From the NCBI GenBank assembly GCA_030770425.1, contig JASJFT010000019.1, positions 1 to 64,000 of the forward strand: a DNA stretch of 64,000 bases, in the 5' to 3' direction. Positions within the stretch are counted from its first letter, which is position 1. Each line of letters starts with the position of its first letter. This document shows, piece after piece, positions 1-64,000 of the stretch. A program made the translations under genes and the position numbers. The stretch is from Darksidea phi (lineage: Eukaryota > Ascomycota > Dothideomycetes > Pleosporales > Lentitheciaceae). The notes beneath the pieces are model-generated. The model searched no databases. It saw only the letters and a program-made list of their open reading frames with translations, and was not told the origin of the DNA.

Positions 1-722
1 CGGATTGTAAAAATAGCTATAAAGATAAAGAATCGATTAGACGTAAAATAATATCTATATAACGTCGTTATGGTGGTAATATAGGTGGTGTAGTGTAGCT
101 ATTGGCGCCCACTAACGAAAATCAATCTCACATAACCTGCGACCAAATTATCTCAGACGCTCCTGCTGAAATAGCCGAAGCACCAGTAACATTAGCCGAA
201 ATATTGATTTTTTTTGATTGGCTAATAACGCGCCCCCCCGTTATGAGGCTTATTTCAGCAGGAGCGTGAGATAAGGACTATATAGGGTCCGGCACGTGAC
301 CGTAGCCGGGCTGATGATAATCCGGGAGTCCTCCGGTAGAAGTAGGCGTGACATGGCCTCCCCCTTTCCTAAGTGCGTACTATGGTAAAACTGATGTGAG
401 TTGTAGCTTGACCGAGTTCCTCTCACCACTCCCCCTAACTCTTTTCGCTACATATGCCCGGTCTGCCCTGTGCAAATTTCAATTTCGTAATTTGATAAAG
501 CTATAGAAGAACTATCTGCGCGGCCTCATGAGTGAAGGGGGAGTTGGTGCAGAAAGAATTCAACAGGACAATGTTTATGATCCATTACGGTGTGTGGCCG
601 CACAATGTTAGGAGGGTGGTGTTTTACTATCTTTTCATTGCGGGAGGAAGGGGCAGATGGAGGAGGGGAGGAGGAGGGGTACCGGCGAGCGATTCTTGCA
701 GGTAATTCAAGCACATAACAAC
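1..722. other. Non-coding left edge
   Basis: No reading frame with coding character is visible. The first 120 bases are AT-rich and TA-rich. A short inverted-repeat element (149-273) and a GC-mixed stretch containing several purine-rich runs follow. The 3' end of the pseudogene on the minus strand lies at 723. Confidence 0.6.
149..273. repeat. Hairpin-forming inverted repeat, MITE-like
   Basis: The arms at about 149-176 and 247-273 are inverted copies of a 27-28 base sequence with two small indels (left arm begins TATCTCAGACGCTCC; the right arm read on the minus strand begins TATCTCACGCTCC). Inside them a second weaker inverted pair (ATTAGCC at about 191 and GGCTAAT at about 219) continues the stem. 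A clear target-site duplication is not visible. It may be a small non-autonomous DNA element or the terminal fold-back of one. Confidence 0.5.
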
Positions 723-1688
723 TCAAACGCAAGGGCATAAACAGACCAGAAGCCACGTCGGACGACCCAACTTCCCACACCGGACTGTCTGAACCCGGGC
801 CCTAACTTCCCTCGGAGTGCCCCTCCAGTGTTCAGGCAGGCTGTATTTGTCAAAGTTATACGCTCTCCCCCTTACCACCAATGTAAATCCAACCGGCTCG
901 ATAGCGTTCCAGATATCCTGCGGAGCCTGCCTATTTAATTCCACCTCAAAGACATCAGTGCGCACATCGCGTAACGCGTCCAGCACAAACCTCAACAACT
1001 TCCTTTCCTAATGATCGTCAGGATCCAAAACTGAATATCGTCTACAGTCGTTGTCCCAAAACACCAAGTCGATGCGGAACGACTTGAGATTGGGCAGTTG
1101 GCGGATTTGTTCGATGGCTGCAGCCCACCACTCTTCACGCTCAGATGGCCACACAGCGTCCTTTTGTTCGATAATATGGTACTCGCCGTATTTGGCGCAA
1201 AGCACGGTCGAGAGATGTATGTGCTGTATAGCTTGCCACTGAATAGGAGATATAGTCTTGGCGAAGTTGGTGCGACACGGTGGACCCCGAAAATGGAAGA
1301 CGTTATCCCGATAAAGCACTCCAAGTGCCTCTGCATATCTATGCACGTGTCAGTCGCTGTTCAAAGATGAGCAAAGGAGGAAGGCGTACACTAGGCGACA
1401 GGTTAATAAGAGATACAAAAGATTATCATCCGCTATCGTTACCCGGCAGTAAGGTTCACTACCCGACCCATAACAGTCATGTTACCAAATTGGACGCGAT
1501 GATTCCATATCATTGTAGCGACAGTAGGCTATACGCCTCTTACTGCCCCATCCATGCTCGTTCTCGCAAATATGGAGGAAATGATACGGATCGGCCAGAG
1601 CGAATTGGTAGATTAGATTGCGCAGCTCAGCTGGAAGTTTACTCAACAGTGGGGACTGCGACTGGGTGTGTATCCGTGGTCTCTTCAC
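723..1688 (-). pseudogene. Broken 'PAELRNLIYQFAL' family gene (F-box-like/DUF7730-type)
   Basis: The minus strand carries a block starting with the signature SPLL-x-LPAELRNLIYxxAL (about 1680-1482) and a second block with CRR/YAEALGVLYRDN-like sequence (1346-1011). These are typical of a large dothideomycete family of unknown function often annotated as F-box-like or DUF7730. The second block runs in frame through one TAG codon (1008-1010) into a further 92 codons ending at 723. The natural splice between the first two blocks (GTAACA near 1483, TAG near 1336) would itself create a TGA, and no ATG is found upstream of 1688. I therefore read it as a nonsense-damaged copy. A sequencing error or an unusual intron is the alternative. 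Confidence 0.5.
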
Positions 1689-2540
1689 GTCCTCGCCCTG
1701 TAATGGCCATGCTGTGGGGGTGGGTTACGCCTTTCTTCACAAATCGCTCAAGCGTGAAATAATGGCCATTGCCGGATGGCAGACGTTGGACGATGAAGAG
1801 AAAAAAGTCAAAGGGGAGTGGTGAGCACTAGATGCTGAGAGATAGCCATGAACATTATAAAGGCGTTGTGATGTCTTCCGGTGAGACTAGGCACCCGTGT
1901 TTGAGAGTCAGCCTATCAGCAGAGAGTGAGCAAACCCCCCTACGCGTGAAATGGAACGACCGAACTAGCACTCTACACTTTTGAATAACATTTTAAATCC
2001 CGCATACGTTCTCGAGACTTGAAAAACGATAATGAGCATGTCACCATCTCATTTCGGCTTAGAGCTGGTTCCTTTCAGAAAATCGAGCGGGCAAATTTCC
2101 ACATCCATATCGTTATCCACGAGTTCGAACCAAGCAAACGTGAAGTTTCGGATCAAGTAGAAGAAGAGGCAACGTATTGGAAGGTGGCGCTATGGTGGAT
2201 GGGTGCGGGGAAGGCGAGGGGTACAGAGCAAGTCCGGAGCTGACTTTTGGTAAGATTGAGGGAGATGGTCGGGACTAGGCGAAGAGGGTGAGACGCGGAG
2301 CAGGAACGCGAGTTTTGCGAGAACAGAGAACAATAGGCCACTTCATCCGATATGCTGTTATAGATAACGATTGAACGATTCAGCAAGCACTTTTCAAGGC
2401 TTCGAACATGTCGGAAGGTTGTAGGGGAGGGGGTGGCACGGGCACTCAGGAACGGGGGTCGGTAACGGGACGCAAAAGCATTCATTCATTTCAAATCGTT
2501 AACTGTTACTTCTCTTTCGAATATCTTTCTCATATTCCAT
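1689..2540. other. Intergenic, no gene seen
   Basis: Reading both strands, only short frames without coding character are present. The right part holds the presumed 3' untranslated region of the minus-strand secreted-protein gene ending at 2541. Confidence 0.5.
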
Positions 2541-2919
2541 CTATGCCTTGCGCACAACTCTCCTGAAGCCCTGCTCAGCAACCTGCGCCTGTGCCGCCTC
2601 AATGGTAGCCGCCGCATTCGGGTCATTGAATCCACATCCATTCTTCCCGTTCTGGAACTGCGCTGCCTCAGCAGAGCAAACGCCCACACCGGAGGCATCG
2701 GCGCAGCAGGCGGAGCTACAGTCGGCATCGGAGACGCAGCCGCCAGTAATGAATTGCGAGCCGTCACCGGCACCAACGGACTTTGCGCCAGCGACATTGG
2801 GGGTAATTTGCGCGGCGGCGAGGCCGGTGACTGTGGGGGCGTTAGTGGGATGAAGTATGGTGTGAAGGATAGGTGGAATAGTGCGTACGGGTGATGAAAG
2901 CGGCGATAGTGAAACGCAT
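2541..2919 (-). CDS. Small Cys-rich secreted protein, BAS2-like (candidate effector)
   Basis: Two exons on the minus strand: 2919-2889 and 2830-2541, with a 58-bp intron (GTACGC ... CCCACAG, branch CACTAAC). The spliced product is 106 aa. It starts with a hydrophobic signal peptide (MRFTIAAFIT, then LTGLAAAQ) and continues with a Gly/Ser-rich linker, the motif SQFITGGC, and six cysteines in the pattern C-x5-C-x3-CC, then single Cys residues before AQFQ and in GCGF. The 'SQFITG-C-x-SDADC ... AQFQ-GK-GCGF' layout is characteristic of the biotrophy-associated secreted protein 2 family first known from the rice blast fungus, which is secreted during plant colonisation. A short basic tail (RRVVRKA) ends it. 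Secretion is well supported. A role in host interaction is inferred from the family only. Because the start exon is 31 bases long, a simple frame scan misses it. Confidence 0.8.
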
Positions 2920-3992
2920 TTTGAAGTTTGTGGTTGGTGGTGGCTGATAGAAGGAGAAAAGTATCAAAGTACCAAAAGAGTGATTAAAGAGGCAGATTCA
3001 ATGAAAGACACCGGGTCGGCTGCAGTCACAGACGCAGAAGAAAACGTTGAGTGGAAAGCGATGAGAAAATTGCTGATACCTTGTCGCTAAGCGGACACGA
3101 CCATCTTTTATGCCCTCTCCCATCTGCTTCGTCACTCTCATTCCCACATCTCATCATACAACCCTTCATTTCCATCTCACGAACAGTGCCTGATCGCCTT
3201 CGCGGCTGGCACCGAAAGCAGTGCGATTGTCTCCACCAGGACGGCCTTCGCAGCGAAAGCCGTTGCAGGTGCCATTGATATTGACTCATTTATGGTTTCA
3301 ATTGCGTGCCTAGGATTAGGCAGAATGGGTCGTAATAATGCGGTGAGTAAGTTGGGCCACTTGCGCAACACAGGTTGTGGCGCATTATCCATGCGCCGAT
3401 GATGCCAGGAGTGTTTCAGATGCACGGGCTTGGGGTTTGGTTACAGAATGCGACACGTGATCTCATGCAGGATATTGCCTAAGTGGGGGCTAGTAATGGA
3501 ATGAGTGGGTGGAAACGATATCATGTTGTCGGTGGAGGGGGTAGCGCTCTGCGCCACCTTGTTGCACGGCGGTCATGAGTCAAAGAAAAATCTTCATAGC
3601 TAATCTAGCTGGAGACTACAACCAGCAGAATTACCAGCGTAATACAGCCGTCCTTGTCGCCACTAAAGCTGCGTTACACCAACTCGATATGCAGACGGAA
3701 ACCCAAGCTCGCTTACCTAGTTCCCATTCAGGTATGTCTCGTGTGTATACTATCTAAGAGCGTCTACATCCTCAAATAATAGTCTACCCTTTGTAGATAC
3801 TTATCTTTATATTCTGACATCTTCTTATCCTTAAATAGCTTCTTAGTAAGCCTTTAAAAGAGGCCTTCCTGCTTATACTATAACCCCATATCTTTAACTT
3901 CTCGTATAAGATGATAAGTATATATAGAAGAGTAATTTAACTAGCGTACCTAGAGTTAAAAACCTATTTTTTATAAGTATATCTAACTTCAG

Positions 3993-4072
3993 ATGAGTAG
4001 TAGCCATTAAAAATCTTTTTAGTCTCTTATAGCAGAGTCTTATAGTTTGACGACGCGATGGCTGCTACTCAT
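3993..4072. repeat. Short inverted repeat in AT-rich DNA
   Basis: ATGAGTAGTAGCCAT at 3993-4007 is the reverse complement, with one mismatch, of ATGGCTGCTACTCAT at 4058-4072. The 50-base spacer is AT-rich. It is probably a remnant of a small transposable element. The single difference is a transition. Confidence 0.45.
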
Positions 4073-4289
4073 TCTATAGAAGAGCCTTATACTCATTATT
4101 ATACTTTAGCTAGAGAAGCAGGTTAAGTCGATATATATATGCTTAATTTCATCGCTACCGCTGTTGGTCTCCCAACCAGGCTCTGCGGTTCGGCAGCATA
4201 TGTCATTACTCGTCGCCTCAATATTCGAAACATCACCTCCTCGATATCTCACAATCGATAGTACTATATATAGCTCTACGGCTCTATTA

Positions 4290-4372
4290 TCCTCTACCGT
4301 GCACAAACTCCTACTATGTTTTGGGCGGACCTTACAAAGAGACTCCTACTATGCAAACCCAAACCAAACCAA
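4290..4372 (+). repeat. Dispersed repeat, copy 1 of 3
   Basis: About 80 bases containing CAAACTCCTACTATGTTTTG, GCGGACCTTACAAAGAGAC and TCCTACTATGCAAACCCAAA. The same string recurs with scattered transitions near 61823-61906, and its right half near 22274-22310. The two halves each contain an 'ACTCCtACTATG' word, so the unit is also internally duplicated. It is likely the conserved end of a transposable element. Confidence 0.6.
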
Positions 4373-4767
4373 ATATACTTAATTATAGCTACTTGAGAAT
4401 AAGTCGTTTATTACTACTAGTTATATCGATTAAATTAATGGGAAGAGCAGAGTACGTGGTAAGTAGGCGGCTTTTATACTTATTACTATATTAAATCTTT
4501 AGTGGATAAACTCGCCTTACTGCAGTTGATGGATGAAAGAGCTATTAGAAATCTGACGTTGAGAAGAGTCATCCATAGATCGCGCAAAAGCCTACCTACG
4601 TTGAATTACAATACTAAAAACGCCGTCAGGCAGTAATTGCAGTCGTTGCTACGATTTCCAGCTTTCTTAAGGAAGGGGTAGCGAGCGGGTGCGTCATCCA
4701 TCTTTACACCGTGTGGGCGCATTTGAGGGAACAAATAAACTTAAGGCTCTTTCAGTAGGTTGTGTAT

Positions 4768-4960
4768 CCTAATTGCCTCAAACGGTAGCACTGCTGTGCC
4801 TGCTCCATTTGGCGTAGCCACCCGCAGTACACCATGTAGGCGATACCGACCCAGCGTTTCAAGCTATGGCTTCCAAGATCGTCTTGTGGGCTGCGCAGCC
4901 TGATTGCCTTAAAGGGTAATGCTCTAGAAGCTAAACGTTGGAGGCGCCTACATGGTGTAC
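4768..4960. repeat. Fold-back element with a perfect 16-bp inverted repeat
   Basis: GTACACCATGTAGGCG at 4827-4842 is exactly reverse-complemented at 4945-4960. The block also contains a degenerate direct repeat: CCTAATTGCCTCAAACGGTA near 4769 and CCTGATTGCCTTAAAGGGTA near 4899. No coding frame crosses it. The structure suggests a small non-autonomous mobile element or a rearranged copy of one. Confidence 0.5.
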
Positions 4961-5118
4961 GTTAATGCCCAGGACGACAGCTATGAATGAGTTTTTATAT
5001 TGACAAGATGAGTGCAATTGCCCGCAAGCCTGTATTCCCAAACACTACCATCAATTTCGTGACCCTACGAAATACGATCTACGAAATGTGATCTAGGTCT
5101 TAAGCTCTTGCCAATCGA

Positions 5119-5982
5119 CTAACCATTCGTCTCGAGCACGTTCTTCGCAGCGTCAAACAAGATCCTTTCAAACACGCTCATACGGTTCAAGTGATCTTTC
5201 CAAGCCACATCCAACCCTTCCCAAATCTCCTTGTCTACCTCGCCCCCTGACCTCCAGTACATATCTACTTCCCTCAACTTCATTCTCAAATCCACCTCGC
5301 ATTGTTGAGCGGTCTCGACTAATGGCTGAAGGTACTTGATGACGATTGGAGCTTGCCTAATTGTCCTCTGGATTGAGGCCTGCCTAGATGTGTGGCCGGA
5401 GTGTAGATACTCTTCGTATAGCCCATCGCACTTCTTCAGTATCTGGTCGAGCGTTTCATCCAGCTTCGCAATCGCGGCACCCAGTCGTTGACAGAGATCT
5501 ACCGCATCGGGGAGAGGGTCTTGCTCTGGCACGCGGTTGAGTTTCTTCTCAGGGGTTAAGGCTGCCTTAGTAAGTTTGAGCATCGATGACACGGCCGCGT
5601 TTATCCGGTTTGCTTGATCTCTGATTGCACTAAGCACTTGGATCATATCCCCGAGTGCGTCCTGATCTTGCTCTTCTAGCCTCTTCCTCTCCTTCTCGAC
5701 GTCTTGCACGCACGCACGGGATTTCTGATATAGCTTCGGGACCTGTCCTCTGATATGGACGCGCTCTTCGTGATCGAGACGAACGTGAACGCTACGAATG
5801 TCTTGATCGAGAGAGACTAGAAGTGGGACCTTGTGTCCACGTTCGTGGGAGGGGAGGAGGGCGGTTGCGCGGAGGGTTGATGTGGCGTCCACAAGGTTTT
5901 GGTATGCAACTAATGCTGATTCGAATATGTCGTCTTGCATAACTTCATTTTTGTCGTCGGTGGTAGTGGGCGGAGAGGCCAT
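5119..5982 (-). CDS. Hypothetical alpha-helical protein, 287 aa
   Basis: Single-exon frame. The ATG at 5982 is preferred over an in-frame ATG at 6150 because it has an A at -3 and G at +4 and because the extra 56 residues look untranslated (low hydrophobic pattern, many His/Ser). The protein is almost wholly helical and charged, with heptad-like stretches around residues 80-120 and 140-200, no signal peptide and no membrane segment. Possible coiled-coil scaffold. I recognise no domain; a role in a multi-subunit complex is only a guess. It ends with a helix just before the stop at 5119. Confidence 0.7.
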   Translation of the reverse strand: MASPPTTTDDKNEVMQDDIFESALVAYQNLVDATSTLRATALLPSHERGHKVPLLVSLDQDIRSVHVRLDHEERVHIRGQVPKLYQKSRACVQDVEKERKRLEEQDQDALGDMIQVLSAIRDQANRINAAVSSMLKLTKAALTPEKKLNRVPEQDPLPDAVDLCQRLGAAIAKLDETLDQILKKCDGLYEEYLHSGHTSRQASIQRTIRQAPIVIKYLQPLVETAQQCEVDLRMKLREVDMYWRSGGEVDKEIWEGLDVAWKDHLNRMSVFERILFDAAKNVLETNG

Positions 5983-7550
5983 TGTGGTGCAATGTGACGG
6001 ATGTTGGCGGTACGGGAGAGGTTGAAAGCAGCGGTGGGGTGTTGATGAGCCCGCGTGGGCATGAATGAGGTTCCTTGGATAGACTGAATGATATTGGAAA
6101 TTGCGCGATTTTGTGTTCGTGTGTGCTAAGGTTTTGCAGATATTCACCATTGGACTTCCACTACTTATATGACGTCGAAGTCAATTTGCACACTGACGTT
6201 CTATGGGGTTTTGTCCGCCACTACGTATAGAAGGGACTGTATATACGAATCTCCGGGGGAATATATATGCTCTCAAGTATATCTATGTTTGCGTGGAATA
6301 GCGAACATCGCTATAGAGCGGGTCAAGTGGGCCATTTGACTTGGTCATTTCTCCATGTGGCCCAAGAAGCGTGGCTGGTATGCCTAGCTATGGTCAAGTT
6401 AAATGATTTCTCTCTTTATTCAGGTTAACATATACAAACAGTGACATAGAGCAGGCTTCCTCTATTGCGATGCAACCCTCGCTCCCTACAACTTCCCCTC
6501 TGATCTTCCACCGTGCTCAAGAATAACCGGCTCTAGACTCTGATCGACCCCTCGCTACTAATTCATCATATGCCCCGGGCCATGTTTCTTCACTAGCGTC
6601 CTCTGAATTTCGCTCTCTATCTGCTACCTCCTCACTTCCCCCCGCGGGGTACCATCTTCTCGAGCAATAACAGACCATATGTCAGCTGCGTCATCGCATA
6701 TGCTTGAGCATGAGTGTAGCTGGGGCCGCGCGTCGTCAAGGAGCTTATCCATGTTAGTAAATACCCATAGAGTGCATGTCCTCGGCTTCACCAGCGTTGC
6801 GGTTCTGCTGAGGCAGCACGCCGCCCTGGTGCTTTAGTCACTCAAAGCATTTTTCTGCGGACTTCACAAGCGGCAGAGTTGTTTCGAGGGAGCCTCCTTG
6901 AATGCTCCTTCGGCCCGGGCAAAACCAACCAATGATTTGGTTCCGGCTGGAAAGAACTCTATGTCACTGCTGTCATTATGAGACCTCATCATTTATACTG
7001 TTGACTATTTGCTAAGTGAATATACTGCTAAGCTTCCAATGAGCTGGCTCTGTTACATCAACTACGAGGTCAGAAATTCTTTAGCCTCAAATCTAACGAA
7101 TCTAGAACAAGGCTTCGTTATATTCCTTGACCATATGCGATGCGGCAACGCGCTTTCAAGGCTAACCTATTTCGGTAAGAGATAGAAAAGGCGTGACTCA
7201 ATAGCTCGGAAGCTGGTACTAGATAGCTTCACATCATCGTCACAAGTTGGAGAAGCAATTTGTACAAGCGCGCGAGTTCATGTTACCGGTCATGTACCCC
7301 ACTTGAATAGAAATGGTAATGCAAGGTCAAAATTACTTCTACGTATAATTCAGGCTTGCACACTGTCAAATCGATTTTTAATAAGGTACATTTCAAATGA
7401 TGTATACAAACATAATTCCTTTAATCCTCCGCAATAGTATATCCTGTCATACAGAAAGCGCGTTTTCAATTTATAGTCCCCGTTCCAATCGCCCAAGCTC
7501 ATTCTCGACCCCGTTCTTCGTACCTCTCCTCGCGGCTTAGATGTGTACGT
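5983..7550. other. Intergenic region with decayed sequence
   Basis: Upstream part (5983-6400) is the presumed promoter of the minus-strand gene. The region 6624-6960 holds the possible gene relic listed separately. From 6960 to 7550 no coding pattern is visible on either strand. Confidence 0.45.
6624..6960 (-). pseudogene. Possible decayed protein gene, family unknown
   Basis: Reading the minus strand gives coding-looking pieces in different frames: GTKSLVGFARAEGAFKEA (near 6935-6885), then LETTLPLVKSAEKCFE, a TGA at 6838-6840, then LKHQGGVLPQQNRNAGEAED. A 42-codon ATG frame follows (6752-6624) with LLDDARPQLHSCSSICDDA. The TGA stands where a Trp codon is plausible, which would be a RIP-type G-to-A change. 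I do not recognise the family. Evidence is composition and local amino-acid regularity only, so this is weak. Confidence 0.25.
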
Positions 7551-8084
7551 TCATCCTTTCGACTCCTTCTGGACTATCTCGTGAGCGTATCCACACACAG
7601 ACTTCATCCTGATTCTAGGTTTTAAGCCTACAACCTCCTCATCCTCCTCCACTTTTTGCAAATGCATTGTTCTCCTTCCTCGTCTTACCTCTATCTTGAC
7701 ATTTTCTCTCCTTTTGCTGCTCCTAGTCATGCCGGATTTTCCTACATATATAGACAGAACCGGGATGCTTGAACTTTGCACGATGGTGGTGTTGGAAGTA
7801 GGCAAGGCGAGCGAAAATCCCCGGGGCACTATGGCCAGCAATGCAGCCGTCGGAGTGGAGTTGCCGGCTGTGACGGTGGCGATGGTAACGTTGCTTCCTA
7901 TAAATGTATGTGAATGCAGTTTCTTCGGTGCGTTTTTGGCTGTGAAAGTTGTTATGTTGGTGGCGTTGCTTGATGCGAAGGCGTCATGGTGTGACCATGT
8001 GGCGACCATGTGCTGGTATTTTCCGAAATCCACCGTGGAATTAGTATCGGTTTTGGAAAAAAAATCCGCGGTGACGTGTTCCAT
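7551..8084 (-). CDS. Hypothetical Thr/Asn-rich protein, 177 aa
   Basis: One uninterrupted frame from an ATG at 8084. The first 110 residues are rich in Thr, Ser, Asn and Ala with several N-glycosylation sequons (NST, NAT, NIT, NVT, NST, NTT). The last 60 residues are basic and charged. There is no signal peptide at this ATG, so if it is a secreted or wall protein the true 5' exon is missing. The opposite strand also has a frame over 7696-8097 with a hydrophobic start, but sequon clustering favours the minus strand. Could be spurious. Confidence 0.35.
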   Translation of the reverse strand: MEHVTADFFSKTDTNSTVDFGKYQHMVATWSHHDAFASSNATNITTFTAKNAPKKLHSHTFIGSNVTIATVTAGNSTPTAALLAIVPRGFSLALPTSNTTIVQSSSIPVLSIYVGKSGMTRSSKRRENVKIEVRRGRRTMHLQKVEEDEEVVGLKPRIRMKSVCGYAHEIVQKESKG

Positions 8085-8248
8085 CCCCCAGTGCTAGGCA
8101 TGGTTTAGAGTCGATCCAAACATGTTGCTCAATGACCCGAGCCCCGCCGTATGACCCTCAGCTCCCATGTATCTCGGTGCGTATTAACGTTTTCCCCCTC
8201 CTTTACGCCATCTTCTCCGCGCGCCGCATTTGTAGGACCAAGGCGCGT

Positions 8249-8700
8249 TTAATGCGTGATACCGAGGTAGTAGCGTAGAAGCGAGAGGGCCATTCCGGCT
8301 TTCTTCGCTGGATCGCCCATAACGGTGACGGTGACTTCAAGAATAATGAGTAAGAAATCCCAAGATGAATGAACTAGAGCATACCAAAATCGTATAGCAT
8401 GTCTGTGTATTCCGACTGGTGCTCCATGGCTGCCATGTCGATCTCCATACGCTCTTCTCTTCTGGGATAAGCGCCGTGCATGCTTGTTGATGATCTCAAT
8501 GACACTTTCAAGTCTCTATTCTCCGGATTTAGGGTTGTAAATACCCAGTTTGTTGATGGTAGGTAGGTGATTCCAATGGTCGATGTGCGCCGAAGGTCTG
8601 CGAGTGTCTCGGTGGGGAAGAAAGGTGTAATTATTGTATGCTCTCTGCGTGTTCTATCTGTGTTTATTAAGTTGTAGAGAACTTGTACATGGTAAAGATG
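8249..8700 (-). CDS. Hypothetical protein, two exons seen, 5' end unresolved
   Basis: Exons 8700-8385 and 8334-8249 are joined by a 50-bp intron (GTATGC ... TTGAAG). The splice keeps one frame: residues before it read HQSEYTDMLYDF and after it VTVTVMGDPAKKAGMALSL, then LRYYLGITH and a TAA. At least 134 aa, with mixed hydrophobic and charged sequence, no membrane segment and no domain I recognise. No in-frame ATG occurs in the first exon. An acceptor-like AG lies at its upstream edge (TGAAG before CATCTTTACC), so a further 5' exon is expected upstream. Coding character (long open frame, sensible splice, natural stop) is good; function is unknown. Confidence 0.45.
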
Positions 8701-8889
8701 CTTCAGGGCTTAAGTATATGCTCGGATTTCTATAAGGCGTTCCCGATCGTCGTCTTGGCACACCCGAAACGGACCCCGGACTGGATGCCAAGGTGATGTT
8801 GTAGGACCCCATACTCCGTTCAGAACAGCCTACTGAAAAGTTACTAGAAATTAGAGCTTTCCGTGGATGAGGAGGTGCACAGGCCGTCG

Positions 8890-9171
8890 CTACATATTCA
8901 AGAATTTCTGTGTGACATCTTGAGGAACGCTACTAACGTCGTGATGTCTGCATAAGCAAAAGCCTAAATTTTGAACTATACTAAATGCGTATGGAGAAAT
9001 TAACAATGCAAGATTATCGACTGCAGCTTGCGGTATGCGTGCAATGAGCTGGTAAGCTAGTTCGCCTCTTTCTTTCGGAACACTTTCAAAGCACCCGGAA
9101 ATATCGGTAAGTAAATCGAGTAGAATTGCTCGGATGGTTTGCTCATTGATCGTGGAGTTCCTGAGCAACAA
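8890..9171 (-). CDS. Hypothetical open frame, about 90 codons, no ATG start
   Basis: The frame has a protein-like helical pattern (INEQTIRAILLDLLTDI, then ELAYQLIARIPQAAVDNLAL) and ends at 8890, but opens after a TGA without an ATG. It could be an exon of a gene whose other parts I cannot place, or a relic. It does not splice in frame to the gene downstream at 8249-8700 by any junction I could find. Confidence 0.25.
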   Translation of the reverse strand: MLLRNSTINEQTIRAILLDLLTDISGCFESVPKERGELAYQLIARIPQAAVDNLALLISPYAFSIVQNLGFCLCRHHDVSSVPQDVTQKFLNM

Positions 9172-11241
9172 GTTGTTTCAAGTTTCACAGAAACCATTCA
9201 CTGTGCGCATGCTCGCGCAAAGCTGATGAGTGTATTACGATGTCTTACGGACTGCGCACTGCACCACGCCACACACGCACCACTTAGCCAAACAATGGAG
9301 ACTAGATGAAAGCATTTTTACTTTCCCTCCAACGAGCTCAGACTACACTGCAACGAATAACCGTCTCTAAATTATACAGTGACTCCTACCGCACCCCCTC
9401 TACTCCAACCCACAACATCTCTAGCCCTCGAAGCACACTTCCCACGTAACAACAATGCTTGCATCCCAACATCACAAAGCCATCTGATTGGCAAAATGCC
9501 GTCGTAAAATACCTCGTGTTAAGCAGTGGGGCATTGTCCAAGCACTACGCCCTCGTACGGAAGGTGAACGAGACTACGCATCCTTCATGTTGCCTGAGAA
9601 GGCCGCCCTCAAGGCCGCCTCGCTGTGCGACATGTGCAGGAAAGTAGTGCTCGTCATCGGTGTGCTTGAGGCAGTCAGCATGCGTATCTTGGCGAGACTA
9701 GCGAATTGACCTTCCACTAGCAGCATTGTTGAAGAATCTATGAAGTCATGACATCACAGAAGAATCGCGTCGCCACTATATCGTCCCACCAAGGAAATGC
9801 ACTATATGCCCATAACTTCCGCTCCGCTCAACACATGGATTAATACAACAGACCCACAGCCTTGTCACCGCTGCCCGTATTTACATCTGCATCTCCTCCG
9901 CCAGCAGCCTGAAATTAGTCACGCGACATCAGCGGAGTGTTCTCGGGATCTTCGTGCCCAACAGGGGCGGCAAAGTGGATACTCGGTGCTCACGTACCTA
10001 CGCGGGAAGCTGACATGGATGGATTCGAAGCACGTTTTGCTGACTGCGTCGCACAGGCTAGCTTTTGCTGAATACGAAAGGATATCCGATGGTGAAATGG
10101 GCTGCTGTTCTGAGTTTGATGCTGCAGATAGGTGAAGATGGGGGTGCACTCTCTGATTTGATCGTGAAGGGTTAATGTTGGCACCTGGGAGGAAGTGCGA
10201 TGGAGGGCTCGTTGGTACGTACGTTCGTTCGTTCAGCCTCGCGATGAGAGTAGTAGTACCGCACGACCTTGCAACAGAGAATCCAAGAACTTATATTCTA
10301 GTCATTTACTCGCATTCCTCGCCTCCCCATTCTGAGCGAAAGCATATCGTAATGCAAAAAACAACCAGCACTCACGTGACCTTCCATTCACTCCCTAAGC
10401 CTCCATCCACCCCCTGCTCTCCCAGATTTCCTCACCGATCAACCGCCGCCACCAACAACGCCCCACCAGCCCGTCACATCTCTGCCGCGTCTCTGAAACC
10501 CGCTCTAGATCCTCGCCCCCCTTTCCCGCACTAACCGCATCCGCACTAGACCTCTCTGGCCTGTGCGCCATCTCGGAGCCCGAAAGCCAATTAGACGTGC
10601 ACCGTAAGGGTCAGAAAATGCATCTACAAGACCGATCGGGGAGCGAAACGCAGAAGGCTCCTAAAGGCAATGATACGGTGGCTGGGGCAGGGAGGGGGTG
10701 GGGATGCGATGCATGCGGTGCGACAACGGAAATGCTAGCGAGGTTGGCTTCCGCGGCCAAACGGTTTATTGACGGAGTGTTGGACTGTATGCTGTGCACA
10801 TGTGAAATGAGGGGTCGAGATAGTGCATTGGTTTGTCGGTTGAGCTGTGATCGTGGATGCGGTCATTTGGCTGGGGGCCGGATAGAACAGGAAGTTCATC
10901 GACGCTTATTGGTAGGGTCCGGCTTAACAAGAGGGGCTGTGGCCTCGAGGTACGTATCTAGGTTTTGGGGGCTGGATGCGTAACTCTGTGTTAGTATGAA
11001 GTTGGAGAAAGGGGAGAGCAAGGTGAAGGAAACAGAAGGGTGTACGTAAAACTGTGCGGTTCATTGCTGGTGTTTGAAAACGATAGGGCTGCACGTACGA
11101 AGGTGGTCCACCAAGTGGTGTTGGTTATTTAGGAGCCAGGCTACATCGTACGTGCAACGCGAAGTCAGTAGGCTCAGTAGAGAGCACAGCGAGATTATCT
11201 TAAACTTAAACCGATTATTTCGTCTATAGATTATGCTACCA
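9172..11241. other. Long intergenic region, only doubtful frames
   Basis: Plus-strand frames at 9488-9709 (begins at a TTG), 9797-10135, 10175-10534 and 10597-10983 lack domain signs, and none forms a convincing multi-exon gene. The stretch 10540-10983 stays open for about 145 codons including sequence upstream of its first ATG, so a small unknown gene there is possible. I see no RNA gene. Confidence 0.4.
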
Positions 11242-12913
11242 CTACATACCTGGCGGCCTCCGCGGTAACTTTGGACTCGGTAACGGTGGATAATACTTCT
11301 TCCAATATCCATCACCATCTTCTTGCAACTGGCTCTCCTCAGGCACACTGATGACCTTCGACCGCTTGAATACATACTCAGAATTTGGCCTTCTCGTCGA
11401 GGAACCACTCCCATCACTTCCCCGGTCACTGCTGTCAGTTTCCCAGTCAATGACGGGCAAACAGCCGACTTCGGCGAGGTTCTTCGGGAGCTGGGGTGGT
11501 CGGGACGATGAAGAATATGTGGATGTGGGGCGGGATTTTGCCGATTTCTTAGAGTGCGAACGGGAGAGAGCGCGCGAGAGCGAGTTACCGCGTGAAGGTG
11601 ATTTGGTGGAGTACGAAGTTGTTGGGCGCGAGGGGGGGATTGGGACAGGGCACATGAACATGTTTTCTGGTGGTTCAGGGGTCTTTAACGGTGTTGCGAC
11701 GTTTGCCGGGAAGCGGGTGAAATGCTGAGAGTTGAGGTGTGCCGAGCTTCTGTCAAGTCCATAGGTTGCAAGCGGTCTGCAATATTCCTCCTCCGTCATT
11801 GGTAATGTCGAAGATTGGCTTGACATTGCGTCGAAGCCACCCTTACCCCTCTTCTTCCGAATATAATCTTGGATGCCACGTTCAAACGCAATGGCCTCGG
11901 CTTTGATAGTGCCTGCGAGCACTTTGATGATGAAGGGGTGGAGGCAAGGAAGATTGGCGGTGATGATGGATAGATTTTGCGCAATCTGGTAGCAGAGTGC
12001 AGTTCGCCAATAGGTGTAAGTAAAGTCGGCGCTTAGGCCGTCGCGATTGAAGAAGGTCAATTGAGCGGCTATAGCAACAACAACGCTGTTCACCTGTCAG
12101 TTACGTCCTTGTGAATGAAGATGGAGACCAACCTTAACCGTGCTAGAAAAACCAAGCAAACAGACAGCCTCTTCCCAGCAGAGGTACGCAGGTTCCAAAC
12201 AACAAGGGGTATCGTGATAAGAAGAATTTCGATAACAATGTTCGTGATGGCAACGTAGTTGACCCATTTGATGAGATCAATGCACTTCTTGCCGGAGTCG
12301 AACTGCCAGGGGTTGGGCACACTGCAGGGGAATGCTGTGACGAAGAGGCCAGATATGGTCCAGAGAACGGTAAAGCCAGCGAAAACCATGACGCTAGTAC
12401 TGGCGACGCTGCCAGGAAGGATCTTCTTGATGAGGAAGCAGACAGATATCCTTGCGCAGCCCATGTTGGCAAGGTAGAGCATGCATCCTGCGTACTCGGC
12501 CTGACATGATTAGTGGCAAGTTGGGAGCGAGTGAGCAAGATGCGCACCTTCTGGAATATCCTGATCTGATTGCTATCCAGGTCATTGAAATGCTGCCCCA
12601 AGGCGTGTATTGACTCAAAGGAGACGGCTATCGTTTGTCCAATGCTAAAGAGCTGTGATTGTTAGTATGAAGGCGAATGAAGACGGCCAGACAAGCTTAC
12701 AGCAGCGAATGCGATGAACAGGTCGTCAGTGCCAAACCTCCTGCTCTTGTCCTTGATCGAAAGCTTCATGCAGAAACGCGCAACGAGGGTGCACATGGAA
12801 ACGACGAGGAGAATCCACGATACAACGTTGAGCACGGTACCATGGTCGCCCATGGGCGCCGTCCTCCTCTTGTCAATCACCTCCATCGCACCGTGATATA
12901 TATTGAACACCAT
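11242..12913 (-). CDS. Fungal rhodopsin-domain integral membrane protein (PTH11-type)
   Basis: Four exons: 12913-12701, 12652-12548, 12500-12139 and 12085-11242. Introns are 48, 47 and 53 bp (GTAAGC, GTGCGC, GTTAAG donors). The product is 507 aa. The first 300 residues hold seven hydrophobic segments, e.g. VVSWILLVVSMCTLVARF, VMVFAGFTVLWTISGLFVTA and VAITNIVIEILLITIPLVVW, with the family pattern of a Cys after TM3-4 (AFPCSVPNPW) and a D-x-TYxxxxW-like stretch before TM7 (SADFTYTYWRTALCYQIAQN). This is the fungal 'rhodopsin domain-containing/integral membrane protein' family related to PTH11-like receptors but lacking a CFEM domain. The cytoplasmic tail is long, Ser/Pro-rich and basic. A second in-frame ATG at codon 10 is an alternative start. 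The role is probably surface sensing; the ligand is unknown. Confidence 0.85.
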
Positions 12914-14710
12914 CCAGAAGCGAACGTCCGGTAGTTGTCGAGGCGGTTAGCAGGTCATGTGACGAAGCGGCACCGGCCAAGCGGCCAGCAAAATTGACGC
13001 GTGGATCCTCTAGGTGCTGCGAAAATAGGTGCAGGCGCGGGAGGCAAGACGCTTATAGAGAGCTGCTTGCTGGGGGCGCTCGGATCGGTTTGAGCAAGGT
13101 GAGCCGTGGGGCGATAGGCTGGAATTTCGGAGGATGCGAGGTGTGCGCTTAATTAGGCTGACGGTCCCCCAGGATGCCAGGCGTCTTGAACCTGATTTGG
13201 CGAGTCGTTGAACCCAACGAGCAGGTCAGGGCTGTACAGGTCCGGACGTAGGCGTAGGTGCGCGTGCTACGCAATTAGTAAAGATGGACTATGCTTGCTG
13301 AATGATCGTGGTCCCAGCGGTACATCGGTTCATCTCATGTTGGATCCGGGAGCCGCCGTATCCTGATTGTCCACGACCCCAGAGGAGTGTCGAGCGACGT
13401 CTTGCAGCTGGTCCACGACGACAGCAGAGAAGACGGCTAGTGCAGCTCCTGGGGCATGTGGCGGGGGGCCCAGGGAGATGCAGATGCTGCGCCTTGAAGT
13501 TGTTCCCTTTGCACACGACGGGCAGAGAGCAGAGGTAGGTGACTCAAACGGCGTCGGACTTTGAAGGGCGAAGATAGTCCCCGGGGCGCACGGCCCGCTT
13601 CAATAAGCACCGCAGGATTATTTTTAATAAACAATCGGTGACACGACCGAGGACCCGGCCCCAAGCCTGTCAGCGCAGCCATGCGATTGGCGGCATACGC
13701 CATGGAACGAATATCGAGATTCGGTGCGCTTTCTAGCGCGGACGGTGAGTTTTTCACGCGGTGCAGCTGATAGTGGCGCTAGGCCGGAAGGGGGAAGGCA
13801 TCGTGGCCCCGGTTTTAAGCGCAAATGACGGGCTTATCGGCTGTGCTAACGTCATCCGCTCCGACGTGTCACCACCGGCACATCCATCGCCATGTCAGAA
13901 GCGGAATGGTCTGCAGCCTCACCACCGACATGCCGCATACCGTCTGCATGGCTGCGGTCGAGATGGCAAGCCCGCCGTCCTCCGGCCCTCTTGACGGTGC
14001 GTCTTCCGCGGACAGCCCACCGCTTCACCTGGACCGGCCCGAGCGACATCCACCTACGTCTGGCTAACTTCGCAACGAGCGCCACCCTTGAGTCAACCAT
14101 TGCCTGCTGACGCGCCATCTTTGCGGCCTGAGCAAAAGCAAGCAAAACAAATGCGGAAGACCGCGTAACCAGCATCCGCATCCGCTGATCTCGTGGCCAT
14201 TGGTCGCATGGCTGCTTCGTCGGTCAAGACGCGCACCCCTAGTTTCATTCCAGCCCGCCGTGGATGCTCGAACCAAAGCCTTGCCGGCAGCCTCGTCATC
14301 GCTGGGAAGCCACCTCGTTCGTAATTACCCAGTCGGCTTAGGTGTTCGGCTGGTCTATAGCGCCAAAAGCTAACCAGCAAACTTTGTCTCGAGCGACCAC
14401 GAGCCTTCCATCTCAATAGCGCACGTCGCAAGAATGATTCAACTCCGCACCCAGACAGCTTCGGCCGTACTTCACTGAGTGGCACTAAACCACCATCTGT
14501 ACGTGTGCAGCTCTATTGAATTAAACACTAGTTCTTGCGCACACTTTCGCGATGGTTTTAGCCATTGCGCACATAAAATCTGCGTCACACACTGGTTTGC
14601 CATGGATACATCACGTGAGAGCGTGTCTGCCGCCACTTGGCAGACAAACACGGTTTGGCAATTTCGCATTAAGGTTTGATAGCACACTCTATTGGCATCA
14701 CGACCTCAAA
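12914..14710. other. Intergenic, GC-rich, no gene supported
   Basis: Many overlapping frames exist on both strands between 13289 and 14485 because the DNA is GC-rich and stop-poor, but they show no domain, splice pattern or start context that singles one out. The right end is presumed promoter of the 2OG oxygenase gene at 14711. Confidence 0.45.
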
Positions 14711-16297
14711 ATGGAATCGACCAAAGACATGAAGAAGGACCTACACAAGGCCATCACCAAGGAATTGGGCGACTTCATAAAGAGCAAATCCTCAACGTTT
14801 GCGTGCGGCGGCTCAGTCGCCCGTGTACGTACCATTTGTGTATTGCATAAATACCGATAGCTGACGGTGCTTATAGAAACCGGGCGGTGGCGACGCCGCG
14901 GGCACTTCCGAATCCAACCCTATCGTGCTGCGCTGGGACTCTGCAGGCTCCTCTCCTGGTATTTCCAAGTTGATCTTCCCGGTCGATGACACCAGCGAGG
15001 AGAGCAAGAGCGCCCTCGATAATCTCATCGTTGCGTGCCAGCCCGCCAGCTTCGGGTATAAGGGCGAGAATGTGCTCGACGAGTCGTACCGCAAGGCAGC
15101 TAAAATGGATCGGTCCGCCTTTTGCGTTGATTTCTGTCCTTACGAATTCGGTATTATCGATACAATCGCGCAGATCCTGCTGCCGAACGCAGGAAGCAAT
15201 ACTACCAACAACGGTGTCAAGGCTGAGCTATACAAGTTAAATGTACAGCTTCTTCCTCGAAGTCTCACCCAGCACGCACTAATTCGGTGTGTAGATTTAC
15301 AGCGCGCCTTCGGGCTTCTTCAAAGCCCATGTGGACACCCCGCGTTCCGATAATCAGTTCGGATCCCTGGTTGTCTCCCTCCCATACCATCATGTAGGCG
15401 GTCAGCTCATTGTTCGCCACGCCGGACAGTCCGTCACTTTCGACTGGGGTGCATCAAGTGCAGGTGAGAATGTCAACACTTCAGTCCAGTGGGCTGCCTT
15501 CTATAGCGACTGCGAGCATGAGGTTCTAGAGGTGACTGAGGGTCGCCGCATCACCCTGACGTACAATCTGTATCATGCGCCTGGTGTAGGAGAGTTGGCT
15601 GGCAACAGCCCCGTCATGGATGTTTTCTCTCTCCCGCTCTACAAGAAAGTGGAGGAGGCACTTGCGGAGCCGAATTTCATGGCTGCTGGTAAGTAACAGT
15701 CGTTTTTCAGTACGAAGTCGCAACTGAACAGATGCAGGTGGCTACCTTGGCGTTTTCTGCCAGCATGCGTACGCTCACTCCACCCCCGAAGGCATCAAGT
15801 CTCTCCCTGGCATACTCAAAGGCGCCGATATGGCCGTATACTCCGTCTTCCTTGCTCTCGGCCTTGACGTCGCCATTCGTCCGGTCCTTGATTCTCGCCG
15901 ATTCGATTGGGAGCTAGTTGATGATTACGGAAAACATGTCCACAAAGACTACCTCGGTCACGAACTGAGCACCATGGTGGTGACCGAGATGGGTGGGTAT
16001 GAGGGTGATTCCATGAGTGAGGTTCTAGACTGCTTTGACGGCGAGTGGATGAAAGTCAACTGGTTGACGAAGCCGAAGCACGACAATCCAGGGTTTGTGC
16101 ATCTGACGGTATGTTTCATATTTGCTTCGACTTCAATTTCAACTGTACTAATATATTATCCTCCGTAGTATGGCAATGAGGCCGGTGTTGAGTGCTTGTA
16201 TACTCACGCCGCGCTCGTTGTCTCCGTTCCTCCGGCCGACCAGCGCGGTAAGAAGGATGGCAAGAAGCGGGCTTTTGATACAGCAGCCTTTGATTAA
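14711..16297 (+). CDS. 2-oxoglutarate/Fe(II)-dependent oxygenase (prolyl hydroxylase type)
   Basis: Five exons: 14711-14824, 14877-15242, 15295-15688, 15738-16108 and 16169-16297. The four introns are 52, 52, 49 and 60 bp, the last with a TACTAAT branch site. All junctions keep frame, giving 457 aa. The catalytic double-stranded beta-helix starts near residue 160. The Fe(II) ligands are His172 and Asp174 (AHVDT) and His235 (SDCEHEVLEV). Arg245 in GRRITLTYNL is the expected 2-oxoglutarate anchor. The pattern FGSLVVSLP ... GGQLIVRH ... QWAAFYSDCEHEV is typical of a widespread fungal family annotated as P4Hc/Fe2OG dioxygenase, substrate unknown. No signal peptide, so probably cytosolic or nuclear. 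It ends with a Lys-rich stretch (RGKKDGKKRAF). Confidence 0.92.
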
Positions 16298-17299
16298 GTA
16301 CCTGTACCAAAGATCGTAGATATGCGCAGTATGTCAATTGCAAAAGCGAGGCGTATGCTTGGGCAACCTACAGGTTACGATGAAATGGCCCGTAAGTCGT
16401 ATCAATGGTTAATGGCACGTCGACACTACACTTTTTGTAGCGAGTCTCGTGCGTACAGATACCGCTATGTAGCTATATAGTTGACGTCCCAGTCTTATCT
16501 AGCGGTAGTCAATTTTGCCTGGACCGTTCCCGTGACCACACGTGATGTTTGAGAGCTAATTTTGGTCGAGTTGACTTTGCAAGACTCTCATTAGGTTAGT
16601 TCGCCTCCACTTCCACTAGCTTTCGCCTTCCGATCTATGACATCTAAGTCAAGTCGCTTCCACTTCTTGTATTGAACTCGGACCTTACTAACTCACAGAT
16701 ACAATTGGCATAGTAACGAAACACAGACGAACAGGAATCATATCGAGTGCGGCGACTCCCGAACATTTTGATGTCCTGAGGATACTGAAGCCCCGAAGGA
16801 AGCCATAGATATGCGATATACTGGATCGGTGTTGTTTCCTATGACGTTTGACAGGGCTGTAACTTAGGTGAAGGGGGAAATTCTGCCGAAAGCGACCTCG
16901 CCCCACCACCCACAATATTAGTATGCCTAGCTTTCACGGTTGTATAGATACTACAGTCATAGCTTCCATGGCAATGGCTTTTAAGGCTTTTGGGTCGATG
17001 GAGCTCCCTTTCTCCCACCCTGTTGAGACTTTCTTCACAAATCACAAATCCACTATGACACGAAGCTTTCTCTTTCTATCTACAGCCTTCTTCTCGCTTT
17101 ACCACTGTAGCAGAACACCCTCAGCCTCGCCTTCTTGTACCAGCGACGACACGAGCGATTGCACTACTGTAAGTCATATTAAGGTACAACTCACGACTCC
17201 TTTCTGTCTCCAGCTGTACGGAAACTAATAAATCCATTATTAAGAATTAAACATCGCTCCACCTCTCCCCATCTTCCAATCGCGCTGCACTCCGTCGAA
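16298..17299. other. Intergenic region, no gene seen
   Basis: This holds the 3' flank of the oxygenase gene and the promoter of the next gene. A plus-strand ATG at 17057 opens a short frame with a hydrophobic start and several Cys, but it ends within 60 codons without a convincing splice. Confidence 0.4.
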
Positions 17300-18687
17300 A
17301 TGCCTACTACCGCCCGTATCAAGAAGCGATGTCTCGGGGATCTCAAGCATTTAGGTACGATAGAGAAGACGAACAAACGGCAAGGGCCTGCCTTGAAACC
17401 CAAAGTGTCACGGATCATAATGGTCGCAGCTTCCGAGGGGCGATGTGTAGGCGTTACGATTGATACTAAGCCTGAGGAGACTCCTACCTCCTCAGCGTCT
17501 ACATCTCCGACCATTACTCGTTCGAATCCATCCGAGGACAAGGTCACCATCGAGGACAAAAAGTCCGAGGCCAAGATGCCGAATCTGCCTATTGTCGCTG
17601 GCTCCTCGTCCGCAAGTACGTATTTATCCACTCCAAATTCATTTCTATACAGCTCTTGACCTCTGTGAACAGTTACCAGCGAGACATGCGTCTCACAACT
17701 GAGCGACATCCTGCCTGTCCCACCTGAGTTCGCTCACCTTACTTTCGGCGAGTATTATAGCCCTCGCGGTGCCGATGCCACTGCCGTTCGGAAAGTTATC
17801 GAGACGAACCTCTTCGAAAATTTGGAACACCCTCGCGAGAAGCTGGCACGCAAGAATCGCGTTCGTGCTGACTCAATTCATGCTCATGATAACGTTCACA
17901 TGAAAGTTGATACGATGCGGTCCGCTATACTTCCACAAAACCTGCAGGATGATTCAGTTCTGGAAGGCAGGACAAAGGCTAGAAGGAGCCCAGAAACGGT
18001 CGACCACTTGTCCGTAGCGGCTCCCAAGTCAGCCCAAGCAGCTATTGGACCTGTAAGCCCTTGTCTTCTGAAAATAGTCGTCTGTCGGGACTAACACATG
18101 GGTAGGCAAACTCTAAACTCACCGACTTTGAAGCCTCTATCCGGAGCCAAATTCTCACGCCGACAATGATCAACCGCTCGGTCGAACCTGTCTGGACACC
18201 CGCCATGATGGCGCTAGCAACCGACAAGATGAAGGGATTTACTCCTGCTGTAGACCCCGCAATCATGGACGCCACTAAGGTTAAAGAGCTGGAAGGACAT
18301 AATTTGCAGGAGCTGAATGTGGATACCTTCTGTCCTGCACCAGCTTTAGATCATACTACAGCGCCCTTCTCAACAGCCGAACACCAGCAGGACACCCTGT
18401 CTACCACAGATTCATATAACATCGTGCATGTTAGTCATCCGTTCTCGCCATCTACCCCCCACACACAAATCCTCTCGTCACCGACGCCGCCGTCATCACC
18501 TTCGCTAGTGTCAACTTGCTCTCTAGACGAGACATCACTACTAGCCCACACCAGCTACACACCGCCAGTGTCGACCTTGCCCAACTATCCTCCACAACTC
18601 AGCCTCTCGCAGTACTGGGCGCCCACGCCTCAATATTCTAGGTCCAAGATGTATCCGCAAGGCGATCAATACTATCAGGCTTACTAG
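17300..18687 (+). CDS. Hypothetical protein, 425 aa, three exons
   Basis: Exons 17300-17615, 17673-18052 and 18106-18687. The introns are 57 bp (GTACGT ... GAACAG) and 53 bp (GTAAGC ... GGGTAG, CTAAC branch). Both splices keep frame. The N-terminal 105 residues are basic then Ser/Thr/Glu-rich. The middle (about 106-290) is mixed helical with PPEFAHLTFGEYYSPRGADA and repeated 'TP-T/A-M-xx' segments (LTPTMINRSVEPVWTPAMMA). The last 100 residues are low-complexity Pro/Ser/Thr ending in Tyr-rich SLSQYW ... YYQAY. No signal peptide, membrane segment or known domain is visible. Possibly a lineage-specific nuclear or regulatory protein; function not assigned. Confidence 0.7.
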
Positions 18688-19615
18688 CATGGCCCGCTCA
18701 TTCGAGTTTTCTTCCTGCCTGGGTCTGGAAAGTCGCGCTCGCCACTCGGCAATAATCACAAAGAAGCTAGTGGTCTGAACGGCGGTTATTAGAGGATTTC
18801 TTAACATGGACCAAAGCATCTATGACTTTCCAGCGGTCAGTACTAGATAGTATATTCGCGGTGGGATACATGCCAGATAGCGAGAACGGTGCTTCCCGTA
18901 ATGGAAAAGATACCTTTTATAGTGATGTCGTGTTGCGCGAGGAAGTCAACTATCTTACTAGGATTTTAGCGAGTGTTTCATTTAAAAATGGATGAGGTTT
19001 ACCTATAGTGGTGGAGTATTTCTAGTAATAAATAAAACACGCGTTCCGCTCTTCGCTTGTACAGGTTAAAATTTTAGTATTAGTCTTCAGGTGTATGCAG
19101 TTTATTAGAGTACAAAACCCCGCTATAACATTATAGTTGCACAATGCAGCTTTTCGTCGGAGAGAAAAAGAGGATTAAAACAAGTAGGCGTTCCTAATAG
19201 AAAGAGTGGTGCTCAAGTTGACAAAAGAAACGCCGGATGAATGTAAGGTAAGGGACATCATAGAGATAACAAACGAAGTTACTCTTATAAAAAAAAGCGA
19301 TTGTCCATTCATTATCGAGTGCAATAAGTATTTCATACCCTTAACTGTTAGTTATGCAGGCTTAGTAACCAACTTTTGTGTATACACATCGTCTAAATGT
19401 ACCTGTTATATAATGGGGAGAGGGTATAAAAAATAATAGTTTTCCAACGCTTTGCCTGATCACATGCACCACGCCTTAAAAAGACTCTGCCTGTCACATT
19501 CCCACGCCGCCCTCACACCGCACTCGCATGGGCACTGCTCGTTCCCATATATTCCTTGAGCCAATCAACAGCGACCATAGCACTTACAATATCTCTCTCC
19601 AGAGCAACCGCAACT
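18688..19615. other. AT-rich intergenic region
   Basis: From about 18850 to 19440 the DNA is TA-rich and RIP-like. A 77-codon plus-strand frame at 19206-19436 opens at a GTG and has no recognisable features; I regard it as chance. The last 150 bases are the promoter of the RRM-like gene. Confidence 0.45.
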
Positions 19616-21505
19616 ATGTCACTAAGCCGTAAAATCTTTCTCAAGGATCTTCCGCACTCAGCTACGGTATCAGATATTAAAGCGCTTTTCGCCACTCATC
19701 ACCCGCTACAAGTAAAGCTCATCCCTACACTTCCTGGCTGCGCAGTAGTGGGATTTAGAACCAAGGCAGAGGCGCGACAATCTGTTGAAGACTTTGAAAA
19801 CCTGATTTTCAAGGGGTTTCAGGTAAGCGTGAGGCCGTACCGTAAGTCAAGGAGACAAACTAAGAAGGGTATGGAAAACTATGGGTATAAACGTGGCGGG
19901 AAGGCAGTGGAGATTCTAGGGTGCGTATCTCAAGGCACGGAGGGGAAAACGGGCTTAGATGGAGAGGGTGAGTACGCAGTACAGGACTATTCCAGCTTGA
20001 AGCTGGGGAAACCCGCTTTTCCCAAACCAGTACCTGGGTCGGAGTTCAAAATCCCTCGCTCAACCACTCCCATGAGTAACACCGCTACCCACGACTCCAC
20101 CGCCCTCAATTCCTTGGTCATCACCGATAACTCTGGAAGCTCTCACTCTCAACCGCTTCGCCGCAAGCTTTTCGGTCAACGCAATCGAATTGGGCCGCCC
20201 GTGATCCACGGTCTAACCGACCTGTCAGCCATAGACAGATCAACTCCGGAACCGGGCCTTTTGCCCACACTTAAGCAAAGCTCTCCAACTCTTGCTGCAA
20301 CAGCCCCCTCAAACGCAAATTCCAACTTTCATTTTTCGACTACACCATCAAGCCCAAAATCAGCACCGTTGAAGATGAACAGTCCGCGCGAGGCATTCTC
20401 CAACACCAAGGTCGAGGTCACTTTCCCTCGGAACGGGGACATTCTGGGTGGCGTATCCAAAGATTCAAAGGCGCAAGTGAAGCTGCCCTATAGTGTTGAT
20501 GGGTTGGGCGCGGTGAAAGAAGATGTTCGTGTTTCACTGGGGAAGGAGCGTCAGCGGGTTGCCAACTGCAACCAGGAACTCCCATCTGGTAGCAACGGCC
20601 CCAGTATGGAGAAGCGCCCGTCGCATAACTACTCGGGCTCGCTTAGACATCTGCTCAAGAATACTGTTCCTGGTGCCGAGGACGGTGTCGCCGGCAACAA
20701 AACCGAAATTGGTGTGGAGACTACACTTGAGGACAAAGCCAATACCTTCAACGCCGATCTTGAGTCCAACACTTTCAACAACTGGGAATCTTCCGGCGCG
20801 CAAGGATATGGCGAGCACCTGAACGGCCATGAGGACAATCAGTCGCTCCAGCGTATGGAACAAAACACGAACTTCTATAGCAGCCCTGGCCTAGCACACT
20901 TACCGCGTGCCCATACTCTGCCCAATCAAGGTACCATCAACCCATACGCCAGCCCCGGCCCGGCCAACTCCCGCAGCACATCTGTTCCGCAAACTCCTCT
21001 CGACTCCCAAATCAGACACACCCCTTTCGCATCCCAGCTCAGACACTCCGCTGCAGATACCACCACCTGCCTTCCACCAGGCTACGAGGTACATACATAT
21101 ACATGCACTGAGCCAGTCCCACAACGCCTCACTCCCGAACAACTCCAAGGACAACGCATGAATCAGCAGTATCTGCGAGGCGAAACACCCCAGCCCCCGC
21201 CGTATGTCTATGGTGACATGCCCACCTATCCCGTTGAGAACGGTCCTGCGAATCCGCTCACGTGGAAGCAGCTTCAGGAACAGAGGCATGTGGAGAATCA
21301 AGAGCGTGGACTTGGCGAGACTGGGTTTAGGCAACAGCACCTAAAGGGAGCGGGAGATGGTGGTGATGATGAAGAGCGCGGTACGGACTGGGAACTGGGC
21401 ATGCGTCCTTTGCAAGGTGCAAGGGCGAAGCACGTTCCGGACTGTGCGTTGTGTCAGCGAATGGAGAAGTGGCATAAGCGTCCGAAGCCGACCCATCTTC
21501 ACTAG
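19616..21505 (+). CDS. RRM-like protein with long disordered tail, 629 aa
   Basis: Single exon, ATG at 19616 (the frame is open further upstream but only from a TTG). Residues 4-80 resemble an RNA recognition motif: RKIFLKDLPHSATVSDIKALF (strand-helix), then GCAVVGFRTKAEARQSVEDF as an RNP1-like strand and second helix, and FQVSVRPYRKSRRQ as the last strand. Aromatic RNP residues are poorly kept, so RNA binding is uncertain. The remaining 550 residues are Ser/Pro/Asn-rich and probably disordered, with a conserved-looking end (CALCQRMEKWHK) containing a CxxC pair. No introns. Probably nuclear; role unknown. Confidence 0.7.
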   Translation: MSLSRKIFLKDLPHSATVSDIKALFATHHPLQVKLIPTLPGCAVVGFRTKAEARQSVEDFENLIFKGFQVSVRPYRKSRRQTKKGMENYGYKRGGKAVEILGCVSQGTEGKTGLDGEGEYAVQDYSSLKLGKPAFPKPVPGSEFKIPRSTTPMSNTATHDSTALNSLVITDNSGSSHSQPLRRKLFGQRNRIGPPVIHGLTDLSAIDRSTPEPGLLPTLKQSSPTLAATAPSNANSNFHFSTTPSSPKSAPLKMNSPREAFSNTKVEVTFPRNGDILGGVSKDSKAQVKLPYSVDGLGAVKEDVRVSLGKERQRVANCNQELPSGSNGPSMEKRPSHNYSGSLRHLLKNTVPGAEDGVAGNKTEIGVETTLEDKANTFNADLESNTFNNWESSGAQGYGEHLNGHEDNQSLQRMEQNTNFYSSPGLAHLPRAHTLPNQGTINPYASPGPANSRSTSVPQTPLDSQIRHTPFASQLRHSAADTTTCLPPGYEVHTYTCTEPVPQRLTPEQLQGQRMNQQYLRGETPQPPPYVYGDMPTYPVENGPANPLTWKQLQEQRHVENQERGLGETGFRQQHLKGAGDGGDDEERGTDWELGMRPLQGARAKHVPDCALCQRMEKWHKRPKPTHLH

Positions 21506-22273
21506 CATTGAGCGAGTGGAGGATAGTGGTAGTTGCATTTGGAATGTATAACGGTCCTGTTACGGCGACGATTTGAAGGGCGTTTGGGAGCGGTATTACT
21601 TTGCGCTATACCCAGATATTGGATTGACAGCCGGATACAAGCAGCACGATAGACGGGAACGGACATGAACTTCCAGGTACATGCGCTCAGTATAGAGCAA
21701 CGTAGTGTTAGATTAGAAACTAGCCTCGTTCATATTGCAACCCGTTTCCGATCTTAATATTGCAGTTAAAAAAAAACTGCCAAGTATAGTATACTCCGTA
21801 AGGACCACCCCAATGCCGAATCCGTCACGTAAGTACAGATTGTTCCCACGTGTTAGCCCCTTCAGTGTCAATCCAAATCCTATGAATCCTATCAAGGCGT
21901 ATCCGCTGTACTAGAGTAATAGCATCATTGCATACACTAATTGCTCGACTGTCGAGCGTCGATGCGTCGAACGGATCCATCCTGCGGACCTACCCTGCCC
22001 AACGAACGGCCCAAATTCTTCTACAATCGAGCCAGTTTAGTAAAGGTTTCACTATAGAATAAGTTTTACACACATGAACACCGGCAGCCCAAATCATGAC
22101 GAAGTAAATTCGTACTCTAATAGCTCTTTACTAGTTAGTCCGAAGCTATGAGCCCTAATCAATCTTTTACTTGAGATTAGTTAATACAACTATAGAGACA
22201 GGGCCAAGAGAGTATAACCCTCGAGGGAAATGTAGGATAGGCAAGTAGATTAGACAAAATACCCACCCAGCCG

Positions 22274-22310
22274 TCCGGACCTTACAAAAGAGACTCCCAC
22301 TGTGCAAAAT
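22274..22310 (+). repeat. Dispersed repeat, copy 2 (partial)
   Basis: Contains CGGACCTTACAAAAGAGACT followed by CCCACTGTGCAAAATT, matching the right half of the units at 4290-4372 and 61823-61906. The left half is absent or unrecognisable. Confidence 0.5.
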
Positions 22311-22759
22311 TACCACCCAGCAAACCCCAGATCTGTTCAACCGGTACGTGCATGCAAAATACGACGTTTTTACACTCAACTTATTCTTTATTAAAGTCTA
22401 AACCATTCAAACTCTGACTGAAAAACACAGGCACCGCTATCGATTTTCCACGTCGTCACAATTTCTCCATCCATGATTCCGTGGACCTAGCGTTCCCCGG
22501 CTGAGAGAACAAGATTGCCGATCCCTTCCTATGTTGTCATTATAAACGAAATACTCAATCCAAATACAATGGCGACCACAACCCTCCCCGCATAACCGTC
22601 GGTTTAAGTCTCACGCGGCCCAAGTTTGGTTAGAAAAGGAATGTCGCCAGCTACATATAACCGATACGTACGAAATGCGACGCGAACTCGTCACGATTGA
22701 AAGTAACAGAACGCCTTTCCAGCAAGTCCGGTTTGCTAGAAGCGGGGTCCGAAGAGTAT

Positions 22760-23210
22760 GTAATACTCAGCCACTGCATCTTCCTGTGTATCCGCATTCA
22801 AGTCTGCTCTCACACAGTTCTTATCCCGATTCGCGTAGCGGGTAATGATGAATGCAGGGAGGGTTTGTTCTCGAGTCTAGGAAGGTTGCATCCATGTTTG
22901 GCACACGTGCTCCGGTGAAGTAGCCATCTGCGCATTCTAGCAGTTTTCGGCTCGGAGGTTTTGAATTCCATACCATAACGACGCGATAAATCAGATAGAT
23001 ACCTTCTGCAGTTGTATTGTTTCGAACGGTAAGATAGCTATCTCTAGTTGGCACTAATGCTTCGGATACTGATGCGCTTATTAAAAGTTTCAATCCCGCG
23101 TCTACTTATTTAGTATTGCCTAGTGTAGCGTAGGATATCATGCTCGCCTGTGAGCTTATATCCATCGCTTCATTGCTCGCATTACCGGTCAAAGTTTCCA
23201 CATATATATC
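22760..23210 (-). pseudogene. Possible decayed protein gene, family unknown
   Basis: On the minus strand a frame reads TLTGNASNEAMDISSQAS near 23190, passes one TAA (about 23109), and continues for 90 codons to PPCIHHYPLRESG (about 22823). A one-base shift then leads into DKNCVRADLNADTQEDAVAE and a stop near 22750. The amino-acid regularity on both sides of the breaks suggests a formerly coding sequence. I cannot name the family. Confidence 0.27.
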
Positions 23211-24054
23211 CCTTCATATGGCTGCTAACAATGTAGTAGCAGTCTAAACGTTCACCTATGTTTCATCCAGATACACTTTATACACGTTCTAGAACAGTCT
23301 ACCACAAGAACACTATACAGCCTTCTTCCTCTGAGGCCCGTCCATCGCAATGCATCGCTCAACAGGTGATTCAGTATACACTCATCCATCCACACTCATA
23401 GGGGAAAAAGGACCCAAGTACTTACATAAAGGAGCCATTTGGACGGGTAGAAATGTTACAAGAGCAAGAAAGAAATGATGCAATATATCTTGCATTTCCC
23501 AATTCGAACAACGAAACAGACACGACACTCAGAACCAAACGAAGATGACATATGTCTTTTCCGTATTTCCATGTGATTACAATACATACTCTGACAATCG
23601 CATCACCCTAGCCTCTCTCGTGGGCAGGTAAGAAAAACACCACCAACGTATCCTACGCACCCCGTTCTCGCCTGCCCCACGCCAGCGATATACATGCTGT
23701 AGAAGTCTAAACAGGAAAGCACACGCCTCAATCGAAGCGAAAAGGAAGCGCTCAAAAACCGCCGAGGACCGTCGAGCACTAGTGCACCAGCGCCAAAAGA
23801 ATCCCCCCGGCGCCCCGCTCCAGACCAATACAACCGAGCCGAAAGGAAGAGGGAAACACGACCCGCGCCCGCTATGACGAGGTAGAGTATCACCGTCGGA
23901 AAAGAAGAGTTGGAACAATTAGTCAGAACGAGGGCGCTGGGAAGGCGATTGACGCGACTGCCGACTATGCGCTCGCCGGTCTGCTTGCTCTCTGTTAGTT
24001 GCGATAAAGAAAGGGTATCAGAGAAGACAGGGCATGGGAAAGGAGTCAAGGGCC

Positions 24055-26417
24055 TCAAGACTCGCCTCCCGTCGATGCTGGTGCACCTTCGCCCTGTCCA
24101 CCACGGTTGAAGCCCCCCCTTCCTCGACCGCCCCGTCCGCGCTGGCCTCCACGGTCGCCACGGTCACCTCGATCACCACGATCGCCACCGCGGTAGGAGC
24201 CACCCCGACCACGCCCTCCGCGGCCGCCCTCGCTGTCTGAGGCGCCTCCGCTGCGGTATCCACCCTGAACGCCTCCGCGGTTGCTGCCCTGCCAGCTGCC
24301 AGCTCCATACCTAGGGCCGCCAGTGGGCTCACGGTAGACCTTGACGCTAGGCTTGTCGGGGTTCGGTGGGCCTTTGTTGCCCCTGTACTCGGAGGATACA
24401 CGGTTGAGAGCCGCGGACATGTCAGCAGGAGTGGCGAAGTGAGCAACAAAGAAGTGCTTAATCTTCTCAACCTTCTCACACTTGGCCCTATCTTGCTCAG
24501 CAAGAAGCCCCTTAGCCTCTTCCTCGTCCTTTACGTTGATGATGAAGAGTGCCTTGCTTTGCTTTGGCTCCTGGGACTCTTTCGGTGCTGGCGAGGCGGA
24601 AGGCTTCTCAGGTGCAGCCGTGCCATTTGGCTTCACTTCGCTTGGGATAGCCTTCTCCGCGGCGGCATTTGCGGGAGCGTTTCCGGTTGAGGCACCAGGC
24701 TGCGGGGTGGCGGGTTTGGTTGGCTCCTTTGGTGTAGCTACGACAGGCGACGGACCAGTGCGCGCGGGCTGGGCGGGCTTGATCTGCTGTTGCTGTTGTT
24801 GTTGCTGTTGCTGTTGTTGTTGCTGTTGCTGTTGCGGAACTGGAGGAGTACCTGCAGCCTGACGGGGTTGCTGGGGGCCAGAAGGAGTAGCCGTTGGCCG
24901 TGCTTGGGCCGGGGAAGGTTGGACCGCAGGGCTAGGAACAGCAGCGGGAGGAGCAGTAGCGGTCGTAGCCGCTACTTGTGGGGCGCCTTGACCCTGTGGG
25001 CCAGCTTTGCCGCCGCGATGCGAGAAGTTGAAGCCCTGTGCCCTCATCTCAGTACCGATTCTACCGTTGTCAATGTCCAAAACAAGCCAGCCATATGCAG
25101 CATCTGCCAAGTTGAAGTTCCACATGTTCTTGAAGGCGCTCTCATCGATGACGCCGCTCTGGGGACCGGGGGCAGGACCACCGAAAGGGTTTCCGCCGTT
25201 AGCGACAGTGGGCATTTTGCCGACAATCTCCAGAGCCAAGTTCAAGAGTCGCTGCTGAGAATCGCTGTCTGCCACGGCCGGCTCAACTTCTGTCTTGACA
25301 GTATCCCAAACATCGTTGAACGAGGCCTTGGACGCGGCGAGTTTGCCACGGTAGTGGTCTAGAGTAGGATTGACGCTGAATTCGTTGTAAGAACTGCCGT
25401 ATCGGAAATGCAGACCAGCTGATATAGAGAAGTCAGCCTTCAGTGTGACGGACAGCTGGTTCAGCAGACCCTCGCGTGCCGGCGAAGCGTGGGTGACGAA
25501 AATGCGGGTTTCGGTGGGGTCGTATACGCGGTTCGCCGTATCCACAAGCTCACCCATTTGTAACAGCGTCGTCCACATCGTGCCCTGGCCACCCGCGATC
25601 GTTGTCCTGCCCTCGCCGTTATCGAAAAGCTTGTGCATAACGACTGCACCGCCAAGACCTAGCAGACGTAGCTTCACGCCGCCCACATCCAGCAGTCGTG
25701 AGTGCGCCTCGTCTATGATGTGAAGGTTGTCGACCTTGTACTCGCCAGACCGTAGCTTCTCCAACACTTGAACGTCCTCGCAGGCTCCCCATACAGTGTA
25801 GACAGGCACGTTGAGAGTGTGTGTCTTGTTGAGGAAGAGGGGCAACTCTGAGAGAGGGAGATGGTCCCGCGCGAATCGCTCCTTGATCGGCGGCTGCGGT
25901 GGCGCCTGTGCGATGGAGCGCTTGACATTCTCGGAGAGCAAGGGCGAGTATTGGGCGACATGTTTGAGGGTCCTGCACTATTTAGCACCTTCTCCTACTG
26001 TATGTCGGTGATTCGTCATTGTACGTACTTGTCGGCGATGCGGTCAAGCGAGCGGTCATCGTAGAAGCCGAAATCGCCCGTGTGGATGATGTAGTTTGCG
26101 CGTGCGTCGCTGGCGAGCTGGTTCAGCGACTGGAGGTTGCCTACACGCCGTCAGCCGTGCACTCGGAAACAGTTGAAGGGTTCTATCTGCCTACCTCGTA
26201 CATCGGCGATGCACAGGACTCTGACGCTGCCCTGCTGTATCACTCGGCCCTGGTTGGGGAGCAGCGGGACGGCTCCGGGTGCGGGACCTGACGCAGGGGC
26301 GCCATTTGGGAGGTAATTGCCAGGATACGGGCGCGGTTGGGTGGGAGCTTGCTGGGCGAGGTCAGTATGCGATGTAGAGGTGTCAGGGACAGGCGAGCCT
26401 AAATGTACCGAAGCCAT
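24055..26417 (-). CDS. DUF2433 metallophosphoesterase-like protein with polyQ and RGG tail
   Basis: Exons 26417-26195, 26140-26029 and 25972-24055, introns 54 and 56 bp, 750 aa. Residues about 65-330 form a calcineurin-like phosphoesterase fold: VLCIADVRGNLQSLNQLA, IIHTGDFGFYDDRS, TVWGACEDVQVLEKL, LLGLGGA, and IFVTHASPAREG. The metal motifs are altered relative to active enzymes: D-x-H is DVR and GNHE is GACED, so activity is doubtful. This is the DUF2433 family. The second half is a disordered Ala/Pro/Gln region with 17 consecutive Gln near residue 480, an RNA-binding-like segment (ALFIINVKDEEEAKGLLAEQ), then an RGG/RGRGG tail. An RNA-granule or translation role is an inference. Divergent from the importin gene, sharing a 1-kb upstream region. 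Confidence 0.88.
24784..24834. repeat. CAG/CAA microsatellite encoding 17 Gln
   Basis: Interrupted CTG/TTG tract on the plus strand, coding for an uninterrupted 17-residue polyglutamine in the minus-strand DUF2433 gene. The CAA interruptions should slow slippage. Length variation between strains is likely. Confidence 0.85.
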
Positions 26418-27435
26418 AGATATGGAGGAGAGCGATGTCACAGAGAGGTCTTAATGCAGCAGGATACGGTGGGGCGACTGTGGCGCGGGCGGAGGGTGTG
26501 AGGAATCGTTGATTAGGCGCGGACGAGAGGAGATGGAATGCCGGCCGCGATGAGGTGGAGCGTGGAGCGTGTTGCGTGTTGATGGGCAAGGGCGAGTGAA
26601 CAACTCGAAATCGTCGTTACTGTTTTTGCAAAACTGCAGCTCCAACGCACCTGCCGCAGAGAGCCCTTAGCGCGACGCTCTGACCTATCACGCGTCTCCT
26701 CCGCCTTCACCTCGGCGGCTCCTTTCCTTTCACCACGGCTTCATCGAGTATTCTCTCCTCTTCTCACGTCGTATTGGTGATCGATACGGCTTCAATTATA
26801 TATAATTCCTGCCCGTTGGTGCTGGATGCTATCTTCCCCCAAAATTTGCGTCTGCGATTCCGCGGCTCTGAGCCCTTCAGCATGCGTCGCTATGTCCTGG
26901 TACCGGCGGTCACCGCATGCACATATTGCTACCCGAGAACGAATACCTTCCCCCGATGAGCGCAGAGATGTCTGAGATGATGGATGCACTGGTCTGAAGC
27001 CTGAGGGCCTTTGGGATCGGAAGGATGGTCGAGAAGCCGCAAACGAGCACTTATGTTCTCAGCGTTTAGTAGGCAGGGCCTACTCGCATGTAGTCGCCTC
27101 TTCTGCGTGGACCAGTACGTTATCTCATAATCCCTCGCTTACATCTGCTGCTCGCCGTCTGCTCGGGGGTCATTCATTCCCTAGCCGCACAGCAGTCCAG
27201 CAGAGTTGGGCTGGTAAGTCACTGGAGTGAAGCGACGCGTCTGGCAGACAGGGATCGTCCTGCCCCGCAATTTTTCGCCGAGACCCTGCTGTGCGGACAA
27301 CTTTTTTTGAAATTCCCACCTTCCTCGCGGACGCTCCCTTTCGCAATTTTCACGAGCCCTCCCAGGTGCCTCATCTTTCGCGCCCGGCAGCTGACACCTC
27401 CAGGCCGTCTTGTCCGAAACTTCAGAAAAGCCGCC
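26418..27435. promoter_or_regulatory. Divergent promoter region between DUF2433 gene and importin gene
   Basis: About 1 kb between two outward-facing start codons with no supportable gene in it. Pyrimidine-rich stretches precede both starts, and the importin start sits in GCCGCCATGG, an optimal initiation context. No specific factor site was assigned. Confidence 0.5.
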
Positions 27436-30400
27436 ATGGATGAGCAGCAGTTTGTCGGCCTCCTCGAGGCGCTCTTGCAGCGTAAGTCAACGCCCTCGAC
27501 TGCTCTCTAGTCGCGCCCGCCTTTTGGCATTTGCTTACTGCCACAGCCGACACCGAGGGTGTCAAGTCAGCAACAGCCACGCTGAACAATACATATTACA
27601 CCTCGCCCGCCTCACTCAACGCTCTTCTTCAAGTCGTTTGCAAGCACCCCAAGCCAGAGCTCCGCCAGCTAGGCGCCGTCGAGGCTCGGAAACTCGTCGG
27701 AAAGCACTGGGCCAAATTGCCCGCCGACCAGAAGTCGTCCCTGCGCAGCCAGCTGTGCGAGTATACCCTAGCTGAGGAGGCGACGCTGCCTAGGCACTCC
27801 GCTGCCCGCGTTATTGCCGCTATCGCGAGCCAAGATTTTGAGGATGGAGAATGGGGCGAACTACCCGGCTTCCTGCACCAAGCAGCGACCAGCCCGCAAG
27901 TGAGGCACAGGGAGGTGGGCACGTTCCTCATCGGGACTACCCTGGAGTCTGTTGGCGATGCGTTCCCCGGCAAGAAAGCCGATCTGTATAAACTCTTCAG
28001 CTCGACAATTCAAGACTCGGAGAGTGCTGAAGTCAGAGTGAACACGATGCTTGCGCTCAGGTATGTATATCGATTCAGGCATCTAGACGGAGACGCCAAA
28101 GTGAATGGATAGCCACTGACATCTCTCAGCCGTCTTGCCATGCTTCTCGAGCCGGATGAGGAGCCGAAAGAGCTAGCCATGTTCCAGGAAGCGATCCCAG
28201 CCATGGTGTCTGTTCTAAAATCCACCGTTGACGAAGGCGACGAGAACAACGCTCTCCAAGCTTTTGAGTGCTTCCAGACGCTCCTCGGATGCGAGTCCGC
28301 TCTTCTGCAGAAGCATTTTGGCGACCTAGTCAAGTTCATGATAGAGCTTGCCTCCTCCACTTCTATTGAGGACGACTACCGGTCGCAGGCTCTTGCGTTC
28401 CTGATGCAGTGCGTGCGGTATCGGAAGTTGAAGATTCAGGGTTTGAGGATTGGCGAGGAGCTTACCCTTAAGGCTCTGCATATTGTCACTGAGCTGGGCG
28501 ACCTGTCTAGTGAGGACGAGGACCTCACCCCTGCTCGTTCGGCTCTTGGCCTCCTCGATATCCTCGCATCCAGCCTTCCTCCTAGCCAGGTCGTAATACC
28601 CCTCTTAAAGGCACTCGGCGGATACTTCTCGTCTCAGAATCCCGACTACCGCCAGGCTGGTGTTCTCGCCCTGGGCATGTGTGTAGAAGGTGCCCCCGAT
28701 TTTATTGCGACTCAGCTGCACGAGATACTACCCGCTGTCCTGTCTCTTCTCGAGGACTCTGACCTCAAAGTTCGCGGCGCTGCACTTAATGGCGTGGCTC
28801 GACTGGCCGACGACTTGGCTGAGGATGTCGGCAAGGAGCACGCTACCCTCATCCCTGCGATGCTAAAGAACTTTGATCTTGCCGCCAACAACCTGAGCGA
28901 CGAGCGTAGCCTCCAGATCGTGCGTGGCAGTTGTCATGCAATTGACTCACTGATCGAGGGTCTTAATCCCGAGGATGCCGCCAAGTATGTCTCAGAGCTA
29001 GTCCCTCGCTTCAGCAAGTTTTTCCATCACGAAGACTTGAAGTGCAAGACCGCTGCCATTGGCGCAGTAGGTTCTATCGCGGCGGCTTCCGAGAAGGCAT
29101 TCCTTCCGTTCTTCCGAGATACTATGCAAAGCCTTTCCGAGTACGTGCGGATGAAAGACAGCTCTGATGACCTGGACCTTCGCGGTGTCGTTTGTGACTC
29201 TATGGGCAAGATTGCCTCCGCCGTCGGTGCGGAGCCGTTCGAGCCCTATGTCCTTCCTCTCATGGAAGCCTCAGAAGAAGCTCTGCACCTAGATCACCCC
29301 CGGTTGCGCGAGACGAGCTACATCCTCTGGAGCACCATGGCCAAGGTATACGAGGAGCAATTTTCCAAGTACCTTCCTGGCGCAGTGAAAGGCCTACAAG
29401 AGTGTCTCGAGCAAGACGAGACAGGTTTGGATGTCGAGCTTGGCGAACATGCCAAAGATCTTGTCGGTGCCGAGGTCATCATTGACGGCCGCAAGGTCAA
29501 GGTCGCGGCTGCGACGGATGACGAGGACGGCGACAGCGACCTCAACGAAGCTGCTATGGATGACGACGAGTGGGACGACATTGGCGGCGTCAGTGCTGTC
29601 GCTATGGAGAAAGAGATTGCTGCGGAAGTATATGGCGATATCATTACACACACCCGTCGCCATTACGTCCCCTACCTCGAGACTACGGTTAAGAAACTAC
29701 TCGAGCTCGTCGAGCACAGCTACGAGGGAGTTCGCAAGGCCGCCATCGGAACGCTTTGGCGCACTTATGCCTGCCTTTGGGGTATGGCTAAGGGTGATGG
29801 CATGGCGAAGTGGAAACCTGGGCTTCCCCCTCCAGTCGACCCTCCTGCTGAAATCAAGAAGCTCGGTAATATGGTTATGATGGCCACGATGAGCGTGTGG
29901 CAAGATGAGATGGATCGGTAAGTTGCAGCGCGTCTTTTCATCACACGTTTTCCAAAGATGAACCAATCTCGTTAATCCCAGCTCACTCTTACGCACAAAG
30001 TGCGGATGAAGCGAACGCGAATCTGTTTCTGAGTTATAGCCTCACTTTTCAGTCGAAAGAATCCCCGTTTTGGTTATTTTTTCTAACGGATCCGCAGTGG
30101 CACTGTTACCGATATCAACCGTGATATCGCAGCTACCCTCAAGTTGTGCGGGCCGGCTATTCTCATGCTTGAGAGCGGCAAGACTGTTGTCCCTGAGGTA
30201 CGTTATTCCTGTTGCCTCCAAGACGCTGAGGTTCTGCTTTCCCCAAAACTAGTGATGGCCTATGACTTTCATCATTTTCGCACTTTTCCTTATATCGAAT
30301 GTCTACTAACACATGTTCCCCCATAGATGACACAACAGCTATTGGCCATTATCACCAAGCGTCACGTGTGCCAGCAGGATCTTGGTGACGAGGAAGATGA

Positions 30401-31174
30401 TGGCGAGGTTCTCGATGAATCGTCCGAGTATGACTGGCTTCTGATCGAGACTGCACTGGAGGTCATCACATGCCTTTCAGTCGCCCTAGGACCAAGTTTC
30501 GGCGAGCTCTGGAAGGCCTTTGAGAAGCCTGTTGTCAAATATGCTAGCAGCCAGGAACCATTGGAGCGTAGTGCGGCTGTAGGCACGATTGCCGAGTGCA
30601 TCGGTAACATGGGCGCAAACTGCACGCCGTACGCGACCAATCTCCAGAAACTCCTCGTGCACCGTCTGTCAGACGAAGATCCAGAGACGAAGTCCAACGC
30701 GGTGTATGGTATTGGCTTGCTATGCGAGATGACGACCAACGATAGCGAGATTCTCAATTCGCTTCCGACGATTTTCAACAAGCTGGAGCCGCTGCTAGGT
30801 GCCCAAGACCAGGCACGTTTGCTCGACAACACCGCCGGATGTGTAAGCCGGTTCATCTCAAAGCATGGCAACAAGATTCCCATCGCAGAAGTGCTACCCC
30901 GTGTGGTTGAGCTTCTGCCCCTCAGGGAGGACTACGAGGAAAACAAGCCCGTCTTCGGAATGATTGTCAAGCTCTGTAAGTCTCTCCTATAGGTGCCGTT
31001 GATTGTAGATTGTATGCTAACTGGATGCCAGACCAAACCAACGAGCCCACAATCCAGCAACTCACCCCCCAGCTGATGCCAGTCTTTGAGAAGGTCCTCG
31101 GGCCGCCCGAGGAGCAACTGGAAGATGATACGCGATCGCAGCTAGTGGAGCTGGTAAAGTATCTGCAGAAATAA
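27436..31174 (+). CDS. Importin beta-family karyopherin, Kap123/importin-4 type
   Basis: Six exons: 27436-27481, 27547-28060, 28130-29917, 30098-30197, 30327-30975 and 31032-31174. Introns are 65, 69, 180, 129 and 56 bp; all junctions keep frame and give 1079 aa, close to the usual Kap123 length. The protein is a solenoid of HEAT repeats from end to end, beginning with an importin-beta N-terminal-like segment (DEQQFVGLLEALLQ ... LNALLQVVCKHPKPELRQLG). An acidic loop lies near residue 650 (DDEDGDSDLNEAA, DDDEW). Kap123 carries ribosomal proteins and histones H3/H4 into the nucleus under Ran-GTP control. The start codon context is optimal. The gene lies head-to-tail with the NPC1 gene, 615 bp apart. 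Confidence 0.93.
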
Positions 31175-31789
31175 GTATAGGTGGCTGAAGCTGTATACCC
31201 GGTGGAAACGCGTGCATGATGGAATGTGTAATGTGACGGGCAGGTATAAAATGGCAGGTTGATACCACTGAAGAGACGAAAACGGCGCTTGGATTCTGTT
31301 CGATAGACTATACATAGAGCATGCAAAACTCAATGGTTGATGCTCGTAATGGTCATTCTGCCGTGTTGATGCTTGCGATGATGGGCCGCCAAGGCGCATC
31401 TGCGCGTGACGTCGATCCACTTGAGCGGGTGCCTGACAGCCACCATGTGAGCCGAGCGCTTGTGGCTCACGGTGACGACACAGGCAAAGAGGGCTTCTGC
31501 CACACCACAACGCACACCCACCGACCTTTGCTGCTCCACGCTGTCGCCTGCAGTGTTGCCCCTACTTTCTGACCGAATCCCATCCGTTCGTGCCCCCATC
31601 GGAAGCTCCCATCACTTTCGCACTCACTAGAGCTCGATAGCTCCGTTCACACCTCGGCTCCCATCAGCTTGTCGCTCTTACGCTTTAACGACGAACATCC
31701 TTCCACCCGACGATCTATTGGCCATACGTTCTTCCTCCATCAGCTTTTCGCACGCAGATCGATTGTCTGTTACTGTGGTGGCGAGCGAT
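31175..31789. other. Intergenic, promoter of the NPC1 gene
   Basis: No gene seen. The open frame reaches upstream of 31790 only from a TTG at 31718 and is not used as start here. Confidence 0.5.
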
Positions 31790-34700
31790 ATGGTGCCGCG
31801 GTGCCCAAGAGGCGGATGGGGGACTGTAACAGCGGGCCTGTTCTCCATCTTGGTCGGATCAACCCTCGCTGGGCCTGATCTTACAACAAGGCACGAGAAG
31901 GGCCGGTGCGCCATCAGAGGGCATTGCGGGAAGCAGGGCTTCTTTGGGTCCGATCTACCCTGTCCTGATAATGGGCTGGCAAAGACGCCGGAAGAGGATG
32001 TGAAGAAGAAGCTTGTGGATATATGCGGCGATAGCTGGTCACACAAGGATGTCTGTTGTGAGGAGGAGCAGCTCGATGCGCTCAAGACGAACCTCGACCG
32101 CGCGACCCCCATTATCAACGCCTGTCCCGCCTGTAAGGCGAATTTCTTCAACATGTTCTGCACATTCACATGCTCGCCCGACCAATCGTTATTCATAAAT
32201 GTTACAAAGACGGAAGCGAAGGGAGATAAATACCTCGTAACCGAGCTGGACCACCTGGTGTCAAACGAGTATGGGTCCCAGTTCTACGACAGCTGCAAGG
32301 ATGTCAAGTTCGGCGCAACAAATGGCAAAGCGATGGACTTCATTGGCGGCGGTGCAAAGAATTATACACAGTTTCTAAAGTTTCTTGGCGATAAAAAGTT
32401 TCTGGGGAGCCCGTTCCAGATGAACTTCCCTCGCCCGGACAAGGACTCGTTCCTAGACATGGTACCTATGAACAAGAAAGCGCACCCATGCAACTCCACA
32501 GACGAGAAGTACCGATGTGCATGTTTGGATTGCGCAAGCTCTTGCGCCGAGTTGCCCGAGGTTAACGAGGTCAAGCAGTGCTATGTGGGCCTGTTGCCAT
32601 GTCAATCATTCGCGGTCATTATCATCTATTCCGTCTTCCTCGGTCTGCTTTGCGGCCACGTCGCGTATCAGACTCATTCAAAGCACAAAAATGAGCGATT
32701 ACGCCTCCTCCAGGATCCCGAGCCCAGCGATGACGAGGACGAAGGTGACATTGTTCATAACGTTGGGATGCTCGACAGGCCAACGAGATACTACTTTATC
32801 AATACGTGGTGTGATCGCATGTTCAGCAGACTCGGCTACCTTTGTGCGAGATTCCCCGCAATCACCATCTTTACCAGCGTCCTGGCTGTTGGTCTCCTAA
32901 GCTTGGGCTGGCTGCGGTTCGAAGTCGAGCTCGATCCCGTCCGGCTCTGGGTCTCGCCGGATTCTGCTGCTGCCCAAGAGAAAGTATTTTTCGACGAGAA
33001 CTTCGGCCCATTTTTCCGTGCTGAGCAGGCCTTCCTGGTCAATGACACTGGAGGACCAGTGCTAAGTTACGATATTCTCCGCTGGTGGTTCGATGTAGAA
33101 GGACGTATTCAGCGGTCCAAATCTTGGCAGGACGGCACCACACTCGACCAAGTCTGCTTCAAGCCCGTGGATGATGCCTGCGTAGTCCAATCCGTATCCG
33201 GATATTTCGGAGGAGATGTCAACGGTGTCTCGCCAAAATACTGGAAAGAGGACCTGCTAGCTTGTGTCGACAATCCATCATCTTGCCTGCCAGCCTTCCA
33301 GCAACCACTGGATCCCCATCTGCTATTTGGTGGCGTCAACGAGAGCGTGCTTGATGCCCAGGCACTCGTCGCCACTTGGGTCGTCAACAATCATCCTGAA
33401 GGTACCCCAGAGCTTGAACGCGTGAAGCATTGGGAAATCAGCTTGAAAAAACTTCTGCTCGCTGTACAGGGCGAGGCCAAAGACCGAGGCTTAAGGCTGA
33501 GTTTCAATACCGAAGTCAGTCTCGAGCAAGAGCTGAACAAGAGCACAAATACCGATGCTAAGATTGTCGTGGTGAGCTACATTATCATGTTCTTGTACGC
33601 TTCGCTCGCCCTTGGATCCACCACGCTTACCGTCCGATCTCTCCTTCGCAACCCTGCGAACGCGCTGGTTCAGTCCAAGTTCATGCTTGGTATCGTCGGG
33701 ATTCTGATCGTCCTCATGTCGGTTTCGGCTTCCGTCGGTCTCTTCTCAGCGGCTGGCGTCAAAGTCACCCTGATCATCGCCGAGGTCATTCCTTTCCTAG
33801 TGCTGGCAATTGGTGTCGACAACATCTTCCTCATCGTGCACGAGTTCGAGCGTGTCAATATCAGTCATCCAGAGTGCACCATTCCAGAGCGCGTCTCAAG
33901 AGCCCTAGGTCGTATGGGTCCATCAATCCTGCTTTCCGCCACAACCGAAACGACAGCTTTCGCGTTGGGATGCGCTGTTGGTATGCCCGCGGTCCGCAAT
34001 TTTGCTGCTTATGCCGCCGGTGCCGTCCTCATCAATGCGATCCTGCAAGTCACGATGTTCGTTGCTGTACTTGCTCTGAACCAGCAGCGTGTCGAAGCCA
34101 ATCGTGCGGATTGTTTCCCGTTTCTGCGCGTGCAACGAGCTGACTCAAGCTATCTTAACGGTGGCATGGGCCATGGTGCCGGCGAAGAAGGCGGCCTCCA
34201 ACGGTTCATTCGTAAATCGTACGCTCCAGCACTTCTAGGCAAGAAGACCAAGGTCGTTATAGTTGCCGTGTTCTTTGGCATTTTCACTGCTGCTCTTGCC
34301 CTCTTCCCTAAAGTGCAGCTGGGCCTCGACCAGCGCATCGCAATTCCAAGCGACTCCTATATGATTCCATACTTCAACGATTTATACGACTACTTCAATG
34401 CCGGCCCGCCCGTCTACTTTGTCACTAAGGAACTAAACGTTACCCGACGCGAAGCCGAAAAGGAACTATGTGGTCGCTTTTCCACCTGCAACCAACACAG
34501 TCTAGCCAACATCATAGAGGCAGAGCGCAAACGCCCCGGAGTTTCTCATCTCGCTGCTTCAGCTGCCAACTGGCTAGACGACTTTTTCTTGTGGCTCAAC
34601 CCTGAGAACGAGAAATGCTGCGTCGACGAAGATGGAAATCCGTGCTTTGCTGACCGAAACCCGCCCTGGAACATCACCCTCAGTGGAATGCCTGAGGGTC

Positions 34701-35703
34701 AAGAGTTTATCGATTACCTCGATCGATGGATTGAAGCTCCCTCGACAGAGGACTGCCCTATTGGTGGAAAGGCAGCGTATGCGAACGCACTTGTAATCGA
34801 TGACGAACGTCTCACTATCCCGGCATCGCACTTCCGCACTTCCCATACGCCGCTGAGAAGCCAGGAGGACTTCATCGCTTCCTACAAGGCTGCACGACGC
34901 ATTGCCAACGAGATCAGCAAAGACGTTGACACTGAAGTCTTTCCGTACTCGAAGCACTATATCTTCTTCGATCAGTATCTTTCCATTGTGCATCTCGCCG
35001 TCGCATTGATCGGCTCTGCACTTGCTGCCGCTCTCCTTGTCACCGCTGTCCTACTTGGCTCGCTCGCAACTGCGCTTGTGGTCACACTGACTGTTGGTAT
35101 GACGGTCTCAGCTATTATCGGCTCAATGGCGCTTATGGGCGTGTCGCTTAACGCCGTGTCGCTAGTGAATTTGATTATTTGCGTCGGCATCAGTGTGGAG
35201 TTTACTGCACATATCGCTAGAGCTTTTACGTTCCCAAGCCGAGCTACGATGGAGCGCGCACCACGGCACGGATTCCGTGGCCGCGACGCCCGAGCATGGA
35301 CTGCTATGGTCAATGTGGCTAGCTCAGTTATCACCGGCATTACCATAACCAAGATCCTAGGCGTTGGTGTTTTAGCGTGGACAAGAAGTAAAGTACGTCT
35401 CATCCATCATACATGAACATTCCCTGCCTTCGTGCGGAACAGGTCCGATGGCTATTTGGATAACGAACATCTCGCTAACGCGTAATGCAGATCTTCGAAA
35501 TATACTACTTCCGCGTCTGGGTCGCCCTTGTCCTATGGGCAACTACACACTCCCTCATTCTACTTCCCGTATTGCTCAGTTTGTTCGGTGGCCGAGGGTA
35601 CATTGATTCCGAAAGCGAAGGTGGACTTGAACAAGATCTACGCAATAGGCAGTACCCTGCGCTACTTGGGGAAGATGACGACGAGTACGATAGTGACTAC
35701 TAA
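31790..35703 (+). CDS. Niemann-Pick type C1 sterol transporter (Ncr1 homolog)
   Basis: Two exons, 31790-35392 and 35491-35703, with a 98-bp intron (GTACGT ... AATGCAG). The product is 1271 aa, normal for NPC1. The ATG at 31790 starts a signal sequence (GGWGTVTAGLFSILVGSTLA). The Cys-rich N-terminal sterol-binding domain follows (RCAIRGHCG, CCEEEQLDAL, CPACKANFFNMFCTFTCSPDQ). The sterol-sensing domain begins near residue 590 (VVVSYIIMFLYASLALG ... FLVLAIGVDNIFLIVHEFER), then a second lumenal domain and five more membrane helices. Vacuolar/lysosomal membrane protein that exports sterol from the lumen. The C-terminal tail is acidic (GEDDDEYDSDY). Confidence 0.96.
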
Positions 35704-36511
35704 GCCCGACATTTGTCGTGAGGCGCAAAAAAAGCGTGTGAGGGGTTGGATGGATTGGTGTGTAAGTGTAACTGGCAGGTGCAGTTCAAACAGTCATTAA
35801 GTGCGATAGCACGTGCGCCCACGACGAGTGGCGGGAGGTGTATTATTAGTAGTTGAAATTCCAATAGCCTCAATATGATTACATTTTCCATTGTCATTTT
35901 TGCTTTTTTTCCGTGTAGTATTAAAGTCGTGTTGACGGGCTGAGCAGTGAAGTTACCGGAATAAGCTCCCTTCCAAGGCTGTAATTGTAGTCAGAGATAG
36001 GCAAGTCTTAGGGTAACTCTCTAGGATGCCTTATAGAACCACATTAACTGTCCGCTTTTTGCACGACCATGTCGTTAGCAAAAGCCGGCTGTATCCAAAT
36101 GACACCTGCGATGATCCATCGTTTTAAGTTCCCTACGTGCCGATACTATGTCGTGAGTTCAGAATAAGGTAGTGTACAAAGCCGCGATGCACGTCCTGAT
36201 ACGGACGAGTGGGGTAGGTCTGGGGTTATGTTGGGAGCAATGGTTGTTTGAGACTTATAATGGCCTAGGTGTAGTGTGTTTGGGGGGGAAGGGGAGGGCG
36301 GGGAGAGAGGAGGTGTAAGAAGCAAGGGATTGTGGATCATTAATTCAACGATATGTTTACGATGGTGTCACACCACACACTGGTAGCGCATTGATAGGAT
36401 TAAACTTGGACTGCAGTGAGAGCGGTTTGGTTGGTTGTTTTGTGGTTGTGTTGGAAGCACTCGGGTGTTGTTCTTGTTGTTGGGGGGATTGTTCCCTGAT
36501 ATTTTGCATGT

Positions 36512-36538
36512 GAGAGAGAGAGAGAGAAAGAGAGAGAA
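36512..36538 (+). repeat. GA microsatellite
   Basis: Run of GA dinucleotides with one AA interruption, in non-coding DNA upstream of the HET gene. Confidence 0.85.
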
Positions 36539-37031
36539 GGGGGGGATCTAACTGTTGTAAGCGTCCCTTTTAAATTTGATAGGGCGGTGGCTACGTTGAT
36601 AGCGTCTTAGGACTCGGAGGGAGGTGTATGCACGTGCCGGATCTGGTAGGAAAGGACTTCGCCCTCAAGGTATTATGTATTGTTGTTCATCGTATCCCTT
36701 GTTGGGCGCAATTTGAGTCGATTGAACTTAATTAGGGTATGATCTGTTCTCATTGGTATCGGGTCTGGTCTTGCTGCTCTATTCTACTTGGTTACTCTTG
36801 TTCTCCTCTGGGTGCTTATAAGCGGTCCACCCCCAAATCGCTATTCGGTCCCCCCAACTTAGCCATAGCCTCTGATTGGCGCCATTGCGACAAGCCACCT
36901 AGCAAGCCACACCCCTTTAAAGTTCGGCGGCCACGTGCTCATATACGCTGCGGAACGCGACATAACATTGTAGTACCACCCGGGCGTTATCGTTACTGCT
37001 ATTGCCTGTGCTCTTAGTTAGGGCATGAAGG

Positions 37032-37063
37032 TTTTTTTTATTTTTATTTTTATTTTTATTTTT
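37032..37063 (+). repeat. (TTTTA)n microsatellite next to a start codon
   Basis: A T-run followed by five ATTTT units, ending about 20 bases before the ATG of the HET gene at 37084. Length changes here would alter the 5' leader. Confidence 0.85.
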
Positions 37064-37083
37064 CACAATTCGATTCTGTCGAA

Positions 37084-39363
37084 ATGTATGAAACTAGCAT
37101 CATCGAGGATGACTGTGACTGGGAAGACGACTTCCACTTTCGCCAGTCTGAACCCGCATCATGGACGGAACTTGACGACTGGGACGACGAAACAACCGAC
37201 CATCTATATCCATTGCCAATAATGATCAACGAGCGGAATGGCGGCGGAAAGCTTGTGGGGCCCAGATTACTATCTTTACGGCATCTAGGTCCGCGCCTCT
37301 CGATTAAACGAAGTCTGGAGCCTTTCATTCCGTTCGTGGACCGCCGCAAGATCAACGGGGCCTTCTTGCTCCAAGCCGTCGACGGAGAATGGATTGATTT
37401 GGACAACACAATCCGTGGCTGGCTGAGCATATGCGGCAGTCAACACCAACTACATTGCTCAAACACAGACTTTCTTCAATTAAGCGGAGAAAATTCATAT
37501 CCCAAGTGGCTCCTGGACGCGAAGAATTGGTGTCTCGTTCCTGCGACTAACGACAAGCGCTACTTTGCTCTGAGCTATGTCTGGGGAACTGCGAAGAGCA
37601 CTTCTACAACCTTGGAAAACCTTGACGCTCTGCAGAAGGAAGGATCACTTCTACGACATGATGTTGTCATGCCAAAACTCATCCTTGATGTGCTTCACCT
37701 GGTCAAGGAACTTGGCGAGGACTATCTCTGGGTATCCATACATCCCGTCCTGACGTAGACTTCTTCGGTATGCTAACTACTGTAGGTGGACCGTTTCTGT
37801 ATCGTTCAAAACGATGAGCCCCAAAAGACGCAGCAGCTTCAAGCCATGGCGGACATTTATGCTCGTTCGCATGCTACAATCATTGCTGCAGAAAAGTCAG
37901 CCACCAACCAAGGGCTTTTTGGTCTTCGAGACATTACAAGACCAAGATTTTTGGGGGAGCATATGCGATCCTTGGATAGACAGTCCATTCGCTCGGACAA
38001 ATTCGAAGAGTTGCGGAAACACCTGCTGGCGAAAGAGGCAACCTCTCTGCTTGACAGTGACTGGGGCACTCGAGGCTGGACCTTTCAGGAGTACCTATTC
38101 TCGACTCGGAGGATTGTATTCCAGAATGAGAGCGTTAGCTGGGACTGCCACTGTGCCTCCTGGCTTGAATGTCAGAGCCTGCCCCAAGACAGCATTCTCT
38201 GCGGGCGATCATCTGCTATCATTCGCAGCGGGGAGTCCTGGCCTGACGTATATCAGTTCGCGCGTTTGGCATCGCTCTACAACCAGCGGCTGCTGACATA
38301 TCCGCAAGACGTACACGATGCCTTCTCTGGCGCTCTTTCAGTCATTGGCAAGGTCTTTCAAGGAGGTTTCGTCTGTGGGATGCCCCAGATCTTTTTCGAT
38401 GCTTTTCTCCTCTGGCAGCCCTACACTCCAGTACATCGACGAATAGCTACAGGCCCCGCCGCAGACAGGACGTCTATTCATCTGCCTAGTTGGTCTTGGA
38501 TTGGCTGGCATGGCGATTTCGATTCCAAAAGTCTTCGAAGCGCTTACGGTTACATCAAGAAACAAGCTGATGAGTTCTTTGAAGAGAATGAAGAGGACTG
38601 GGAACCTTCGTCGTGGAGCACCATATCTACAGTGAAATGGTCGTACATGTTTGATTTAAAAGCTAGACCTGTTGACATAGCCGGACCTGACCAGATTTAC
38701 AACGACATCCGTGCGAAGCACAGTAATGAATTCACAAAACTTCCGAATGGCTGGACCGCGCACGACAACCACGGAGAAAAGAGATACTACACACATTCGA
38801 GCGACCCTAATCAAATGTTTTGGTACCCAATTCCTATACGGCAAAGGGACAGCGAGCCTTCCCCGATAATCCTCGCGCCCTTCCTATGTGGACGAACCCG
38901 TCGTGCACGACTTCAACTCGGCCGAAGGTTCAAGAATGAGATAACTTCTCGCTGTGTATGTGTGGCGCTGGAGAACCACGACGGAAAAGAAGTGGGATTT
39001 CTGCGCTGGAATTGTAACAATGGATCACCAGTCATCCATTCACCAAGAGCTTTCCGTCGCTTTGGGAGCGAAGAGGATAAGCTGAGCAAAGTTAACCTCT
39101 CCGATAATGTCGATAATGAGTGGCCATCGCAATCGGCTGATTTAATTGAATTGTCATCAGGGTCTACAAGGTACCAGAAGACAGAATGGGTAAGCTTTGA
39201 CGAATGGAGTGACAAACCGAAATCTGGCGGATTGTACGAATTCTACAATGTCATGATGACTCGCCGAGAAGGGGAATATGTATCGAGGATTGCCGTGGGA
39301 CGGGTCGACAAAACTGCATGGGAGAGCGAGATGTTGGTTACGGAATATATTATCCTTGGGTAG
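37084..39363 (+). CDS. HET-domain protein (heterokaryon incompatibility), intact
   Basis: Two exons, 37084-37731 and 37786-39363, with a 54-bp intron (GTATCC ... TGTAG, GCTAAC branch) that falls inside the HET domain. The product is 741 aa. HET landmarks: YFALSYVWGTA near residue 160, then LWVDRFCIVQNDEPQKTQQLQAM across the splice, IYARSHATIIAAEKSATNQGL, and WGTRGWTFQEYLFSTRRIVF near residue 307. The N-terminus is acidic and the C-terminal half, after LPSWSWIGWHGDF, has no known domain. HET is a TIR-like cell-death module found in fungal allorecognition. Whether this gene acts alone is unknown. Directly downstream lies a dead TPR tail (39469-39760), so it may once have neighboured or been part of an NLR-like gene. 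Confidence 0.93.
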
Positions 39364-39468
39364 AGCAGTCACACCCACAATCGGTTTGCTAATCAGCGTT
39401 TGCGGGACAACATCGGTTCTTGAGATCCCAATCATTTGTAATTATCTTTGGAGTGAGGATATAGACCT

Positions 39469-39760
39469 GAAGGCCAACGGGAGCCAGCTGAAAACTGGAA
39501 GTTCAGGCAGGTGATAGAGATTCGCAAGGAGAAGCTTGAGGCGGACCATCCGGACACACTGACGAGCATGAAAAATCTTGCCTGACGTGGAAAGGACAAG
39601 GCCGAGATGTGGACGCTAAACCCTTATGGAGGATTGTGTAAGGCTTAGGCGAAGTGTTCTTGGGACCGAGCACCCTCATTCCATATCATCTTCAAAGGTT
39701 CTAGCAGCGTGGGAGGCAGAGCGAGTAGACGAACGCTCCAGCCCCGGGGCATATAGCTGA
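39469..39760 (+). pseudogene. Relic of a kinesin-light-chain-type TPR C-terminus
   Basis: Three pieces in shifting frames match the fungal TPR_10/TPR_12 (kinesin light chain) consensus: EGQREPAE ... QVIEIRKEKLEADHPDTLTS (39469-39582, closed by TGA), TWKGQGRDVDAK (39585-39620), and MEDCVRLRRSVLGTEHPHSI (39626 onward) continuing to VLAAWEAERVDER and a natural stop at 39758-39760. Two frameshifts separate them. In fungi such repeats usually end NACHT or NB-ARC NLR-like proteins. The upstream part is missing: coding similarity fades just before 39469, about 100 bases after the HET stop. Confidence 0.75.
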
Positions 39761-40024
39761 GGAGAATAGAAAAGATGATTAGTCATGCGAAATGAACTCG
39801 TCTATGGAAATATACGGGTCAAACTTTTGTAAAAGCGGTCGAGCTGCGCATAGCAGCCAAATTTGGACTACTAAGCGCCGAGAGAGAGAGTAATTGGATC
39901 CAAATGCATTTCATGCTCTCCTGTACTGTTGGATACAATGCACATATACAATTTCCCGCAACAACAGCGCACCATAGGTAACCAAGTACACCTAAAGCTC
40001 AACAACACACGCCACACGCTCGTC

Positions 40025-41633
40025 CTACGAGTCGTCCACTTGATCTGCCCAGCTCCCACCTGGACCTAACGGCGAGAGGCCAAAGGACTCTACTTTTTTC
40101 ATTGCGGGCCTGTTAGCGACATTGGTTTTGATGTCGCTGACTTTCTTGGCTGCGGGTTTCTCAGTCTCGGTGGACTTCGTTTCAGTAGATGATGGTGTGG
40201 TGGCTTTGGCTTCGGTAGGCTTGAGCTTGTTGGGGAAGTCGAGCTTCTTTGGCGGACCGTTGGATGTGGGCTTGACGGAGCCTGTGGGATTGGTGGTGGT
40301 GGGTAGTTCGGGGAAGTCGGAGGCTACGGGTGGTGCTTGAGCTGAAGGCTGCTTTGAAGGGGTGGCGTTATCGCCTCTTCCACCTCGTCCGCCCCTGCCG
40401 CCACGACCTCCTCGACCCCGACCTCGCCCTCGCCCGCTGTCAAAGGTGCTTGGTGTATTGTCATCTTCCTGCTGTACATGTGTTGTCGGCGTAGGCCTAG
40501 GACTCGGCACTACACCGCCATGCGCTCCCCTTGTTGGACCCCGTCTCCGTTCCTCTCCAGTGCCCGAGAAGCCCTCCTCCTTCTCAAAGTCCCACTCCCT
40601 CCCGCCCTGCGCATCCAACTTTCTCTGTCTATTCTTCTCCCGCTCACCCATCATCTGCTGTCTATCTTGCCTCTCCCGCTTCTGCTTCTCCTTGATCTCC
40701 TTCTTCTTCTCCATATCTTTCTGCGCAAGCATAGCTTCGCGCGCTTCGTACTTCTGCGCGTCAGCTTCAGCACGGGCGTGCGCGAGCTGCAGGGATTCGT
40801 TTTTGGAGCGCATGTTTGCTAGTTTGGCAGAGAGCTCGGCTTCGGTGAGACGCGTTCGGGGAGTCCCGCCGGTGAGGGTGCGGTCGCCGCGGACGGAATG
40901 GGGGGTTTTGGTCGCGTCTTTAGGGCCAGAGGGTATTGCAGGTGCCTCAGCCGCTTCAGCTGGGACGGATGTTTCTGGTGTGGCTTCCTCGAGTCTGATA
41001 TCCTTGACTGGCTCTCTCGTCTTGGACTCTTGTATCTGTGTGTTTGCGTCCTGATTCCCACCGCGACCTCTCCCGCGTCCACGACCTCTTCCCCTCCCAC
41101 GACCTCGCTCTCCATTCACAAGACCTCGGGGTATATTCTGCACGTGCTGTGACTGGCCCAGACCAAGGGTAGGCGGCGCCGCTTCATCGGGTACGGGTTC
41201 TGGTGGTGGGATATCGAGGGGATTCTGTTCGACGACTGGCTCGGCTACGGGCGTGAAATCATCATCGAAGAAGAGGTCGTCCGTTGATGCGGTTTGCGCG
41301 AAGGGGTCGATGTATGAGTCGGCATAATTGTAATCGTGAGGCATGGTAGAAGTCTAAGAAGGTTTGTGAGTATGTGTGCAAATCGCAAAAGTGGACAAGG
41401 GTTCGAGGGGTGGAAGTTGGTTGAGCAAGAGAGTCTGCGGGAGAAGTGAAAAGAGCGCGTACAGCAGGCGCAGACGGTTCCACGGGCGGAGGCGCATGGG
41501 CTTCCATGGGTGGTGGTGGGTCGGGCTGCGCATCGTCTTTCACTTCGGCGGCCGCAGGTGCGGGCGCTGCTGATTCTTTGGCGGGGGGCGGCGGAGTGGT
41601 TCCGGACTTGGTCGCCCATCGTGATTGGAGCAT
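40025..41633 (-). CDS. RGG-rich putative RNA-binding protein
   Basis: Main exon 41353-40025, which alone gives 439 aa from the ATG at 41344. A 5' exon 41633-41463 (MLQSRWATKSG, then Pro/Ala-rich) splices in frame through a 109-bp intron (GTACGC ... CTTCTTAG) and would make 499 aa; I favour this but the short form is possible. Features in order: acidic N-terminus (DDLFFDDDFTP), first Gly-Arg repeat block, a charged helix (about 150 residues before the second block; QKYEAREAMLAQKDMEKKKE), second RGRGRGG block, then a Ser/Thr/Lys-rich tail with DFPELPTT and ending SWADQVDD. The composition suits an mRNP or ribosome-associated protein of the Stm1/SERBP1 kind, but homology is not shown. Confidence 0.75.
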
Positions 41634-43254
41634 ACTGAAAACTTGAAAGAGGGTCAAGCTAAATTTGGGTAGGATGGTGAATAGCGGCGATGTATGAGTG
41701 TGAATGTTGGAATCGTGTAGAGTACCGAGGCCACTAGGCTCAGACAGGGAAGGCGGGTAGGAGTTCCATGTCTCCCCGCATTGTGCTGCACGTCTTCCAT
41801 CTTGGTCCACTGAGGGCATCCCGCCCAGTCGACTAGGCTGGATAGTCCGGCCCTTATATACGTTGAGGAATACCTTCATCTCTTCACGGATAAATGGCGT
41901 ATACCGAAGCATCGGAGCCTGCCCCTCAACACATTACCGGCTTTGCCTTGCCGAGCTAACTTCCAGCATGCAGTCAACGATCGCTATATGATTATGCTGG
42001 TGACTTCATTCCGTCTCATTAGTTTGTCTTGTTCTTCTTTGCCGTCTTCTTAGCCTCTCTACTACACACCGCTAGCTCCAGCCCGCTCTCATAATTGCCA
42101 TGAAAATAGCGCAGTTCTTCGGTCAGCGCGATATCCGCGCAACCGTACGAAGCTGGAGCATAACAAGCACGAGGCTCTAGTCCCTTTCGAGTGGGCCGGC
42201 ATATGCGGTTCAGACCTTCACGAGTATCTAATGGGTTCGCAATCTCATACTTTCGACCGCACAGGTTCCAATGAGCGCTCAGTGCAGGTGCGGGCGCTCT
42301 AAGATTCAGGGGCGTTTATATGAATGCTGCGGGATCGAAGACAAAGGTACACGTTCTAGAGCGTCTTCGAACCCCAATCCGCTGTACATGGTCGTTCCCG
42401 TTGGCCATCTCCTCAAAGAAGTTACAATGAAGGCAAGCATCGCTTACGATAACAAGACGTTCAAGAAGAATCATCCCAATGAGGTTAGCGCTTATAGCTA
42501 GCGGACCATTCATATCTAGATACTTATTCCCCCCCTCCTTCCCCACCTATCTTCACATGTCATTTTGAACAAGGTTACAGGGTTATTTGGTCCACGTTCG
42601 GAACATGTGAGAAGCTTCAATTCACCTACCCACTGGGTGACTATGCGACCAAGAGGAGCAGGAAATGTGGGGAATTGATGCGAGACAATTAAGGTCAGCT
42701 AGGCGCCTCCTGTGGTTATTAGGACACAATCTTTTCAATAACTGAGACTGCCCTGCTGAGCAGGGCCACGTCGCTAAATGCAGCTAGGATGGTGGAGAAC
42801 AAGGAACACCACGTTCTTGAATTCTCGTGACTCATGCGGAGCAAGCTTCCATCCGAGCTACCTTATCGTGTATACGAATACTTGGTGTAACGATAATACC
42901 TACAGGAAGGCGGAATCTTCTAGCATGTCAATGTGCCGTCAATTAAAATTTAAGATTCTGCCTCACGGCTATCGAATTCAGCCTGTCGTGAGCGCATTTC
43001 TCGGTTTTGCGTTCGTAACTAGCACAGCCTCAACATTACACGAATACGCTCGACCGGTGAGGCTACCTTGAATTTGCGATACGACCAATAGCACTCTTTT
43101 TTAGGTCTGCTTGTCGTATTTACGTCATTGCTGACTCAGACAGCACTATCGTACGATGAAAGGACGAGCATCGTACAACTACTTCAAGCTGTATAAAGCG
43201 GAGATATGGATCGCATTGATGCAAAGACGGTGCTAATTACGTTCCCGCCTGACG
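41634..43254. other. Intergenic region with a dehydrogenase relic
   Basis: Apart from the relic at 42100-42500 no gene is supported. A 97-codon plus-strand frame at 42778-43071 starts with ATG but shows no protein features. Confidence 0.45.
42100..42500 (+). pseudogene. Relic of a zinc-type medium-chain (butanediol/sorbitol-like) dehydrogenase
   Basis: An ATG at 42100 opens MKIAQFFGQRDIR, the usual N-terminus of this family. After a frameshift comes FEWAGICGSDLHEYLMG, the signature around the catalytic-zinc Cys. The central Rossmann part is missing. Near 42300 LRFRGVYMNAAGSKTK and near 42385 NPLYMVVPVGHLLKEVTMKA with SIAYDNKTFK resemble the C-terminal part of the same family. At least three frame changes and an internal deletion make it non-functional. 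Confidence 0.65.
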
Positions 43255-45217
43255 ATGAAGACTTTAAAAGCTTTAGTTTCATACTTGTCTTCAAGGTTCG
43301 TGCTGGCCGCTATGCCGGCTAGCGACTGCAAGTGCGTGAGTGAATTTTACCTCGCGCATCGTAGTATTCATACTGACTTCATGACCGCAGATTCCTCGAA
43401 ATCCCTGTTGGCCCTCCGCCGCAGAATGGGCATCTTTCAATGATAGCCTCTCAGGGACATTGATCAAAGGCCTTCCACCGGGCTCAGTGTGCTACCCTGA
43501 CCAACCAAACTACAGCGAGGACGCCTGCGCATTCGTACGCTCCCAGTGGTTTAACTCAACATGGCACGCTGCAGACCCTATCAGCGTCGACTATCCCATC
43601 TGGACGAACAACTCCTGCAATCCGATCTACCCGAATGGCACTAGCGTGACCGGAGATAGGAATGCGGGTGAGAAAGGATGCACAATCGGAAACCACGCAG
43701 TATATGCCGTCAACGCGACAACGGCGAAGGAAGTAGCCGCATCGTTGAAATGGGCTGGTAAGAAAAACATAAGGGTCGTGGTCAAGAATACTGGGCATTC
43801 GTATTCCGGACGGTAAGCGAATGTTTGTCGAATGTTATTAAATCCTTTAGCTAACCTCGAATAGAAGCACCGGCTATGGTAGTCTCAGCATCTGGACCCA
43901 CAACGTCCGCGGCATCGAATATATTCCCTCCTTCAAACCAACACACTGTCCCATCAACGGCACGCTCGCTGCGGCCCGCGTCGCCGCCGGCGAAACTGGG
44001 ATTGAAGTCCAGACTGTGATGGCAAAGCACAACTCTATCGTTGTTACAGGATCCAATCCAGATGTTGGCGTTGTTGGCTGGATAACTGGTGGTGGTCATG
44101 GCATGCTCTCCACAACCTACGGAATGGGCGCTGATAACCTTCTCGAAGCCACTATCGTGACGCCCTCTGGCGAGATCCTTGTTACTAACCCATGTCAGAA
44201 TACAGATCTCTTCTTTGCGATCCGTGGCGGCGGCGGGGGAACCTATGGTGTAGTGACTGAAGTCGTCGTAAAAGCATACCCCACGCCGAAAACTACAAAG
44301 CACGTGTTCCAACTCAGCACGCTCAGTCCCAATATCACAACAGCTTATTGGGACCTTGTGGGCTTTATTCACGCCGAAATGCAACGACTGAAAGAAGGCG
44401 GCTTGCAAGGCTACTATTTCGTAGTTGGGCCCCCAATTAATCCCGTCTACGCATTTTATTGGCTTATGGCAGTTTTCAATAAGCCGAGTGGGACGGTGGA
44501 GCGGTTAATGGCGCCGATTGAAGAGAAGCTGCGAAATCAGTCGCATCTCTTCCAGTATAAGTCGGATATCACTCATGGAGATACATACCTTGATGTCTTT
44601 GGCTCACTCATGAACGAAGATGTTGCTTCTGGTGGCTCAGCATATGGGTCTTGGCTGTTGAGTCCAAGGAGTCTGTCTGATCCTAAGGTCAATGCGAATG
44701 TATTTGCGGAGATCGGGCCGAGCAATGACGCTTCGAAACCAAACGTAAGACGTTACCCTTGACGTTCCACACGACGGGGCATCATCACTGACACCGCTAG
44801 GGTCCATTCTCCAATCCTGCTCTACTCGGCCACATGATCGCCTCCCCAAATACTCCCACTTACTTCCCTAATCAGATCTCTATGAATCCTGCTTGGCGCA
44901 ATGCTCTTACCCACTTTATCGCTGCGCAAGGTTGGCCGGAGGGCATCGCCCAACCGAGTATCAACTCTGTGTACCGCGACATCACCGAAAAGAAGATACA
45001 ACCACTTCGCGATCTCTCGCCCGAGACGGGTGCATACTTCAATGAGTGTGACAGCTATGAGCCAGATTGGCAGTGGTCGTTCTTCGGCAAGAACTATAGA
45101 AAGCTTTTGGCTATTAAGAGGCGTGTTGACCCGGGGAATTTGCTGTGGTGCCGCAGGTGTGTTGGGAGCGAGGCGCTGGTCGAGGAGAGTGATGGGAGAC
45201 TATGTCGCGTGAAATAA
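43255..45217 (+). CDS. FAD-binding oxidoreductase, berberine bridge enzyme-like
   Basis: Four exons: 43255-43335, 43391-43812, 43865-44744 and 44801-45217. Introns are 55, 52 and 56 bp, all in frame, giving 599 aa. A hydrophobic N-terminus (LKALVSYLSSRFVLAAMP) suggests secretion. The substrate start is DCKC-IPRNPCWPS. The FAD (PCMH) domain shows NTGHSYSGRSTGYGSLSIW, where His163 is the expected covalent flavin site, and GGGHGMLSTTYGMGADNLLE. The C-terminal BBE segment has YFNECDSYEPDWQWSFFG and VDPGNLLWC. These enzymes oxidise sugars, alcohols or secondary-metabolite intermediates with O2. Substrate unknown. It is convergent with the helicase gene, 301 bp apart, and follows a dehydrogenase relic. 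Confidence 0.92.
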
Positions 45218-45518
45218 TATGCAAAGAGGATGGACGATCCAGAGTTTAGAATCTCTTGAAGGACCGAATGAACCAATAAAAGAGTATGCCCACTGGTGCG
45301 CAAACCCGCGAAATGTGTGAATTAATTGAGGGGCAGCTAGAGGAACGGAGATTTTGGAGGATGTAGAGGAGAGTTTTGAAGATCTGGAGGGTGGCCGGGG
45401 GTGCCTACCCTTATATCTTGCTACACTCTCTGCGGTCTACCTTCTAGAAAATATCGCCGTATCAAACTTGTTCGCCTAAACGACTAGCTTGGTATTCTAG
45501 CCTCTATTTATCTAAGCT

Positions 45519-48500
45519 CTACTCTTCCTCCTCTTTATCTTCATTATCCGCCATATCCCTATACTCTTCCAAAACACTCCGTAACCCAGCCGCCCACATC
45601 TCATCCTCAAACTGTTGCGTCGACGCCGAACCTAGTGCCCTCTCCCCCTTCTCCTGCATCTTCTTCATTTCCTCCTTCGCCACTAGCGCTTTCTCTAACG
45701 CACCCACCTTCTCATGATCACTCTCCTCGACACCTAAATTATGTTGCACCTTCCCCTGAACAAGCCCATTCCGCTGGCAAAACGCCATCCACGTCCGCCA
45801 ATACTGATCCCTGCTAAGCACAGCAGGGTTACCAATGACGACGAGTGCTTCTTTAGCCCGTGTCAGCGCAACGTTCATCTTGCGCTTCTGTCCTATGATG
45901 CCAAGTCCGCGCTCTATATCTAGATCAACGTATTTGCCCCGCGTGCGCGTCGTGCAGATTATTACCACGCGGCTCTCGAGGCCCTGAAACGCTTCTAGGG
46001 GGCCGATGTTAACGTCCCAAAGCCCGGAGCCGCCGCCATACCGCGAACTTCGCATCTCAGCGCGAATTTTCTTGACTTGTGCGGCAAATGGACTTATAAT
46101 GGCGATGTCTCTCTGTCTTACTTCGGACTCGGTGACGAAACGCTGGGCGAGATCGCACGCTACTCGCGTTTCAGAAGTATTGTACCAGCCTCCGCCATCC
46201 CGCTCGTTATCGTCAGGCCCATAGTGTGGGATGAAGAGGACAGGCCATTTGCGGTCGGTCCAGAGGCAAGAGTGCTGGAGGGGCGTGGATTGCGCGGGTG
46301 CTTCGGGGATGAGGGTATCGTTGTAGAAAAGGAAGGATGGGATGGAGAGGATCGCAGGGTGGGAGCGGTAGTTGCGATTCAGGTTGACAAACGGTGGATA
46401 TAGCATGGGCAGCATTTTAGCAGTGAGAACAGGTGGACCGGCGGTAGGGCGGACGTCGGAGCGGGAGAGGGGGTGGTTGGCGTAAATGGAGCGCTCGAAG
46501 AGGCGCTCGAAGAGAGACAGGGCGTAGAGAGGATGGTGGGATGCTGTGCGTGGGCCGAGTTGGTGTTGGTCGCCTGCCATTATGAAGCGTGGTTGGTCGA
46601 GATTGGGAAGATATTCTGTGGGCGGGCAAATTATGCTGAGCGCCGGTAGGGTATCGGTTTCGGTGGATTGAGCTGCCTCGTCCATTAAGAGAGCGCCCCA
46701 GTGTAGAGTCTTGGGAGCCTGGTGGTTTTCTGGGTGGAAGGCTTTTTGCATGTTCGTTTCAAGGCCGTATAGATCAGAATTGGTGACTCTAGCGTCGGCA
46801 AGAATCGAAGTGTCTCGTGTGGATGTGACTACGATGTTGTATTTCATGAGCTGCGGGAAAGGGGGAAGATAAAACATCTCTCGTTCCATGTAACAGTACG
46901 GTAGAAGTTCTCTGGGTACTTCATTGTCTGCCCGCCACGGCCCATTCAATCTAAGCATTTGCTGTGGATTGAGGTACCGGCGCAGACGAAGTGCAAGTGT
47001 ATCAGCGGCGGATTCGGAAGGTGCGACAATGAGAATATGTGCAATATCGGTTCGGTGCAGCAACTGCATGGCGATCTCGACCAAAGTCTTCGTTTTCCCA
47101 GTTCCCGGTGGTCCCGATATGAGGAAGGGAAGTGTGCCGTATTTCTGCTTCGTGGACGAGTTTACAGCTTGAAGCTGCTCAAAGTCGATAACAGGATCGA
47201 AGAGCCCTTGTAGGGGAAGGCTGCGCAGCTTGGTCTGAATCACTCCATCTTCCTCTACAGGAAAGAGCATCCTTCGTATCCAGTCGTTCGTCTTGTGCAG
47301 ATTTTGATCCTTCGACGACCTCTGTGAAGAATTCTCGGAGGACTGTACTTCGTGCTCTGCTGTCTGGATGGTCATGTTGACTATTCCTTTCGATAACGCG
47401 TAGTTCGTATTATTTGTTCCACCTGTGACGCTGTGTCCGTTGCTCAATATCTCTAGCTGCTGGTGAACAAATGCTAAGCCATGCCATTGCGCGGCCATTA
47501 TACGCTCTTTCAAAGGAAGCATTATATTGAAAACCATGGAACCAGGTACTAATCCCTCGATCTTCAGATACACCACCTCTTGCGCTCTATCGATACTGTA
47601 GACGCAGCTGTTCAGCTGGACCTTATTCCACGATTGTTGTATGGTACCATCGTTAGAAACCAAAATCCTGACTAGATTTCCGTAGCCATCAAGCCATAGT
47701 TGCCGCAGCTGTAGTGTGTCTCCTAGCTCAATGAGTGGACTATCTTCACGAAGGCCGGGCACACACAAGCGGTACAGCTCAATATTGTTAACTAGTACGG
47801 GAAAGAGCGGTGCCTTGTATATGGTGTGACCGCGATTCTCAAGTTCTTTGGCCCCATATTCGATGTTTCGAAGGATGAGGAAATGTTCCAGATATGTTTG
47901 CGGCGCCAGAGGAAGGATCTCTTTAGGAGGGTATGGATTTGCCAATTCCTTCGGTATCACGGCGCGAGCAGGCACAAAAATTCGCCCAGCAAAGGATTCA
48001 GTATATGTCGGGTAGTCTATTCGGTGCTTCGAGCCAGTGCTGTGGGACACGCTTGGGAGCTCTTGGCAAACGGCTTGAAGTTCCGATGGAACAAAAGGTT
48101 TGGCATATACATCGTATTTGGCGCGGGTCCATTCGCGCTCGTAGATATCGGTCGGTTCATGTTGAGGGTGATTAGTGATCAACGGAGATGAGGCTTTCTC
48201 CGGCGCTTCCTTGGCCTTCTTTTGTTCGACGAAGGGCTTACTATCGCCCGAGTTAAGATCTTCCATCCATCCTATCGCTCCACTCTCAATGCTATGGATG
48301 ACCGTACCCGAAGCACCCTTTTTTTGAGCTATCTCCATAGCCACCATGGTAGGGTCTGAGGCCTCCACCAACTCATCTATGGCCATGTTTAGGCTGTAGA
48401 GAGAGTCACTGTGCGGCATCAGCTAGACAGGAATAATAAATGCAACTAGGAGAAGAACCAGTACATAATAAAGAGGCTGGAACATACCCAATTGCAGATG

Positions 48501-48645
48501 TATCCCTATCAGATATTGCAGTCTCGATGTTTTTAAGGCTGTTTTCAATTTTCTCGATTTGCTCCCACAGTACTTGCGCCAACTTCTGATTGCTCGCCTC
48601 AAATTCGGATAAACTATGAACGAAGACCTCGTGTCGTTGACCAAT
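45519..48645 (-). CDS. SF1 helicase, Upf1/Mov10 (SDE3) type
   Basis: Main exon 48408-45519 plus a 5' exon 48645-48488 joined by a 79-bp intron (GTATGT ... CGCACAG). The splice links a coiled coil (FEASNQKLAQVLWEQIEKIE) to DSLYSLNMAIDELVEASD. At least 1015 aa; the true start exon was not found, and a start at the internal ATG 48419 (966 aa, no intron) is the fallback. Helicase motifs: GPPGTGKT near residue 485, DEAAQ near 629, GDQHQLGP, LNRNYRSHP, AFQGLESRVVI and NVALTRAKEALVVIG near 898. These place it with Upf1/Mov10-like RNA helicases, which act in RNA decay or silencing. The C-terminus is a charged acidic helix. The upstream flank is AT-rich and contains the MITE. Confidence 0.85.
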
Positions 48646-49099
48646 CTGTGAATCGTTTTAATTGGATCTAGTTGCGTATATAGGCCGTCCAGTCTCAATG
48701 AGCCCGCGTTTCGTTTTTTCGTCCTATCCTAAAGCTTTGTGGGCGGATGCATGTCCCAAAAAAGATGGCCACTGAAGTTTTTTGATGCCGCGGTCGCGGG
48801 TAACTTGTTTGTTAAGAATGAGGGGCTTATGGGACAGATTATCCGAGAAATAGGAGGGGTAACGTTACCTTAGACTGTGGCAAATCACGTGCCTTGGTCA
48901 ACGGATCATGAACCACATTGAGAAAATATGTATGGGCCACAAAAAAATTTCCGAAGGAAGACGTACTAATAATTAAACCAGCGCTTCCATAATCGCATCC
49001 TACCGCTATAGTGAGACGTGTTATTATTACTCTTTTCCAGCTAGTTCCAGTGGCTTAAGCTTGGATCAACGACGGGCTTAGCTAAAGAGCTAGTTACTA
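48646..49099. other. Upstream flank of the helicase gene
   Basis: No gene seen. The missing first exon of the helicase should lie here, but the obvious ATG frame (near 48755) is closed after seven codons with no donor site. Confidence 0.4.
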
Positions 49100-49534
49100 A
49101 CGTGTTCCACCAGCAAGCTGCGCACCCCAGCACCCTGCGCAGCCCAAAAACCACCAAAAATCAGAAAAACCGCGCCTCGATATCTCAACAACGACTTAAT
49201 AAAATAATTTAAAACTCTCTACTTAGGCTTTTATATCTATTTTATAAATACTATTAGACTCTAGAAGTATTTTATCAAGTAGTTCTAGAGATACAGTAAT
49301 TTAGCTTAAATTTGGGGGCCAAAACATGATATCTTGATAAATCTTGGTAATAGCTAGGCCTACTACTCTAAGACATTAAATTAGACGCTTCGAATAGGTA
49401 TTAAAGCCTAAATATAGAGTTTTAGGTTACTTTATTAGGTCGTTGTTAAGATATTAAGGCGCGGTTTTTCTGATTTTTGGTGGGTTTTGGGCTGCGCAGG
49501 GTGCTGGGGTGCGCAGCTTGCTGGTGGAACACGT
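49100..49534. mobile_element. MITE with ~150-bp terminal inverted repeats and TA duplication
   Basis: The element starts ACGTGTTCCACCAGCAAGCT at 49100 and its other end (49534) reads the same on the minus strand. The match extends with few differences for about 150 bases, through GCACCCCAGCACCCTGCGCA and AATCAGAAAAACCGCGCC, so most of the 435 bp is inverted repeat around an AT-rich loop. TA lies directly outside both ends (49098-49099 and 49535-49536), the target duplication of Tc1/mariner-type elements. Differences between the arms are mostly C/T or G/A transitions, as RIP would cause. There is no coding capacity, so it is non-autonomous. Confidence 0.88.
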
Positions 49535-49564
49535 TAGCACGGAATCGCTCATACCAACCTTGGA

Positions 49565-50693
49565 ATGGGTCTCCATCGCCGGATATTACATCTCGCTCTC
49601 GACACAATAAAACTGATCTTCGGCACCGGTACTTTCTCCGAATACCTGGGTAGCATTCTCCTCAGATATTGGCGATATAAATACCAACCTCTTCCTACCA
49701 TAGCCAAAGACGACGCAGAGACAGATCAAGTTATACCTCAAAGAGCGACGATTCGTATTCTCAAAGTCGAACACGCGGAAGAAAAAGGGGGAGTTAGGTG
49801 CAGTCTGACGAGTTTAGAAGGGCTACAATCGCAGGAATACCACTGCCTCTCTTACACATGGGGTGATCCATTCGGGCCCGACGTTGACTATATCATCCAG
49901 TCGAGAAGTTATCTTGCAATCCGCCTAGCACCGGTTTTATCAGTCCTCCTCGGATACTGCAGGAAACTCAAGCGCTTCTTTCAGCCAAAACGCTATGTCA
50001 TTAACATCGATGATGGCTTTCTCTCCGTCACCCCAAATCTGTGGAGCGCTATCATCCATCTTTACAAGACACGGCCTGAGTTCCAAGCTATCTGGATCGA
50101 CGCCATCTGTATAAACCAGGATGATGAGGACGAAAAGAGCGCGCAAGTCCCCATTATGCGCCATGTCTATAGGCACGCGAAATCCGTCATTGCCTGGCTT
50201 GGACCGGAAGACAAGCGCAATGAGAATCTGAAGCTTGTAACAGACGGTCGAGGCTCTTCACATGCAGGAAGACAGGAAAGGGTTCTGCTGGCAAACGTTG
50301 GGTATGACCTGGAACGAAAGCTTTGAAGAATTTCCGGCCCCTGAATACATCCGAAATCTTAGCTTTGAGCATTGGTTTGCGGTGCGAAATTTTCTATAGA
50401 GACCCTACTTTTAGCGGATGTGGATCTTTCAGGAGCTTATTGTTGTTGCTAAAGAAATCGTCATCACATGCGGGGAACAAGTTATGGACTGGAACAACGT
50501 TCGGAATATCTCCCAAGCCCTTTCAAGCTTCGGAGGCAATATCATGATTCAATACAGCAGGGCAGGTTTTTGGGCGGCAGAGTCGAATAGTCCGCATCGA
50601 GTTGCATTCTGGAGAGATCAATACCAATCGAAATCGACCGAGCGTTTGCGCAGACAGTTCGGGCCGTTTGTGCCCCAGCAACGCGAACATTAG
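49565..50693 (+). pseudogene. HET-domain gene, inactivated
   Basis: The ATG at 49565 opens 253 codons with clear HET sequence: YHCLSYTWGDPFG, FQAIWIDAICINQDDEDEKS, VPIMRHVYRHAKSVIAWLGP. An extra base near 50246 shifts the frame, after which the family sequence goes on (VEALHMQEDRKGF ... NLSFEHWFAVRNF). TAG codons then stand at 50397-50399 and 50412-50414, and MWIFQELIVVAKEIVITCGE follows in frame to 50693. Both TAGs could be TGG turned to TAG, a RIP-type change. No downstream domain is recognisable. The start codon is 31 bases from the end of the MITE. Confidence 0.82.
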
Positions 50694-51976
50694 AACATCA
50701 GAACACCACGCGCATCGTCATCGCGACCACCATCAAATCTCTGCCCCCGTATATTCTTCTACCATCATATTCTGTTCTTCCAACGCGCAACAGTCAGTAT
50801 TACGGCATATAAACATGAATTCTCCTCGTGCAATATTTGCAGGGCATCGTGTCCGCTTGACGGAATTCCTTCACCCACAGCCACAGGGGCACGCATATTG
50901 TAGCCGCTGTGGCCTCTTATCAGCAGCACTGTCACTCTCGAGCTCGACAGGACTCGCTGACCAAGCATTCAGATATGATATTTGTCCACATCACGCCGCA
51001 AGTGCATAGTAAGGCTTTCTTGAACTCTTCGACTCTGCAGCCCAGACCTAGACGCCAGGGGTTCGAACGTTCTTCTCAACTTCTGCCACCGGGTTGACTT
51101 TCTCCCGGACGATTTCCTACCACGTGTACGCCTCAGGCCCGCGGCGACGCTACCAATATATTATCCTTCTGGTAGCTTTGTGACTACTGGTAGCAATGCT
51201 CGGTGGCCTCGGCTTTTGCTTTTAGCAGGGGCTTGGGTCACTCGAAGCTGAGGTGAACATGTGGACTCAAGGTACATGCTCGTTGTGGCAAACTCCGCGC
51301 CGAGGATGACGGATGCCGCAGACAGGGGAAGTGGAAATGATGCGGAAAGGAAGATTCACCCGCATTGGGACACCAATGGCCAATACGTAGTTGCTGATTG
51401 AGGTGTGAGTACAATGGACATGCGATGTAGACCACATCACCTGGGCCAAGCCGATTAAAAGAGTATCTTAATAGGTGGCGGCGCTGTTCTGACATGAGGT
51501 GTCGATGAGGTGATTCGGTTAGTACCAATGAAAACGAGCTCCTCGTAGCAGGTGGCGCTCCGTCGGCTCTCCATTGGACAGACCTGACGCCGTCAATATC
51601 TCGAGCCAAGAGATGCAACACGCTTCCTACGCCATCGATCTCCAACTCTGTATATTGCTGGAGTCAACGCCGCCATAGAATTGCTCCGACTCAGCAAAAC
51701 TTTTGTCGTGGCGCTCAGCTCTCAAGCACTGTCTCCGCCATATCCTGGTCGAAAGCCAAGCAATCGCGTGGAAATTCCGGATCGTGCGGCCATTTTATTG
51801 ATGAGGCTTTTGATGGCTTGAAGCTGAACTCATTCCCGGCATCCATAGATAATTGTGAGTTCTTTTAACACGATGGAGTATTCTTTGCACATTGTGGTCT
51901 TCGTCTCCATCACATTCACTATAGGCATTGAGAAGTTTAATTTTTGGGTTTCACTCCAGTCCATTCGTTGTTCGAA
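50694..51976. other. Intergenic, possibly decayed HET gene tail
   Basis: Open frames at 50602-51009 (plus) and 51238-51645 (minus, from a TTG) show no domain. The first 300 bases could be a decayed continuation of the HET gene. The last 300 bases are presumed promoter of the chitin-binding protein gene. Confidence 0.4.
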
Positions 51977-54900
51977 ATGTTGTATTCCTTCGTTGTCATC
52001 CTCACGCTCCTTTGCACTGCGTTAGGCGCGGATCTCGAAGCCCGAGCGCGTCGTCTCTCCAGGAATCATCCCCCTAAGGGCCAACTCAGTCACAGTGACC
52101 CGTCCGGAACTCCCAGCAAACTGAGCTACGATGGCACGTGCGGGAATATTGGAGGCACGAACTATCATTGTTCTTCCAGTGCTTGCTGTAGCCAGTACGG
52201 TTGGTGTGGAGCTTCATCGGCGTATTGCGGTAAAGGCTGTCAACCTGGGTTTGGAGAATGTCGATCGGACGCTTCATCAGCCCGATCATCTTCCGTCTGG
52301 CCGTCATCCTCTACTCAAACCTCCTCGGTGCGATACTCTTCTACTCGACCTTCATCTTCCGGACGACCATCTTTGCTCCGATCCCTTTCCGTTTACCAAT
52401 CAAGCAGTAGTCGTCCGTCTACTAGTGGCTGTCGGTCAAGCAGTGGCTCACCTTTATCATCAAAGCCCACTTCGGCTACCTCGCACCCGTCATCGCGTCC
52501 GAGCTCGCCCTCTTCGATACGGTCAAGCGCATTCAGGTCATTCAGCGCTTCAGCATCTGTTATTAAATTGAGCTCCAGGTCTTCCAGACCTTCAGCGTCA
52601 ACTTCAAAGTGTGCTAGCACCGCTTCGCCAACCTACGCTACAAGGCTTTCGAAGTCTAAGAAGAAGTCGCCGAGCCCATCCTCTTCGACAATCCACATTC
52701 CGTCCTCGTTGACTGCGAGTCCACCTATTTGGTCAAGTGTCGTGTCGAAATCGTTCAGCTTTGGTTCTGTTTCGGCCTCAATTTCCACTATAGCGTACTC
52801 GACAAGCTCAAGCACCAGTTCCGCCCAAGGTTCATCGCCTTCCGTATCTTCATCATCACCGTCGTCACCTGGAACTATTGTCAATGCTTCTGTCGGTTCA
52901 ATCTCGCGGTCAGCATCGTCAAGCAGTAAGATCTCTCGCCCCTCTCTGTCAACTTCGGAGAGAGCGTCTGTAAAGAGTCCTGCTTCACCGGCTACAAGCT
53001 CGACGCTATCTTCGTTTTCGACCGCGTCCGTACCCTCACCAAGCTCCTCTTTTGTCCAGAGTTCTTCCAGTTATCAGTCGCTGTCCTGGAGCGCTTCAAA
53101 TCCCTCATCGTCCTCTGCGGCCTTTGCGTCGTCTCTGACAGCTTCGCTTTTTTCGTCCATTCAGAGCGGTGCTTCGGCTGTTCCAAGCTACTCTCCAACA
53201 GTCTGGTCTTCAACGAGTGGGGATCTGACTCTGAGTTCGCCTTCGAACTCTTCCACCATTGTCAATACCTCAACGATTCAAGCGTCGTCATCTTTTATGC
53301 CAACCTCTTCAGTCAGCGAGTCTACATCATCAGACTCAGTCAGCACCTTGTTTTCGTTTTTTGTTTCTTCCGTTCCAAGCGCTAGTGTATTCTCAAGTAC
53401 ATATAGCCCATCAGAAGCGTCTCCATCTCCTTCATCTTCGGCCGAGAGCAGCAATCAGTCCGCTTTTCCGTCGATAACTTCATCCCTGCCAGATTCTAGC
53501 CCTGTAGGCTCGCTACCTCCTCAATCTATTCAGCCGACCACCAGCACGACCAATTATCCAGACTTCATTTACTATTGGGTCGACGAGCCTTCATTCCAAT
53601 ACACAGCACCTAATCTTGCCTCATTTACACCAATTGAGCAAAACGATTCCATCGTCGTCCACAACTTTGAAGGCAGCACAATCGGTTCGTTCTGGGAGGC
53701 AGGCGAACTGAAGCCAATCTTCACTTCTGTCGTCGATGGCCACACGCTTGTCTACGACTTCTCCGATCTATCGCGGCTGAGCTTCTGCGACACAACCGAC
53801 GGAATATGCTATAGCTTGCAGGATGATGGAATACATATCTTTGCGCCAGAGGGTGGAGAAGCCATCTTGCAATATCCGACCGCTGTACCTCCAGCTTCCA
53901 AGACCAGACGCACTGCAATCGACAAGCGGGTACTTCCGACTATCCCCGACCCGGAGATCACTGCTGTAGCCAAGTTCATCGATGCTTGCAAGACTGAGCT
54001 ATCGAACCTCACCCCGGTGCCAGAATTTACCTACGACACACTCCCTTGTGTTAATTCGCACATCGCTTCAAACGGATACCAGGGCGTTTGTAAGTGGGTG
54101 ACTAAAAAGGAGGCAGAGTGTCGAAAGAGCACAAAGACAATTATTGATGACTACCTCGGCGGCGATAGCCTTATCAAGAAACTCAAGAGCTACTTGGGCG
54201 TCGTCGACGGGCTGTTCCTGAATGGTGCTATCGGCGGAGCATTAGATAAATTCACCCAATGGGCCCTGGACGAGGCTAAGAATTATCCCAAGCTCGCAAA
54301 ATTGATTGAGAAGATTGACGTGAAGTATATTCCTAACTTTTTCAAAACGGCCTTCTTGGTAAGGGAGCTGCTCATCGATATCATCGGGTCGGAGAACGAA
54401 GCTTGGGTGCTGTGCAAGGCGTGGCTCATCTACGACGGGGACGCAACCGGCTCCCACGACTACAAAGTGAGTTTTGGTACACAGAGTTGGAAGATTGCGT
54501 CTGTCTTCAAGCAGCCGGATCCTCCCGTGGTGTTTGCGCCATCGACTCTGGAAGTTAACTCGGTACCCGCTGATGGCTGTGGCATCGGAGGTAACCTCAT
54601 CCGGAACGGCAATTTCGAGGGCGACGGCGACATTTGGCTTTGGCCTAATGGTCGTGGCTGGTACCTTCCTCAAGCTCCGACCGATGTGACTGAGTTCTCT
54701 GCTTGGGATGGCTGGCAGATGACCTCGGTCACGACTCCCCAATCAACAATCAAAACTGAAGGATGTCTCAAAGGTGCTCGGTGTTTGTAAGTGTACGCTT
54801 CGCTGTCTACCTAGATGTATCTAACTTTGACAGACAACTCTACGCCACCTCCTCGCCGGGCAACGTTAAGGGCGGCCGCCTCTACCAATCACTAATCCGG

Positions 54901-55242
54901 AAATTGGCGCCCAACGCCAGCTACAAATTCACGTTCTCCTACCGGATCGATTTCCTCAAAGTTCTTTCTGGCCCGCTAGACCCGTTACAGAACTACTGCT
55001 GGCTGTACACCGTTGTTCATGAGTCGGATCTTGCGGGCGGGACATGGGGAGACTATCGGTTCACTACGCCGGTAGCGGCGGGGACTGGGCAATGGGAGAC
55101 GATAACACGTTCATTCACGTTCGCGGTGCGAGATTCGACGGCGACTACAGATGAGTTTTGGATCGATTATTATTGCCAGGTCCAGACAGCGTCCGTGCAG
55201 TGGGCGGTGACTTTGGATGAGTTGTCAATTGTAAAGACTTAG
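51977..55242 (+). CDS. Secreted Ser-rich chitin-binding (CBM18) protein
   Basis: Exons 51977-54786 and 54834-55242 with a 47-bp intron (GTAAGT ... TTGACAG, TCTAAC branch), 1072 aa. Order of parts: signal peptide (MLYSFVVILTLLCTALGA); one hevein-like CBM18 at residues about 51-95 (CGNIGGTNYHC, ACCSQYGWCG, YCGKGCQ); a 430-residue Ser-rich, probably heavily O-mannosylated stalk; a folded middle domain (about 530-860) with paired Cys and an RRTAIDKR stretch that may be a Kex2-type site; and a C-terminal beta-sandwich-like domain (about 870-1072) starting NLIRNGNFEG, the usual opening of CBM4/9-type galactose-binding folds. No GPI signal is visible. Likely a cell-wall or extracellular chitin/glycan-binding protein; masking of wall chitin from host enzymes is one possibility. 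Confidence 0.85.
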
Positions 55243-56675
55243 TTCAAATAGATGTCTAACAAGTTAGAGAAGAACTTTAGCTCCGAGTACTACGGCTAGC
55301 TTAGAGGTAATATAGACAAACCTAACGTTAATTATCTAAAATAATATTATTAGAGAAGTTTATCTAAATAGCTACTAACGTTATAATTTAAATGCTTATA
55401 TAATTTCAGAGTTTATACCATGATTCCTGAACAGTGCCGCAGTCTCACTTTGTGGATATCGCCGTGTTAAATGTAAAGCATTACGATGCTAACAAGCTGC
55501 TCGCATTAACAGAGAGCAGGTGACGAAGCCCATCATGTCTGCGCGCAATGCAGCGAAAAGAACAGAGACTGTCAGTGGGGGTCGGTGCTTTGGCGATTTC
55601 GAAGCTACCAGCTCACTTCGGAGTCATCGAACACGATGCTGGCTGGCCAAGACGAGGCTGTTGAAGACAGGGCTAAAGGTAATGAGGTGGAGGCTAGCAG
55701 AATGTGGCACAGGGCAGTGAGAGAAACAATCAGGCCGGACGATGCCCGGAAACTGCCATCACGCCCACTGGCATGACGACGGCCGGGCTACAACAGTAAT
55801 GCACGATCTCTTCCTCTATGGGTCCGGTCGTATCGATGTCTTCGCTGCTGAAGGCGTATTTGGCGTTATTGGATAGTTCTGGTTACAGCGACAGCAGGAA
55901 TGTTCTCTTCATCACAGTCAATGCCTCCTACATCTCTGCAGATACGTTAACCACTTGCAGATATTGGGGGGCTCTATCCCTTCAGTTCCTAACAACACCT
56001 GGAGTGAGTAGCATTACTTTAATGAGTTACTCCATGTACATCGAGAGCATGTCTCTTGAAGTGCATGATCCCATCTAGCCAACACAGGAGGAAAACGTCG
56101 TAATGTTCTGTGCGGGTGACTCACTGAGTCTTAGCTTCCTCCCGGCTAAGCAGTTGCGCCACAGAGCCTGAGACTGAGAACTGTGGCTAGTGCCTCGCAG
56201 AACGTGATCCCCCAACACCAAGCCAAAACAAGTCGCCGTCCTCGCACCGCCTTCGCCGCGCCTGATTTACAACCCGTGGGTCCTGTTCCTCTTCCGCTTC
56301 CCAGCGTGGGCTCTGTTTTGGTTCCTGGGATCTCGCTACTATTTGGAGACTATGCCTCGGATCTGCCCTGCTATTGGAGCCGTTTTGGAGCTCACACCCT
56401 ACAAGTCATGCGCTGTCTCGAGGCCACAACCTCCTCCTCCTGACCCCTTCCTCCCCCACACCAAAACAACTTCAACGCCTCCTTGACAAGGTTCTGGCCG
56501 GTGCGGGTCGGCCATCCTCCTTGCAAGCGGTGGCAACCAGTAGGGAGCTTTAGTCCTACTTGCCCGCTGCATGACGGCGTATCGTATAAAGTGGCAAGAA
56601 CATGGGAAGCACCAGGACTCAGTTATGTAAGCTTCGAGAACAATCATGGTTCATGTCTAATAATGTAATAGTTTT
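55243..56675. other. Intergenic region, no gene supported
   Basis: 55260-55430 is TA-rich and RIP-like. Frames at 55818-56078 and 56183-56443 begin with ATG but have no features or splice context and are probably chance. Confidence 0.45.
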
Positions 56676-59600
56676 TCATGCCCCGTAGTGGACATACGGC
56701 GCCCATTTCAACGGCTGCTCCCATTCCTTCATCCGAGCTGCACTCACTGCCTCATGTAGCGCTAAGGCTATATCTTTATCCTCTATATTCCTGTCCCCTC
56801 CAAAGAGTGTTCCATAAAACGCCTTCGTAACTTCCACACAGACTCCATCTGCAGATGGCCACAGACAGCCAACGACATGCGCGAACCCAGCAACCTGGAA
56901 CCCGCTAACAACGTGAATGACCTCATCTCCTAGTCTCCTTGCTCTATTTTCAGCAGTTGAACAAGCTGAAAGGTATGCAAGCCTTGCATGCTCTAGCTTT
57001 AACTCAGAGACATTCTGTACCGTCACTGTGTCTTGGATAAGATGTCCAGTCCTGTCCTGCTTTTGGAATACTAGTCCGCTTTCAGACGGATTCCTAGAGT
57101 TGGTGAGTCCGTGGCAAGCAAAGTGGGCGATATTACAATGCTTTAGGCTCTGCATAACCCGGGAAGCACTTGGACTATCCTGTACCTCCGACTTGAAGTG
57201 AGCAGGGAGCACTTCCAGAATTGCTTCTTTTTCACCCTCGACTCCGCCAAGGTCAGCTTGGCCTGGACTAGTTGTCATAGTCGCCAGCAATACACTGTCA
57301 CCGTAGACATCGCTCTTCTGCGGCCGCTGTCGGCTATATGCGAGGGCTTTGATCGACGGCGTGTAGGACGAAAGCACCCTCTTGAAAAGATTCTTGTCTG
57401 ATCTAGGCCTATGGTCTCCTGCGGCATGGAAGGGCATTGAGCTGGCTAGCCCAGTCCCGATCCACCAGATCCTCGGGAGGGCCCGCTTCTCCTGCTGCAC
57501 TTGGAGTCCGCATGCCACGAGAACGTCTTTCACGCATACTTGGTAGAGCCAATCTAGGTACTCTCGTAACTCCTTGTTGATAGAGGGTTGGTTTTCTCGG
57601 ACTCCACCCGACTGGCTGATTGGCCATCTCTGGGCGTCTGACGCTGACAGTTTGGGCAGCTCTATACTCTTAATTCCTGACGACGAAACGATTATCGCGT
57701 GACTAGCGATGATGGTCACATTAACCACAACAATGAGCCCTTCTGTTGCGCATGTACGCATTTCGGCCGGTGTCAGGCCGAGAAGGAACCGATCGTAACC
57801 AGGAGTATTGCGGATGTCATTAACGCATCGCTCGAATGCCGCTACACGGTCTCGACGCCATTGTTGAGCGTTTTTCATGGTACCCGGGTCGTCTTGCTTG
57901 GAGAAGGGAGCATTTATCTCGTCAAGGAGTTTCTGGAAACAACGGGCTTTTTCTGGATGCGCCTCGCTCAGAGCCGAGATGTCGCTTCGGTCGGACATGA
58001 GCTGGCTAAGGATGACTGTCCGCCCTCTCTCGAGAATCTCCAGCGCCTGCTCATGCAAACCAAGTCGGAGATAAACCGAACATGCCGAGGCGGGGAGTCC
58101 ATAGAAATACGATATAACATACTGTTGGTCACTGAGTGGAAGAGATCTGTTCGAGATGGTCGGCATCATATTCATGGCTTCGTCAGCAAGGGCTGCGGCA
58201 GGACCAAGTTTTCCACGCATGCCAAGGACTTCCACACACCGGGCCGCAGCCTGGACGCGACGGAAAGGGATGCCAGTCTCGCACTTCCAGGCACCCAAAA
58301 ATAAATCGCCACATTTTTCCAGGTCGGCCGCGTCGCCTTTTCGGTCATACCGTTGAATAAGGACGTGTCCAAGATTGTCCAAATAACCCGCCCGATCTGG
58401 ATGGTCATTTGGCGTTAAGTCAACGGCCTGCTGCGCTGCTTGAATGGCGGCTTCCAGGTCAGCTATATTGCTTGTTCGCTCGTACTCGCGGATAAGATAG
58501 ACTCCAAGGTTGCCTAAGTAGCCTGGCCGAGCTGGATGGTCATCAGGTACTAGGTTGACGGCCTGCTGTGTTACCCGGATTGCTACTTCTAGGTTGGCTA
58601 GGTTGCCTGTCTGCTCGTACCGGCTTTTAAGCTTGCTTCCAAAGTTAATTAAGTAGTCCGCACGGTCTGGATGGTTGTTTGGCGTTAACTTAAGAACCTC
58701 CTGCGCTGCTTGTATGGCTGCCTCGAGGTTGGTCATATCGCCGGTTCGCTCGTGCCGGCGAAAAAGATGGATTCCAAGGCAGTTCAGCACGAGCGCCCGA
58801 TCTGGATGGTTGATTGACGTTAAGTCGACAGCCTGCTGCGCTGCTTGAATGGCGGCTTCCAGGTCAGCTATATTGCCTGTTCGCTCGTACCGGCTTCTAA
58901 GGTTGTTTCCAAGGTTGTTCAGTATGCGCGCCCGATGTAGATGGTTGTCTGGCGTTGAGTCGATGGCCCCCTGCGCTGCTTGGATGGCCGCCTCGAGGTT
59001 GAGCAGTTCGCCTGTTCGCCTGTACCGGCGTTCAAGCTTGGTTCCAAGGTTGTTCAGCATGGGCGCCCGATCTGGATGGTTCTTTGGCGTTAAGTCGACA
59101 GCCTGCTGCGCTGCTTGAATAGCGGCATCTAGGTCGGCTATGTTGCCTGTTTGCTCGTACCGGCAAATAAGACGCATTCCAAGGTTATTCAAATAGCCCG
59201 CCCGATCTGGATCGTTGTCTGGCGTTGAGTTGATGGCCTGCTGCCCTACTTGAATAGCGGCATCTAGGTCAACCATGTCGCCTATTCGCTCATACCGGCG
59301 AAGAAGAGGGTTTCCAAGGTTGTCCAACCTACCCACTCGATCTGGATGGTTATCTGGCGTTAAATCGACGGCCTGCTGCCCTGCTTGAATAGCGGCATCT
59401 AGGTCAACTATGTCGCCTGTTCGCTCGTACCGGCGAAGAAGATGGATTCCAAGGTTGTTTAAGCGGCCCGCCCGACGTAGATGTTTATTATCTGGAGTTG
59501 AATTGACGGCCTGCTGCGCTGCTTGGATGGCAGCGTCTAGGTCGGCCATTTTGCTTGTTTGCTCGTACCGGTGAGCAAGATGAATTCCTAGGCTGTTCAA

Positions 59601-59936
59601 TTCGCCCGCTCGATTTGGATGGTTGTCTGGCATTAAGCCGATGGCCTGCTGCACCGCTTGGATGGCTGCTTCCAGGTCGGCTTTGTCACCTTTTCGATGG
59701 TACCTTGTTATCAACATGTCTTGATACATTGAAAGAAGAGCCGGAAGTGAATCACTGTCTGCAGGTGTGTCATTGATCGATTGTGCGGCCATGGCCACAG
59801 CAGCATTGATCAAAATAACCTCGCCAGTGCGGGTATGCTTTTCGTACGCTTGTTTTGCCATAAAGGCTAGAAGCCTTGCTGATTCGATGCTGTTGCCGTC
59901 CATTTGCCTGAGTCGTGATGCCTCGCTGCTCGCCAT
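56676..59936 (-). CDS. TPR-CHAT caspase-like protease
   Basis: Single exon, ATG at 59936 (a GTG lies one codon upstream), 1086 aa. Residues 1-88 are helical. Residues 89-539 are ten tandem 45-residue TPR-like repeats (core DAAIQAAQQAVDLTP-D-HPDR and LNNLG-xLxRRYERTG). Residues about 540-760 are a degenerate TPR/linker region. The C-terminal CHAT domain (about 780-1086) carries the peptidase dyad: His942 in HFACHG and Cys992 in YLSACSTA, followed by VAGFAHVVGCLWP. CHAT proteases are caspase-fold enzymes; in bacteria TPR-CHAT cleaves effectors on activation, and in fungi CHAT proteases sit beside gasdermin-like genes. Here it is divergent from a 284-aa candidate substrate. No NB-ARC or NACHT is present. 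No defect is visible; it appears intact. Confidence 0.92.
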   Translation of the reverse strand: MASSEASRLRQMDGNSIESARLLAFMAKQAYEKHTRTGEVILINAAVAMAAQSINDTPADSDSLPALLSMYQDMLITRYHRKGDKADLEAAIQAVQQAIGLMPDNHPNRAGELNSLGIHLAHRYEQTSKMADLDAAIQAAQQAVNSTPDNKHLRRAGRLNNLGIHLLRRYERTGDIVDLDAAIQAGQQAVDLTPDNHPDRVGRLDNLGNPLLRRYERIGDMVDLDAAIQVGQQAINSTPDNDPDRAGYLNNLGMRLICRYEQTGNIADLDAAIQAAQQAVDLTPKNHPDRAPMLNNLGTKLERRYRRTGELLNLEAAIQAAQGAIDSTPDNHLHRARILNNLGNNLRSRYERTGNIADLEAAIQAAQQAVDLTSINHPDRALVLNCLGIHLFRRHERTGDMTNLEAAIQAAQEVLKLTPNNHPDRADYLINFGSKLKSRYEQTGNLANLEVAIRVTQQAVNLVPDDHPARPGYLGNLGVYLIREYERTSNIADLEAAIQAAQQAVDLTPNDHPDRAGYLDNLGHVLIQRYDRKGDAADLEKCGDLFLGAWKCETGIPFRRVQAAARCVEVLGMRGKLGPAAALADEAMNMMPTISNRSLPLSDQQYVISYFYGLPASACSVYLRLGLHEQALEILERGRTVILSQLMSDRSDISALSEAHPEKARCFQKLLDEINAPFSKQDDPGTMKNAQQWRRDRVAAFERCVNDIRNTPGYDRFLLGLTPAEMRTCATEGLIVVVNVTIIASHAIIVSSSGIKSIELPKLSASDAQRWPISQSGGVRENQPSINKELREYLDWLYQVCVKDVLVACGLQVQQEKRALPRIWWIGTGLASSMPFHAAGDHRPRSDKNLFKRVLSSYTPSIKALAYSRQRPQKSDVYGDSVLLATMTTSPGQADLGGVEGEKEAILEVLPAHFKSEVQDSPSASRVMQSLKHCNIAHFACHGLTNSRNPSESGLVFQKQDRTGHLIQDTVTVQNVSELKLEHARLAYLSACSTAENRARRLGDEVIHVVSGFQVAGFAHVVGCLWPSADGVCVEVTKAFYGTLFGGDRNIEDKDIALALHEAVSAARMKEWEQPLKWAPYVHYGA
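58320..59672 (-). repeat. Ten tandem 135-bp TPR-coding repeats
   Basis: The unit is 45 codons (one copy has 46). Neighbouring copies are nearly identical at DNA level, e.g. GCCTGCTGCGCTGCTTGAAT recurs, as does CGATCTGGATGGTT. Differences cluster at a few codon positions. Such identity points to recent duplication or gene conversion, as known for repeat domains of fungal NLR-type recognition proteins. Confidence 0.92.
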
Positions 59937-60177
59937 CACGTTTTACTGTATCAGATGTGCTGTGGAATGGATGCAAAAGTATCTCAAGCGCGTGCAGACG
60001 ACGAGATAAAATTGGTTGTCTTGGCAGGGGCTGTGCGTGTCTCACATTTACTAGGTGAGGCTGAGCACCGGCTGCGTCATTCTGTGCAGGCAGCCACAGG
60101 ACGAAAGCGTATAATAGCGTCCTCGACGCCACCTTACATCCACATAGAAGCTATTTGACATTCTCCACACTATCGAA
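59937..60177. promoter_or_regulatory. Shared 241-bp divergent promoter
   Basis: The two start codons of the protease and its neighbour face away from each other with 241 bp between them and no other gene, so the pair is likely co-regulated. No specific binding site was identified. Confidence 0.6.
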
Positions 60178-61032
60178 ATGCCGCTAAGCATTATCTCGCC
60201 AGACTTTTTCCTTCCCTTAGGTTCCGCTAAACTCGGCCGGCTCGTACGGTACGTCGAATTTCCTACGCTGGATTACCACGACCCGCCCTACCTGCAGGCT
60301 CCCGAAGAAAAACCTGTCGTTCGCGGCCAGTATATAAGGGTATCACAAGACGAGAACAGTGCCGGCTTTACGACCAAGCTGACATCACTCATGTCATCTG
60401 GATTCTCAAAGCGAGCGAATGCCAAGGTCCGAATCGAGACGGACACGGTTAAAACCTACATACTGGACAATTCAGCATCTTGGTTTCTGGAGGCTACAAA
60501 GTTTGAGGAGACCAGAAGATGGATAGAGCGTGCCCTTGGTGGAGATGGAATTTACCTCATCATTGGCTTTCATACCGTAACGGATGCTCGCATTGTGCAC
60601 GAGTCGATCGAAGGACGCCAACTCGCCGGTGAGCTAACTTGCCCTGTTGGCTTGTCGCTCGCTGCCGTTGGAGCTGTTGCGCCACTCGGTGGCATCATCG
60701 ATCCTTCTATAGGTGGACACCAGAGGGTTCTGGATGGGGCAAAGACCCAATTTGTCGCGCTTGGAGAGCAAATTTGTGCCTTGCAATATTGCAAAATCTC
60801 TTATCGTTGGCTGCGCAGGAAGAACATCGATAACCTTAAGCTGTCCAAGGCACTGTATTGGACAGCCAAAGAGAGCTGGCGGGTGGCGAGTGTTGACGCG
60901 GCGAAAGACGAGCCCGATATTCTTAATGTAGAGATTGAGGAATTGGAAAAGCTTGAGGGAGACTGGGAGAAAGAAGAAGAAGGAGGCGAAATTTTGCTGC
61001 TGCGTTCCGTTGAGGAAAGCGATGAATTTTGA
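60178..61032 (+). CDS. Candidate gasdermin-like effector paired with the CHAT protease
   Basis: Single exon, 284 aa. Visible parts: a hydrophobic N-terminus (SIISPDFFLPLGSAKLGRLV), then DYHDPPY; alternating beta-strand-like segments (AKVRIETDTVKTYILDNSA, GIYLIIGFHTVTDARIV); a Gly/Ala-rich hydrophobic hairpin (VGLSLAAVGAVAPLGGII, residues 157-174); a basic helical segment (205-236); and an acidic tail (residues 244-284, 18 Asp/Glu against 3 Lys/Arg). No signal peptide. Size, N-terminal hydrophobicity, strand pattern, short tail and protease neighbour all fit the fungal gasdermin-like family (RCD-1, HET-Q1), pore-forming cell-death proteins; in HET-Q1 a protease removes a short C-terminal tail. 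This is my inference, not a search result; otherwise it is an unknown protein. Confidence 0.6.
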   Translation: MPLSIISPDFFLPLGSAKLGRLVRYVEFPTLDYHDPPYLQAPEEKPVVRGQYIRVSQDENSAGFTTKLTSLMSSGFSKRANAKVRIETDTVKTYILDNSASWFLEATKFEETRRWIERALGGDGIYLIIGFHTVTDARIVHESIEGRQLAGELTCPVGLSLAAVGAVAPLGGIIDPSIGGHQRVLDGAKTQFVALGEQICALQYCKISYRWLRRKNIDNLKLSKALYWTAKESWRVASVDAAKDEPDILNVEIEELEKLEGDWEKEEEGGEILLLRSVEESDEF

Positions 61033-62199
61033 GAGGAGCTGCTTAGCATAGCAATCTGCTCAGCCAGTTGAATGGGTCGCATTTTAGGTAGTTACAACAA
61101 ACCCATTCGCGGCTGTTCGCTTTATAGGACTGAATGCGCGCGTCTTACTCCGCAGTCGTTGCATTTATAGAAGATCGTACATAATTAAGTGCAGCATAAA
61201 GCTCTCTATTAGTTACTACCGCTAGCAGGGAGGACGGCCGACCCGCACCTGCCATAGGGTTGCGCCGGAGGCGCTCGATTTATTAGTGTGTAGGTGATAG
61301 AGTCAAGCGCGCCGTTGTATTGAGGCGATTGAACCTACTACGTCGGGCTTGCCCCACTGAATGGTGAGCTAAAGAGCCTTAGTTAGGTGGGATTGCTGAG
61401 TCACCAACTGGGGCCCATCTAGTTCGCCACGGTCGTTGATATAGCTCCAGCTCATAGCATTCGACTAAGTTTATATCATAAAGTTCTACGAATACCGATA
61501 GATCCTAGCGCGGTATAATCGTCTCTCTAAATATATAAAACCTTAGCTTAAGCTTATAATATTATTTAATTAGGTAAGACAGCGTGTATAGCCGGTATAG
61601 GATCTCCTTCTATATCCTATTTAGCGTAGTATCTTTTAACTAACGAATTATTTGGTAGGCCCTTAATATCGGATTAATACTCTTCTATTACTACCGTATT
61701 AGGTTAATAGATTAATATAATAAACTTAATTTACGTACTAGTATATACTACTCTTATCCTACTTTACTTTATAAGCGCTAGCTATACTCTCTATTAGATC
61801 GTGTACAAGGTATGGGTATAGCACCTCTACTGTGTACAAACTCCTACTATGTTTCGTGCGGACCTTCTGAAGAGACTCCCACTATGCAAATCCAAATCAA
61901 ATAGAGTTATTTCTACCAAAGCTTATTAGAGAGAGAATCCTGCGAGCTTAGAAGCATTTTAGGTGAGAAGGCATAAATTCAAACTATCCATATATGCTGC
62001 AGCAGCGCAGGCGAACGGATTCATACCCAACATTGACACCGAGTGACCCCTAAGATATGTGGCAACCACCACATCATCTCTCTACTAGACCGGATATTCG
62101 TAGTATAAGCTAATCTCTAACCCGACACAGGTTCCACTTGTCACTATAACCTGGTAATGTAAATGGCTCACGATTAATAGGTAGAAGATATTGCTTACC
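61033..62199. other. AT-rich, RIP-like intergenic region
   Basis: From 61440 to 61800 the sequence is strongly TA-rich. It holds a copy of the dispersed repeat (61823-61906). No gene is supported. Confidence 0.5.
61823..61906 (+). repeat. Dispersed repeat, copy 3
   Basis: Contains CAAACTCCTACTATGTTTCG, TGCGGACCTTCTGAAGAGAC and TCCCACTATGCAAATCCAAA. It aligns along its whole length with 4290-4372, with mostly transition differences. Confidence 0.6.
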
Positions 62200-63015
62200 T
62201 TAGAGATCCGGATTCGAGTCACAAAGACGAAAGTAGAGCTCCATAGCGACTGTCGGACAAGTTCCAATTGGATCCTCAAGGCCCCATTTCGGGAATGGCT
62301 CATCGACGAAGTATGCGCCCTCTTTAGATGCACTAGTGTAGTTATAAGCCATTGGACGACGAAAGTTAACAAAATTTTCAGGGCACTCACATGCACATCT
62401 CCTTAGGATGGCAAGTCATGGTCTTGCAGCCAAATTTGTCCTGGCCATTGATGCTTAGGCCTTGATCCCAAGCCGGGCAATTATTCGCATCGCCACGGCG
62501 CCAGCCAAGGTTCTTTGCGCAATCCACGAAGGATATGTCGTAGTAAATGATGCCACGCTTTGTACTGTACTCGAATTGGACTAAGTTGCCGCCATTGCCG
62601 CCGACGGGAGTAGATGTTCTTGCAACCTTGTAGACAACACCACAGTTGTCAGTACATCTCGGCTTGTGTGGGACAGCATAGCTGGTGATGAATTCCTTGC
62701 GGAGAGCGGACCGAGCTTTCAGTTTCCAAGCTCTCGATTGATGCCCCTCCCATGCTTCCCTGGTGTCTCGTCAGATCATTACCATTCTAGTGCATGCAGT
62801 ACAGAAGTTGCCGCGTACCACACATATACGTCGTAATAGCATTGGTTGACGAGAACGAAGTTGCCGTTCCTCAGTGGGTGCACGTTATCAGACGAAGTCG
62901 TGACGTTCGCGGCGAAGGCAACGGCGTGATTGCGGACCTGTTCGGCGGGAATGTCTTCCGCAATGACGACTCCGAGCGGAAGGAGAAGGGTGTATATAAG
63001 AGGAAGCAGCAGCAT
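62200..63015 (-). CDS. Small secreted Cys-containing protein, BYS1/thaumatin-like
   Basis: Three exons: 63015-62819, 62759-62391 and 62332-62200, introns 59 and 58 bp (GTACGC ... CACCAG; GTGAGT ... CACTAG). 232 aa. The ATG at 63015 starts a signal peptide (MLLLPLIYTLLLPLGVVIA). A beta-rich domain follows with VLVNQCYYDVYVW, KPRCTDNCGVVYKVARTSTP, VQFEYSTKRGIIYYDISFVD, NNCPAWDQGLSI, and C-terminal Cys (KTMTC, KEMC, GTCP, LC). The order 'N-C-x-DVYVW ... FEYs ... I-YYDIS-VDC' is typical of BYS1-domain (thaumatin-like) fungal secreted proteins. An upstream ATG at 63114 would hide the signal peptide and is not preferred. Effector or wall function is inferred. Confidence 0.75.
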
Positions 63016-63589
63016 TTTGGAGAGGGGGGCTGAAACAAGGTGCTCTATAGACCAAAGTTGAGTGTGATGCTGAAATGGGGTTCGAAGTGTGTGATATTGA
63101 AATTGAGAGAACATGCAAAAGGGGGAGCTTAAATACTCATCTGTGCACTTGTCCTTAATTAATGAAAAGAGTTTTCCCCAGTAGTGCTTAGTCGTCAGTT
63201 ATGGACACACGCCAGTTGCTGAGCCAATCTAGGAACGTCGTTCTGTGCCTGAGTTGTTCTTGCACTGCAAAAGCTTCTAGAGAAAGAACGAACGTAGTAC
63301 TTGGTCAATGGAGAGATAGATTGATATAGGGTAAAACTGTTCACAGACAGTCACTCTAGTGAAGTATCAAACCATCAAAGGCTGAAATCTCAAAACATAC
63401 TGACTTCACCCGTTCAAAAAATGCATTGTGTAAAAGATCAGAATTTTGCTTCCCTATCCCGTAGAGTACCTAGAAGTTACACCAAAATCATAAGCGACCG
63501 TGGGGGAATCATTCGACCAAAAGCCCAAACACCAAGCAGAATCATTGTTACATCACATACCACAGTAGCCTCATAGCACCTTGCACTCC
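63016..63589. other. Intergenic, no gene seen
   Basis: Promoter side of the BYS1-like gene and 3' side of the membrane protein gene. No coding pattern is visible. Confidence 0.5.
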
Positions 63590-64000
63590 TTAACGCTGCA
63601 CCTCCGAAACTGTAACACTACCTTTAACCTTATCCGCCGGTCTATATGGCTCGAACCTCGAACTGCCTCCGCCATACGGCTCGTTGACGAGACTGCCTCT
63701 ACCATCGTTGAATTGATGAGGCACAGTGCCGTATCTCTTTCTTTTCCACAGCAAGAATCCAGCAATAGCACCGATAATAAGCGCACCACCAATGCCAACA
63801 CTGACACCAACGATGAGCTTCTTGCTGACGCCTCCAACTTCGCCATCAAGCTTATTATCGAGCTTTCCCGGCTCCTCAGTAGGAGGAGGAGGCGTGTATG
63901 CAATAGGGCTACCTGATGTCTTGTCGATGCTGTTGACATTTGAACCAAATTCTCTGGCTGAGTTTGCAGGGATAGTTGATTGCGATGGGCCTGGGAAGGT
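63590..64000 (-). CDS. Single-pass membrane protein, C-terminal part (5' end outside window)
   Basis: The minus strand is open from the right edge to a TAA at 63590-63592 (136 codons). Order: Ser/Asn-rich and Pro-rich outer part (SPIAYTPPPPTEE), a short charged stretch, one membrane helix (KKLIVGVSVGIGGALIIG then AIAGFLLW), a basic stop-transfer KRKR, and a cytoplasmic tail ending SVTVSEVQR. This is the usual C-terminus of fungal Mid2/Wsc-like surface proteins with a small cytoplasmic tail. Because no start lies in the window, a simple scan shows only frames in the wrong phase. The ectodomain, and hence the family, cannot be told. Confidence 0.75.
   Translation of the reverse strand, partial: TFPGPSQSTIPANSAREFGSNVNSIDKTSGSPIAYTPPPPTEEPGKLDNKLDGEVGGVSKKLIVGVSVGIGGALIIGAIAGFLLWKRKRYGTVPHQFNDGRGSLVNEPYGGGSSRFEPYRPADKVKGSVTVSEVQR

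Follow-up and report, generated by a model that had tools for sequence, protein, structure and literature searches.

A divergent gene pair in the 64,000-nucleotide stretch of fungal DNA analysed here (the window) very probably encodes a two-gene cell-death switch, in which a tail-inhibited gasdermin would be cut by a protease that combines receptor and enzyme. One gene encodes a TPR-repeat protease with a CHAT fold and an intact catalytic dyad, the other a 284-residue protein with a gasdermin-like fold and a conserved acidic tail, and the pairing recurs in the same genome and in other fungi. Gasdermin/TPR-CHAT pairs are already described in fungi, and the known list of system types is unchanged. 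An initial annotation, made from the sequence alone, had proposed this reading and is supported overall, with positive outcomes for both the fold and the pairing of the genes; sensing, cleavage and pore formation are steps that we infer.

The gene pair and its products

The source assembly comprises 51.35 Mb in 477 contigs. Within the window, two open frames lie back to back at the positions given in the initial annotation: a minus-strand protease gene (56676–59936; 1086 residues) and a plus-strand gasdermin-like gene (60178–61032; 284 residues), with no intron seen in either. The minus-strand frame as listed starts with GTG, and since the ATG is the codon directly after it, the protease is numbered from the latter; the ATG-to-ATG interval (59937–60177) is 241 bp, the spacing previously noted. 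Protein searches returned 69 homologs of the 284-residue protein and 1117 of the C-terminal half of the protease (120 listed), so both genes are beyond chance. Proteins of Periconia macrospinosa are the nearest named relatives of both, for the protease among the matches listed. A chance reading frame or bacterial contamination was considered and ruled out, as the homologs that carry a name are all fungal (again, for the protease, among the matches listed). Gene content elsewhere in the window is of fungal type, with HET, Niemann-Pick C1, fungal RNA-binding and chitin-binding domains; adjoining the pair, on the strand opposite to the protease, is a long protein rich in serine that carries a chitin-recognition domain (51944–54790).

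The CHAT domain occupies about residues 791–1086 of the protease (56679–57566, minus strand; PF12770 at 793–1087 of the GTG-numbered frame, and 56679–57563 in the genome search), scoring 131.7 bits against a cut-off of 24 (E 4.8e-38). ATG-based numbering returns the same His942 and Cys992 that the initial annotation had named in an intact domain, and in a 37-row alignment the histidine is invariant and the cysteine at least 90% kept. The predicted model (pLDDT 84.9) has Csx29/TPR-CHAT and separase as structural matches, and a PDB search by sequence gave no match at E up to 0.01. A NACHT or NB-ARC model, as an NLR with a CHAT effector would carry, is absent among the 19 Pfam families listed for the protease at E up to 1, in line with the original description; the same library does detect a NACHT-type module in a different CHAT protein that this genome encodes.

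Upstream of the CHAT domain, ten 45-residue TPR units (one of them 46) are regularly spaced over residues 88–538 (58323–59675, minus strand), forming the probable sensor arm. The ten repeats first counted are the clear ones, with a mean pairwise identity of 59%, and one divergent unit ahead of them brings the total to 11. In the DNA they appear as a 135-bp tandem array of 9.7 copies (58387–59704), and in the protease model as paired helices arranged in a solenoid. Compared with P0072, the nearest homolog among the matches listed, the repeat arm is 88% identical (399/452), the CHAT domain 96% (285/296) and the first 84 residues 77% (62/81); the quicker divergence of the repeats than of CHAT would be consistent with a sensor, thin evidence as it comes from a single species pair. 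With CHAT over the curated cut-off, a His-Cys pair and an attached repeat domain (TPR, ANK or WD40; here the 11 units), the protein has the make-up of the Q2-L class of CHAT proteases that control gasdermins. Caspase-like and equipped with sensor repeats, it probably switches the gasdermin on.

The pore-forming domain of the 284-residue protein, delimited from the strands and helices of its predicted model, spans about residues 1–212 (60178–60813, plus strand). A gasdermin-like fold had been set beforehand as a check, and it was found: Foldseek ranks 1–24 are all gasdermin entries, as are the 26 best realigned structural rows, whose alignments cover residues 1 to about 260, with RCD-1-1 as the closest match. 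The beta-strand pattern initially read from the sequence likewise recurs in the model, which is of middling confidence (pLDDT 74.8; below 50 at residues 146–186); only one Foldseek row falls below E 0.001 and TM-scores are at most 0.5. The modelled structure points to the gasdermin pore-forming fold, and the protein is likely a membrane-piercing cell-death protein. In sequence searches, Pfam gave no family for the protein and nothing past scattered weak single hits for 63 homologs. Neither phmmer nor profile searches of the PDB at E up to 10 returned a gasdermin chain for the protein (P0001) or its profile, the two paralogs gave chance-level PDB rows only, and a viral structure library gave no match at E 0.001 or below.

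Beyond this domain lies a low-confidence linker at about residues 213–246 (60814–60915, plus strand; pLDDT 60–71 in blocks 211–250), a candidate clip zone, followed by the acidic tail of 41 residues described at the outset (244–284; 60907–61029, plus strand), with a net charge of −15. Three tail strands are modelled (248–255, 263–268 and 271–276; pLDDT 81–88 in blocks 251–280). In an alignment made without seven of the 69 homologs, which were short or fused (P0024, P0026, P0037, P0046, P0062, P0070 and P0071), 60 of 62 rows retain D247, and the same number W263; V251 is kept in 59, and position 250, an N in the window protein, is E in 58 of 62. Charge was counted in 52 of 63 rows, namely those beginning with M and 265–315 residues in length: all 52 have an acidic tail, the last 42 residues carrying −19 to −7 (mean −13.1) and the near-neutral remainder a mean of +1.9. 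Both paralog tails in the same genome are acidic (−14 and −15), and the W motif is absent from that of the C474 paralog. The protein ends in a short tail of roughly 40 residues, a proposed inhibitory element.

Pairing within the genome and in other fungi

Gasdermin-like sequences were found at four places, the same from each of three queries (more distant gasdermins would escape): the window, contigs C474 and C81, and a copy on C412. CHAT occurs at nine places, one of which is a fragment on C88. On C474, a minus-strand gasdermin (30002–30838) faces away from a plus-strand CHAT frame (34176–37274) and a repeat-bearing frame from 32386; on C81, the gasdermin (49183–50106, minus strand) is accompanied by plus-strand frames at 50467–51975 and 52022–54478 that carry repeats and CHAT. 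All three intact gasdermin copies found are thus divergent from a repeat-bearing CHAT gene, with repeats related to those of the window. None of the C474 and C81 frames received a TPR call from Pfam; those of C474 hold few repeats (2 and 1 units), and reversed-sequence controls gave no unit in ten of ten. By our own arithmetic, the eight long CHAT genes and their 10-kb flanks on both sides make up about 0.3% of the genome.

CHAT is not always accompanied by a gasdermin, as 72 query proteins found no gasdermin-like sequence in the fetched flanks of the five other long CHAT loci (one side only for C342). At C342 (16699–19806), the repeat-bearing CHAT frame has seven units and reaches the contig end, beyond which a gasdermin neighbour could sit. 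Another of the five, on C224 (90264–95225), is a 1654-residue, NLR-like frame that joins a NACHT-type NTPase module and nine 45-residue repeats to CHAT. The C412 copy (122235–122981) has 8 in-frame stops, and its identity to P0067, a homolog from a metagenome, reaches 40%. Neither CHAT nor S8 was matched on that contig, and the copy is either a stray or a gasdermin lost along with its protease. A serine protease was also considered as partner and rejected: the genome's 26 S8 matches include none on C474, C81 or C412, and the one on C101 lies about 252 kb away. No gasdermin/S8 pair was found, and for the gasdermin copies detected CHAT might then be the sole trigger.

Pairing in other fungi was judged from equal contig sizes and locus numbers rather than from gene order seen directly. 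Ten of 37 gasdermin homologs on contigs of at least 3 kb share their exact contig size with a CHAT homolog among the 120 of 1117 listed, and shifting the sizes by 1–60 bases gave 0.06 matches on average. One match (P0033/P0175, 3150 bp) is not credible, being too short for both genes end to end, and nine remain; locus numbers are available for three of them (Scytalidium g11075/g11074, Pseudogymnoascus 04961/04960 and Cordyceps 9434/9436). The 27 homologs with no contig match among the 120 say little, since the other 997 of the 1117 CHAT homologs lie outside this comparison. P0072 continues upstream into sequence resembling the 241-bp intergenic stretch of the window, implying the same layout in that pair. 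Gasdermin and CHAT identities covary over 13 pairs (Mantel r 0.96, 0/20000), a value inflated by common species history and drawn from a set that includes the doubtful P0033/P0175. A motif search lost the catalytic histidine in two of the 13 (C81 and P0175), where HLACH forms are present in the printed sequences. The second check set beforehand, that homologs of both genes occur together in other species, is thereby answered by nine credible contig matches, with two more pairs in the same genome; a gasdermin-like gene next to a protease gene is found in the window, on C474, on C81 and in other fungi. One gasdermin homolog, P0037 (metagenome, 483 residues, contig of 2675 bases), has about 190 leading residues labelled nucleoside phosphorylase by one source, with no Pfam family at E up to 0.01, and is possibly a fused enzyme-gasdermin gene or two genes read as one.

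Proposed mechanism, alternatives and known systems

About 80% of fungal gasdermin genes are reported to be clustered with protease genes, 63% with S8 and 19% with CHAT within 10 kb (PMC10197012). CHAT is put at about 17% of gasdermin-linked proteases, with TPR, ANK and WD40 repeats common (PMC10989679), and direct fusion of the protease to TPR repeats is described as frequent (PMC12881547). The closest counterpart, likened by description and not by sequence, is a two-gene cluster of Podospora anserina, in which a gasdermin is activated by a neighbouring TPR-bearing CHAT protease with no separate caspase (Clave et al. 2022, cited in PMC12881547). HET-Q1 of the same species is of similar size (278 residues) and reportedly loses 40 C-terminal residues on cutting at F238 (PMC10989679), although its protease, HET-Q2, is of the serine S8 type and HET-Q1 and HET-Q2 occupy a single locus as dissimilar alleles, whereas the window has CHAT and genes side by side. 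Bacterial gasdermins share a similar fold, a neighbouring protease and a short inhibitory tail (proposed only in the window), but are prokaryotic and used against phages. The TPR-CHAT protein of Craspase (Csx29, type III-E CRISPR) differs in having RNA-guided gRAMP as its sensor and Csx30, not a gasdermin, as its substrate (PMC11106740).

In the favoured mechanism, the gasdermin would be kept inactive by its acidic tail, folded back on the pore-forming domain. Receptor and enzyme would reside in one chain, the TPR solenoid binding a cue and thereby releasing or ordering the active site of CHAT (His942/Cys992). CHAT would then cut the linker ahead of the tail, at about residues 213–246, removing a piece similar in size to that lost by HET-Q1, and the freed N-terminal part could assemble into a ring pore in the plasma membrane and kill the cell. 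The cue may be same-species non-self, a pathogen or damage, placing the pair putatively in defence or non-self recognition; an allorecognition version does exist for CHAT, because one of the two dissimilar alleles at hetB, a heterokaryon-incompatibility (het) locus of Aspergillus fumigatus, encodes a CHAT protein (PMC11138114).

That the same machine sits at a het locus, its cue being a same-species allele and not a pathogen or damage, seems unlikely. HET-Q1/HET-Q2 and RCD-1 are het loci (PMC12881547), hetB is a further precedent, and two HET-domain genes lie 6–22 kb from the pair (37786–39363 and 49565–50326 of the window); such neighbours are, however, ordinary in a genome where HET was matched 152 times or more (with 150 of 346 candidates scored), and most fungal gasdermins are thought to act outside allorecognition, according to PMC12881547. 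It is considerably less probable that the gasdermin is genuine but activated by another allele after cell fusion, the protease having another main substrate. RCD-1-1, the nearest structural match, belongs to such a system in Neurospora crassa, where the meeting of two alleles, RCD-1-1 and RCD-1-2, activates without proteolysis (PMC12881547), but allele-only activation needs neither the long acidic tail that is kept here nor a CHAT partner, conserved in distant fungi and found at three loci of a single genome.

Tight divergent linkage and parallel divergence would suit a poison and its guard equally well, with the protease restraining the gasdermin by cutting or binding it and protease loss killing the cell, as in an addiction pair; this is very improbable, as the gasdermin's own tail already resembles a guard and the Podospora TPR-CHAT protease is reported as an activator (PMC12881547). 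That the 284-residue protein is not a gasdermin and its pairing accidental is hardly credible, since the gasdermin rows in structure searches and the repeated pairing outweigh the missing Pfam and PDB sequence matches and the middling model.

The cell-death switch favoured here offers a compact, intronless example of a gasdermin pathway, with receptor and caspase-like protease in one protein and two sister pairs elsewhere in the genome. Sets of this kind could address the nature of the TPR cue, how CHAT stays off and how a protease is matched to its gasdermin, questions that reviews leave open. Tentatively, the three head-to-head gasdermin/TPR-CHAT pairs might form insulated parallel circuits, each protease cutting its own partner only and fast-changing TPR arrays setting the cue; the proteins of the three pairs share about 24–33% identity.
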